Source: an uncultured Lachnospiraceae bacterium (GTDB lineage: Bacteria; Bacillota; Clostridia; Lachnospirales; Lachnospiraceae). Taken from it: a DNA stretch of 42,373 nt. Numbering within the stretch: the first letter of the stretch is position 1; every line of letters starts with the position of its first letter. This document shows, in pieces, positions 1-42,373 of this stretch. The notes below the pieces were generated by a model that made no database searches, was not told the origin of the DNA, and saw only the letters and a list, made by a program, of their open reading frames with translations. Where the stretch lies: contig CAMVCQ010000008.1 in the NCBI GenBank assembly GCA_947166015.1, positions 1-42,373 on the forward strand, written 5' to 3'. A program made the translations under genes and the position numbers.

Positions 1-965
1 GCGGGCACCATATTTCGATCGGGGACATAGTCCAGCACCTCTTTGATACGCGTGGCAGCCACCTCGCACTTCGGCATCGCATTGACGATGGCCATCACCG
101 TGGAAAAGCCTCCGGCGAGAAGCGTCGAAAACTGGATATAAGTGAGAAGATCCGCCAGAGTGACGAGCCCGCTGCGAATCTGCCAGGGCCCGAAATACAA
201 GATGGCGATGATCGTAAAGTTCATGATCAGCGTCGTGAGCGGAAGAAGGATCGCGATATAATTGTTCGCCTTCACCGACTGCGACCGCACTTCACGGTTC
301 GTATCCGTCAGCTTTTCCGTCTCGTACTGCTGCCGTCCGAACGCCCGTATGGTCCGCATACCGGTGAGCTTTTCATTCATCTGGGTATTCATCCGGTCGT
401 TGCGTCTCTGCGCCTCGGCAAAAAAGACCTTGCTCTTGCGATTTCTCCGGATGACGATATATCCGCTGAGGACGAAGGCTCCCCCCAGCACCAGTGACAG
501 CGGTGCATCCAGAAAAATACATCGGATGAAAGTAAAGGCTGCCACGAAGGGCACGATCAGGGCGTTTCGAAGCATGTTGATCACGACCACCTGCATCTGC
601 GTCGTATCGGAGGTCGCACGCGTCAGCAATGTCTCCTTGCTGAACCTCGTGTAGTCGAGATCGGAAAATCCCTGTGCCTTTTTGAAAATATCCGCGCGGA
701 TCCCCGTGGTAAACCGCGCCGTGACATAAGCGGAAAAATACCCGGCCACAGACATGATGATGCCCATCGCCAGCGTCATCCCCAGCATGATCAGGCCGAT
801 CCTCCAGACATACCCCATGTCCTCTTTCAGCAGCCCGTTCTTGATGATATCATTGAAGAATTTCGGAAGACTGGTCTGGGTGTATGCCTGCCCGACGGCA
901 CAGATAAAGACCAAAAGCATCTGCTTCCAGTAATCCCTCAGATATCTGCCTAAAAGTCCAAACAT
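1..965 (-). CDS. ABC exporter, membrane-domain part (3' end outside window)
   Basis: The minus-strand frame is open from the ATG at 963-965 to the window edge, giving about 321 residues. They form an ABC type-1 transmembrane domain with several hydrophobic helices. A segment near the middle (MNEKLTGMRTIRAFGRQ) matches the intracellular coupling-helix region of heterodimeric multidrug/lipid exporters of the MdlB/LmrA type. The nucleotide-binding domain would lie beyond the window. The start has a good ribosome-binding site (AGGAGG, about 5 bases away). The gene follows the ATP-grasp gene by 43 bases on the same strand, so the two are probably co-transcribed. The substrate cannot be read from the sequence. 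The DNA here is GC-rich compared with the region beyond 6.2 kb. Confidence 0.88.
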   Translation of the reverse strand, partial: MFGLLGRYLRDYWKQMLLVFICAVGQAYTQTSLPKFFNDIIKNGLLKEDMGYVWRIGLIMLGMTLAMGIIMSVAGYFSAYVTARFTTGIRADIFKKAQGFSDLDYTRFSKETLLTRATSDTTQMQVVVINMLRNALIVPFVAAFTFIRCIFLDAPLSLVLGGAFVLSGYIVIRRNRKSKVFFAEAQRRNDRMNTQMNEKLTGMRTIRAFGRQQYETEKLTDTNREVRSQSVKANNYIAILLPLTTLIMNFTIIAILYFGPWQIRSGLVTLADLLTYIQFSTLLAGGFSTVMAIVNAMPKCEVAATRIKEVLDYVPDRNMVP

Positions 966-1008
966 ATCTCCTCCTGAATTGTCGCAGCGCGTGCCACACG
1001 AAGCGCTG

Positions 1009-1881
1009 TCAGCCCATCATCGACTGGTACAGTTTGCTCAACCCGACCTTTTCCACCAGCTGTTTCATACCGGGAGAGTCGTTGATCTCTCCGACCAGGA
1101 ACCCATCCTCACCGAAGAGAAGATCCAGTCCGCAGATCGTCAGTCCGATAGCTTTGGTCGCTTTTTCCGCGATATCGCGCATCTCATCCGTCAGCTCGTA
1201 CTCTTCAAAGGAACCCCCCTGGTGGACATTGGATCGGAATTCATCCGGGTTACCGGCCTGTCGGATGACCGCCGTGTACGGCTTGCCTCCCGCCATGACC
1301 ACTCGCACATCACGGCCTTTGGACGTGCTGATATACGGCTGTGCCAGCAGCATATCCACATAGTTCTCCGGAATCTCCGCCAGGTATTTTTTCAATTCCT
1401 CTTCATCGTGTATCAGCTCGACGCCCTTGCCGCCGAAGCCCCCGTCCGGTTTGATCACACAGGGGATACCGACCTGCTCCCGGATCTGCTCCACCGGGGT
1501 GCCACGGTAAATGGGCATCGTTTTGATCGTCGGGACCTTGGCATTGGTAAGCAGCTGTGCCGTCTGCAATTTGCTGCCGGCGATCCTCTTTTTCTCGATG
1601 GGATTGATGGAGACCGTCCCCATAGCGGTGAGCGTGTCCTCAATCCCCTGCAGATAAGCATCGTACGCACCGTAGAAGAACAGCCGGTCCGGTGCCGATA
1701 CCTCCTTCCCGTTCGCAAACAGCTTTCTTGACCCGTTCCCATCCAGCGTATAGCTGATATCAAAGCGCCGATATACCTCGACACTCACATCCATTTTTTT
1801 CAGAAGCTCTTCTCCCTGTTTGGTCATCTCAACCAGCGATTCGTACTTGACGATAGCTCCCGTCACGATCCATAATTTCAC
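1009..1881 (-). CDS. RimK-like ATP-grasp carboxylate-amine ligase
   Basis: A 290-residue ATP-grasp protein. Visible signatures are the nucleotide-binding segment IKPDGGFGGKGV (about residues 143-154) and the metal-binding segment GEINDSPGM (264-272, with E265 and N267), as in RimK/LysX-type enzymes that join an amino acid to a carboxylate through an acyl-phosphate. I chose the GTG at 1881 because GGGAGG lies six bases upstream and the protein then begins MKLWIVTG, the usual N-terminal strand; an ATG at 1926 in the same frame has no comparable site. It precedes an ABC exporter gene, which would fit making and exporting a modified peptide or metabolite, but no precursor gene is visible. The substrate is unknown. 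Confidence 0.8.
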   Translation of the reverse strand: MKLWIVTGAIVKYESLVEMTKQGEELLKKMDVSVEVYRRFDISYTLDGNGSRKLFANGKEVSAPDRLFFYGAYDAYLQGIEDTLTAMGTVSINPIEKKRIAGSKLQTAQLLTNAKVPTIKTMPIYRGTPVEQIREQVGIPCVIKPDGGFGGKGVELIHDEEELKKYLAEIPENYVDMLLAQPYISTSKGRDVRVVMAGGKPYTAVIRQAGNPDEFRSNVHQGGSFEEYELTDEMRDIAEKATKAIGLTICGLDLLFGEDGFLVGEINDSPGMKQLVEKVGLSKLYQSMMG

Positions 1882-1924
1882 TTTGCAACCTCCCTTTCCG
1901 AAGCCTTGTCCGGCTCCCATTACC

Positions 1925-1933
1925 AATATAACA
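1925..1933 (-). promoter_or_regulatory. Extended -10 promoter for the ATP-grasp/ABC genes
   Basis: Read on the minus strand this is TGTTATATT, an extended -10 element (TGn plus TATATT). The predicted transcription start lies about 37 bases before the GTG at 1881. No convincing -35 hexamer is present, which extended -10 promoters tolerate. This is prediction from sequence only. Confidence 0.4.
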
Positions 1934-2033
1934 GTTCCTCTAATAACCGGTTTACACCATTCTGTCTTTCCGTCTGCTTAGCATTTTCACCTGCCGGTTT
2001 ATTCTTTCCTTCATTTCCGTCGGCCCGGCTTTC

Positions 2034-3959
2034 TCATCTGCCGGTTTGACTGCCCCTGTATTTCACACACACCATGGTGATGTCATCGGTCTGCTCATCA
2101 CCCGCTGTATAGGCGTCCACTTTTTCCAGCACACGTTCACAGATCAGTCGCGGGCACGAAAGGTCGTCCCCGGCTCTCTCCGTCCCGTCCGGCATCTGCT
2201 CCTTCAGGAAATCCGTCAGCACCTCCAGCAGGCGCTCCTCTCCGAACAGCTTTCCTCCCTCGGTCTCCGCCTCGGTCACTCCGTCAGTGTACAGATAGAT
2301 CATATCCTCCGGCGACAGCTGCATTTCTTCCTCAACATAGACGACATCGTCCAGCATCCCGAGAACCAGTCCGCAGCGCCGTTCTTCAAATCCCACCGCA
2401 TATCCGCAGTCCGAGGCCGGATCCCTGCGCATATACACAAAGGGGTTATGGCCGGCATTGGCCATGGTGAGCAGTCCCGTTTTTATGTTGAGATATCCGA
2501 TCCACGCCGTGATGAACATCTCTGCTTCATTCTCCGCACAAAGCTTGGCATTCACCCCGGCGAAAACCTCTCCCGGACGTATTCCCTGCTTCGCCTGTTC
2601 CTCGATCAGAGTCTTGGCTTCCATCATGAAGAGTGCCGCCGGGATTCCTTTTCCCGATACATCCGCAATCAGAAAAACAAGCGTATCCTCGTCAACCATA
2701 AACACATCGTAGAAATCCCCACCTACCTCCCGCGCGGTCCGGATAAAGGCGTGAGTCCGGAACCGATCTCTTTCCGGCAGCGATTTCGGCATGGAGGACA
2801 TCTGAATCCTTCGCGCGAAGGCCAGCTCCTCGTCGATCCTCGTCGCTTCCTTTTCGATCATGTTTTTCAGGGAATCCACGGTTTGGTTGATACCGTTTGC
2901 CAGAGTCTCCATTTCGACCGTATCAAAGATCGCAACCTTTTCCGTCAAGTCACCCTCCGTGATCCGGACGAGACTTCCGACTATACTTTGCAGCGAGCGC
3001 ATGATACGTCTCCGGAAAAACAAAACCGGCACAGCGATCATGACCACTGCCAGAATCACGACGCGGATAGCCTCAAACAATGCATTGTTCCACGTCGTCG
3101 ACCGGATTTCCTGCGACGGCATATAACCGATGATGAGAGAGTCTCCAACCAACTTGCCTGTCGCCCGGACAGACCTTCCGAGGAGAATGATCTTCTTCCA
3201 TGTGAAATCCTGCCTGTGGGCGTTATCATACTCCGGCCATAAGTCCACGAGCTTTTTCTTTGTAAACTCATTTTTATAGCTGTCTGCGATGACGCCATCC
3301 TTATCCACGATCATGAGGTGCCCGGACTCTCCCAATCGCCGATACCGGGTCTCCCCGATCAAAAGCGCACGGACTATATCCGCATACTCTTCAAATGGAA
3401 CCCCAAACCGTATAAACCCCTGCCCGCTTTTCAGCCATCGATCCGTATACTTGATCTGCAATCCCGGAGTTGCCATAGCCTCCCGAACTTCTTCATAATT
3501 AGTTCCGTTTTTCAGTTCATCGTGATTTTCTATCATCCACTTTGTTTCCGGCTCTTTGGAAAGATCCTTTCCGATAAAGCTCTCATCCAAAGCAGCCCGA
3601 ATGATACCCTTATTGTCAATCAAATAAAACTCATAACGAACATGGTTGTCTGTGAGCATTTTTCTAAATTCTTTCATGTCCTCATCCATGTCTTTTTCGT
3701 CGGACAAGTCATCATCATCAAAAAGAGAGCCTACGGTGGTTACCCATCCGTCGAGGTAGTCATTCACATAATCCTCCATATCGTGGCAGACGTCCTCCAC
3801 TCCGTTCCTTACTATATCCTGAAATTCTTTCACGGAACGCACATACGTCATAAAAGTAAAGATGACTCCCAGCAAAGCCACGGTAACGATAACAATTGTC
3901 GTAGCTCGTATCATCAACAAGATGAGACTTCTTTTTTTCTTTGGTTTATTCTCCTTCAT
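2034..3959 (-). CDS. Membrane sensor PP2C (SpoIIE-type) serine phosphatase
   Basis: A 641-residue protein: transmembrane helix at about 11-39, an extracellular sensor region of about 250 residues with a Cache-like pattern (two units, around 100-170 and 200-285), a second helix at about 293-315, a HAMP linker at about 316-368, a short coiled coil with the RIQMSSMP motif, then a PP2C/SpoIIE phosphatase domain from about 398. The metal-binding segments GGDFYDVF (413-420) and ADVSGKGIPAAL (432-443) are intact. Such proteins dephosphorylate STAS-domain anti-sigma antagonists. The start at 3959 overlaps the upstream STAS stop codon (ATGA), which argues for it over the ATG at 3998 and for translational coupling. 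The likely substrate is that STAS protein. No partner anti-sigma kinase is in the window. Confidence 0.9.
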   Translation of the reverse strand: MKENKPKKKRSLILLMIRATTIVIVTVALLGVIFTFMTYVRSVKEFQDIVRNGVEDVCHDMEDYVNDYLDGWVTTVGSLFDDDDLSDEKDMDEDMKEFRKMLTDNHVRYEFYLIDNKGIIRAALDESFIGKDLSKEPETKWMIENHDELKNGTNYEEVREAMATPGLQIKYTDRWLKSGQGFIRFGVPFEEYADIVRALLIGETRYRRLGESGHLMIVDKDGVIADSYKNEFTKKKLVDLWPEYDNAHRQDFTWKKIILLGRSVRATGKLVGDSLIIGYMPSQEIRSTTWNNALFEAIRVVILAVVMIAVPVLFFRRRIMRSLQSIVGSLVRITEGDLTEKVAIFDTVEMETLANGINQTVDSLKNMIEKEATRIDEELAFARRIQMSSMPKSLPERDRFRTHAFIRTAREVGGDFYDVFMVDEDTLVFLIADVSGKGIPAALFMMEAKTLIEEQAKQGIRPGEVFAGVNAKLCAENEAEMFITAWIGYLNIKTGLLTMANAGHNPFVYMRRDPASDCGYAVGFEERRCGLVLGMLDDVVYVEEEMQLSPEDMIYLYTDGVTEAETEGGKLFGEERLLEVLTDFLKEQMPDGTERAGDDLSCPRLICERVLEKVDAYTAGDEQTDDITMVCVKYRGSQTGR

Positions 3960-4258
3960 GATATATCCATCACATCGGCAAGTCCGGTAAAGCGGCAAAC
4001 CTTCATTACTTCATCGTTAACATGGATCACCTTCATCGATCCGCCCGCTGCCTTCATTTTTTTGTAGGCCTGGATCAACACGCGGAAGCCGGCCGAAGCG
4101 ACCATACTGACTTTTTCCATATCAAAGATCAGCGCTTTGACCTCCGGAAGCTCATTCACTTCTTTTTCCAGTTCCGGTGCCGTCTGGATGTTCACCATTC
4201 CTTCCAAAAAAAACGTACAGGTCTCTCCCTCTACCTGCTTTGTTATACTCGGGCTCAT
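3956..4258 (-). CDS. STAS-domain anti-sigma factor antagonist
   Basis: A 100-residue single STAS domain of the SpoIIAA/RsbV type. The phosphorylation loop reads MVASAGFRVL, so the serine that the kinase modifies is kept (S55), although the usual residue before it (D or S) is alanine. The gene starts 77 bases after the GH3 stop with an AGGAG site and ends in a 4-base overlap with the SpoIIE phosphatase gene. The expected role is a partner switch: unphosphorylated STAS binds an anti-sigma or anti-effector kinase, and the phosphatase resets it. The target is not encoded here. Confidence 0.88.
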   Translation of the reverse strand: MSPSITKQVEGETCTFFLEGMVNIQTAPELEKEVNELPEVKALIFDMEKVSMVASAGFRVLIQAYKKMKAAGGSMKVIHVNDEVMKVCRFTGLADVMDIS

Positions 4259-4335
4259 AGCTACACTCCTTTTTAGAAATAAAGTGATATTGTGTGACCC
4301 TTCTCAGATTCTTTTTCACTCTGATCTGTCAGGGT

Positions 4336-6042
4336 TTATTCCGTTTCATAGTCAAAAAGATGGAAGAAAAAGTCTTCCTTTTGCTGGGTGTCGATCACGC
4401 GGACCGGCTTGAGCTGGTTCGGCGACACGCCCTTCAGGATCATCATGTCACGGTAGAACATATAGGCTTCCTTCTGCGTGACACACAGCTTCGTCCGGCC
4501 GAGAATGCCTGTCGCTACCTTGGTTCCGAAGGAAGGATTGGCCTCGCTCAGCCGCTTTTCGATGATATCCCGGTACTCCGGCAGCTTCTCCGGATCGATG
4601 TCCTCATCCGGCTCGATCAGAACCACATAGCGGCCGGGTGCCGTCGACGTATCCGCGTAGACACTGTAATCGCGCACGAACACTCCCGCGTCATCCGAAA
4701 ACCGAGCGATCGTCCAGCGAAGTGCTTCTTCGTTTGTCTTTTCTCCCTCGATGGAGATCATCTGATTTTTCCGATACAAAAATGTGATCATCGGAGCTTC
4801 GTTGTAGAAGCCGGTCACCCGTACCACGTCCTTGATCCGGTAACGGTAGAAGCCGGACAGGTTCGTGATGATGATCTCGTAGTCCTTGCCCGCCTCCAGC
4901 TCGTCGATGGTCAACGTCGACTCATCCGTCTCATCCTCCCGGTCCATGGGGATAAACTCGTAGAACCCGCTGTCCGGGATCAGGACGAAGGACTCCTCTC
5001 CGGTCCGCCTGGCCACCGCCATCATGGATTCAGACGCTGCGTAGTCCAGGAAACTATAGGGGACGTTTCGCCCTGTGTACTGGCGCATTTTCTGTGTATA
5101 CTGGAAAAATCCTCCCGTACCGATCGCTCCGACCCATTGAAACTCAGGCCAAATACGCGGGATGATCTCACGAAAGCCCTTTCTGAACTCCTGACGAAGC
5201 TCCTCCGCCCGGGCCGGTTCCGGCTTCAGATTCGCAGTAAAGCGGGCGCGAAGCTCGTCCGAAATCAGTACATCCTCCCCGATCACGCCCTTTTCGATAT
5301 CGTCGCAGATGGATTGCCAATTGCTCTCCAACCAGGTCATCAGATCGACCGCGGCCGTCATAAAGGGCGATACGATACAGATCACCTTTTTTTCCGGCAA
5401 TCCAAACCGCATCTTCAGGTATTTCATATCCATATCCTCTTCCGGGAAGACGATCTCAATCGGAGAGGTCAGAATATTGCCCAGCATATCGGCGATTGGA
5501 CGAAGGACCGTACCGGAGATTGCCCCCTTCGGGACACCGTTTTCGGTCATCATGGGGACGGCTTCCATCGTGTTCAGGATGTATCCGTCCTTGAAGGTCT
5601 TCCCGGTCGTATTCCGATAGTACTCATCCATCAAACCGAACAGGAAATTGGTGCCGTACTGGTTGTAGTTGTCCAGCGTCGCCTGAGACACCGGGATGTG
5701 CTTGGGGACGCCGACACTTCCTGAGCTGATCGCATAATGACGGATTGGCGAAGTCGTGATCAGATCCTCCTCGTCATCCCTTATCATGCGCTCGATATAG
5801 GGCGCATAATCATCATACTCGGAAAAGGGTACCATGCGTCTGTAATCGTCGATCGTTTGAATCTGATCGAAATGGTATTTCTTCCCGTATTCCGTCCCGG
5901 CATTCTCGTGAAGCAGGCGGAGCAAAAGCTCTTCACTGGTTTTGAACGCCTCCCGGCTTGACTGATCCAGATGCCGGAGCGCGTTGGAACCTCTCTTTTT
6001 CATGACATTGCAAAATATATGATTGGTTATTCCTTTTATCAC
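4336..6042 (-). CDS. Bacterial GH3 family adenylating enzyme
   Basis: A 568-residue protein of the GH3 family, which in plants (JAR1, GH3.x) adenylates an acyl acid and conjugates it to an amino acid. The ATP/AMP motif of the ANL superfamily is seen as SSGSVGVPKHIPVS (about 106-119), followed by the typical GH3 middle (YAASESMMAV, about 335-344) and a C-terminal domain with YRIKDVVRVTGF. Length matches full-length bacterial GH3 proteins. The start is GTG with AGGAGG five bases upstream. It has its own sigma-A promoter at 6080-6108 and is followed by the STAS/SpoIIE pair, possibly in one transcript. The substrate in bacteria is not known to me. Confidence 0.87.
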   Translation of the reverse strand: MIKGITNHIFCNVMKKRGSNALRHLDQSSREAFKTSEELLLRLLHENAGTEYGKKYHFDQIQTIDDYRRMVPFSEYDDYAPYIERMIRDDEEDLITTSPIRHYAISSGSVGVPKHIPVSQATLDNYNQYGTNFLFGLMDEYYRNTTGKTFKDGYILNTMEAVPMMTENGVPKGAISGTVLRPIADMLGNILTSPIEIVFPEEDMDMKYLKMRFGLPEKKVICIVSPFMTAAVDLMTWLESNWQSICDDIEKGVIGEDVLISDELRARFTANLKPEPARAEELRQEFRKGFREIIPRIWPEFQWVGAIGTGGFFQYTQKMRQYTGRNVPYSFLDYAASESMMAVARRTGEESFVLIPDSGFYEFIPMDREDETDESTLTIDELEAGKDYEIIITNLSGFYRYRIKDVVRVTGFYNEAPMITFLYRKNQMISIEGEKTNEEALRWTIARFSDDAGVFVRDYSVYADTSTAPGRYVVLIEPDEDIDPEKLPEYRDIIEKRLSEANPSFGTKVATGILGRTKLCVTQKEAYMFYRDMMILKGVSPNQLKPVRVIDTQQKEDFFFHLFDYETE

Positions 6043-6079
6043 GACAGCCTCCTAAAAAATAAAAACTACATACGAAGAA

Positions 6080-6108
6080 ATTATATCAAAAAATGCCATG
6101 AAAGACAA
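6080..6108 (-). promoter_or_regulatory. Sigma-A promoter upstream of the GH3 gene
   Basis: On the minus strand: TTGTCT (6108-6103), a 17-base spacer, then TATAAT (6085-6080). The predicted start is about 30 bases before the GTG at 6042, leaving room for the AGGAGG site. Confidence 0.75.
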
Positions 6109-6238
6109 GATTTATTTAGCTTGAGTTACCGGTTGTTCATTTTTTGACAAATTCTTTATTTATAATGAAGCCTGTTAAATGCGGTGCACAGGTCTATTCT
6201 CCTGAGACGCCGTCGCGAAAAACGGGAGCATTCCCGGC

Positions 6239-8119
6239 ATGGGGGACATTTTTTCTATGAAGATCAAAAGAACAAAACATCTTTGTATGATACTTATTTT
6301 TTCTATGATATGGGGAATGCCTGCAGGCTTCCCGATCGGTCAGCCTGCAAATGCCGCGGCAGCCGAAACACCGGAGATCACCGCTGATGCCACCGATCCG
6401 GCAGCTACAACCGACCCCTCGATTTCACCGACTCCGTCGATCTCACCAACCCCGGAGATCATCAATCCGGTCACAAGCATTTCTGCAAAATACACCAAAA
6501 AAAGCATCTATCCGGATAAGGCAGTCAAGTCGAAAACCGATCTGACACCCGATGACTCTTTTGAGGTTTGGATCGGAGACAAGATAACTCTGTATCCGAC
6601 TGTTTTGCCTGAGGATGCCACAAACCCCGCACTCACCTACACGAGCAGCAATGAAACAATGGCGAAGGTTTCCGAAAAAGGAGTCGTGACGATCAAGGCT
6701 ATGGGAAGCGCAACAATCACGGCTGCATCCGTGACCAATCCCGAGATAAGCATTTCTTTTGAGGTTCACGCCTACAAAAATTCAATAGATATTGTTTCGG
6801 ATCTCGGAGCAGTTCCCGACGACGGTGTGAGCGATTACAGCATTATTAAAAAAGCTCTGGCTCAGGCACAGTATCTAAAAGACGGTGACACACTGAACGT
6901 AAATATCCCCGACGGAACATATGATATCGACGGTATGCTTTTGGCTTACTCAAACACCAAACTTACACTATCCGACAAAACGATCATCAAAAGAAGCACG
7001 ACCACGGGCAATAAGCACATGCTTCGAAGCGCAGTAAATGAAAAAATAAAAGGCTACGATCAGATCAAAAATTTCAGCATATCCGGCGGCACCTGGGATG
7101 GAAACGCGGACGGAAGCGGTACATCAGATCTACTGTACTTCGGGCATGGTCAAAACATCACTATCAAGGATACAACCGTAAAAAACACATGCGGTGAGCA
7201 TCTGATAGAGCTTGCAGGCATCAACAATGCGATCATACGAAACGTCACACTCAGCGGATACAAAATACCCTCGTCTATAGACTACTACACGCCGCAAAAA
7301 GAAGCGATACAGCTTGACTATTGTTCCTCATCATCAGCGCCGGCTATGAAGCCTGCAGACAATACAGCCTGCAAAAACATCACAATTTCAGGCTGCAGGA
7401 TAAGCAACTACATGTGCGGCATCGGCTGTCACGGTTCAACGCCGTCAACCTATCTTGAAAACATAAATATATTGAACAATACATTTAAAAACATAACAAA
7501 CATCTGCATAGATGCCAGAAATTTCAAAAATGTAACCGTCGAAAAAAACACAGCGACAGGATTAAATGAATTTTTTTACTCGGAAAACTCAACCGGTACG
7601 ATCAAATCAAATACGATCACGAACAAAAGCTTTTCTCAAATGATGACTCTTTACTTAAATACAGCAAACGGGATAGAGCTTTTGGGGTCGGAATTCACCG
7701 TTTCTTCAAACAAGATCACCGGTCAGAAAGCAAACGGAGTGTATATCGGAACCCGTTCGAAGGTGACTCTCAAGAGCAATAAGATCAAGAACAGCAAAAA
7801 ATACGGAGTCTATATATATCGAGCGACCGCCACGATAAAGTCAAATTCTTTATCCGGCAACTCAAAAGGAGTTTTCTACGCCGACGAAGAAACTACGATA
7901 AAATCAAGTGATGATATCAGGGCTTACTACATCGATCTCGATGACAAATACAAATACACCGGAAAAGCAATTAAACCGATCAAAAAGATCAAAGGCCTGA
8001 GTAAAAAATACTATTCAGTAAGCTACAAAAACAACAAAAAACGTGGAACCGCAACTGCGACGATAAAAGGAAAAGGAAAGGTCAAAAAATCACGCAAGCT
8101 TAAATTTAAAATCGAATAG
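6239..8119 (+). CDS. Secreted Ig-like plus beta-helix (pectate-lyase-like fold) protein
   Basis: A 626-residue secreted protein. It has a signal peptide ending near ANAAAAE (about 38-43), a Thr/Pro linker with SPTP repeats (60-75), a Big_2-type bacterial Ig domain (about 90-175), then DLGAVPDDGVSDYSIIKKAL, the usual entry of pectate_lyase_3-type right-handed beta-helices (about 190-560, many short N-rich turns). A lysine-rich C-terminal Ig-like repeat begins YKYTGKAIKP. Fold assignment is good, but enzymatic activity (polysaccharide lyase or hydrolase) is inference. The start is uncertain: the ATG at 6239 follows a small hairpin, and the ATG at 6257 gives a better signal-peptide n-region (MKIKRTKH). 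It is paralogous to, and convergent with, the next gene. Confidence 0.85.
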   Translation: MGDIFSMKIKRTKHLCMILIFSMIWGMPAGFPIGQPANAAAAETPEITADATDPAATTDPSISPTPSISPTPEIINPVTSISAKYTKKSIYPDKAVKSKTDLTPDDSFEVWIGDKITLYPTVLPEDATNPALTYTSSNETMAKVSEKGVVTIKAMGSATITAASVTNPEISISFEVHAYKNSIDIVSDLGAVPDDGVSDYSIIKKALAQAQYLKDGDTLNVNIPDGTYDIDGMLLAYSNTKLTLSDKTIIKRSTTTGNKHMLRSAVNEKIKGYDQIKNFSISGGTWDGNADGSGTSDLLYFGHGQNITIKDTTVKNTCGEHLIELAGINNAIIRNVTLSGYKIPSSIDYYTPQKEAIQLDYCSSSSAPAMKPADNTACKNITISGCRISNYMCGIGCHGSTPSTYLENINILNNTFKNITNICIDARNFKNVTVEKNTATGLNEFFYSENSTGTIKSNTITNKSFSQMMTLYLNTANGIELLGSEFTVSSNKITGQKANGVYIGTRSKVTLKSNKIKNSKKYGVYIYRATATIKSNSLSGNSKGVFYADEETTIKSSDDIRAYYIDLDDKYKYTGKAIKPIKKIKGLSKKYYSVSYKNNKKRGTATATIKGKGKVKKSRKLKFKIE

Positions 8120-8126
8120 CTACGCA

Positions 8127-10307
8127 TTATCTTTTGATCCGAAACCGCAATTTTCTTTTCTTTTTGACTCCGTTTCTGCCTTTAATTATGATGGTAGCTT
8201 TACCTTTTTTTCGGTTGTGCTTATATCGGATAGTATAATACTTTTTGGCAAGCCCGCGAATTCGTTTCACCGGTTTTATTTTTCTGCCGGTGTATCTGTA
8301 GACGCGTTTGATTTTGATCGGATATGCACGGATATCATCCGATTTTTTTACACGTGCTGTTACATCGGTGTGGAATGAAGCTTTTTTGTTTTTGTAAAAT
8401 CTGTTTTTCTTGAATTTCACTTTTGCCCTATAGGTATATATTCCGTATTTTTTGCTCCTTCTGATAATGTTTTTGGTCACGGTCGCTTTTGAACCTGTAC
8501 CGATATAGATACCGTTCGCTTTCTGTCCGGTGATCTTGTTTGAGCGAATGGTAAACTTCGATCTGAGAAGCTCTATTCCATTTGGCGCATTTAGTCTTTT
8601 TTTGGTTTTCTTTTTGAAAGCCTTTTTTCTGAGAGTATTATTTTTAATCGTACCGCTTGACTTTTCACCAAAGAAAAATTCATTTATCCCTGTTGCTATA
8701 TTATTCTTTACAACAAGTTTTTTGAACTTTCTTGCGTCTATGCAGATATTGGTGATGTTTTCAAAACGGTTGTTTACTATGCGGATTTTTTTCAGTGAAA
8801 CTCCGGGTCTGTATCCATGACTTCCTATCCCACACATATAGTTTTTGATCTCACATCCGGAAATAGTGATCTTTTTACAGGCTGTATGGTCATAGGGCTT
8901 CATGTACGGTGCAGTGGAAGAAGAGCAATAATCAAGCTGTATTGCCTCTTTTTTTGATGTGTATTGGTTTTGCTTTTTTGGTTTTTTGTATCCTCTTAAG
9001 TGGACATTTTTGATCGTTGCTTTGTATATCCCGGCAAGCTCTATCAAATGCTCTCCACAGGTGTTTTTGATGGTTGTATTTTTAATGGAAATGTTTTTTC
9101 CATGTCCAAAGTACACCAGATTGGAGCCACCGTTTTTGTGCGCATTTCCGTTCCATGTACCTCCGGACATCTTGAAGTTTTTGAACTGCTCGTAGCCTTT
9201 TGTTTTTTTGTTGTTTTTGCTGATAAGCATTGTTTTTGAACCGGCGGATACAGTTCTTTTGATAACAGCTTTTTTTGCAAGCTTAAGCGTGGTATCAGAG
9301 TATGCAACTATGGTACCGTCTATATCATAGGTTCCTTTCGGAACAGTTACTTTCAGCCTGTCACCCTTATTTAGATACTTTGCCTGAGACATTGCTTTTT
9401 TGATAGTTTTTAAATCACTTTTTCCATCGTTTGGAACAGCACCAAGATCTTTGACTACATTTATTTTTGTCTTGTAGCAATGAATCTCAAAATGTATGGT
9501 TACCTCAGGACAGTCAGCAGGGCTTGCGGATATCGTTGCATCTCCGAGGTTTTTGATCTTGACTACACCTTTGTCTGAGACAGTTGCTGTATTGGTGTTG
9601 CTGCTTTTGAAGTTTACCGTCTTGTCGGTGGTATCCTCAGGCAGAACGGTTGGATACAGTTTCATTTTGTCTCCTATCCAAAGATCAAAGCTCGCTCCGT
9701 CATTTATGTTTGTCTTTTCATCGACGACTTTATCTTCATATATGGTTTTTAGTTTATATTTCAGATTAATGCTGTCCGCCGGCTGAATAACACTTATCTT
9801 TCTGTCTGCAGAAAGAAGTATACTCTTTTCCTCTCCGTCTTTTTCAACCTTTATGATGCAATCAACCGATATGATCGCAGGCGTGTAGTATGTCAGTGCC
9901 TCCGGTGTGATAAATCCCGTATCACTTACCTGAACTTTTTTTGGATCTGATGTGACAAAATGAACATCCATATCCTTCGGAAGCGCGGTAGGATCTACGA
10001 TACGGGACTGTCCGCTATCGTAAATAACAGACAGCACAAGCTGCATACCCTGGCTTTTGCTTCTGATCTTGATAGCTTTGTCGCTGTCATACCCGATGAT
10101 TTCTTTTGGATATATGACAAGCCCCGTCGGATCACCTAATGGCGGTTGTTCATCGTCTCCGACAAGAGTCTCTTTCATAGCGATCATATCGTACACAAAA
10201 GCAGGCGATACAAGGTCAGCCATCGCTAAACGAAAGCTGAGCACGGGTATCCCCTGCGTAAGTGCGATCAATAATAATATAAAAAATGAAATAATTGCTT
10301 TTTTCAT
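8127..10307 (-). CDS. Secreted Ig-like plus beta-helix protein, larger paralogue
   Basis: A 726-residue paralogue of the gene at 6239-8119. It has a signal peptide (MKKAIISFFILLLIALTQ), an extra Ig-like region of about 100 residues absent from the paralogue, a Big_2 domain, the beta-helix entry DLGAVPNDGKSDLKTIKKAM, shared landmarks such as CGEHLIELAGI, CIDARKFK and ITGQKANGIYIGTG, and the same C-terminal repeat (YRYTGRKIKPVKRIRGL). It is far more basic than its relative, with many KK and RR pairs in the helix turns. The start at 10307 (MKKAII) was chosen because the longer ATG at 10349 would put a charged leader before the signal peptide. A carbohydrate-active or wall-binding role is inference. 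Confidence 0.84.
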   Translation of the reverse strand: MKKAIISFFILLLIALTQGIPVLSFRLAMADLVSPAFVYDMIAMKETLVGDDEQPPLGDPTGLVIYPKEIIGYDSDKAIKIRSKSQGMQLVLSVIYDSGQSRIVDPTALPKDMDVHFVTSDPKKVQVSDTGFITPEALTYYTPAIISVDCIIKVEKDGEEKSILLSADRKISVIQPADSINLKYKLKTIYEDKVVDEKTNINDGASFDLWIGDKMKLYPTVLPEDTTDKTVNFKSSNTNTATVSDKGVVKIKNLGDATISASPADCPEVTIHFEIHCYKTKINVVKDLGAVPNDGKSDLKTIKKAMSQAKYLNKGDRLKVTVPKGTYDIDGTIVAYSDTTLKLAKKAVIKRTVSAGSKTMLISKNNKKTKGYEQFKNFKMSGGTWNGNAHKNGGSNLVYFGHGKNISIKNTTIKNTCGEHLIELAGIYKATIKNVHLRGYKKPKKQNQYTSKKEAIQLDYCSSSTAPYMKPYDHTACKKITISGCEIKNYMCGIGSHGYRPGVSLKKIRIVNNRFENITNICIDARKFKKLVVKNNIATGINEFFFGEKSSGTIKNNTLRKKAFKKKTKKRLNAPNGIELLRSKFTIRSNKITGQKANGIYIGTGSKATVTKNIIRRSKKYGIYTYRAKVKFKKNRFYKNKKASFHTDVTARVKKSDDIRAYPIKIKRVYRYTGRKIKPVKRIRGLAKKYYTIRYKHNRKKGKATIIIKGRNGVKKKRKLRFRIKR

Positions 10308-10391
10308 CAGGTATCGTTCCGCTTTATCATGTCTTTCCGGACAGAACAAGGAAGTCCGTCCGCTTAATCATTTATTTGTTTTTGTCCATAG

Positions 10392-11051
10392 CTACACACT
10401 TTTCCATTTATTGGCGCCGTGCACAAGAGCAGGCAACATGGTAAATGTTACGAAGATATATAGAACCATAGATATTTTCCATATCAGGCTTCCGGAATCG
10501 TTAAGCCAGGATGCGATAAAACAATGGCAGTTAAGAACACCGATAAGGTTGTACAACCTTATGTTTTTGAGCACACCCCACTCCACATCCTTGATGATCA
10601 AATGCTTGATATGATAGTACAGAGCAAACAGAGGTATAAGCATGCCTACCAAATGCATTATAACTGAAGGAGTCGTATCTGCCACCTGATGTACAAGGAA
10701 TATAGAAACAACAAAAATAACAACAGGCAGAATCGCTGCGATCAAACGATATTTCATAAATTTTTTTGATCCATCGTCGCAGAGAGAATCTATCGGACCG
10801 TAATTTGCGCATATCAAAAACAAAAACTGTGCGATGACACCAAGCGTCGACAACGTGAAACCATTTAGGTCCACTCCCTCTCTTACCAAAAGCAATTCCA
10901 TCAGCCCCTGAAGGAAGCGGCATCCCATCACACAAACAATCATTCTGACAAACAAGGGAGACGGTTTCCTGAAGTACTTTTGCGCACCTATCAGAAAAAC
11001 CACACCTGCCGAAACAGTGTAAATGATCTCCAATACACTCTCTATAGTCAT
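10392..11051 (-). CDS. Multi-pass membrane protein of unknown function
   Basis: A 219-residue protein with about six or seven predicted membrane helices (roughly 5-23, 34-55, 66-84, 104-123, 132-148, 167-183 and 192-212). I do not recognise the family. The start at 11051 was preferred over the ATG at 11063 because ATGGAG lies six bases upstream of it. The 200-base leader between this gene and the upstream protease gene holds three strong hairpins, so its expression may be controlled at the RNA level. Conserved Cys and His residues appear in GVLNCHCFIASW. Confidence 0.65.
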   Translation of the reverse strand: MTIESVLEIIYTVSAGVVFLIGAQKYFRKPSPLFVRMIVCVMGCRFLQGLMELLLVREGVDLNGFTLSTLGVIAQFLFLICANYGPIDSLCDDGSKKFMKYRLIAAILPVVIFVVSIFLVHQVADTTPSVIMHLVGMLIPLFALYYHIKHLIIKDVEWGVLKNIRLYNLIGVLNCHCFIASWLNDSGSLIWKISMVLYIFVTFTMLPALVHGANKWKSV

Positions 11052-11064
11052 ATTAATCTCCATT

Positions 11065-11210
11065 CCGGAGCGTAGCGACGGAGTGGCGACGAGAACATCA
11101 TAGGAACTGTTTACAGTTCCTTGTTCTCAGTCTGCCATCAGTGGCTATTTGTGACGCTCCGGCACAAATAGCCGTGTGAAAAATCAGCATATCAATGTGA
11201 TTTTTCACAC
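11065..11210 (-). repeat. Three tandem perfect hairpins with pseudoknot potential
   Basis: Three inverted repeats in a row. (1) 11174-11186 with 11198-11210: 13 bp, perfect. (2) 11143-11153 with 11163-11173: 11 bp, perfect. (3) 11103-11109 with 11114-11120: 7 bp, extended by 11091-11097 with 11122-11128. The nine-base loop of hairpin 2 (ACGCTCCGG, 11154-11162) is exactly complementary to CCGGAGCGT at 11065-11073, which lies just before the ribosome-binding site of the downstream gene. No run of T follows hairpins 1 or 2, so a simple terminator is unlikely. Confidence 0.75.
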
Positions 11211-11252
11211 TAAACCTCCGGTTAACTCATTTTTTCAATGCTTTTACCACTT

Positions 11253-11921
11253 CTATGATGCCTCGACTCTTTTTTTGTTCCCTACCCTTCCTTTGAATGT
11301 AAGGGGAACAATCGTCAGGTATGTACATAAAGGTAAAACAAATCCCCAGTATTTCAGATCAGTCTGCACAAGTGAGTTGTAGATACCATGATATATCGAC
11401 GCCATGACAAACATAGCAAAAATGCCCGGGATGATCAGCTTGGCATTTTTTTTCACAAGGTTGATACCTATTCCGATCATCATCGTCGTCACGGCATGCA
11501 TAAGTCCCGATCCAAATCCCCTCACAAACGCCCATAAATAGCTCACGGTTTCAGGCGCATCCATAACCGCACGGAGCAGGATAACTATGTTTTCAAGAAC
11601 TGCAAATCCGACTCCTATTCCAAACGCTATGGAAAGTAGTGTTTCTCTTTTATCAGATATCATAAACGCATACATCAGTACCGGCAGTGCTTTGAGCGTT
11701 TCCTCCACCAGCGGCGTGACAGTTGTCGTGATATAGTACATATTGCTAAGCCCGGTTGACCTTACGATCGCTCCACTGATCTCCGAGCAAAACAGACTCA
11801 CAAAAACACCAAGTGTCATACTTCCGATCAAAAGCCTCGATTTTCCTGTCATTGTGATCGTCATCATGATAAGTGGTATCATAATGCATATAAAACAAAT
11901 ATACTCAATACTGATTGACAT
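11253..11921 (-). CDS. PrsW-type intramembrane metalloprotease
   Basis: A 222-residue membrane protein with about seven helices. It carries the PrsW-type motifs EETLK (E73, E74), FAVLEN (E110, N111), GLMHA (H142) and YHGIYN (H178), each inside or next to a hydrophobic stretch, as in the family that includes Bacillus PrsW. PrsW starts regulated proteolysis of an anti-sigma factor; the substrate here is unknown. It has a good ribosome-binding site (AGGAG). It lies 114 bases after xylB and is followed by the hairpin cluster and a second membrane protein. Confidence 0.8.
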   Translation of the reverse strand: MSISIEYICFICIMIPLIMMTITMTGKSRLLIGSMTLGVFVSLFCSEISGAIVRSTGLSNMYYITTTVTPLVEETLKALPVLMYAFMISDKRETLLSIAFGIGVGFAVLENIVILLRAVMDAPETVSYLWAFVRGFGSGLMHAVTTMMIGIGINLVKKNAKLIIPGIFAMFVMASIYHGIYNSLVQTDLKYWGFVLPLCTYLTIVPLTFKGRVGNKKRVEAS

Positions 11922-11965
11922 GATTTTCCTCTCCTGACATAGTGATTATTTGTTATTTATTCACG

Positions 11966-12000
11966 GGTAACCACTCCATTTGGAGCGTGGTTAGGTTACC
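11966..12000 (-). other. Hairpin between xylB and the protease gene
   Basis: On the minus strand GGTAACC and GGTTACC can pair as outer arms, with an inner CTCC/GGAG stem closing an AAAT loop. There is no following T-run. It may be a processing or weak termination site separating the sugar operon from the protease gene. Confidence 0.45.
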
Positions 12001-12035
12001 ATAATTAACTCATTTTAGAATATACACATGAATCC

Positions 12036-13502
12036 TTAAGCATACAGTTTTTTTACCGTCGGATATAGCTTTGTGTATTTTTCATAAGCTTTGTCATATC
12101 TTGCCGCAATGTCCGGATCCGGATGTATGACCTCCGTAACTTTTACAAGTTTTTTGGCCGCCTCTTCAACAGACGCATACTCGCCGTTTGCAACTGCCGC
12201 AAGTATGGCTCCTCCGTATCCCGGTCCTTCTTCGCTTTCTATGATCTGTATATCTATCCCCAGGACATTGGCGCATATCTTTCTCCACAAGGGTGATTTT
12301 GCACCACCTCCGGTAAGCTTTGCCTCCTTGACGGATATCCCTGTTTTTTTCGCGATCTCAAGGCAGTCTCTCATCGCAAAGGTCACACCCTCCAATACAG
12401 CCTGCGTCATATCCGACCTTGCGGTATCCATAGACATCCCGAAAAACAACGCTCTGGCGTCGGGGTTATTGTGCGGAGACCTCTCGCCCATCAGGTATGG
12501 CAAAAAGAACACGGAATTGTTTCCAAGCCTGTCATCCGATATCCTCTCCTGCTCTGCGGCATAGTCCTTTGTTGAAATTATTTCATCCATCCACCATTTA
12601 TTGCATGACGCTGCCGACAGGATACAGCCCATCAGATGGTATCCACCGTCTGCATGTGCAAAGCTGTGAAGCGCATTGTATGGGTCCTTTTTGAAGTTCT
12701 TTCCCGACAGGAAAAATGTCCCGGACGTCCCGAGTGATATCGTGCATCCTCCGTCTCCGACTGTTGCAGTTCCGACTGCTCCGGCGGCGTTATCTCCGGC
12801 TCCCGCAGCCACCTTGCAATCAGGTGTCAGCCCAAGCTTTTTCGCCACATCCGGCAGAAGCGTCCCCGTAACCTCATAGCTTTCAAAAAGACTTGGCATC
12901 TGCTCTGTGCTGATGCCACAGATATCAAGCATCTGTTTTGACCAGCATTTATGCTCTACATCCAAAAGAAGCATTCCCGAAGCGTCAGAATAATCACACG
13001 AGTGAACTCCCGTCATTTTGTAGGCTATATAGTCCTTCGGGAGCATTATTTTTTTGATGGCTCTAAACTTCTCCGGTTCATTTTTTTTCATCCACAGAAG
13101 CTTTGGCGCCGTAAATCCCGCAAATGCAATATTTGCAGTGTACTCAGAGAGCTTGTCTTTTCCTATCACTGAGTTCAGATACTCGGTTTCCTCGCCTGTT
13201 CTTCCGTCATTCCAAAGGATCGCGGGTCGTATCACATCGTCGTTTTCATCAAGTACGACAAGCCCATGCATCTGTCCGCCAAAGCTTATCGCTGCGACCT
13301 CAGAAGGATCAACTTCTTTTACAAGCGCGGGTATCCCGTCGGCAACCGCATCCCACCAGTCCTCAGGTTTTTGCTCAGACCAACCGGGTTTCGGAAAACT
13401 CAGCGGATACTCGCGTGACTCGATATTTTTTATCTCACCGTCCGCCGACATAAGGAGTAGCTTAACTGCCGACGTTCCGAGATCAACTCCGATATAGTAC
13501 AT
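12036..13502 (-). CDS. xylB: Xylulokinase (FGGY family)
   Basis: A 488-residue FGGY kinase that phosphorylates D-xylulose to xylulose 5-phosphate. Visible marks are the N-terminal phosphate loop YIGVDLGTSAVK (D7), the xylulokinase-type GQMHG (76-80), and the catalytic base region GAGDNAAGAVG (D237), with the C-terminal ATPase segment LTGGGAKSPLW. Length fits the family. It starts 21 bases after the isomerase gene with a GGGGGA site, so the two are an operon. Since the neighbour is a fucose/arabinose-type isomerase and not XylA, the true substrate could be another ketose (for example ribulose or fuculose); the GQMHG motif favours xylulose. Confidence 0.9.
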   Translation of the reverse strand: MYYIGVDLGTSAVKLLLMSADGEIKNIESREYPLSFPKPGWSEQKPEDWWDAVADGIPALVKEVDPSEVAAISFGGQMHGLVVLDENDDVIRPAILWNDGRTGEETEYLNSVIGKDKLSEYTANIAFAGFTAPKLLWMKKNEPEKFRAIKKIMLPKDYIAYKMTGVHSCDYSDASGMLLLDVEHKCWSKQMLDICGISTEQMPSLFESYEVTGTLLPDVAKKLGLTPDCKVAAGAGDNAAGAVGTATVGDGGCTISLGTSGTFFLSGKNFKKDPYNALHSFAHADGGYHLMGCILSAASCNKWWMDEIISTKDYAAEQERISDDRLGNNSVFFLPYLMGERSPHNNPDARALFFGMSMDTARSDMTQAVLEGVTFAMRDCLEIAKKTGISVKEAKLTGGGAKSPLWRKICANVLGIDIQIIESEEGPGYGGAILAAVANGEYASVEEAAKKLVKVTEVIHPDPDIAARYDKAYEKYTKLYPTVKKLYA

Positions 13503-13523
13503 ATCTTCCCCCTTGATGAAAAA

Positions 13524-15020
13524 TCATTTAAACGGATTCTCCGTCGGATACAACACTCCCGCCGGCTGATTGTAGCCTATCTCTTCCGCTTCAACTCCGA
13601 TGTACTTAAACACCTCGTACAAAAGCTTTCCAAAATGTCCGAACGCCACCGCGCCGTGATGCGGGAAGCCTTTTTCTATCAACCAGTAGCGATAAAACCT
13701 TCCCATTTCCCTGATCGCAAAAATGCCTATACCGCCAAACGATCTCGTCGGCACATCGAGTACTTCTCCCTGTGCGATATATGCACGAAGGATGCCGTCA
13801 GCCGTTGACTGAAGTCTGTAAAACGTGATATCTCCCGGAGCGATATCTCCCTCAAGTGTTCCGTTTGTAACCTCCTCGGGGAGCGAGCGCGCCATGATAA
13901 GCTGATTTTTCATTTCGCATTTGCCAAGCTTTTGCGAGCAGGTGTTTCCGCAGTGGAATCCCATAAATACATCTGTCTTTGTATAATCATACTTTCCTTT
14001 TATATCACTGTCATATATATCATAAGGCACGGAATTATTGATGTCAAGAAGCGTTACTATATCCTGAGTCACAACCGTACCGATAAACTCTGATAGTGCA
14101 CCGTAAATATCGACCTCACAGGACACAGGTATACCTCGTCCCGTTAGACGACTGTTTACATAACACGGCACAAATCCGAACTGGGTTTGGAAAGCAGGCC
14201 AGCATTTACCTGCAATACAAACATACTTGCGATATCCTTTGTGTTCCTCTACCCAATCGAGAAGTGTGAGCTCATACTGAGCGAGTTTTTTGAGTATCTC
14301 AGGTTTTTTGTTTCCTTCTCCGAGCTCATTTTCCATGTCTTTTATCACATCAGGTATGCGGGGATCATCCGCATGGTTATTGTACGATTCAAACAGATCA
14401 AGCTCCGAGTTTTCCTCTATTTCAACATTTAAGTTATACAGCTGTTTTATAGGTGCGTTGCAGGCCAGGAAATTTTGCGGACGCGGACCGAAGCTGATTA
14501 TCTTCAGATTGTTCAACGCTGTCACGGCTCGTGCAACCGGCACAAAATCGTGTATCATATCCGCAACCTCATCAGGCGTTCCCACCGGATACTCAGGGAT
14601 ATATGCACCGACATTTCGAAGCTTCAGGTTGTAGCTGGCGTTTAGCATACCGCAGTATGCATCTCCTCTTCCCTGGATAAGCCCACCGTTTGCAGCACTC
14701 TCCTCCGCTGCGGCAACAAACATTTTCGGTCCGTCAAAGTGCTTTGCAAGAAGTGTCTCCGAAATCTCCGGGCCAAAGTTTCCAAGGTATACGACCAATG
14801 CGTCGCAGTCATTTTTTTTGACATCCTCGAGGGACTTTACCATATCTGTCTCTGATTCAAAGATCAAAACCGGACACTCGTATATGTCTGCTTCATCGTA
14901 CTTATTTCTGTAGGCTTCGCATACTTTTTTGCGTCGCTCTGCGGAAAGCTCCGGCGGGAAACAATCCCTGCTCACTGCCACGATCCCTATTTTTGTTTTT
15001 GGCATGTTTGAAGTATCCAT
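13524..15020 (-). CDS. L-fucose/L-arabinose isomerase family protein
   Basis: A 498-residue aldose-ketose isomerase of the FucI/AraA superfamily, shorter than E. coli FucI (about 590). Candidate metal ligands are E302 (SCEVDIYGALSE) and D326 (LLDINN), with the same 24-residue spacing as E337/D361 in E. coli FucI, plus histidines at 454-455 (FPHHGAVAFGHFG). The start has a strong AGGAGG site. It sits upstream of the xylulokinase gene, so the pair probably turns an aldose (arabinose, fucose or a relative) into a phosphorylated ketose. No transporter or sugar regulator is present nearby. The sugar cannot be decided from sequence alone. Confidence 0.82.
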   Translation of the reverse strand: MDTSNMPKTKIGIVAVSRDCFPPELSAERRKKVCEAYRNKYDEADIYECPVLIFESETDMVKSLEDVKKNDCDALVVYLGNFGPEISETLLAKHFDGPKMFVAAAEESAANGGLIQGRGDAYCGMLNASYNLKLRNVGAYIPEYPVGTPDEVADMIHDFVPVARAVTALNNLKIISFGPRPQNFLACNAPIKQLYNLNVEIEENSELDLFESYNNHADDPRIPDVIKDMENELGEGNKKPEILKKLAQYELTLLDWVEEHKGYRKYVCIAGKCWPAFQTQFGFVPCYVNSRLTGRGIPVSCEVDIYGALSEFIGTVVTQDIVTLLDINNSVPYDIYDSDIKGKYDYTKTDVFMGFHCGNTCSQKLGKCEMKNQLIMARSLPEEVTNGTLEGDIAPGDITFYRLQSTADGILRAYIAQGEVLDVPTRSFGGIGIFAIREMGRFYRYWLIEKGFPHHGAVAFGHFGKLLYEVFKYIGVEAEEIGYNQPAGVLYPTENPFK

Positions 15021-15048
15021 AGTGTTTGTCCTCCTTTTTGTTGTTGCA

Positions 15049-17553
15049 TTAACGTTTCTTTAAGAGCTTATGAATCCTGCTGTATGTTTCGCTGTCAACC
15101 TCCTTGCCTGAAAAAGCAGCTTTTTCCATTTCATCGGCAAGTAGCTTTCCTTCTTCCTCCGACAGGCTTGATCTGTCGCTATCTGATATGACCTTGATCC
15201 TTTTTTTGTATGACGCTCCGTCTGAAGCGCATTTATGTTTTGCGGCGAATTTTTCAAATTCCATGACCAGCTTTCCGCTTTTATCTGCTTTTGCATAGCG
15301 GTACGCATAGGTCAGTTTTTTGATGACAAACCGTATAAAAATGACTAAAACGATAACGCCTATTATACTAAATACCACAACGCCTGCGGAGTATCCGATG
15401 GAGTTGATGCTTTGCATAACTGCTCCCGGCTCGCTTAGTCCATCGGTGATTCCCGATGCGTCTGAAGTTCCTCCTACAGCATCCGAATCATCCCCCGAAA
15501 GCATCCTCAAAAGACCTGCCAAAAAACTAATGCTCGGAGGGCTTTCCGTGGAGTAAGGCGTCACATCTGCCACCTTCCAACCGCCGCCTGCGATATCGTA
15601 TACCTCTATCCACGCGTGCGCTGCTGCGTCGGAGACCTCTACCTCCACAACCTCTTTGTTGCTCAGTGCATTGTAGCCTTCATAATAATCCTCTGATTTT
15701 ATATCCCTCAGTACCGTTCCGTCGCTCGCTATATCTGACGGGTCTACCACATATCCCTCCACATATCTGGCAGGGATCCCAAGGCTTCTGAAAATAAGTA
15801 CTGCCGCACTTGCAAAATGAGCGCAATATCCTTTTTTGTTCTCACTCAAAAAATAATTTACAAAATCCTTTTTGTTTGGTGTAAGCCCCGGCTGATATGA
15901 ATACGGTATTTCTTTTTGATAATAATCCTGCAGCTTTTTGATAAGCTCATCTATAGACTTTTCTCTGCCCGTAAGCCCAGCGTCCTTGCAAAACTGCGTC
16001 ACAACCTCTTTGTTCTCGTCGGGAACTGTTCTCCAAATACGATTTGAGGCATCCTCGACCTCTCGTTTTATCGTTAATAATTCCTGAATTTCATTTTTAT
16101 TATCTTGTGTTTTGCCTTGTTTTTTCTCTTCACTTTTTTTTGCAATATCAGCAATTATTTTTGCATATCTTTCAGATAATTTTTCTCTATCAAGAGCGGG
16201 ATAGAATTCCATTTCTTTTTGCGCTCCCGGTGTCACGGTATACTCGGAAGCACCGTCCTTGGTGTCCATATAATACGGCAGGTAAACTCCGATTGCCGCA
16301 GCAGTGTTTTCTACACGGATCTTTGCTTTTGCTGATTTATTATTTTGTTTGTTATTTGTCTTGTTTGATGCTTTTTTTGACTTATTTTCTTCGACGAATT
16401 GCTTCAATATCCTGCCCGTCAGACTCGAAGTGCTCTCAGGTCTTGGGACATCCCCGGTCGCCTCACGGAGCCATCTGTTTTCGAAGGGAAGGTACTGTGC
16501 ACCCGTAAATGTTCTCAGATAAATTCTCTTTGTGTCATACGGTACAAATGTCACCTTCAGATCCGTCTCGTAATCAAGCTGAACTGAGTTTACTCCCCCC
16601 AGAATTCCGCTTGATAGCCCTCCGGTGTTGGGATACATGTTGAACAATCCCCATATTCCAAGCTTATACAGGTTCTCAAAAGATCCTTTTGTTTCCTCTT
16701 TCCAAGCACTTGTTTTCCTTATGCTTGCGTATTGTGATCTGGGACTTATAATTCCAAATATAAATGTAACCGCCATCGTCCCTGCTATCACCGCTGCCAT
16801 GATCCTTGCATGAGAAGCTATGTCATATATAAAGTTGATATGCGGCTTTTTTTTGATAAGTCCTACCTGTTTTTTGCCAATGATGAATCGGTTGTTGTCC
16901 GGAGTGATATCAAAATGCTCCGCTCCTCTCATCATCCATGTCAGGATAAGCCCCGAAAGCAGCATGACCGTATAGAGCAAGTCGGGTTCTTTTTCCAGAT
17001 AAAACGGCACGAGAAGCACCGACAGGCTAAGCAGCGTTGCGAGCATGTATTTCATTCTTCTTGAAATAATGACATTAAATAGTATCGCATTTACCCAGCC
17101 AACATATATGGACGAGATCGTCACTGTCATATATCTGTTTGGAAGTCTTTCCTTGAAGCCCTGGATGACCTCCGTACCAAAAAACACAGCCGCTTTTTCG
17201 GCCATATTGTTGACCACTGCAAAAAAACCACTGCTTATATAATTTCTAAGCTGTATCGCCGTAAACAGCATAAAAACAAACAATAATATATATCCCAGAT
17301 TTTCCCACAATTTAGAATAATACAATAATGCACAGAATAATGACCCTGCAAGTATCAAAAAGTTTACTATCAAAACATTGTAAGCTATACCAAGTGATGA
17401 TAGAAGACATCCCGTCTGTCCCATGACAACCAGGTAAACCATAAAGCCTTTCATTAACAATGTCCAGATGCGCTTTTGAGTATTTGCTCCCTGCCTTTGC
17501 GACAGCTCTATCCCTTCAGAGAGCACTATCGGTTTATTTTTCTTTTTAAACAT
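15049..17553 (-). CDS. Membrane-anchored transglutaminase-like protein
   Basis: An 834-residue protein with a cluster of about six to seven N-terminal helices (33-205), another near 250-268, a long extracytoplasmic region, a transglutaminase-core domain and a C-terminal helix (about 721-745) with a cytoplasmic tail. The catalytic triad is intact: C577 (KKGYCAHFA), H646 (AHAWIEV) and D663 (VADVTP). This is the TgpA-like layout usually coupled to MoxR and DUF58, both encoded just upstream. The start has AAGGAGGGG. A polar KSKKASNKTNNKQNNK stretch near 391-406 and a second charged one near 465-490 are probably flexible. A cysteine-protease or cross-linking role at the cell surface is inferred. 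Confidence 0.88.
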   Translation of the reverse strand: MFKKKNKPIVLSEGIELSQRQGANTQKRIWTLLMKGFMVYLVVMGQTGCLLSSLGIAYNVLIVNFLILAGSLFCALLYYSKLWENLGYILLFVFMLFTAIQLRNYISSGFFAVVNNMAEKAAVFFGTEVIQGFKERLPNRYMTVTISSIYVGWVNAILFNVIISRRMKYMLATLLSLSVLLVPFYLEKEPDLLYTVMLLSGLILTWMMRGAEHFDITPDNNRFIIGKKQVGLIKKKPHINFIYDIASHARIMAAVIAGTMAVTFIFGIISPRSQYASIRKTSAWKEETKGSFENLYKLGIWGLFNMYPNTGGLSSGILGGVNSVQLDYETDLKVTFVPYDTKRIYLRTFTGAQYLPFENRWLREATGDVPRPESTSSLTGRILKQFVEENKSKKASNKTNNKQNNKSAKAKIRVENTAAAIGVYLPYYMDTKDGASEYTVTPGAQKEMEFYPALDREKLSERYAKIIADIAKKSEEKKQGKTQDNKNEIQELLTIKREVEDASNRIWRTVPDENKEVVTQFCKDAGLTGREKSIDELIKKLQDYYQKEIPYSYQPGLTPNKKDFVNYFLSENKKGYCAHFASAAVLIFRSLGIPARYVEGYVVDPSDIASDGTVLRDIKSEDYYEGYNALSNKEVVEVEVSDAAAHAWIEVYDIAGGGWKVADVTPYSTESPPSISFLAGLLRMLSGDDSDAVGGTSDASGITDGLSEPGAVMQSINSIGYSAGVVVFSIIGVIVLVIFIRFVIKKLTYAYRYAKADKSGKLVMEFEKFAAKHKCASDGASYKKRIKVISDSDRSSLSEEEGKLLADEMEKAAFSGKEVDSETYSRIHKLLKKR

Positions 17554-17625
17554 AGCCCCTCCTTCCGGTCAACTGATACTGACATGTTCCGTTCAACTGA
17601 TGCGTTTTTCATTGAGCGCTGCGTT

Positions 17626-18693
17626 CTATGAGATCACATCAGCAGATACTCCTTTTTCATCAACATTTAATCTCACATAGGATTCGAGGAAAGGATATAT
17701 CCTGTTTACGTATTCTCTGAGCGCTTCCTCCGTGACATCGCTTCCCGTGTACACATCGAGCGGTTTGTTGAGGATAACAGCGTAGGCCTGCATCAGGGCA
17801 GATTCATCTCCTATCACGTATTCGTCAAAGCCGGTTTTGGAAGCATCGTATACCAAAAGCCTCAGGCCTGATTCAAGAGTCAGCATCCTGTTCAAAAGCC
17901 CATAGCTGTATCTGAGGATATGCCTTGTTCTGTCTGCATCCTTAAAAAAGTTCAAAACCACAACGATATCTGTTCCGGACATAGAGCTTCTGACCTTGAC
18001 CATAAGCTCATCGGTCCTGGCCGATATCTTCCAATGGATGTCGCGGATCCTGTCGCCCTCCATATACTCCCTAATCTCGTTTACTTCCGATGTATCGCTT
18101 CCTTTTCTGACGGATTCCTCTGCCTCTACGGCGCCTGTTTCAAGCCCCGATATATCCTCGGTCTGGCGATAGGATTTCGTCGGAAGCGCTTTGATATAAA
18201 CTGTTTTTGTGGGATCTGTTTCTATTTCGTTTGCAAATTTTACGTGAAAAAGCCCTGTCCAATCGGATACTTTTATATCTTTTATACTCAATCTGTAGCT
18301 TCCGAGATCCGTAACCACAAGCGGTAATACAAGTTTGTCTCCGCCCGATCTTAATGGCACCGAGACCAAAATATCCGCACTTGTTCCGAAAAAAACATTG
18401 CTTATTTCAAGCTTTGCATCCATCCCCGGAAGCGGTATAAAACCGTCATTTTTCGAGCTTATCAAAACATCGGTTTCCTCACCCTCCGTAAGGATCGTTA
18501 TATGAGATAGTATTTCTACACCTGTTTTTTTTGCTTCAAACAAAAATGAAACGACAGAAATAAAGGGGAGTATGATCAAAACGATCATGGCAACTACAAC
18601 AAAATAACTTCTGAACATAGAAAAGAGAACACCCAAAAGAGCGCCTATTATCAAGTATCCGAGCCATCTGAAAACAGATATTCCTATACGCAT
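17626..18693 (-). CDS. DUF58 membrane protein
   Basis: A 355-residue protein with two N-terminal helices (about 8-27 and 29-52) and a DUF58 domain. The signature is EIREYMEGDRIRDIHWKISA (about 206-225), followed by a von Willebrand A-like fold (DIVVVLNFFKDAD). DUF58 proteins work with MoxR AAA ATPases, as here, where the MoxR gene ends 13 bases upstream. The molecular role in the family is poorly defined; assembly or folding of surface complexes is the usual proposal. Confidence 0.87.
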   Translation of the reverse strand: MRIGISVFRWLGYLIIGALLGVLFSMFRSYFVVVAMIVLIILPFISVVSFLFEAKKTGVEILSHITILTEGEETDVLISSKNDGFIPLPGMDAKLEISNVFFGTSADILVSVPLRSGGDKLVLPLVVTDLGSYRLSIKDIKVSDWTGLFHVKFANEIETDPTKTVYIKALPTKSYRQTEDISGLETGAVEAEESVRKGSDTSEVNEIREYMEGDRIRDIHWKISARTDELMVKVRSSMSGTDIVVVLNFFKDADRTRHILRYSYGLLNRMLTLESGLRLLVYDASKTGFDEYVIGDESALMQAYAVILNKPLDVYTGSDVTEEALREYVNRIYPFLESYVRLNVDEKGVSADVIS

Positions 18694-18706
18694 GCCTGTT
18701 TCCCTT

Positions 18707-19639
18707 CTATTTTTGTGCTATGACCGGAACATTTTTCATCATATTTTTGATGCATTCCTGTTCGGTCCGCCCCTCCGCTCTTGCACGGGAGCTGAGTCTC
18801 ACCCTGTGACTGAGTACATCCGTTACAACCTTTTGTACATCCTCGTCGGTCACAAAATCTCTTCCATCGAGAACAGCCATTGCCTTCGACATACGGAGAA
18901 GCGCGATCGATCCTCTGGGGCTTGCTCCATTCTCGAAGTATTCACCCTCTCTTGTCGCTTCCGTAAGCCTTACCATATAGTCATAGAGCTTGTCATCTAC
19001 GAAAACATCGCCGGTTTTTTTCTGCCACGCCACGAGATCTTCCAAAGTAAGCTTGACCGATACCTCATCAAGCTTTTCCCAAACCTCGTTTTTAAGTATA
19101 TCTATCGCATCACTGTGTGATGGATAACCCATAGATATCCTGATCATAAAGCGGTCCATCTGTGACTCCGGAAGCTTTTGCGTACCGGAAGAACCAAGCG
19201 GATTCTCTGTTGCGATCACGACAAAAGGACTCGGAAGCTTGTAGGTTTTCCCCTCGACACTTGCCTGCCTCTCTTCCATCGCCTCGAGAAGTGCGGACTG
19301 GGTTTTGGGGGATGTACGGTTGATCTCATCAGCCAGAAAAAGATTACAAAAAACCGAACCGGCACGAAAAACAAACTTTTCTTTTTCCTTGTCATACATC
19401 GAAAACCCAAGCAGGTCACTTGGAAGTACATCCGGTGTAAACTGCACTCTGTGGTACTCGAGCGAAAGCGTTTTTGCAAGCGTAGTCGCAAGAGTGGTTT
19501 TGCCCACACCGGGGATATCCTCCATCAATATATGTCCCTGCGCAAGTATCGCTGCAAGGAGCTTTTCTATCACCGCATCTTTACCTTTTATTATGCTGCC
19601 TATCTCATTTTGAATCTCCACGAAAACAGGGTTTTTCAT
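18707..19639 (-). CDS. MoxR-family AAA ATPase
   Basis: A 310-residue MoxR ATPase. Walker A is IPGVGKTTL (42-50), Walker B is LFLADEINR (100-108), the sensor-1 region is VVIATENPLG, and a C-terminal helical lid carries SPRGSIALLRMSKA. The start has GGGAGG. It lies in the order 70-residue membrane protein, MoxR, DUF58, transglutaminase, the last three being a widespread linked trio. MoxR proteins act as chaperone-like ATPases for metal insertion or complex assembly. Its targets here are presumably the membrane proteins of the same operon (inference). Confidence 0.92.
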   Translation of the reverse strand: MKNPVFVEIQNEIGSIIKGKDAVIEKLLAAILAQGHILMEDIPGVGKTTLATTLAKTLSLEYHRVQFTPDVLPSDLLGFSMYDKEKEKFVFRAGSVFCNLFLADEINRTSPKTQSALLEAMEERQASVEGKTYKLPSPFVVIATENPLGSSGTQKLPESQMDRFMIRISMGYPSHSDAIDILKNEVWEKLDEVSVKLTLEDLVAWQKKTGDVFVDDKLYDYMVRLTEATREGEYFENGASPRGSIALLRMSKAMAVLDGRDFVTDEDVQKVVTDVLSHRVRLSSRARAEGRTEQECIKNMMKNVPVIAQK

Positions 19640-19641
19640 CT

Positions 19642-19854
19642 TTACCTCCCATCCGAAGTCTGTCCGTTCACAACCTGACCGGATACCGCCTGTCCGGAAG
19701 CCGCCATCTGCTGTTTGTACGCTTCCTCGTATTTGTTTTTTGAAAATGACATAAATATAAACATCGATCCAAAAACAAGCACTATAAAAACAACAAAAAA
19801 CATGATTGTTTTGAACACAAGCATTCTTTTTGATTTTTTATTTGATACTATCAT
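19642..19854 (-). CDS. Small single-pass membrane protein
   Basis: A 70-residue protein: basic N-terminus, one strong helix (about 13-35), then a short outside tail with a repeated SGQ motif (AASGQAVSGQVVNGQ). I do not recognise the family. It starts inside the end of the upstream pseudopilin-like gene (17-base overlap) with GGAGGG upstream, and ends 2 bases before the MoxR start. That tight packing supports a real gene. Confidence 0.65.
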   Translation of the reverse strand: MIVSNKKSKRMLVFKTIMFFVVFIVLVFGSMFIFMSFSKNKYEEAYKQQMAASGQAVSGQVVNGQTSDGR

Positions 19855-20383
19855 TTGAACTACCCTCCAATTTGTTCATTGTTTTCATTTTTTCACCGTC
19901 TTCTTTTTTCCATTCTCCGGTGTACTCCTTTGACCATTTGAGTATTTGGTATTCCTTTTTTTTGTTGAAGCGAAGCAACACCTCAACCCGTATCACATGC
20001 TCTTTGTCTATATTACAATGATATGTTGCATATGCGTCCCAATCGGTATAACCGACGCCGTCAGCCAGTATTCTTTTTACTCCGCCCTTTGATTCTTCTG
20101 CCTTATATATAGTGGCTGATACAGGTGTCAATCCGTTTCTCAAGTCCGCAAGTATTTCTTCGGCCTCAAGATCTGCAGCATAGTACCCCGTCATCGTATC
20201 GGTCGATCTGTCTTTTTTGTCAGTTTCTTTTCTCGCTCCGGACATCACCATAAATCCGTACACTATAGCTCCGACTGCAAACAGGATAACAACCGAAAAC
20301 GCGACCGTAAGCGCCGCGTTTGCAAGCTTTGTTCCCGAAATCTTTTTGATCTCTTCTGTGTTTTGTTCCAAGCGTTTCTCCAT
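19838..20383 (-). CDS. Pseudopilin-like membrane protein (PilX-like pattern)
   Basis: A 181-residue protein with one helix (about 25-47) followed by TGYYAADLEAEEILADLRNG. That segment resembles the start of minor pseudopilins of the PilX/GspK type, where a YYxAD-xAEE helix follows the membrane segment. The rest looks like a small beta-rich domain. The ATG at 20383 has only a weak ribosome-binding site; a TTG at 20371 lies six bases after GGAG and is a possible true start. It is tightly packed in the operon. The function is unknown, and the family assignment rests on pattern only. Confidence 0.6.
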   Translation of the reverse strand: MEKRLEQNTEEIKKISGTKLANAALTVAFSVVILFAVGAIVYGFMVMSGARKETDKKDRSTDTMTGYYAADLEAEEILADLRNGLTPVSATIYKAEESKGGVKRILADGVGYTDWDAYATYHCNIDKEHVIRVEVLLRFNKKKEYQILKWSKEYTGEWKKEDGEKMKTMNKLEGSSNDSIK

Positions 20384-20410
20384 CCTATCTGAATAATGTT
20401 TTACTAAAGA

Positions 20411-20860
20411 TTATTTTTCCGTCTGCTTTTGCTTCTGCCAAGCCACCTGCACAGTATAAACAGGACTCACATCATCCTTGAATTCTTCGCTTATTCTTTT
20501 TACTTTTATATCGGCTTTTGTCAAAACATCACTTGTGTTTTTCGGATCTATACTCAGGTCCACGACCAGGTCATCCTCCTTGTAGTTGACCATGATCCTT
20601 CCCGAACCGTCCTTTTCATACGATGCAAGGGTTCCGGAAAGAGTCTCAGCCACCTCTTTTAAGTCGCCGTGAAAAGCCTTGCAGGTCTCTATTACCTCCG
20701 CCGCATGCTTTGCAGCAAGCTCTTTTTCAGAGGATTTCCCGGAATAATTTCCTGCAAAAGCAAAGCCGTACAGGCAAACACCTACCATGATAGCGGCAAA
20801 AATAACTGCTATGATAATCTCAATGCGGTTAAATATAAATCTGCTTTTTTTTGGTGTCAT
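20411..20860 (-). CDS. Type II secretion pseudopilin-like protein
   Basis: A 149-residue protein. A short basic N-terminus leads into one hydrophobic helix (about 13-35), followed by an amphipathic stretch AAKHAAEVIETCKAFHGDL and a beta-rich end. This resembles small clostridial proteins often labelled type II secretion system protein that sit beside DUF4860 genes. There is no clear prepilin-peptidase site (G followed by F/M-T-L-x-E), so processing is doubtful. The start overlaps the previous stop by 4 bases (ATGA) and has GGAGG upstream. Confidence 0.6.
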   Translation of the reverse strand: MTPKKSRFIFNRIEIIIAVIFAAIMVGVCLYGFAFAGNYSGKSSEKELAAKHAAEVIETCKAFHGDLKEVAETLSGTLASYEKDGSGRIMVNYKEDDLVVDLSIDPKNTSDVLTKADIKVKRISEEFKDDVSPVYTVQVAWQKQKQTEK

Positions 20861-21600
20861 CCCACACCTCCGGAGTCAATCTCTTCGCCTATATCGCCTT
20901 TTGCTCCCTCACCTATAAGGCCTCGTGGAGCCACCGACGCGACATTTTCTTTTCCATTTACATCGATTTCTTTTATCCTTATCAATCCATCCTTCATTTC
21001 AAAAGAAAGATCCTTTGCTTTTGCAAGCACTGTCCCTTCATCAGGAGAATTCTGTCCCTCGTCCACTGCCAACAATTCATATATTTTTCCGTCATAAAAA
21101 TAAACTCTCTCATCGTAGCTTTGCCCCTCTATATCACGATATATATGAAGGGTGTTTACTCCGTCGTCGTCTCCTGCGTCAGCAAAGCCTCCGACCTCTG
21201 TTTTTCCGGCTCCATCACAGGTCCTGATCTTTGAAACAATATATGAGAGTACGGTTTTTGCATCGCCTTCATTTTTGCCGGGATTAAAATCAGTTTCACC
21301 GCTGTTTTTTTCTATAACAGAAATCTGAGGCGGTACATCCTCACCGAAAACTTCATAGTACACTTCAAATCTCGTTCGGTCGATATCAATGTCGTATTTA
21401 TCCTCCAAATACTTGATATCTGCCGGATATATGCCCTCGTTTGCATAGCAGTTCAGAACAGATTCTCTGATTTCGCCTTCAAGCCGGACAGCGGTTTGTT
21501 TTTGCTTACCGATACCAAGCTTTTTTGACACGAAAAAAAGGCAACCCGCTATGCTGATTGGTACCAAAACTATGATCAAAAGCTTAATGATTTTTTTCAA
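20857..21600 (-). CDS. Fusion of pseudopilin-like and DUF4860-like domains
   Basis: A 247-residue protein. After an N-terminal helix (about 5-25) comes IRESVLNCYANEGIYPADIKYLEDKYDIDID (about 44-74), given here only as landmarks CYANEGIYP and YLEDKYD. It resembles the small clostridial pseudopilin-like proteins with a CYAxEGxYP motif. From about residue 110 (AKTVLSYIVSKIRTCD, then VYFYDGKIYELLAVD) it resembles DUF4860. From memory these are usually two separate genes. The start is TTG at 21600, 12 bases after the preceding stop. The protein is probably surface exposed; its role is unknown. Confidence 0.6.
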   Translation of the reverse strand: MKKIIKLLIIVLVPISIAGCLFFVSKKLGIGKQKQTAVRLEGEIRESVLNCYANEGIYPADIKYLEDKYDIDIDRTRFEVYYEVFGEDVPPQISVIEKNSGETDFNPGKNEGDAKTVLSYIVSKIRTCDGAGKTEVGGFADAGDDDGVNTLHIYRDIEGQSYDERVYFYDGKIYELLAVDEGQNSPDEGTVLAKAKDLSFEMKDGLIRIKEIDVNGKENVASVAPRGLIGEGAKGDIGEEIDSGGVG

Positions 21601-21612
21601 TTATTTTGCCTT

Positions 21613-22755
21613 TCACGCCAGACCGTCCACTCCGACAGCCGTATATCCTTCCTTGTTTGCATCTACCAGATCTGATTTGAGCTTATCCATATCCGTGTAT
21701 CCGTCAACACTGTTCCAATATCCGTACCTGAGACTTGTCGATCCGAGCAGGTATATGTAATCCGTCTCTATATCCCAGTTACCCGATTTTAGTTTTTTTA
21801 TGTTATTGAATTCCACAGGGAAATACACAGTTGTCGCCTTAAATGATTTAGGTTTTTCCTTGCTTGAAACTGTCGCCGAAAACACCATATAGACTTTGTT
21901 TACACCGACATAATTTTGCATATCTTTGTTGGTCTCGAGGTAATATCCGAAATACCTGATGTCCTTGACTCTGAGTGTTTTTCTTCTTGAGCTCTCGCTG
22001 AAATACTCATCTATACAATCACTTGTAGCCTGCTTCATTATGTCAAATCCGGCATCATCTATCTCAGCGGGTGTCGTTACATAGGAGTCAACCTGCTCAA
22101 CCGTATACTGTTTTTCCGTCTGCGTAAATGTCGCTCCGTACTCTTCAAGAAGCACCTCAGGCGTGATGCCTTCCGCCCTCACGGTTATCGGATCACCCAC
22201 CTTTAGATTTTTGTCCTTGTCCGCAGTAAATCGCAAAAGGCTGAGCGGCTCGACAGTTGCGGCATTTCTCACCGTGAGTGTCAGGTTCGGGGAGATCCCC
22301 TCATACTCGAGCGTCACTTCAGCAAACGGATCAAGCTCAACTCCCTGCGACAGCCCTGTTACTGTCAGCGATTCTTTGCCACCTACGAGCTTGACGCCTG
22401 CTTCATCCGCTTTGTTCTCATCAAATCTGTAATCAACTATTATCACATCTCCGTTTTTCAGATCCGTGTTTTTATCAAAAATAACCTCTACGGATTCGAC
22501 TGCCGCATCAAGTGCTCCCTCATCGTCAGCCTTCTCTTTGAGGTCATTTTTGAGCCCATCCCTGTCGATATCGGCTCTTGCGGTTCCATGCCCCTCAACT
22601 CCGGAGTATATCACCGTTATATAGTCAGACAGATTTGTTCCGCCCTTGCCAAGCTTAACAAAAAAAACTATAAGCAGAATTATAAGTGCAACTACCAAAA
22701 AGAATCCGCCGCCGATGAGTCCGAAAAGCACCGGCTTGTTGTCTTTTAATTTCAT
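21613..22755 (-). CDS. Single-pass membrane protein with repeated Ig-like surface domains
   Basis: A 380-residue protein: one strong N-terminal helix (about 10-35), then an outside region starting LSDYITVIYSGVEGHGTARADID. This pattern (SGxxGxGxA) is found in many Firmicute surface proteins with a zinc ribbon in front; here the ribbon is missing. The rest has alternating strands and no catalytic motif I recognise. The start at 22755 was chosen because GGAGG lies five bases upstream; the ORF extends four codons further only through that site. It heads the tightly packed part of the operon. Confidence 0.65.
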   Translation of the reverse strand: MKLKDNKPVLFGLIGGGFFLVVALIILLIVFFVKLGKGGTNLSDYITVIYSGVEGHGTARADIDRDGLKNDLKEKADDEGALDAAVESVEVIFDKNTDLKNGDVIIVDYRFDENKADEAGVKLVGGKESLTVTGLSQGVELDPFAEVTLEYEGISPNLTLTVRNAATVEPLSLLRFTADKDKNLKVGDPITVRAEGITPEVLLEEYGATFTQTEKQYTVEQVDSYVTTPAEIDDAGFDIMKQATSDCIDEYFSESSRRKTLRVKDIRYFGYYLETNKDMQNYVGVNKVYMVFSATVSSKEKPKSFKATTVYFPVEFNNIKKLKSGNWDIETDYIYLLGSTSLRYGYWNSVDGYTDMDKLKSDLVDANKEGYTAVGVDGLA

Positions 22756-22828
22756 CCGTTCCTCCAATTGTCGTATATCATGATGATTCGATAAATGTCA
22801 TTATTTTTATGTTCGATCATAGTTTGAT

Positions 22829-23743
22829 TTATGAGATATTTTTCATGAATACTGCGATCGTTTTTCCTTCGATATCGGCTTTCAGCGCCCTGTCAAGATC
22901 ACTCGTGTCAAGCATTTTTCCTATTCTCGTCGGGTATGCAGTGGCCTCATGATCTGTAAGAGCAAGCTTCAACACATCAGATCCGTACAGGTATACATCT
23001 CCTTTTTTGACACTTTTCTTGGAAGATCTGCACTCCGCAAATCCACCGTTTACAAATGCGAATTTTTCTATTTGATCATTGTTGCTGTCTCTGAGCGGTG
23101 CCATATTGAATCGGCTGATCTTGCCGGATGCAACTCTGTTGTAGAATTCAGTCGCAACGGAATGATCATATAGCTGTATCTGGAAATAATACGTGTTGTT
23201 CAAAGACAGATACAAATACGTGTCCGAAAGCTTGTCCGCGGGTTCCGGTGTAGGTTCGGGCGTCGCTGTTGGCGTGGGCGATGGTGATGTCGAGGCCGAC
23301 GGTGCCGGCGTCGTTGAGCCCGGTTTCGGATATCCGCAATTCGGGCAGTAGTTTTTGTCATTTACTTTGCCACAGGCAGGACAGGTCCACTGCTTCGGCT
23401 TCACAGTCACCTTGCAGGAGAGAGTTTTTGTCTTTTTGGCAGTGATGTAGGTTTTGACCTTGATGGTTGCTTTGCCTGTTTTTACGCCTTTTATGGTTAT
23501 TTTCTTTTCTTTGCGGCTTGTGATCTTGATCCTTGAAGACCCGGAGCTTATATAAAAATAAGCCGAGTACGAAGTATTTTTGACCTTCAGAGTTTTTGTC
23601 TTGCCTACGCGAACAGTCAGTGTTTTTGCACTCAAAGAAGGTCCCGCCGCAAGCGCAACCCCTGAATTCGTGGGCACTACCGGTACGGAAACAATCCCCA
23701 TAACTATACTCAGCACAATAGCAAAAACACTCTTTGATCTCAT
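22829..23743 (-). CDS. Secreted protein: Ig-like repeat, zinc ribbon and cyclophilin-like domain
   Basis: A 304-residue protein. A signal peptide (about 1-33, ALAAG) is followed by a lysine-rich Ig-like domain (about 36-115), a four-cysteine ribbon CPACGKVNDKNYCPNCG (about 120-136), a Pro/Thr linker with SPTPTATPEPTPEP, and a C-terminal domain whose VATEFYNRV and KKGDVYLYGSDVLKL ... PTRIGKML segments match the bacterial cyclophilin-like fold. A zinc ribbon outside the cell is uncommon. The promoter at 23787-23815 is placed to drive this gene and perhaps the eight below it. Binding or peptidyl-prolyl isomerase activity is not established. Confidence 0.72.
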   Translation of the reverse strand: MRSKSVFAIVLSIVMGIVSVPVVPTNSGVALAAGPSLSAKTLTVRVGKTKTLKVKNTSYSAYFYISSGSSRIKITSRKEKKITIKGVKTGKATIKVKTYITAKKTKTLSCKVTVKPKQWTCPACGKVNDKNYCPNCGYPKPGSTTPAPSASTSPSPTPTATPEPTPEPADKLSDTYLYLSLNNTYYFQIQLYDHSVATEFYNRVASGKISRFNMAPLRDSNNDQIEKFAFVNGGFAECRSSKKSVKKGDVYLYGSDVLKLALTDHEATAYPTRIGKMLDTSDLDRALKADIEGKTIAVFMKNIS

Positions 23744-23786
23744 TTTTTATTCCTTATATTATCACTGTTTACCCATAAACACTAAT

Positions 23787-23815
23787 ATTTTATCACAAAT
23801 CTTTGCATTTGCAAA
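23787..23815 (-). promoter_or_regulatory. Sigma-A promoter for the secreted cyclophilin-like gene
   Basis: On the minus strand: TTTGCA (23815-23810), a 17-base spacer, then TAAAAT (23792-23787). It stands back to back with the mutS2 promoter, the two -35 elements about 10 bases apart. Confidence 0.6.
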
Positions 23816-23824
23816 CACTTTTAG

Positions 23825-23853
23825 TTGAAAAATGTCAAGTTTTACTGTATTCT
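23825..23853 (+). promoter_or_regulatory. Sigma-A promoter of mutS2, apparently leaderless
   Basis: TTGAAA (23825-23830), a 17-base spacer, then TATTCT (23848-23853). Only seven bases separate the -10 from the ATG at 23861, so the expected transcription start coincides with the start codon. No Shine-Dalgarno sequence exists before that ATG. Confidence 0.6.
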
Positions 23854-23860
23854 ATATAGT

Positions 23861-26239
23861 ATGAATAAAAAAGTATTGCACACACTCGAATATGACAAGA
23901 TCATTTCACGCCTGACTGACCTTGCAGACTCAGCCTCAGGAAAGGATAAAGCAAGGAGGATCCGTCCTCTGTCTGACAGGGCTGCCATCGTTTCACATCA
24001 GGCGTTTACTTCTGCTGCCTACGCAAGGATACTCAAATCCGACAAACCACGTTTTTCAGGGCTTAGCGACATTCGTCCTGCTCTTCGTCCACTTGAAAAA
24101 GGCCGAACATTAAGCATAGGCGAGCTCCTACAGGTACACAGACTACTTGAGATAACAAAGTCGGCCATAGAATCCGACAAAAAGCTTGACGATTACAAGG
24201 ATGTTTTGTCCGGACAGTTTTCCGCGCTTTTGGATATACCGGACCTTCGAACAGAGATAGCAAGATGCATCCCTGCTCCTGATACTATTGCAGATGACGC
24301 AAGTCCGGCGCTTAAAAGCATACGCAGAGAAATAGCCGGGATGGACGGAAGGATACGGGATCAGCTCAACAAAACCATAGCGGGTTCTTCTTCCATGCTC
24401 CGCGAGAGCCTGGTCACAATGCGAAATGACAGATACTGCCTTCCCGTAAAAAGCGAGTACAAATCATCGTTTCCGGGAATTGTTCACGACCAGAGTTCCA
24501 CGGGCTCGACATTTTTCATAGAACCGATGGCCGTGGTAGAGCTTGGCAGCGAGCTCGCAAGCATACGCGCAAAAGAGCAGGCTGAAATCGAAAAGATCCT
24601 CGCTGACCTGTCAAACCTCACTGCACCGTACGCCACGGATCTCGAGAAAAATTTCCTGCTTTTGGCGGACCTTGATTTTGTTTTTGCAAAAGGTGAGCTT
24701 GCAAAGCAGATGAGAGCCAGCGAGCCTATTTTTCAAGGTGATTATATCGAGCTTCGTCAGGCAAGACACCCTCTGATCGACCCGAAATCCGTGGTTCCGA
24801 TAGATGTTTCCCTTGGGCGGGATTACGATCTGATGGTGATAACAGGTCCAAACACCGGCGGAAAAACCGTCACTCTCAAAACGATCGGGCTTTTGACACT
24901 GATGGGGCAGGCAGGACTTCACATCCCTGCTGCGGACAGATCCCATCTGAGAGTTTATGATGATGTTTTTGCCGATATCGGCGACGAACAGAGTATAGAG
25001 CAAAGTCTGAGTACATTTTCATCGCATATGACAAACACGGTTTCGATCCTTAAGAAAGCCGGCCCCAACAGCCTTGCTCTTTTTGACGAGCTTGGTGCGG
25101 GGACAGACCCCACAGAAGGTGCGGCTTTGGCGACCTCGATACTCGATGACCTGCATGGACGCGGAATTCACACGGTGGCAACAACACATTATTCCGAGCT
25201 TAAACTCTATGCATTGGACACTCCTGGTGTTGAAAATGCATCCTGCGAATTCGATGTAGCCTCGCTCAAGCCAACCTACAGACTACTCGTAGGCGTTCCC
25301 GGAAAGAGTAACGCTTTTGCGATAGCGGGCAAGCTCGGTCTGTCCAAAAATATAATAAACGAAGCAAACAAGCTCATCGCCTCGGACGCAAAGCGGTTTG
25401 AAGATGTAGTCTCGGGACTTGAACAATCAAAAATAGACGCCGAGCGGGAACGCGAAAAAGCAATCCGTTTCCGCGAGAACGCCGAAAGCTACAAGCAAAA
25501 GCTCGAGGACAAAAATGAACGACTCGAGCAATCAAAAGACAAGATACTTCGTCAGGCTCACGAAGAAGCAAGAATCATCGTAGAGCGCGCAAAAGAGGTT
25601 GCAGATGACGCGATCAGGAAGTATAATAAATGGATGCAGGATCCTGATGCACTCAAAGCTATGGAAAAAGAGCGCTCAGGACTACGTGAAAACCTGAATA
25701 AAATAGATGAAAGCTTAAGCAAATACGGTCCCGGCTTGAAGAAACGAAAGCAATCACAATCAAAAGATCCAAAAGACCTGGTTCCCGGGGATGTGGTGAT
25801 GGTCCTTTCTATGGGCGCAGAGGGTGTTGTAGCATCCAAACCAAACCGTGGCAAATGCTTTGTAAACATAGGTATACTTCGCTCGGAGGTCGCCATCACA
25901 GACCTTGATTTCATACGACCCGGTGACAACAACAGATCAAAGAAAGCTACTATATCAAAAGGCAAAAACATCGGTCGAAGCAAAGCCATGAGTGTAAGCA
26001 CCGAGATAAATCTGATAGGTAAAACTGTTGCAGAGAGCATCCCGGAGCTTGAAAAATACTTAGATGACGCTGTCTTAGCCGGACTCTCTCAGGTGCGGAT
26101 CATACACGGCTTAGGGACCGGAGCCCTTAGGAACGCTGTTTCCGAGCACCTGAAATCAAACCCCTGCATTGATTCTTTCCGACCGGGTGAACAGGGCGAA
26201 GGCGGCTACGGTGCGACCGTGGCATTTTTCAAAAAATAA
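23861..26239 (+). CDS. mutS2: MutS2 endonuclease/ATPase
   Basis: A 792-residue MutS2. It begins MNKKVLHTLEYDKI, the standard N-terminus of the family, so the ATG at 23861 is the start even though it lacks a ribosome-binding site. Walker A is GPNTGGKT (about 329-336) and Walker B region is ALFDELGAGTDP. A long charged coiled coil follows (about 520-620). The C-terminal Smr nuclease domain (about the last 75 residues) has HGLGTGALRNAV but reads INLIGKTV where most members have LDLRG. MutS2 suppresses recombination and, in Bacillus, rescues collided ribosomes. Two-component genes follow after 21 bases. Confidence 0.93.
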   Translation: MNKKVLHTLEYDKIISRLTDLADSASGKDKARRIRPLSDRAAIVSHQAFTSAAYARILKSDKPRFSGLSDIRPALRPLEKGRTLSIGELLQVHRLLEITKSAIESDKKLDDYKDVLSGQFSALLDIPDLRTEIARCIPAPDTIADDASPALKSIRREIAGMDGRIRDQLNKTIAGSSSMLRESLVTMRNDRYCLPVKSEYKSSFPGIVHDQSSTGSTFFIEPMAVVELGSELASIRAKEQAEIEKILADLSNLTAPYATDLEKNFLLLADLDFVFAKGELAKQMRASEPIFQGDYIELRQARHPLIDPKSVVPIDVSLGRDYDLMVITGPNTGGKTVTLKTIGLLTLMGQAGLHIPAADRSHLRVYDDVFADIGDEQSIEQSLSTFSSHMTNTVSILKKAGPNSLALFDELGAGTDPTEGAALATSILDDLHGRGIHTVATTHYSELKLYALDTPGVENASCEFDVASLKPTYRLLVGVPGKSNAFAIAGKLGLSKNIINEANKLIASDAKRFEDVVSGLEQSKIDAEREREKAIRFRENAESYKQKLEDKNERLEQSKDKILRQAHEEARIIVERAKEVADDAIRKYNKWMQDPDALKAMEKERSGLRENLNKIDESLSKYGPGLKKRKQSQSKDPKDLVPGDVVMVLSMGAEGVVASKPNRGKCFVNIGILRSEVAITDLDFIRPGDNNRSKKATISKGKNIGRSKAMSVSTEINLIGKTVAESIPELEKYLDDAVLAGLSQVRIIHGLGTGALRNAVSEHLKSNPCIDSFRPGEQGEGGYGATVAFFKK

Positions 26240-26260
26240 TTTTCGGAGGAAAATGAAAAA

Positions 26261-26974
26261 ATGAGCAAGAAAAAAATAATGATCGTCGACGATGATGACA
26301 ACATCGCAAGCCTTATTTCTCTTTACCTTACAAAGGAATTTTTTCAATGCGAGATCGCCCACGACGGTGAATCGGCGTTGAAGCTGAACGAGGAATTTCG
26401 CCCGGACCTGATCCTGCTGGACATCATGCTTCCGGGAATCGACGGATATCAGGTGTGCCGTGAGCTGCGCAAGGACTATATGACCCCCGTGATCATGCTT
26501 TCGGCAAAGACCGAGGTGTTTGACAAGGTTCTGGGGCTTGAACTCGGGGCCGATGACTATATCATCAAGCCCTTTGACAACAAAGAAATGGTCGCGCGCG
26601 TAAAAGCTGTTCTCAGGCGATACTCAAACGCGGCAGCCGTAACCGCATCAAAAGAGGACGAGCCTGCGACCGAGGAGGTAAGCTGTGGGGATCTTGTTAT
26701 AAATCGCTCAACCTACTCCGTCACTCAGGACGGTGTGCCGATAGAAATGCCTCCGAAAGAGTTGGAGCTTTTGTATTTTCTTGCTTCGCATCCCAATCAG
26801 GTGTTTACAAGAGAACAGCTTCTCGACCGCATTTGGGGTTATGATTATGTCTCCGAAACAAGAACCGTTGATGTCCATATAAAAAGACTTCGTGAAAAAA
26901 TAGGCGACAGCAAGACTCATACCATCTCCACAATATGGGGAATAGGATACAGATTTGAGAAAAAGGAGCAGTAA
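26261..26974 (+). CDS. OmpR/PhoB-type response regulator
   Basis: A 237-residue regulator. The receiver has the acidic cluster D10-D12, phospho-acceptor D54 (ILLDIMLPG) and K103 (IIKPF). A winged-helix DNA-binding domain (about 138-233) has LLDRIWGYDYVSETRTVDVH. It is encoded just after mutS2 and 3 bases before the partner kinase. The stretch from about 26350 to 26600 is clearly GC-richer (one 60-base line counts 36 G+C) than both flanks (24-25 per 60), so part of the receiver may have been replaced by recombination. Targets are unknown. Confidence 0.93.
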   Translation: MSKKKIMIVDDDDNIASLISLYLTKEFFQCEIAHDGESALKLNEEFRPDLILLDIMLPGIDGYQVCRELRKDYMTPVIMLSAKTEVFDKVLGLELGADDYIIKPFDNKEMVARVKAVLRRYSNAAAVTASKEDEPATEEVSCGDLVINRSTYSVTQDGVPIEMPPKELELLYFLASHPNQVFTREQLLDRIWGYDYVSETRTVDVHIKRLREKIGDSKTHTISTIWGIGYRFEKKEQ

Positions 26975-26977
26975 CAA

Positions 26978-28399
26978 ATGAGATTTTTTGGCAAAACAAC
27001 ACTCATAAAAAAGCTTCTGGCTTTTTATCTTGTTATTGTGGTTGGATCGTTTTATTTTATCATGTTTTTCGGAAAAAACTTCATATATTCACAGGTTCGT
27101 GAAGAAACAAAAAACGCCATGATCAATTCCGGGAAGCAGATAGTTTCTTCTTTTTTTGGCGATTCAAGTTATACTTCTGACAGTATAAAAAAACTCAGAA
27201 ATGAGCTTTCCATGGCAGGCGAAACCTCGGGAAGCAGAATTCTCGTCATCCAGGATAATGGTGATATAATACTCGATACAGGTGAAAAATATACGCCCAA
27301 AGTGTATAATGTCAAAAAGCATCACGAATCCGATTTTCTTCAAAATGAATACACTTACGACTATACGATCGGAGGCTATCTATCCACACCATGTCTATGC
27401 GTATCGCTTCCTCTTTATAAGAGCTCAAGCTTTTCAGGACACCTGATCATAGTACAAAGCAACGAATATATAAACGAAAAAACCGACTTCTATTTCGGAG
27501 TTCTTTTGCTGGTTTACTATGCACTTTTGGGATTGCTTTTGTTGACATATATAGCTATCTATTTTTTCTGTTTTGTCCCGTTAAAAAAGCTTCGCGAGGG
27601 ATGCAAGGATTTCGCTATAGGTCGCGAAAATCCGCCCATCATCATCAATTCACATGACGAGTACGGAGAGCTTGCGGAGACACTAAATATTCTCGGAAAT
27701 GAGCTGAGTAAATTTGATGAATATCAAAGGAAATTTTTGTCAAGTATTTCTCACGATTTTCGCTCACCGCTTACAAGTATCAGAGGTTATCTGCAGGCGA
27801 TACAGGATGGCGTGATCGCACCCGAGGACCAGGACAAGATCATCAACATCATCCTGTCCGAGACAGACCGACTCACCAAGCTTACAAACGAGATCGTCGG
27901 ACTGAATTCATTTGACCGCGACAATATCTTCCTCGAAATATCCGAATTTGACATACACAAGCTTATCAGAGAAACAACCGCTGCCGTAAGTGGTCTCGCA
28001 GGCAAAAAGAAAGTAAAAATAACCCACTCTCTATACACAAACAGCCCGGTCATCGTCGAAGCAGACCGTGAAAAAATTAACCAGGTGCTGTACAACCTCC
28101 TTGAAAACGCTGTGAAATTCAGCATCGAGGGTGGAAGCATCAATGTAAGGACACTATTAAAAAAAGGAACTATAATCATATCGATAAAAGATAATGGAAT
28201 TGGTATCCCCAAAGAGGATCTCGGCAAGATTTTTGACAGGTTTTATAAATCAGATCTTTCAAGAGGTCGTGATAAATCGGGATCAGGGTTGGGCCTCAGT
28301 ATCTGCAGAGAGATCCTCAAAGCCCACAAGCAGGATATCGACGTAGTTTCAACCGAGGGTGCAGGCACGACCTTTTCATTTAGCTTGCAAACGAAATGA
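26978..28399 (+). CDS. Membrane sensor histidine kinase
   Basis: A 473-residue kinase: transmembrane helices at about 12-33 and 172-200, an extracellular sensor of about 135 residues, a HAMP-like linker (about 201-250), the H-box FLSSISHDFRSPLTSIRGY (H259), and a catalytic ATPase domain with N-box LYNLLENAVKFS, G1 IKDNGIGIP and GSGLGLSICREI. It is 3 bases after the response regulator, with AAGGAG upstream. Its signal cannot be inferred. Confidence 0.93.
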   Translation: MRFFGKTTLIKKLLAFYLVIVVGSFYFIMFFGKNFIYSQVREETKNAMINSGKQIVSSFFGDSSYTSDSIKKLRNELSMAGETSGSRILVIQDNGDIILDTGEKYTPKVYNVKKHHESDFLQNEYTYDYTIGGYLSTPCLCVSLPLYKSSSFSGHLIIVQSNEYINEKTDFYFGVLLLVYYALLGLLLLTYIAIYFFCFVPLKKLREGCKDFAIGRENPPIIINSHDEYGELAETLNILGNELSKFDEYQRKFLSSISHDFRSPLTSIRGYLQAIQDGVIAPEDQDKIINIILSETDRLTKLTNEIVGLNSFDRDNIFLEISEFDIHKLIRETTAAVSGLAGKKKVKITHSLYTNSPVIVEADREKINQVLYNLLENAVKFSIEGGSINVRTLLKKGTIIISIKDNGIGIPKEDLGKIFDRFYKSDLSRGRDKSGSGLGLSICREILKAHKQDIDVVSTEGAGTTFSFSLQTK

Positions 28400-28415
28400 T
28401 TATGTTTTTAATCAA

Positions 28416-28550
28416 AAGAGCCGGTTAAAACAATTCTGTGGAGTACTCCGCAGCCATCGTTGCGCAGGCACCGTTTTTTGGTGCCGTGCAACGCGATGTG
28501 CGAGGACAAGTGCAAACGGTGCTCCACAGGATTCGTTTTAACCGGCTCTT
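28416..28550. repeat. 135-base long imperfect palindrome between convergent genes
   Basis: The outer arms at 28416-28431 and 28535-28550 are perfectly complementary over 16 bases. After small mismatches the pairing continues with 28436-28443 against 28522-28529 (8 bp), and an inner hairpin GGCACC/GGTGCC (28467-28472, 28480-28485) caps the rod. It sits 16 bases after the kinase stop and 10 bases after the trmL stop. It could be a bidirectional terminator, a folded RNA or a miniature transposable element; no clear target duplication is seen. Confidence 0.8.
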
Positions 28551-28560
28551 AGTTGTTTTA

Positions 28561-29070
28561 TCATATATCATTCTTTTTGTCCCATGATAAACGATGCAGG
28601 TCACCCTCTGTTTGAAGGTTTGAGAATCCGTGCTGGCGGGCGAACTCATATGCAAGGATCGCAACCGAGTTGCCAAGATTTAAAGATCTGATATCATTAT
28701 ACATCGGTATCCTCACTGCATGCTCGGGGTCTTTTACAAGGATTTCTTCAGGAATTCCCGCGCTCTCTTTTCCAAACATCACATAGCAGTCATCCTCATA
28801 CTCGACATCACTGTAGATTTTTTTCGCCTTGGTTGTCGCCATATAGATGACCGCACCCGGATTTAGGCGTAAAAAATCGGGATAGCTGTCGTAGATAACA
28901 TAATCCAGCTTATCCCAATAATCAAGCCCCGCGCGCTTAACCTGTTTGTCATTGATAACAAATCCCATAGGTTCTATCAAATGGAGCTTTGCTCCGAGAG
29001 CAACGCAGGTTCTCCCAATATTTCCTGTATTTGCCGGTATCTCCGGCTCCAAAAGCACAATGTTTAACAT
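28561..29070 (-). CDS. trmL: tRNA (cytidine/uridine-2'-O-)-methyltransferase TrmL
   Basis: A 169-residue SPOUT methyltransferase that 2'-O-methylates the wobble base 34 of certain leucine tRNAs. Motifs: MLNIVLLEPEIPANTGNIGRT at the N-terminus (NTGNIGR, about 14-20), MFGKESAGIPEEIL, and the knot region RIPMYNDIRSLNLGNSVAI. Length and layout match TrmL closely. Its ATG overlaps the cheX stop codon by one base (TAATG), indicating coupled translation. Confidence 0.92.
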   Translation of the reverse strand: MLNIVLLEPEIPANTGNIGRTCVALGAKLHLIEPMGFVINDKQVKRAGLDYWDKLDYVIYDSYPDFLRLNPGAVIYMATTKAKKIYSDVEYEDDCYVMFGKESAGIPEEILVKDPEHAVRIPMYNDIRSLNLGNSVAILAYEFARQHGFSNLQTEGDLHRLSWDKKNDI

Positions 29071-29540
29071 TAGTTTTCCTGCTTCAATGCAAGATAAAGG
29101 TCTATTCCGCCGCCTTCAAAAATCATCGGCACACAAAGTGATTTCGTGTAGCTTGAACTAAAACTAACCTCTCCATGAGAAAGAGTCGGCGGTGTGATGT
29201 CTATTCCGATTCCCGATGATGAAAAAACAGTTGATGCGTTTCCCATGATCATATTTCCAAGCTCCGAAAGAGCAGACGAAGCAAAATCATCTATCTGTGT
29301 GATCTCAGTCATACACATCTTGGATGCGATCGCACAAGCGTTTTTCTCTGACATCGCAATAAGCACCTGGCCTCTCATCTCGCCGGTGACACCTACGATT
29401 ATCACCCAATCACCTTTGCCAAAGGATGCCTCCTTGAGCACAGGTTTTTGGATAGCAACCTCAACAAAGCACACATCCTGCAATATTTTCTTGGCGGTCA
29501 TCAAAAAAGGGTTGATATGTTCCGCATTAAGTGTTGCCAT
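29070..29540 (-). CDS. cheX: CheX-like chemotaxis phosphatase
   Basis: A 156-residue CheC/CheX/FliY-type domain. Seen are the N-terminal HINPFLMTAKKILQD and the active-site helix ALSELGNMIMGNASTVFS, which holds the ExxN pair (E93, N96) that CheX uses to remove phosphate from CheY. No other chemotaxis gene is nearby; the neighbours are trmL and an aminotransferase. A good promoter (29578-29606) and GGGAGG precede it. It might act on CheY encoded elsewhere or on another receiver. Confidence 0.82.
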   Translation of the reverse strand: MATLNAEHINPFLMTAKKILQDVCFVEVAIQKPVLKEASFGKGDWVIIVGVTGEMRGQVLIAMSEKNACAIASKMCMTEITQIDDFASSALSELGNMIMGNASTVFSSSGIGIDITPPTLSHGEVSFSSSYTKSLCVPMIFEGGGIDLYLALKQEN

Positions 29541-29577
29541 ACGCCGTCCTCCCTAAAGTTTTTTGACATGTGGATAT

Positions 29578-29606
29578 ATTCTACCACATTTATCGCGTCG
29601 TGTCTA
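29578..29606 (-). promoter_or_regulatory. Sigma-A promoter for cheX-trmL
   Basis: On the minus strand: TAGACA (29606-29601), a 17-base spacer, then TAGAAT (29583-29578). It overlaps the 3' end of the aminotransferase gene, so cheX-trmL can be transcribed apart from the upstream operon. Confidence 0.6.
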
Positions 29607-30747
29607 CAAAATTTTTAATTTTCTCAAGTGCTATTTTGAGGTTTTCAATTGAATACGCATAAGAAATACGCAAAAATCCCTCGCCGCACGCCCCAAATGC
29701 CGTCCCCGGAACTACAGCAACTTTTTCCTTTTCAAGCAGCTTTGTCGCAAATTCCTCTGATGTAAGACCTGTTTTTTGTATGCTCGGAAAAACATAAAAA
29801 GCTCCGCGCGGCTCAAAACAAGGTAATCCTATCTCGTTTAGCTTTTGGACAAGAAATCGTCTCCTCTCGTCATAGCTATCTCTCATTCTCTCAACATCAC
29901 CGTCACCATTTTTAAGTGCTTCTATAGCCGCATATTGGCTTGTCGTAGGCGCACACATGATGACGTATTGGTGAACCTTCACCATCTGCTTAAGTATCGG
30001 CACCGGTGCCACTGCGTATCCCAGCCTCCATCCGGTCATCGCAAACGCCTTGGAAAAACCGTTTATCACGATCGTACGCTCTTTCATTCCGGGAAGTGCC
30101 GCCATCGAAAAATGCCTTGCTTCATAAGTAAGCTCTGCATATATTTCATCCGAAAGAACAAAAATGTCCCTCTCGATGGCTATCTCCGCGATTTCTTTGA
30201 GTTCCTCTTCACTCATCACTGCTCCCGTAGGGTTATTGGGGAATGGCAGTACAAGAAGCTTTGTTTTGTCCGTCAATGCGCTTAAAAGCTTTTCTTTTGT
30301 AAGCTTAAACTGGTCTTTTGCATCAAGTGCAAGCCTCACAGGCACACCGCCCGCAAGTGCTACGCAAGGCAGATATGAAACATAGCATGGCTCCGGTATG
30401 ATGACCTCATCTCCCGGATTCAAAAGAACTCTGCACGCGACATCTATCGCTTCACTTCCGCCTACGGTAATGAACACCTCATCACTTACATAGTCCAGAC
30501 CAAACCTTCTCTTCAGATAGTTGCATACCTCTTCACGAAGCTCAATAAGACCCGAATTGGAGGTGTAGAAGGTTCTTCCTTTTTCAAGTGAATATATTCC
30601 CTCTTCTCTGATATGCCAAGGGGTATCAAAATCAGGCTCGCCAACTCCGAGAGAGATCACATCCTCCATAGTGGCTGCCAGATCAAAAAATCTCCTTATC
30701 CCGGACGGTTCAAGCTCAGTGACCGTCTTTGACAAAACATAATTCAT
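29590..30747 (-). CDS. Class I/II pyridoxal-phosphate aminotransferase
   Basis: A 385-residue fold-type I aminotransferase. The PLP lysine is K233 (INGFSKAFAMTGWRLGY), with the substrate-binding PNNPTGAV (170-177) and SDEIY (199-203). It resembles the aspartate/aromatic-type AspC group of Clostridia. The start overlaps the Lrp/AsnC stop by 4 bases (ATGA). That pairing of regulator and aminotransferase suggests control by the amino acid the enzyme handles. The exact substrate is open. Confidence 0.9.
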   Translation of the reverse strand: MNYVLSKTVTELEPSGIRRFFDLAATMEDVISLGVGEPDFDTPWHIREEGIYSLEKGRTFYTSNSGLIELREEVCNYLKRRFGLDYVSDEVFITVGGSEAIDVACRVLLNPGDEVIIPEPCYVSYLPCVALAGGVPVRLALDAKDQFKLTKEKLLSALTDKTKLLVLPFPNNPTGAVMSEEELKEIAEIAIERDIFVLSDEIYAELTYEARHFSMAALPGMKERTIVINGFSKAFAMTGWRLGYAVAPVPILKQMVKVHQYVIMCAPTTSQYAAIEALKNGDGDVERMRDSYDERRRFLVQKLNEIGLPCFEPRGAFYVFPSIQKTGLTSEEFATKLLEKEKVAVVPGTAFGACGEGFLRISYAYSIENLKIALEKIKNFVDTTR

Positions 30748-31229
30748 GGTGTTATCAACTGCCTTTCATCTATATCAGAGGGCTTCTCAAGCGGTATACC
30801 GTGCTCTTTGTATTTTTTCAATACAAAATATGTCGCACAGCTCGTAACAGACTCCATCGGAGCCAGCTTCTGAGTGACAAACCTTGCAACCTCTTTCATA
30901 CTGCTTCCATCTATGATTACCGTGAAGTCAAAGTTTCCGCTCATAAGATAGACTGACTTAACCTCATCAAACTGATATATCCTCGAAGCGATCTTGTCAA
31001 AGCCCCTGCCTCTCTCCGGTGCGGTTTTCACCTCGATCACGGCAGTCACTCTCTCATCTCCGGTTTTGTCCCAATTGATAAGTGCGGGATAACCACAGAT
31101 TATGCCCTCGTCCTCCATCTCTTTGATTGAGTTTTTGACCTCCTCAGCAGTCAGATCGAGCATCGCCGCGAGATCCTCTGTAGAAAGCCTTCCGTTTTGT
31201 GCCAGATTTTTGAGTATTTTTTCTTTCAT
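30744..31229 (-). CDS. Lrp/AsnC-family transcription regulator
   Basis: A 161-residue regulator: helix-turn-helix at about 1-55 (GRLSTEDLAAMLDLTAEEV) and an RAM ligand-binding domain at about 65-145 (VKSVYLMSGNFDFTVIIDG). I chose the ATG at 31229, which has GGAGG seven bases upstream; the frame is open further upstream, but those residues do not belong to the family. It overlaps both neighbours by 4 bases (the AIR-synthase-like gene before, the aminotransferase after). It probably senses an amino acid and controls this operon. Confidence 0.88.
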   Translation of the reverse strand: MKEKILKNLAQNGRLSTEDLAAMLDLTAEEVKNSIKEMEDEGIICGYPALINWDKTGDERVTAVIEVKTAPERGRGFDKIASRIYQFDEVKSVYLMSGNFDFTVIIDGSSMKEVARFVTQKLAPMESVTSCATYFVLKKYKEHGIPLEKPSDIDERQLITP

Positions 31230-31768
31230 TTGCGTCCTCCGTTTCGGGGTGGCTCCAAAAACCGTACCCTGCCGTCTTTTTTCACTGTTTTTGCCGCAGT
31301 GGAATTTATATAACCTATCACCGAAGCATTTATACCTTTTGCTGCGAGACTGTCCGCAAGCAAGCTGCCATTTGTCGTGACATATATCATACATCCCTGC
31401 GAATCAAGCGTATAAGGATTGATATCAAGAACTTCACACAACTCTATGGTTTCCTGTCGTAGGGGGATTTTTGTCATATCCACCTCAAGTCCCGTTCCCA
31501 GGCTCTCACCCAGGTCCCACAAGCTCCCAAATATCCCGTTTTTCCCACATTGCATCGTATGTTTAACGGGTTGCCCGGCCACGATCTCTTTTTCAATATC
31601 CATATGCACATCACTGTCAAAACCAATGCAGGCTTCATGGATAGTTGCTGACAAGCGGGGCCTCAGCTCTTCAGTTTTTTCTCGTGCAATTTTTGATGTT
31701 CCCGCAAGAGCTATCCATCCGCTGAGAACTATCGCATCCCCGGCCGTAGCTTTTTTGGTATCAGACAT
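31226..31768 (-). CDS. Stand-alone AIR-synthase C-terminal domain protein
   Basis: A 180-residue protein matching the C-terminal half of AIR-synthase-related (PurM/HypE-like) proteins of Clostridia, with AGDAIVLSGWIALAGTS and GIFGSLWDLGESLGTGLEV. The ATP-binding N-terminal half is absent. The usual MHDVTEGG segment is changed to MQCGKNG. It is not a broken gene by context: its start overlaps the VanW stop by one base and its stop overlaps the Lrp start by 4. The function is unknown; loss of catalysis is likely (inference). Confidence 0.7.
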   Translation of the reverse strand: MSDTKKATAGDAIVLSGWIALAGTSKIAREKTEELRPRLSATIHEACIGFDSDVHMDIEKEIVAGQPVKHTMQCGKNGIFGSLWDLGESLGTGLEVDMTKIPLRQETIELCEVLDINPYTLDSQGCMIYVTTNGSLLADSLAAKGINASVIGYINSTAAKTVKKDGRVRFLEPPRNGGRK

Positions 31769-33228
31769 CAGTCTGTCTCCTTGGCAGGCTTTTTTGTCTC
31801 CTTTGGCTTTTCAGTAGCCTTTGGTTTATCTGTTGACTTCGGTTTCTTTGTCGCCTTTGGCTCTTCTTTGCCGGAGCCTTTGGTCACCGTCCTCGGCACA
31901 GCCTTGTACGAGCTGGAATTGATCTGCTTTTTCGTTGTTTTTCCGTTTTCCGTAACCACTTTCCAGAGAACGGCCTCATATCCTATATGTGCTGACTGCT
32001 CAACGTGCTCATACGAAGGTGGCTTGGTCGGATCAAGAACGACCTTGTCCTCACCGGGTTCGGTTTTCTTGAGAACCTCGGAAACAAACTCGACTTTTCT
32101 GTCGGGATCTCTGGTCTCCTCACCGTAAACATTGAAATACAGCTGTCCCGAATCAGTCCATCCCTGAATAAGCACCGGAACATCCGTGTTGTTTCTGAAT
32201 TTAAAATCCTTATAATCCCCTGCGATCGCTGCATCCATAGACGGCTTAACGTACGAAACAACCATAGAATGCGGCGCTCTTTGTACTATTTCAAGCTCTG
32301 CTCTCAGTATCGCATTGTATAATGTCGTAGAAACCTGACAAACGCCTCCGCCGATGGAGTCCTCAACTTTGCCGTTATTGTACGACGGAGCAGCATAATA
32401 CCCGTTTTCCTCTGTCATCGGCGAGATCGTATCGTGCACTGAGAACGTCTCTCCCGGATAAACCACGCTTCCGCTTATAAGCCTTGCCGCATTTGCAAGG
32501 TTTTTCGACCTTGATACATTACCCGCAGAAAAGCTTGTGGAAAAGCTGCCTATCTTGTCTTTGCATTTTTTCACTTGCTCATAAGTGATCTCAGGTTTTT
32601 CGACTATCAGTATCGCCTCAACCTCAATATCACCCTCAAGCGTCTGCTCAACCGCTGACTTGATCACATCGATAGTTGCATCCACATCGACAGAGATTCC
32701 ATCACGGGATTTGGTATACTTAAACTCACCGTTTTCCATCTTTACGGTAGCATTTTTTGCTTTTTTTACATTTTTTCCGCATTTCTTTTTGACGAATTTT
32801 TTGACCTTTTTCTCAGAGTATGTGTAGCTGAGTGTGTAGTTCACATGCTCCTCTTTTATGCGGTTTACTTCTCTGTAGTTCTCCAAAAATGACCCGGTCT
32901 TGCCAAGACTCATCGCCTTTTCAACCGTATCGTTTTCCTCAGCATGAAACTCAAGCTCTTCAAGAGTAGTCTGGACTTTTTTGCCGTTTACATCTACGGT
33001 AAGCGTCCTTGCACTTTTCCCGTTTGTATACTGCTCGATCGCAGCCTGCGCCTCCTCGGCAGTCATTCCGCTTATGTTTATTCCGTCAACATACACGCCC
33101 TCGATGATCCTGTTTTTGTCCGGAGTGTGCTGCATCAAAAAAACAAGCGCATAGATGCCGGAGATCATCGCCATTATGATAAAAACTATAAGGGCCGGGA
33201 GGATATGCGGTTTCTTTTTTTCGTTCAT
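31768..33228 (-). CDS. VanW-family surface protein
   Basis: A 486-residue protein: N-terminal membrane anchor (about 9-32), two peptidoglycan-binding-like units (PG_binding_4 type, about 40-215), a VanW domain with GGGVCQVSTTLYNAIL (about 290-305), a G5-like segment (YEAVLWKVVTENGK), and a lysine/proline-rich tail with repeats of KPKxT. Proteins of this type sit at the cell wall; despite the name, no vancomycin resistance is implied. A clear promoter lies at 33277-33305 and it heads the operon running down to the aminotransferase. Confidence 0.88.
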   Translation of the reverse strand: MNEKKKPHILPALIVFIIMAMISGIYALVFLMQHTPDKNRIIEGVYVDGINISGMTAEEAQAAIEQYTNGKSARTLTVDVNGKKVQTTLEELEFHAEENDTVEKAMSLGKTGSFLENYREVNRIKEEHVNYTLSYTYSEKKVKKFVKKKCGKNVKKAKNATVKMENGEFKYTKSRDGISVDVDATIDVIKSAVEQTLEGDIEVEAILIVEKPEITYEQVKKCKDKIGSFSTSFSAGNVSRSKNLANAARLISGSVVYPGETFSVHDTISPMTEENGYYAAPSYNNGKVEDSIGGGVCQVSTTLYNAILRAELEIVQRAPHSMVVSYVKPSMDAAIAGDYKDFKFRNNTDVPVLIQGWTDSGQLYFNVYGEETRDPDRKVEFVSEVLKKTEPGEDKVVLDPTKPPSYEHVEQSAHIGYEAVLWKVVTENGKTTKKQINSSSYKAVPRTVTKGSGKEEPKATKKPKSTDKPKATEKPKETKKPAKETD

Positions 33229-33276
33229 AAATTTCTTCCTTTGTTACTTGATGTTTTTGCAAAAATGTATTATAAT

Positions 33277-33305
33277 AGTATAGCACAGTTTATGTGATAG
33301 TTCAA
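33277..33305 (-). promoter_or_regulatory. Sigma-A promoter of the VanW operon
   Basis: On the minus strand: TTGAAC (33305-33300), a 17-base spacer, then TATACT (33282-33277). The -35 overlaps the stop codon of the small membrane peptide gene upstream. Confidence 0.7.
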
Positions 33306-33409
33306 GCACCACCGGTAGCGATACTGGCTACGATGCCTGCAACCATCGCAATTATCAGAACTGCACTGATGATGACAGCGATCATTCTTTGCTTTTTACG
33401 ATTCAGCAT
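33302..33409 (-). CDS. 35-residue single-helix membrane peptide
   Basis: A 35-codon gene starting ATG at 33409 and ending TGA at 33302-33304. The product has a basic head (MLNRKKQRM), one hydrophobic helix (about 10-30) and a short tail ending ATGGA. GGGGG lies six bases upstream of the start and a strong promoter (TTGTAA, 17 bases, TATAAT) lies at 33452-33480. These three signals together support a real gene that length filters would miss. It resembles small DUF4044-like Firmicute peptides in layout only. The function is unknown. Confidence 0.7.
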   Translation of the reverse strand: MLNRKKQRMIAVIISAVLIIAMVAGIVASIATGGA

Positions 33410-33431
33410 GATGAACCCCCTTTCGGTCTGT

Positions 33432-33459
33432 TTGAGTCAGTTGCAAAAGACATTATAAC
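33432..33459 (+). promoter_or_regulatory. Plus-strand promoter for the TPR-like membrane protein
   Basis: TTGAGT (33432-33437), a 16-base spacer, then TATAAC (33454-33459). Its -10 shares bases with the opposite-strand -10 at 33452-33457 (the palindromic TTATAA), so the two promoters cannot be used at once. Confidence 0.45.
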
Positions 33460-33480
33460 AGTAAACTTCTGATTTTACAA
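33452..33480 (-). promoter_or_regulatory. Strong sigma-A promoter of the 35-residue peptide gene
   Basis: On the minus strand: TTGTAA (33480-33475), a 17-base spacer, then TATAAT (33457-33452). It drives the small peptide gene and possibly reads on into the VanW operon. Confidence 0.75.
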
Positions 33481-33505
33481 GGAAAAGAGAGGAAAAAACG
33501 CAAAA

Positions 33506-34135
33506 ATGATAACAGTCCCCGTATTTATCATCATTTTTATCATTTTTATCGCGTGGACTCAATACGAAATGAAAAAAGGGGACAAGGCCGAGCGAAAAGC
33601 ACATGAGGAATTCCTTGCGAGAGAGTACGAAGCAAACCACACTGCAAAAAAAGACTTTTCGGATATACCTGTTTTGAGGTTTGACGAATCCGTGATCCCG
33701 CTTCCCGAGGAAGGGCAGTTTACGGAAAACGACGATGTGACCGGCTACATCAAAAGCCTGAGATCACTTATCAAAGAACCGATGATGGACCTCTCATCGT
33801 ACTCAAACACAGACTTAAAGCTATCATACGGCACGGCGAATTTCACGCTTTTGTCCGGATATGATGCAAATTATTCAAACTTCCTCATGCTTTTGACAAA
33901 CCTCGCCAGAGCTTATGAAAGGCGAAAAATGTACGACTTGGCCGAAAAATCATACAAAGCAGCGATCCAATGCGGCTCTGTCAAGCTAAACGACTACACG
34001 GCTCTGGCAGGCGTGTACTTAAAAAAAGACGATCCGGCCGCCATCAACTCCCTGATCGAAGAAGTTCAGGCATCAGACATAGAGAGAAAAGAAGGCATTG
34101 CAGAGGCGTTGAAACGGGAGCTGGCAAAGTACTAG
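33506..34135 (+). CDS. Single-pass membrane protein with TPR-like region
   Basis: A 209-residue protein. An N-terminal helix (about 1-18) is followed by a charged linker and a helical C-terminal half where LLTNLARAYERRKMYDLAEKSYKAAI has the spacing of a tetratricopeptide repeat (landmarks LARAYERRKMYDLAEKSY). The start has GAGG, rather far (about 13 bases) upstream. Expression is from a promoter overlapping the divergent peptide promoter. The family is not recognised; a scaffold role is inference. Confidence 0.65.
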   Translation: MITVPVFIIIFIIFIAWTQYEMKKGDKAERKAHEEFLAREYEANHTAKKDFSDIPVLRFDESVIPLPEEGQFTENDDVTGYIKSLRSLIKEPMMDLSSYSNTDLKLSYGTANFTLLSGYDANYSNFLMLLTNLARAYERRKMYDLAEKSYKAAIQCGSVKLNDYTALAGVYLKKDDPAAINSLIEEVQASDIERKEGIAEALKRELAKY

Positions 34136-34199
34136 ATCAGTCTTTGTCACATTAATCCAATACTTTTTTATCATTTTTTCAAAGGAAGGGTATATGATC

Positions 34200-34961
34200 A
34201 TGAAAAAGAAATCTATCTCAAAGCTTCTTGCTGTTGCCTTATCAGTTTGTATGTGTGTGACAGGCTTAGGAGTATCTCCCGCTTCTGTTGCCGCGGATTC
34301 TGTTGTGAAGGCAGAGGATAACTCCGTATCAGGAGTCAAGCTTGTTTTCTCTCCGACAAAGCTTAAGCTCAAACGCACCACCGACGGACATACCAAGGGT
34401 GAGTATGTCTCTGTCAACCTGTGTGATTCGGACGGAAATGTAATAAGCAAAAATGTCGCGGCAGAGTTTTCATCATCTGATAAATTCGTCATAAAGGTCG
34501 CAGATTATCTGGATTCAGCATTTGTGACCGGTGTCGGAACAGGTACAGCGTATGTGCGCGCCAAATATAACTACAACGGCCAGCAGCTCGAGGCAAGCTG
34601 CAAAGTAACTGTCGAACTCGAGCTTACACCGGAAGAAAAAAAACAGCAGGAGCAGGCTTCCAAAAAGCCCAACCCCATCATTGTTTCAGGGAAAAGGATC
34701 ACCACCACTGCATACAAGACAAAAACCTTCAGCCGAAAAAAAGTCATAAGGCTTTCAAAAGCAAAGGGAACCGTTACATACAAAAAAATAACCGGCGACA
34801 GCAGGATAAAGATCAACAAAAAAACAGGCAAAGTCACAGTCAAAAAAGGATTGACGCGCGGTACGACCTACAATGTCATGCTCGAGGTGACCGCCAAGGG
34901 AACAAAAAAATACGCAAAAGTCACAAAAACCGTTTTCTTCTGGGTAAAGGTTAACTTTTAA
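34200..34961 (+). CDS. Secreted lysine-rich Ig-like domain protein
   Basis: A 253-residue secreted protein: signal peptide (MKKKSISKLLAVALSVCMCV, cleavage near SVAAD), a first beta-sandwich region (about 45-140, VKLVFSPTKLKLKRT), a charged helical spacer (LTPEEKKQQEQASKK), and a second Ig-like unit very rich in lysine with KINKKTGKVTVKKGLTRGT, typical of Big_2-type repeats. An ATG two codons upstream (34194) is closer to GGAAGGG; the start at 34200 has better spacing. A strong terminator follows. It is probably a cell-surface or matrix protein. Confidence 0.75.
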   Translation: MKKKSISKLLAVALSVCMCVTGLGVSPASVAADSVVKAEDNSVSGVKLVFSPTKLKLKRTTDGHTKGEYVSVNLCDSDGNVISKNVAAEFSSSDKFVIKVADYLDSAFVTGVGTGTAYVRAKYNYNGQQLEASCKVTVELELTPEEKKQQEQASKKPNPIIVSGKRITTTAYKTKTFSRKKVIRLSKAKGTVTYKKITGDSRIKINKKTGKVTVKKGLTRGTTYNVMLEVTAKGTKKYAKVTKTVFFWVKVNF

Positions 34962-35003
34962 ATATATGTCGATTTAGAATGACATAATTTCAGATGGCCT
35001 GAT

Positions 35004-35038
35004 AAGGAAACGTGATAAAGACGTTTCCTTGTTTTTTT
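35004..35038 (+). terminator. Rho-independent terminator
   Basis: Perfect 10-bp stem (35004-35013 with 35021-35030), seven-base loop and GTTTTTTT tail. It ends the transcript of the gene at 34200-34961. Confidence 0.93.
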
Positions 35039-35084
35039 AATCAATTCTTCACAAAATTATAATTTAATCGGGAGGTACAACACC

Positions 35085-36239
35085 ATGAAAAAAACAATCA
35101 GTTTGATTTGTTGTATAAGCGTTTTTGCTGTATTTTGTCTGTGTTACACGACAAGTATAGATTCATACGGTAAAAACAATTCAAACGCATCATTGAATGA
35201 TCCTCATTTATACAGCGATGATACCGCCTCCTCAGACACGCCAACTGATCCGGCTGACCCGTCAGTTACGCCGGATCCTTCTGTCTCACCCGAGCCCACG
35301 ATAACTCCCGAGCCTACATCAACTCCTGATCCAAATGCCCTAACGGAAGCGGAAAAGAAAAAGATCAAAAAGTTTAAGTCATCAAAAGTAAAAAGCGTCA
35401 AAGTAAAAAAAGCTCTTGAAAAAAAGGTTAAGCTCACTTGGAAAAAATACTCCGGAGCAAAAAAATACATCGTACTTCGATCTACAAAAAAATCAACAGG
35501 CTACAAAACACTCACAAAAACAAAAAAGACATACTACACTGACAAAAAAGCGAAAAAAAGAAAGCAGTATTATTACAGAGTCAAAGCAACGACTACGATC
35601 AAATCGAAGACTTATTATTCCAAACAAAGTACTGCAAAAAAAATATATGTATTTCCAAAAACTCCCCGCGCTGTTATAGTCGGAGAATGCTTTGTTGAAG
35701 GTATGAAAGAGCTGACAAGAATACCAAAAAACATAACTCTTGTCGCAAAGATAGGCATCAACACAACCTCAATGCTTACAAGTAATTATTTTTCATACAA
35801 CGGACAAAATCTGACAGCTATTGAACGCGTTGCTTATTGCAAGCCCGACAGAGTTTATTTCCTTGTCGGTGCAAACGAATCAGCCTGGCAAAATGTAAAC
35901 GTAACCATGAGTAATTTTGCAAAAATGCGCAGTCTTTTGATGCGTATAAATAAGCATGTTCAACTTGTAATGATGAAGATAGGGCCTTTCGGTACGCAGT
36001 CACCCGAAGACATCCCTACCCCGGCCGAAAGAAACAAGTTTAATTCGGCTTATAAAAGCTTTGCAAATAAGTACAGTAATACTTATTTTTGTCCGGCGAC
36101 GGATGTCCTTCAGGACGGAAGCGGACACCTTATGGGAAAATACAGCGAAGGCGATGGATGTCACTGGAACACAAACGGCACAATAGCCGTTGTAGAAAGA
36201 ATGAAAAGCTGGTCCAAGAAAAAATTCGGAAACTGGTAA
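35085..36239 (+). CDS. Secreted FN3-like plus SGNH-hydrolase-like protein with Cys nucleophile
   Basis: A 384-residue secreted protein: signal peptide (about 1-22), a Thr/Pro/Ser linker (50-84), a fibronectin-III-like domain (about 100-190, KVKLTWKKYSGAKKYIVLR) and an SGNH/GDSL hydrolase-like domain. Block I reads VIVGECFVEGM where the family has GDS, so the nucleophile serine is a cysteine (C202). Block III is VGANES (N264), and block V is DGCHWNTNG (D357, H360). If active, it would be an esterase or acyl-transferase on surface polymers using Cys. The start has GGGAGG; a bidirectional terminator follows. Confidence 0.75.
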   Translation: MKKTISLICCISVFAVFCLCYTTSIDSYGKNNSNASLNDPHLYSDDTASSDTPTDPADPSVTPDPSVSPEPTITPEPTSTPDPNALTEAEKKKIKKFKSSKVKSVKVKKALEKKVKLTWKKYSGAKKYIVLRSTKKSTGYKTLTKTKKTYYTDKKAKKRKQYYYRVKATTTIKSKTYYSKQSTAKKIYVFPKTPRAVIVGECFVEGMKELTRIPKNITLVAKIGINTTSMLTSNYFSYNGQNLTAIERVAYCKPDRVYFLVGANESAWQNVNVTMSNFAKMRSLLMRINKHVQLVMMKIGPFGTQSPEDIPTPAERNKFNSAYKSFANKYSNTYFCPATDVLQDGSGHLMGKYSEGDGCHWNTNGTIAVVERMKSWSKKKFGNW

Positions 36240-36256
36240 TTAAAATTATAAATAAC

Positions 36257-36303
36257 AAAAAAGCTCACAAACAGCCTAAAACACGGCATTTGCGAGCTTT
36301 TTC
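36257..36303. terminator. Bidirectional rho-independent terminator
   Basis: An imperfect stem with A-run before and T-run after (AAAAAAGCTC ... GAGCTTTTT), usable in both directions. It closes the SGNH gene on the plus strand and the tRNA-Gly transcript on the minus strand. Confidence 0.85.
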
Positions 36304-36310
36304 ATTTAGT

Positions 36311-36381
36311 AGCAGATGACGGGAATCGAACCCGCGTTTTCAGCTTGGGAAGCTGACATTCTACCATTGAACTACATCTGC
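36311..36381 (-). tRNA. tRNA-Gly, anticodon CCC
   Basis: A 71-base cloverleaf on the minus strand: acceptor GCAGATG/CATCTGC, anticodon stem TCAGC/GCTGA with loop TTCCCAA, T-arm GCGGGTTCGATTCCCGT. CCA is not encoded. The anticodon CCC reads GGG glycine codons. It lies 29 bases after the ANTAR gene, so processing from the car transcript is possible. Confidence 0.93.
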
Positions 36382-36410
36382 TTTCACGTGGTTTTTATTC
36401 ACAAGGAATT

Positions 36411-37004
36411 TTAACCCAATTTAGTATATTTGTCAAGTATTTCTTCAGCAATTTCTCGTCTTGTCACACACTTATCCATTGCAAGTTTTCCGATGTATTT
36501 GTGCGCTTCTTCTTCATCAAATCCTTTTTCATCAATAAGCTTCCATTTTGCGCGATTTACTATCCTTATTTCTTCCATTTTTTCTTCCAAAGTAAGGACT
36601 TTTTTTTGTGTACTTTTTAACCTGTCCAAAATAGCACACATAAGTCTTGCACTGCGGCTGACTGCCTTTACCGTTGCCGGTTTTGTTATGACTATTATTC
36701 CGAAATCAGTCACTTTCTCCGCAACATCCTCGCTTATCTCGGAGGACGCAGTAACTATGACTCCTGTGGTGTTTTGAGAAACTATATCCATAGCCAGCTC
36801 AACACCTGATTCATCCGACAAAGGGATATTGATCATCACAAGATCATAGCTTCTTTCGACTAATTCTCTTCTCGCTAAGGACGCACTTTTCCTAACCTCG
36901 ATATCACGGTATCTTCCGTCAGAAAGAGCCCGCACTACCGAAGCTGAGAATTTTTCATATGATGATACGACAAGCACGTCGTGCTGTTTGCTTGTTTTTG
37001 CCAT
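36411..37004 (-). CDS. ANTAR RNA-binding antiterminator with pseudo-receiver domain
   Basis: A 197-residue protein. The N-terminal half (about 8-125) has a receiver fold, but the phospho-acceptor position reads MINIPL (N59 instead of D) and the acidic pair is SS (14-15), while the lysine (ITKP, K108) is kept. It is therefore probably not controlled by phosphorylation. A coiled linker leads to an ANTAR domain (about 137-193, RAKWKLIDEKGFDEEEAH). ANTAR proteins bind paired RNA hairpins and prevent termination, often in nitrogen genes. It is encoded 12 bases after the glutamine synthetase homologue, an order also known from glnA-nitR in a Clostridium (from memory). The RNA target is not visible here. 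Confidence 0.87.
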   Translation of the reverse strand: MAKTSKQHDVLVVSSYEKFSASVVRALSDGRYRDIEVRKSASLARRELVERSYDLVMINIPLSDESGVELAMDIVSQNTTGVIVTASSEISEDVAEKVTDFGIIVITKPATVKAVSRSARLMCAILDRLKSTQKKVLTLEEKMEEIRIVNRAKWKLIDEKGFDEEEAHKYIGKLAMDKCVTRREIAEEILDKYTKLG

Positions 37005-37016
37005 CAGTCCCCCTGA

Positions 37017-38189
37017 TCAATCACAATAGCTTTTCAGTACCGCTTCCGGCACAACAGCTTTTACAAAATCGCTTTTCCCTGCAACCTCTTTTGCTTCCTT
37101 GATGGACTGTGGAAGCAGATGCTCATCACCGATTTCTGTTTTCGGTAACTCGAGTTTGTTTTTGATGCCGTTTAATCCGGCCTCTATCAAAAGAGAATAC
37201 GCAAGGTAAGGGTTGCTGAGTGCATCGGGCGAGCGAAGCTCGGTGCGTATCATACCTTTGTGCTCGTTGACGTGCATAAGGGCATTTGGGCACTCATCTG
37301 ACCAGTTGACCCTGTCAGGCGCTGTGTTTGTTCCAAATCTCCTGTATGAAGCCTCGGAAGGGTTCAAAAACAGTGTTATATCACGGATTTTGTCAAGTAT
37401 CCCGGCCGCCACGTATTTGCACACATCATTTCCGTTTTTGTCTGTTGCGTATATGTTGATATGATACCCGTTTCCCGGTTTTCCTTTGAGAGGTACAGGT
37501 GAAAAATCAGCATACAGACCGTTTCTGCCGGCGATAGTTCCTACCGCCATCAAAAATGTCGACATCTGATCCGCTGCCTTGAGTGGAGTGCCGTAATGAA
37601 AATCTATTTCATTTTGTCCCGGTCCCTCCTCATGGTGTGATCGCTCAGGCAACAGTCCCATCTCCTCAATTGTAAGACATATTTCCCGTCTGATATTTTC
37701 ACCTTTATCAGCAGGCGCTATATCCATATATCCCGCTTCATCGTAGGGAATATCGGTCCTGTTTCCCTCGTCATCAAGCTTGAAAAGATAGAACTCTGAC
37801 TTGGACCCGAATTTAAACTCTACCCCCTCTTCTTCAGCGTGTTTGACAGCGTTTTCAAGCATAACTCTTGTATCCGCCTCACAAAGCTCACCCCCGGCCG
37901 TATACACATCGCAAAACATCCTTACGACACGACCGCTCTCGGGACGCCATGGAAGAATTGTTATCGTGGACGCATCCGGCTTCAAATACAAAAGAGCACC
38001 ATCATTTCTCAGGAATCCGTCGATATGCCCGGCATTGATCGCAATCCCGTCTTCGAATGCTTTTTTAATTTCTTTTGGCATGATCGAAATGTTTTTTTGC
38101 ACTCCATGCGCATCGCGAAACATCAGACGGATGAATTTAACGTCCTCTTCCTCGATAAACTGTACTATTTCTTCTGCTGAATAATCCAT
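37017..38189 (-). CDS. Glutamine synthetase homologue with altered active site
   Basis: A 390-residue protein of the glutamine synthetase I fold (usual length about 440). Conserved parts are SHHEEGPGQNEIDF (E187, E194), GNGYHINIY (H243) and ELRSPD (E317, R319). Using Salmonella numbering from memory, several catalytic residues are changed: metal ligand E129 is K130 (GSKSEF), ammonia-site E327 is T289 (TNTAPD), R339 is P301 and R344 is H306 (ECPNALMHVN where active enzymes have NRSxLIRIP). The reading frame is clean across this stretch. The start at 38189 has GGAGGG six bases upstream. It lies between carB (29 bases) and the ANTAR gene (12 bases). It may be a sensor or act on another substrate. 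Confidence 0.85.
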   Translation of the reverse strand: MDYSAEEIVQFIEEEDVKFIRLMFRDAHGVQKNISIMPKEIKKAFEDGIAINAGHIDGFLRNDGALLYLKPDASTITILPWRPESGRVVRMFCDVYTAGGELCEADTRVMLENAVKHAEEEGVEFKFGSKSEFYLFKLDDEGNRTDIPYDEAGYMDIAPADKGENIRREICLTIEEMGLLPERSHHEEGPGQNEIDFHYGTPLKAADQMSTFLMAVGTIAGRNGLYADFSPVPLKGKPGNGYHINIYATDKNGNDVCKYVAAGILDKIRDITLFLNPSEASYRRFGTNTAPDRVNWSDECPNALMHVNEHKGMIRTELRSPDALSNPYLAYSLLIEAGLNGIKNKLELPKTEIGDEHLLPQSIKEAKEVAGKSDFVKAVVPEAVLKSYCD

Positions 38190-38218
38190 ATCAAACCCTC
38201 CAATACTATTCGTAATAA

Positions 38219-41200
38219 TCAATGCATTTTTAGTGCCATGATACTTGGAGATATTTCCTCAAGCACATCAAGCAGTATCCTGACCGTATCAAGCGAAGTA
38301 AACATAGTCACTCCGTTTGAAACAGCACACTGTCTGATCGCGACACCGTCCTCATAGTGAATTCCGGACAGGATCGCCCTTGTATTTATAATGTAGCTTA
38401 CATAACCGGCGCGGATCGATCTGAGTATCTCATCAGAGCCCTCCGAAAGCTTTCCGCGCATCCTGGTCCTGATGCCATGTTCTTTCAAAAATGTCGCGGT
38501 TCCCGGAGTCGCCTCGATATTGAATCCCAATTGATAAAACCTTCTCACAAGAGGAAGCGCCTCCTCTTTGTCCTCGTCAGCAAGTGTAACAACTACCGTT
38601 CCGTACTCCTTCATTTTGATTCCGGACGCCTGCAATGCTTTGTAGAAGGCACGGTTTAGTTTTTTGTCATATCCGATCGCTTCACCCGTAGACTTCATTT
38701 CAGGAGAAAGATATGCATCCATACCGTTTAATTTTTCAAATGAAAAAGCAGGTGCCTTGACAAAATACATCTCTTTTTCCGTTGGCGTAAGGTCTGTGAT
38801 CCCCTGTTGTTTAAGCGATACACCAAGCATAACCTTTGTCGCTATATCTACCAGCTGAAAGCCCGATGATTTCGACAAAAACGGCACGCTTCTCGATGCT
38901 CTCGGGTTGACCTCTATAATATAAACGCTTTCATCTTTGTCTACTATAAACTGAATATTAAACAGTCCTTTGATACCTATTCCAAGTCCGATTTTTCTGG
39001 TGTATTCCGTGATGGTATTTTTGACTTTATCAGAAATACTAAACGGCGGATAAACGCTTGTTGAATCTCCGGAGTGGACACCCGTACGCTCCACAAGCTC
39101 CATTATTCCCGGCAAAAATACATCCTCGCCGTCACATACGGCATCTATTTCCACTTCTTTTCCAACGATATACCTGTCGACCAATATTGGACGGATGGCG
39201 GTCTTTTCTCCGTTTTCAGCTGTGTTATCAGCTTGCGTAGCACCATTGGTCGCCCTTTTGTTTTCGTTATTTCCTTCGTCCGCCTCAACCGCATTTTTCA
39301 GATAATGCCTGAGCATATCCTCGTTTGCGACTATCTCCATCGCCCTTCCACCGAGCACAAAGCTTGGTCGCACCAAAACAGGATAACCTATCTCATTCGC
39401 AGCCTTCACGCCACTCTCGATATCCGTCACCGCCACACCGGTTGGGTGCGGTATCTGAAGCCTTGCTATAACCTCTTCGAATTTATCTCTGTCCTCGGCT
39501 TTGTCTATTGCCTCGCTGTCCGTCCCTATTATCTTCACTCCTCTTTTGGTAAGTGGTTCCGCAAGGTTTACCGCCGTCTGTCCTCCGAGGGATGCTATAA
39601 CTCCTATTGGGTTTTCAAGCTCAATGATATTCATGATATCCTCAACCGTCAGAGGCTCGAAATACAGCTTGTCCGCCGTAGTATAGTCAGTCGATACCGT
39701 CTCGGGGTTATTATTTACGACGATAGCTTCGTAGCCCATCTCGTGGATCGTTCTGATAGCGTGTACCGTCGAGTAGTCAAACTCAACTCCCTGACCGATC
39801 CTGATCGGTCCCGAACCGAGCACTATTACCTTTTGTTTGTCCGATACTATTGACTCATTTTCCTCTTCATAAGTAGAGTAAAAATAAGGAACATAACTGT
39901 CAAACTCGCTGGCACATGTATCGATCATTTTGTACACCGGCCAGATGTTGTATTTTTTTCTCAGCTCCCAAACTTCGTTTTCCGTTACACCCGTAAGTTC
40001 GGCGATATATGAATCCGAAAAGCCGGTTCTTTTTGCTTCATAAAGCAGTTCTTTTGTGATTGTTTGTCCTTCTATCTTTTTCTCAAAATCAACTATATTT
40101 TTTATCTTGTCAAGGAAGAACATATCGATCATTGTTTCTTTAAAAATAACAGACTTGTCAACACCTATCCACATAAGCTGTGCTATGGCGTAGAGTCTGT
40201 CATCTGTTCCTTCTTTTATGTACTCGATAAGCTCTTCGGTTGACATGTTTTCACGGTCAAACTTCTCCAGATGAATGTGGTTTTTTCCATCCTCAAGTGA
40301 CCTTATCGCCTTCAAAAGGCTTTCCTCCATAGTCCTTCCAACACTCATAACCTCTCCGGTCGCTTTCATCTGAGTTGAAAGAGTGTTAGACGCCGTAGTA
40401 AATTTATCAAACGGGAAGCGGGGCATTTTTGTAACTACATAGTCAAGTGCAGGCTCAAAGCACGCCGGTGTGTTTGCAAGCTGTATCTCGTCAAGTGTCA
40501 TCCCGACAGCTATTTTTGCGGAAACTCTGGCTATCGGGTAACCGCTTGCCTTGGATGCAAGTGCCGATGATCTCGACACTCTGGGGTTGACCTCAATTAC
40601 GAAATAATCAAACGAGAGCGGATCAAGTGCAAACTGGACATTGCAGCCGCCCTCGACGCCGAGCGCACGGATTATTTTTAATGCGCTGTCTCGAAGCATA
40701 TGATACTCTTTGTTTGTAAGTGTCTGGCTCGGAGCCACAACTATAGAATCTCCCGTGTGGATACCGACGGGATCAAGGTTTTCCATGTTGCAGACTACGA
40801 GCGCAGTGTCATTTGAATCGCGCATCACCTCGTACTCGATTTCTTTGTACCCGCGGATACTTTTTTCAACCAGAACCTGATGCACAGGCGAGCACTCAAG
40901 TGCGTGCTCAATTTTTGTGACAAGCTCCTCTTCATCATATGCAAATCCTCCACCGGTTCCGCCGAGCGTAAACGCAGGTCGCAGGATAACAGGATATCCT
41001 ATCTCTTTTGCCGCCTCGATACCCTCTTCCACGGAATAAGTGATCTTTGAAGGTATCACAGGCTCTCCTATTTTTTCACAGAGCTCTTTGAAAAGCTCCC
41101 TGTCCTCAGCCAGTCGGATGCTTTCCTTGTCAGTCCCCAAAAGCTCTATCTCGCACTCGTCAAAGACGCCTTTGTCACTGAGCTGCAGCGCAAGGTTCAG

Positions 41201-41485
41201 TCCCGTCTGACCGCCTATGCCCGGAACAATAGCGTCAGGCCTTTCGTAGCGGCAGATCCTCGCCATATACTCAAGTGTGAGCGGCTCCATATACACGCTA
41301 TCGGCGATCGATGTATCTGTCATAATAGTAGCGGGATTTGAGTTTGCAAGTACGACCTCGTAACCTTCCTCTTTGAGTGCTAAGCAAGCCTGCGTACCGG
41401 CGTAATCAAACTCCGCCGCCTGACCAATCACTATCGGCCCCGAGCCTATCACAAGAACTTTTTTTATATCTGTTCGTTTTGCCAT
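38219..41485 (-). CDS. carB: Carbamoyl-phosphate synthase large subunit
   Basis: A 1088-residue CarB, which makes carbamoyl phosphate from bicarbonate, ATP and the ammonia delivered by CarA, for pyrimidines and arginine. Both ATP-grasp halves are present ([19 protein letters not shown] at the start and [18 protein letters not shown] in the second half), plus the C-terminal MGS-like allosteric domain (about the last 140 residues). An unusual polar insertion of about 28 residues, with DEGNNENKR and [12 protein letters not shown], lies at about 734-762 in the second ATP-grasp domain (39201-39285). Start: GAGG nine bases before ATG. It is in one operon with carA and the genes below. Confidence 0.96.
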
Positions 41486-41540
41486 TTTTCTTACCTCTGT
41501 TTATTTATAAAAATGTCCTGATCAAAATTACTTAAAATTA

Positions 41541-41571
41541 AGGAAACACTGATCCTGTCAGCATTTCCTTA
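41541..41571 (-). other. Hairpin overlapping the carA stop codon
   Basis: On the minus strand AAGGAAA and TTTCCTT pair (7 bp) around an inner CTGA/TCAG stem with loop CAGGA. The stem starts within the carA stop codon. The following run TTTCCTTAATTTT is a weak T-tract, so it may be a weak attenuator or a processing site adjusting carB relative to carA. Confidence 0.5.
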
Positions 41572-42373
41572 AGCATTCTTGGTTTTTTCCATATTGTTTA
41601 TGAATTCTTCGAATAAATAAAAACTATCCTGAGGTCCCGGTGCACTCTCCGGATGATACTGCACGGAGCACACCTTGTCAGCTTTTCCGACAAGTCCCTC
41701 AATTGTATTGTCAAGAAGATTTACATTCGAGACATCAAGTCCTGTCCCTGCAAGCGAATCCTCGTCTACTGCATAGCTGTGATTCTGCGACGTGATCTCT
41801 ATTTTTCCTGTCAATAGATTTTTAACAGGATGATTGCCTCCGCGATGTCCGAATTTCAGCTTGTATGTTTTGGCTCCATACGAAAGAGCGATCAGCTGAT
41901 GTCCGAGACAAATACCAAAAATTGGCATCTTGCCTTTGATCTCTTTCAGCACATCGATAACAGGCTTGACATCCTCGGGATCTCCCGGTCCGTTGGAAAC
42001 AAATACCCCGTCAGGGTTTAGTGCCAATATCTCCTCAGCCGGCGTGTCATACGGAACAACCGTGACATTGCAGCCACATTTATTCAGGCTTCTGACTATA
42101 TTCAGCTTCATACCGCAATCAATAGCTACCACGGTAAACCTCGGATTTGCCGTCCTCGCGTACCATCTTTTTTTGCAACTGACTCTTGATACCGCATCAT
42201 GAGGGATGGGTGTTTCGTGTATACGCTGAACCCCCTCCCAGGTTGTGACATCAGTGTCTGTGATAATAGCCCTTCTCGATCCGATATCGCGGATGCTCCT
42301 GACAAGCTTCCTGGTATCTATTCCGCTGATACCCGGAACCGCTGCCTCCTCAAGTAGCTCAGACAGCGTTTTT
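41569..42373 (-). CDS. carA: Carbamoyl-phosphate synthase small subunit (5' end outside window)
   Basis: The frame stays open from the TAA at 41569-41571 to the window edge, about 267 residues. Landmarks are PGISGIDTRKL near the window edge, IDCGMKLNIVRSL, and the class I glutamine amidotransferase triad: nucleophile C in FGICLGHQ, then HPE in VQYHPESAPGP. CarA hydrolyses glutamine to feed ammonia to CarB. Its start and any regulatory leader (UTP- or PyrR-controlled, or an ANTAR target) lie outside the window. Confidence 0.95.
   Translation of the reverse strand, partial: KTLSELLEEAAVPGISGIDTRKLVRSIRDIGSRRAIITDTDVTTWEGVQRIHETPIPHDAVSRVSCKKRWYARTANPRFTVVAIDCGMKLNIVRSLNKCGCNVTVVPYDTPAEEILALNPDGVFVSNGPGDPEDVKPVIDVLKEIKGKMPIFGICLGHQLIALSYGAKTYKLKFGHRGGNHPVKNLLTGKIEITSQNHSYAVDEDSLAGTGLDVSNVNLLDNTIEGLVGKADKVCSVQYHPESAPGPQDSFYLFEEFINNMEKTKNA

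Follow-up and report, generated by a model that had tools for sequence, protein, structure and literature searches.

A glutamine synthetase (GS) homologue with an altered active site, encoded just ahead of an ANTAR antiterminator in an uncultured Lachnospiraceae bacterium, raises the question of what a synthetase-like protein might do beside an RNA-binding regulator. The window, i.e., the whole stretch of DNA that was analysed (42,373 nucleotides), is an entire contig (C8) of a 2.10 Mb genome in 130 contigs that is 98.5% complete. The gene order on the minus strand is carA, carB, GS homologue, ANTAR gene, and tRNA-Gly (Table 1); open reading frame (ORF) coordinates confirm the 12-base distance between GS homologue and ANTAR gene given in the earlier note, and the two genes presumably form one transcription unit. 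The true start of carA and its leader may sit farther upstream or past the contig end (42373).

Table 1. Features of the carAB-GS-ANTAR region (positions in the window)
Feature	Position	Strand	Basis
carA, glutamine amidotransferase subunit	41569..42132	(-)	Name from own sequence
carB, upstream gene in the GS-ANTAR run	38219..41485	(-)	Name from own sequence
Pseudo-glutamine-synthetase (GS homologue), 390 aa	37017..38189	(-)	ORF, Pfam, NCBIfam, alignment, AlphaFold model
12-nt spacer, GS stop to ANTAR start	37005..37016	(-)	ORF coordinates
NitR-type ANTAR antiterminator, 197 aa; pseudo-receiver, long helix, ANTAR domain	36411..37004	(-)	ORF, Pfam, PDB matches
tRNA-Gly (ccc), directly after ANTAR gene; next minus-strand feature	36309..36382	(-)	

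The upstream protein has the GS fold, with beta-grasp and catalytic domains, as seen both from Pfam (Gln-synt_C, PF00120, 203.5 bits, together with Gln-synt_N, PF03951) and from an AlphaFold model (mean pLDDT 87.7, poor at 152-163), for which all 50 PDB entries listed as fold matches are GS (TMq 0.87-0.92). A PDB sequence search returned 36 distinct GS sequences at E <= 0.001, with Bacillus subtilis GS among the best, and the NCBIfam equivalog for type I GS (GlnA) scores 251.3 bits, far under its cut-off of 429.15. In the alignment to B. subtilis GS, the four odd residues pointed out in the earlier note are borne out: K130, T289, P301, and H306 stand in the places of E132, E304, R316, and R321 (which we take to be E129, E327, R339, and R344 in Salmonella numbering), so that all four of these catalytic residues are replaced, and none of them is restored elsewhere in that alignment. 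The remaining metal ligands (E132, E187, E194, H243, and E317 in window numbering) are retained, as are R284 and R319.

To see how far these changes extend, we aligned 119 GS sequences chosen from loci of public genomes and built a tree of 118 of them plus B. subtilis GS (one, L051, was left out for gaps) by a quick method with SH-aLRT support and a midpoint root; 38 of its 115 inner branches have support below 80, and residues were counted by tree clade. The window protein falls in a clade of 50 sequences (support 100; related, not independent) in which the E304 position is never Glu (T 37, M 5, L 3, N 2, S 2, A 1), suggesting that its loss is more than chance. The R321 position is likewise never Arg (Y 23, H 18, F 6, C 2, T 1), that of R316 is Arg in 3/50 and many different residues otherwise, and that of E132 is E in 42, K in 7, and M in 1. 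All 50 sequences keep E134, E189, E196, H245, R298, E333, and R335 (B. subtilis numbering). Given that phosphoryl transfer and ammonium capture are roles of GS active-site residues, the pattern of kept and lost residues implies that a metal and an amino acid might still bind at the site, which lacks the pieces for those two steps. In one member of the family (L066 5001-6254; G007 C13), additional sequence close to residue 250 splits the pseudo-GS alignment in two, within an open frame.

A neighbouring group of 35 sequences (support 88) has K, R, or N at E304 and keeps R316 and R321; E304 is thus lost in all 85 sequences of the two groups. Two sequences with an active site intact by the residues checked (L014 and L016) lie at the unresolved base on this side of the tree. 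On the other side, a supported fork (100) holds seven canonical sequences and a clade of 19 (support 100) from 18 genomes of the window's genus, where the losses are of another kind: the ligands E189, E196, H245, and E333 are gone (E189S/A, E196H/C/Q, H245F/M/I/S, and E333V/I/A) and E304 is N in 19/19, while R298, R316, and R321 are retained in 19/19. The sequences devoid of metal ligands include L027-L032, L039, L043, L045-L047, L049, L050, L052, L054, L058-L060, and L062, and the gene adjoins an ANTAR match in 18/18 genomes. Because intact enzymes stand on both sides, two separate losses are a simpler account than one loss followed by several restorations, and the tree suggests that a dead GS beside an ANTAR gene arose in two separate lineages. 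Two genomes of the same genus carry a third form of GS, also next to an ANTAR gene (L024 in G027 and L025 in G020); it lies on long branches, with R316 and R321 changed and the metal ligands kept.

Could the GS homologue still be a ligase, with altered chemistry or substrate (e.g., gamma-glutamylation of another amine), and with a neighbour that regulates it in the ordinary way? The fold is modelled well, and the n1 metal ligands and the H243, E317, R284, and R319 positions are kept in 50/50 sequences of the window clade; set against this are the changes at the E304, R316, and R321 positions (50/50, 47/50, and 50/50), the separate lineage that has the same neighbour without the metal ligands, and a C-terminal region that is shorter than in canonical GS. 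The window protein continues for 39 residues past the aligned segment, compared with 77 in each of four canonical sequences and 51-53 in three of the neighbouring group; this region of GS is, we assume, a dodecamer contact. We consider an altered ligase unlikely and are highly confident that the homologue has no GS activity.

A pseudoenzyme might also be a mere remnant, decaying while the ANTAR protein alone matters. The catalytic residues are indeed gone, and clostridia are known to have ANTAR proteins that regulate nitrogen assimilation (PMC6316151; PMC4676874), but the open frames are full-length, the loss of E304 spans two neighbouring groups, and the GS gene family is under purifying selection rather than decaying. 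In the four pairs of relatives with measurable dS, dN/dS of the GS gene is 0.036-0.052 (L009-L010, 0.031/0.871; L086-L087, 0.035/0.951; L071-L068, 0.036/0.976; L091-L092, 0.064/1.228), similar to the ANTAR gene in the matching pairs (0.046/0.545, 0.038/0.515, 0.044/1.145, and 0.086/1.629, in the same order). GS ratios are higher in two near-identical pairs with very few changes (0.002/0.012 and 0.003/0.027), and dS of the GS gene is saturated in the other two pairs of relatives and between the window and six relatives (e.g., against L005, pN 0.098 and pS 0.779). That the homologue is a simple remnant is very improbable.

The downstream protein is an ANTAR-domain protein (PF03861, 57.2 bits over a threshold of 27.3) that also matches Response_reg. 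A PDB sequence search finds Rv1626, EutV, and, weakly, AmiR, and the AlphaFold model (mean pLDDT 91.2) matches the fold of EutV bound to RNA (TMq 0.80) and that of AmiR (1qo0; TMq 0.60-0.69). The receiver has N in place of D at position 59 and SS in place of the acidic pair, i.e., neither feature of a phosphorylated response regulator, which confirms the claim that it has no phospho-aspartate. Across the ANTAR proteins of the two groups to which the window's GS form belongs, position 59 is N in 46/50 and 32/33 (the exceptions being two D, in L085 and L100, one Q, one S, and one H); the Asp is therefore absent in 81/83, and the acidic pair is found in 0/83. Position 59 is G in 20/22 and T in 2/22 window-genus proteins paired with other GS forms, and D in 2/10 GS-paired ANTAR proteins from other orders. 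All three ANTAR proteins that do not adjoin a GS gene (L034, L035, and L042, from other genomes) retain DD or ED, D, and K. Alignment and receiver residues together thus uphold the pairing of a GS homologue that lacks catalytic residues with a non-phosphorylatable ANTAR protein on which the earlier note had been built.

The pairing itself is conserved. An ANTAR gene directly follows the GS homologue in 77/80 loci from public genomes (the best 80 of 152); in two of the other three, the sequence stops 109 (L084) and 170 nt (L141) after the GS frame, and in the third (L136) none is present. This last locus carries a GS homologue of a related group (2268-3479) with no ANTAR gene behind it. Among cultured relatives, Butyrivibrio sp. 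NC2007 (L087) has the same kind of locus as the window. In a set of 61 genomes, a type I GS-like match is found within 1.5 kb of the ANTAR match in 45/49 cases; both genes occur in 46 genomes, an ANTAR match never occurs without a GS-like one, two genomes have only the GS-like match (G050 and G032, the gene in G032 running into the contig end at 4940), and 13 have neither. In Monoglobus pectinilyticus, a protein with 47% identity, annotated as a 'glutamine synthetase family protein', comes before an 'ANTAR domain-containing protein'; the pair of this species (L239, NZ_OY725743.1) is on a record labelled as a 175,868-bp plasmid. The upstream neighbours vary (n = 70 of 74 ORFs, four on the opposite strand being left out): a GXGXG motif, presumably that found in glutamate synthase, in 29, carbamoyl phosphate synthetase in 16, CTP synthase in 12, pyridine nucleotide oxidoreductase in 6, and aminotransferase in 5. 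A GS-ANTAR fusion, which would match both proteins, is absent among 3,312 ORFs, and contact between the two therefore gains no support from that side.

The earlier note had proposed control either of carAB or of distant leaders, and had called for a search for ANTAR hairpins in nitrogen-gene leaders. When the amtB leaders of seven genomes with a window-type gene are aligned, a strongly conserved block is seen directly behind a TTGACA promoter; it contains a hairpin resembling GAGGC(AAGGGC)GTCTC, the 3' arm of which doubles as the 5' arm of an intrinsic terminator. When 1,236,692 bases of loci were scanned for such hairpin-terminator overlaps, there were 68 hits, of which 64 were different, versus none in one dinucleotide shuffle; the hexaloop letters of the scan had been picked after a first look at the results. 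A covariance model was then built on 37 of 47 sites, in which the short hairpin pairs in 96.2% of cells and the terminator in 96.0%, with two-sided changes in 25 and 101 cells; the sites were preselected for pairing, so that the percentages are no evidence and the covariation is evidence only in part.

In the window's own genome (150 of 594 candidates scored), the model finds the leaders of glnN (47.8 bits; one of the 37 seeds), asnB (44.2 bits), and amtB (42.9 bits), the latter two not being seeds; a fourth hit (28.3 bits) is the glnN site read on the opposite strand. All three leaders have an A1..G4 hexaloop hairpin overlapping a terminator and are predicted targets. Folding of the glnN leader gives a terminator of -32.9 kcal/mol, and its early 5' part folds as the hairpin (-7.0 kcal/mol). 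The claim about distant nitrogen leaders is thus supported as a prediction. Control of carAB is not supported: there is no leader motif in the window, the window's own operon included (best score 13 bits, E 0.62), although the carA leader could lie beyond the contig end.

The motif recurs in relatives. It is present at E < 1e-6 in 10/10 genomes with a window-type gene (seeds came from three, G000, G010, and G016), and among 30 amtB loci (L174-L203), all 22 from the window's genus match on the amtB strand at E <= 0.1, with seeds or seed copies at L181, L182, L183, L187, L188, L189, and L197. The eight amtB loci from other orders match only in L179 (a seed) and, weakly, in L180, and the loop starts with G in 7/15 leaders of the genus with other GS forms. 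Over the 61 genomes, under strict filters, the motif (E <= 0.01) is found in 29/46 with an ANTAR match and 3/15 without (Fisher p 0.006), leaving 17/46 ANTAR-bearing genomes with no motif at that threshold; as for the three ANTAR-less genomes, the GS-like gene is a contig-end fragment in G032 and G035, and the motif match is weak in G052.

Among 82 of 83 ORFs downstream of the motif (one second frame, at L142, was left out), Pfam identifies ammonium transporter in 28, type III GS (GSIII) in 23, CTP synthase in 10, asparagine synthase in 4, glutamate dehydrogenase in 3, a RelA/SpoT region in 2, and SAICAR synthetase in 1, counts that are not to be read as frequencies since loci with amtB and loci from around the pair are over-represented in the set. 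Relatives thereby add pyrG and gdhA to the predicted targets; some downstream ORFs are unrelated to nitrogen (e.g., a chemotaxis protein and GidB). In 10 loci, an operon whose last genes are those of the pseudo-GS and the ANTAR protein has the motif ahead of it, with CTP synthase behind the motif in nine and aminotransferase in one; this suggests feedback. In two genomes, it precedes a gene with a RelA/SpoT region (L208 456-1442 and L213 1562-2548), a position that would tie nitrogen status to alarmone synthesis. We regard antitermination at the predicted leaders as highly probable.

How many hairpins does such a leader have? A two-hairpin model was dropped: when the glnN locus L002 and the amtB loci L174-L203 were scanned under strict criteria for a pair of A..G.. 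hairpins, the one hit was in L174, and the single hairpin of the seven aligned amtB leaders was adopted instead. A promoter-like pair is found upstream of 73 of 89 sites (some of which are the same place in two loci), and the hairpin arm starts 10-11 nt past the -10 element in 45 of these 73, leaving little room for a further hairpin, and 19-39 nt past it in 10. A second A..G.. hairpin (at least 3 bp, no more than 40 nt upstream) is seen in 10/73 versus 13/73 in one shuffle, so that a dual target is not apparent. Where the earlier note had suggested looking for paired ANTAR hairpins, the leaders found here mostly show one; neither such single-hairpin leaders nor the second lineage of dead GS figured in that note. 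Tandem antiterminator-terminator modules within one leader are seen at L197 2762-2864, L114 1256-1363, L068 1173-1305, L067 530-667, and L069 2766-2901.

As in EutV-type leaders, which are described as having a hexaloop with A1 and G4 on a stem that excludes the terminator (PMC3369931), the window-type leaders combine an A1/G4 hexaloop with a stem that overlaps the terminator; unlike them, they mostly have one hairpin. For EutV, two hairpins are reported to be needed in vivo (PMC3369931; PMC8934654), and an RNA-bound structure has led to the minimal ANTAR target being redefined as a single hexaloop (PMC8934654). The sites found here would provide many candidate natural single-hexaloop ANTAR targets, versus the dual hairpins of the published descriptions cited.

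The nature of the predicted targets bears on another possibility, namely that the pseudo-GS is no sensor and forms mixed oligomers with, or otherwise modulates, an active type III GS, the ANTAR protein being under another partner such as the P-II domain of AmtB. GSIII and AmtB are indeed predicted targets, and P-II domains are matched in 11/82 downstream ORFs. The genome has two PF00120 matches, the window GS homologue and one GSIII (a 735-aa frame); the second synthetase whose absence would have counted against a sensor role, according to the earlier note, does exist, as a type III rather than a type I enzyme. However, it is the pseudo-GS gene that adjoins the ANTAR gene in nearly all loci while the upstream genes vary, and the 3/3 ANTAR proteins with no GS neighbour keep their phosphorylation residues. 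We find this possibility improbable, and a partnership between the pseudo-GS and the ANTAR protein quite likely.

Taken with the catalytic loss, the purifying selection, the conserved pairing, the pseudo-receiver, and the three leader motifs, the presence of a single ANTAR match in the genome leads us to propose that the dead GS is the glutamine-responsive partner of a NitR-type antiterminator, by analogy with AmiC and AmiR (probability roughly 0.65). The pseudo-GS would act as a receptor for nitrogen, probably glutamine, for the adjacent ANTAR protein, which would not be switchable through phosphorylation at the usual aspartate. Free ANTAR protein would bind the single AxxG hexaloop hairpin at the extreme 5' end of the glnN, asnB, and amtB transcripts and so prevent formation of the overlapping intrinsic terminator, allowing transcription to go on; when glutamine is plentiful, ligand-bound pseudo-GS would sequester or inactivate the ANTAR protein, and the leaders would terminate. 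Glutamine is suggested as the ligand because the predicted regulon makes or consumes it and because GS binds regulators in Bacillales. Its binding is not assured, since in the window clade R61 (the equivalent of B. subtilis R62, presumably a feedback-inhibition residue) is not conserved and 49/50 sequences have P at the N240 position, and we put glutamine as the ligand, together with this direction of the switch, at even odds.

NitR-type regulators as such are already known. NitR of Clostridium saccharobutylicum is an ANTAR antiterminator reported to induce GS/GOGAT genes upon nitrogen limitation (PMC6316151), and the C. thermocellum ANTAR gene Clo1313_2030 clusters with GOGAT genes (PMC4676874). 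The window ANTAR protein resembles NitR to the extent of its location (beside a glnA-like gene) and its predicted nitrogen targets, and differs in that its GS neighbour has no catalytic residues and that the pair follows carAB. The gene nitR itself, we assume, adjoins glnA.

In AmiC-AmiR and NasS-NasT, the latter described as dissociating when nitrate or nitrite is sensed, the ANTAR protein is likewise under a ligand-binding partner and not under phosphorylation, and AmiR is a weak sequence match, and also a fold match, to the window ANTAR protein. AmiC and NasS are periplasmic-binding-protein-like receptors, whereas the window's partner has the GS fold. The fold matches of the GS model include the GS-TnrA and GS-GlnR structures 4s0r, 7tfa, 7tf9, and 7tf6, from Bacillales, where GS binds a nitrogen regulator; GS is an active enzyme there and the regulators bind DNA, in contrast to the window's GS, which lacks catalytic residues, and its regulator, which is of the RNA-binding type. 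In the open-access literature searched, we came across no account of a dead GS serving as partner to an ANTAR protein; the dead-enzyme partner and the single-hairpin leaders are what is new here.

The regulation of ammonium assimilation involving NitR has been called not fully understood (PMC6316151). A more general proposal, to which we give about equal weight for and against, is that on two or more occasions in Clostridia of the gut and rumen, a GS paired with an ANTAR protein lost catalysis and turned into a dedicated receptor for a metabolite, controlling a glutamine regulon (glnN, amtB, asnB, pyrG, gdhA, and others) via single-hexaloop antiterminators at the 5' end. A catalysis-less GS neighbour kept by purifying selection in two lineages would mean that sensing has been split from enzyme activity, and the occurrence of two dead lineages, each next to an ANTAR regulator, suggests that it is the GS fold that does the sensing. 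If this is true, the intact GS-ANTAR pairs would be ancestral bifunctional enzyme-sensors.
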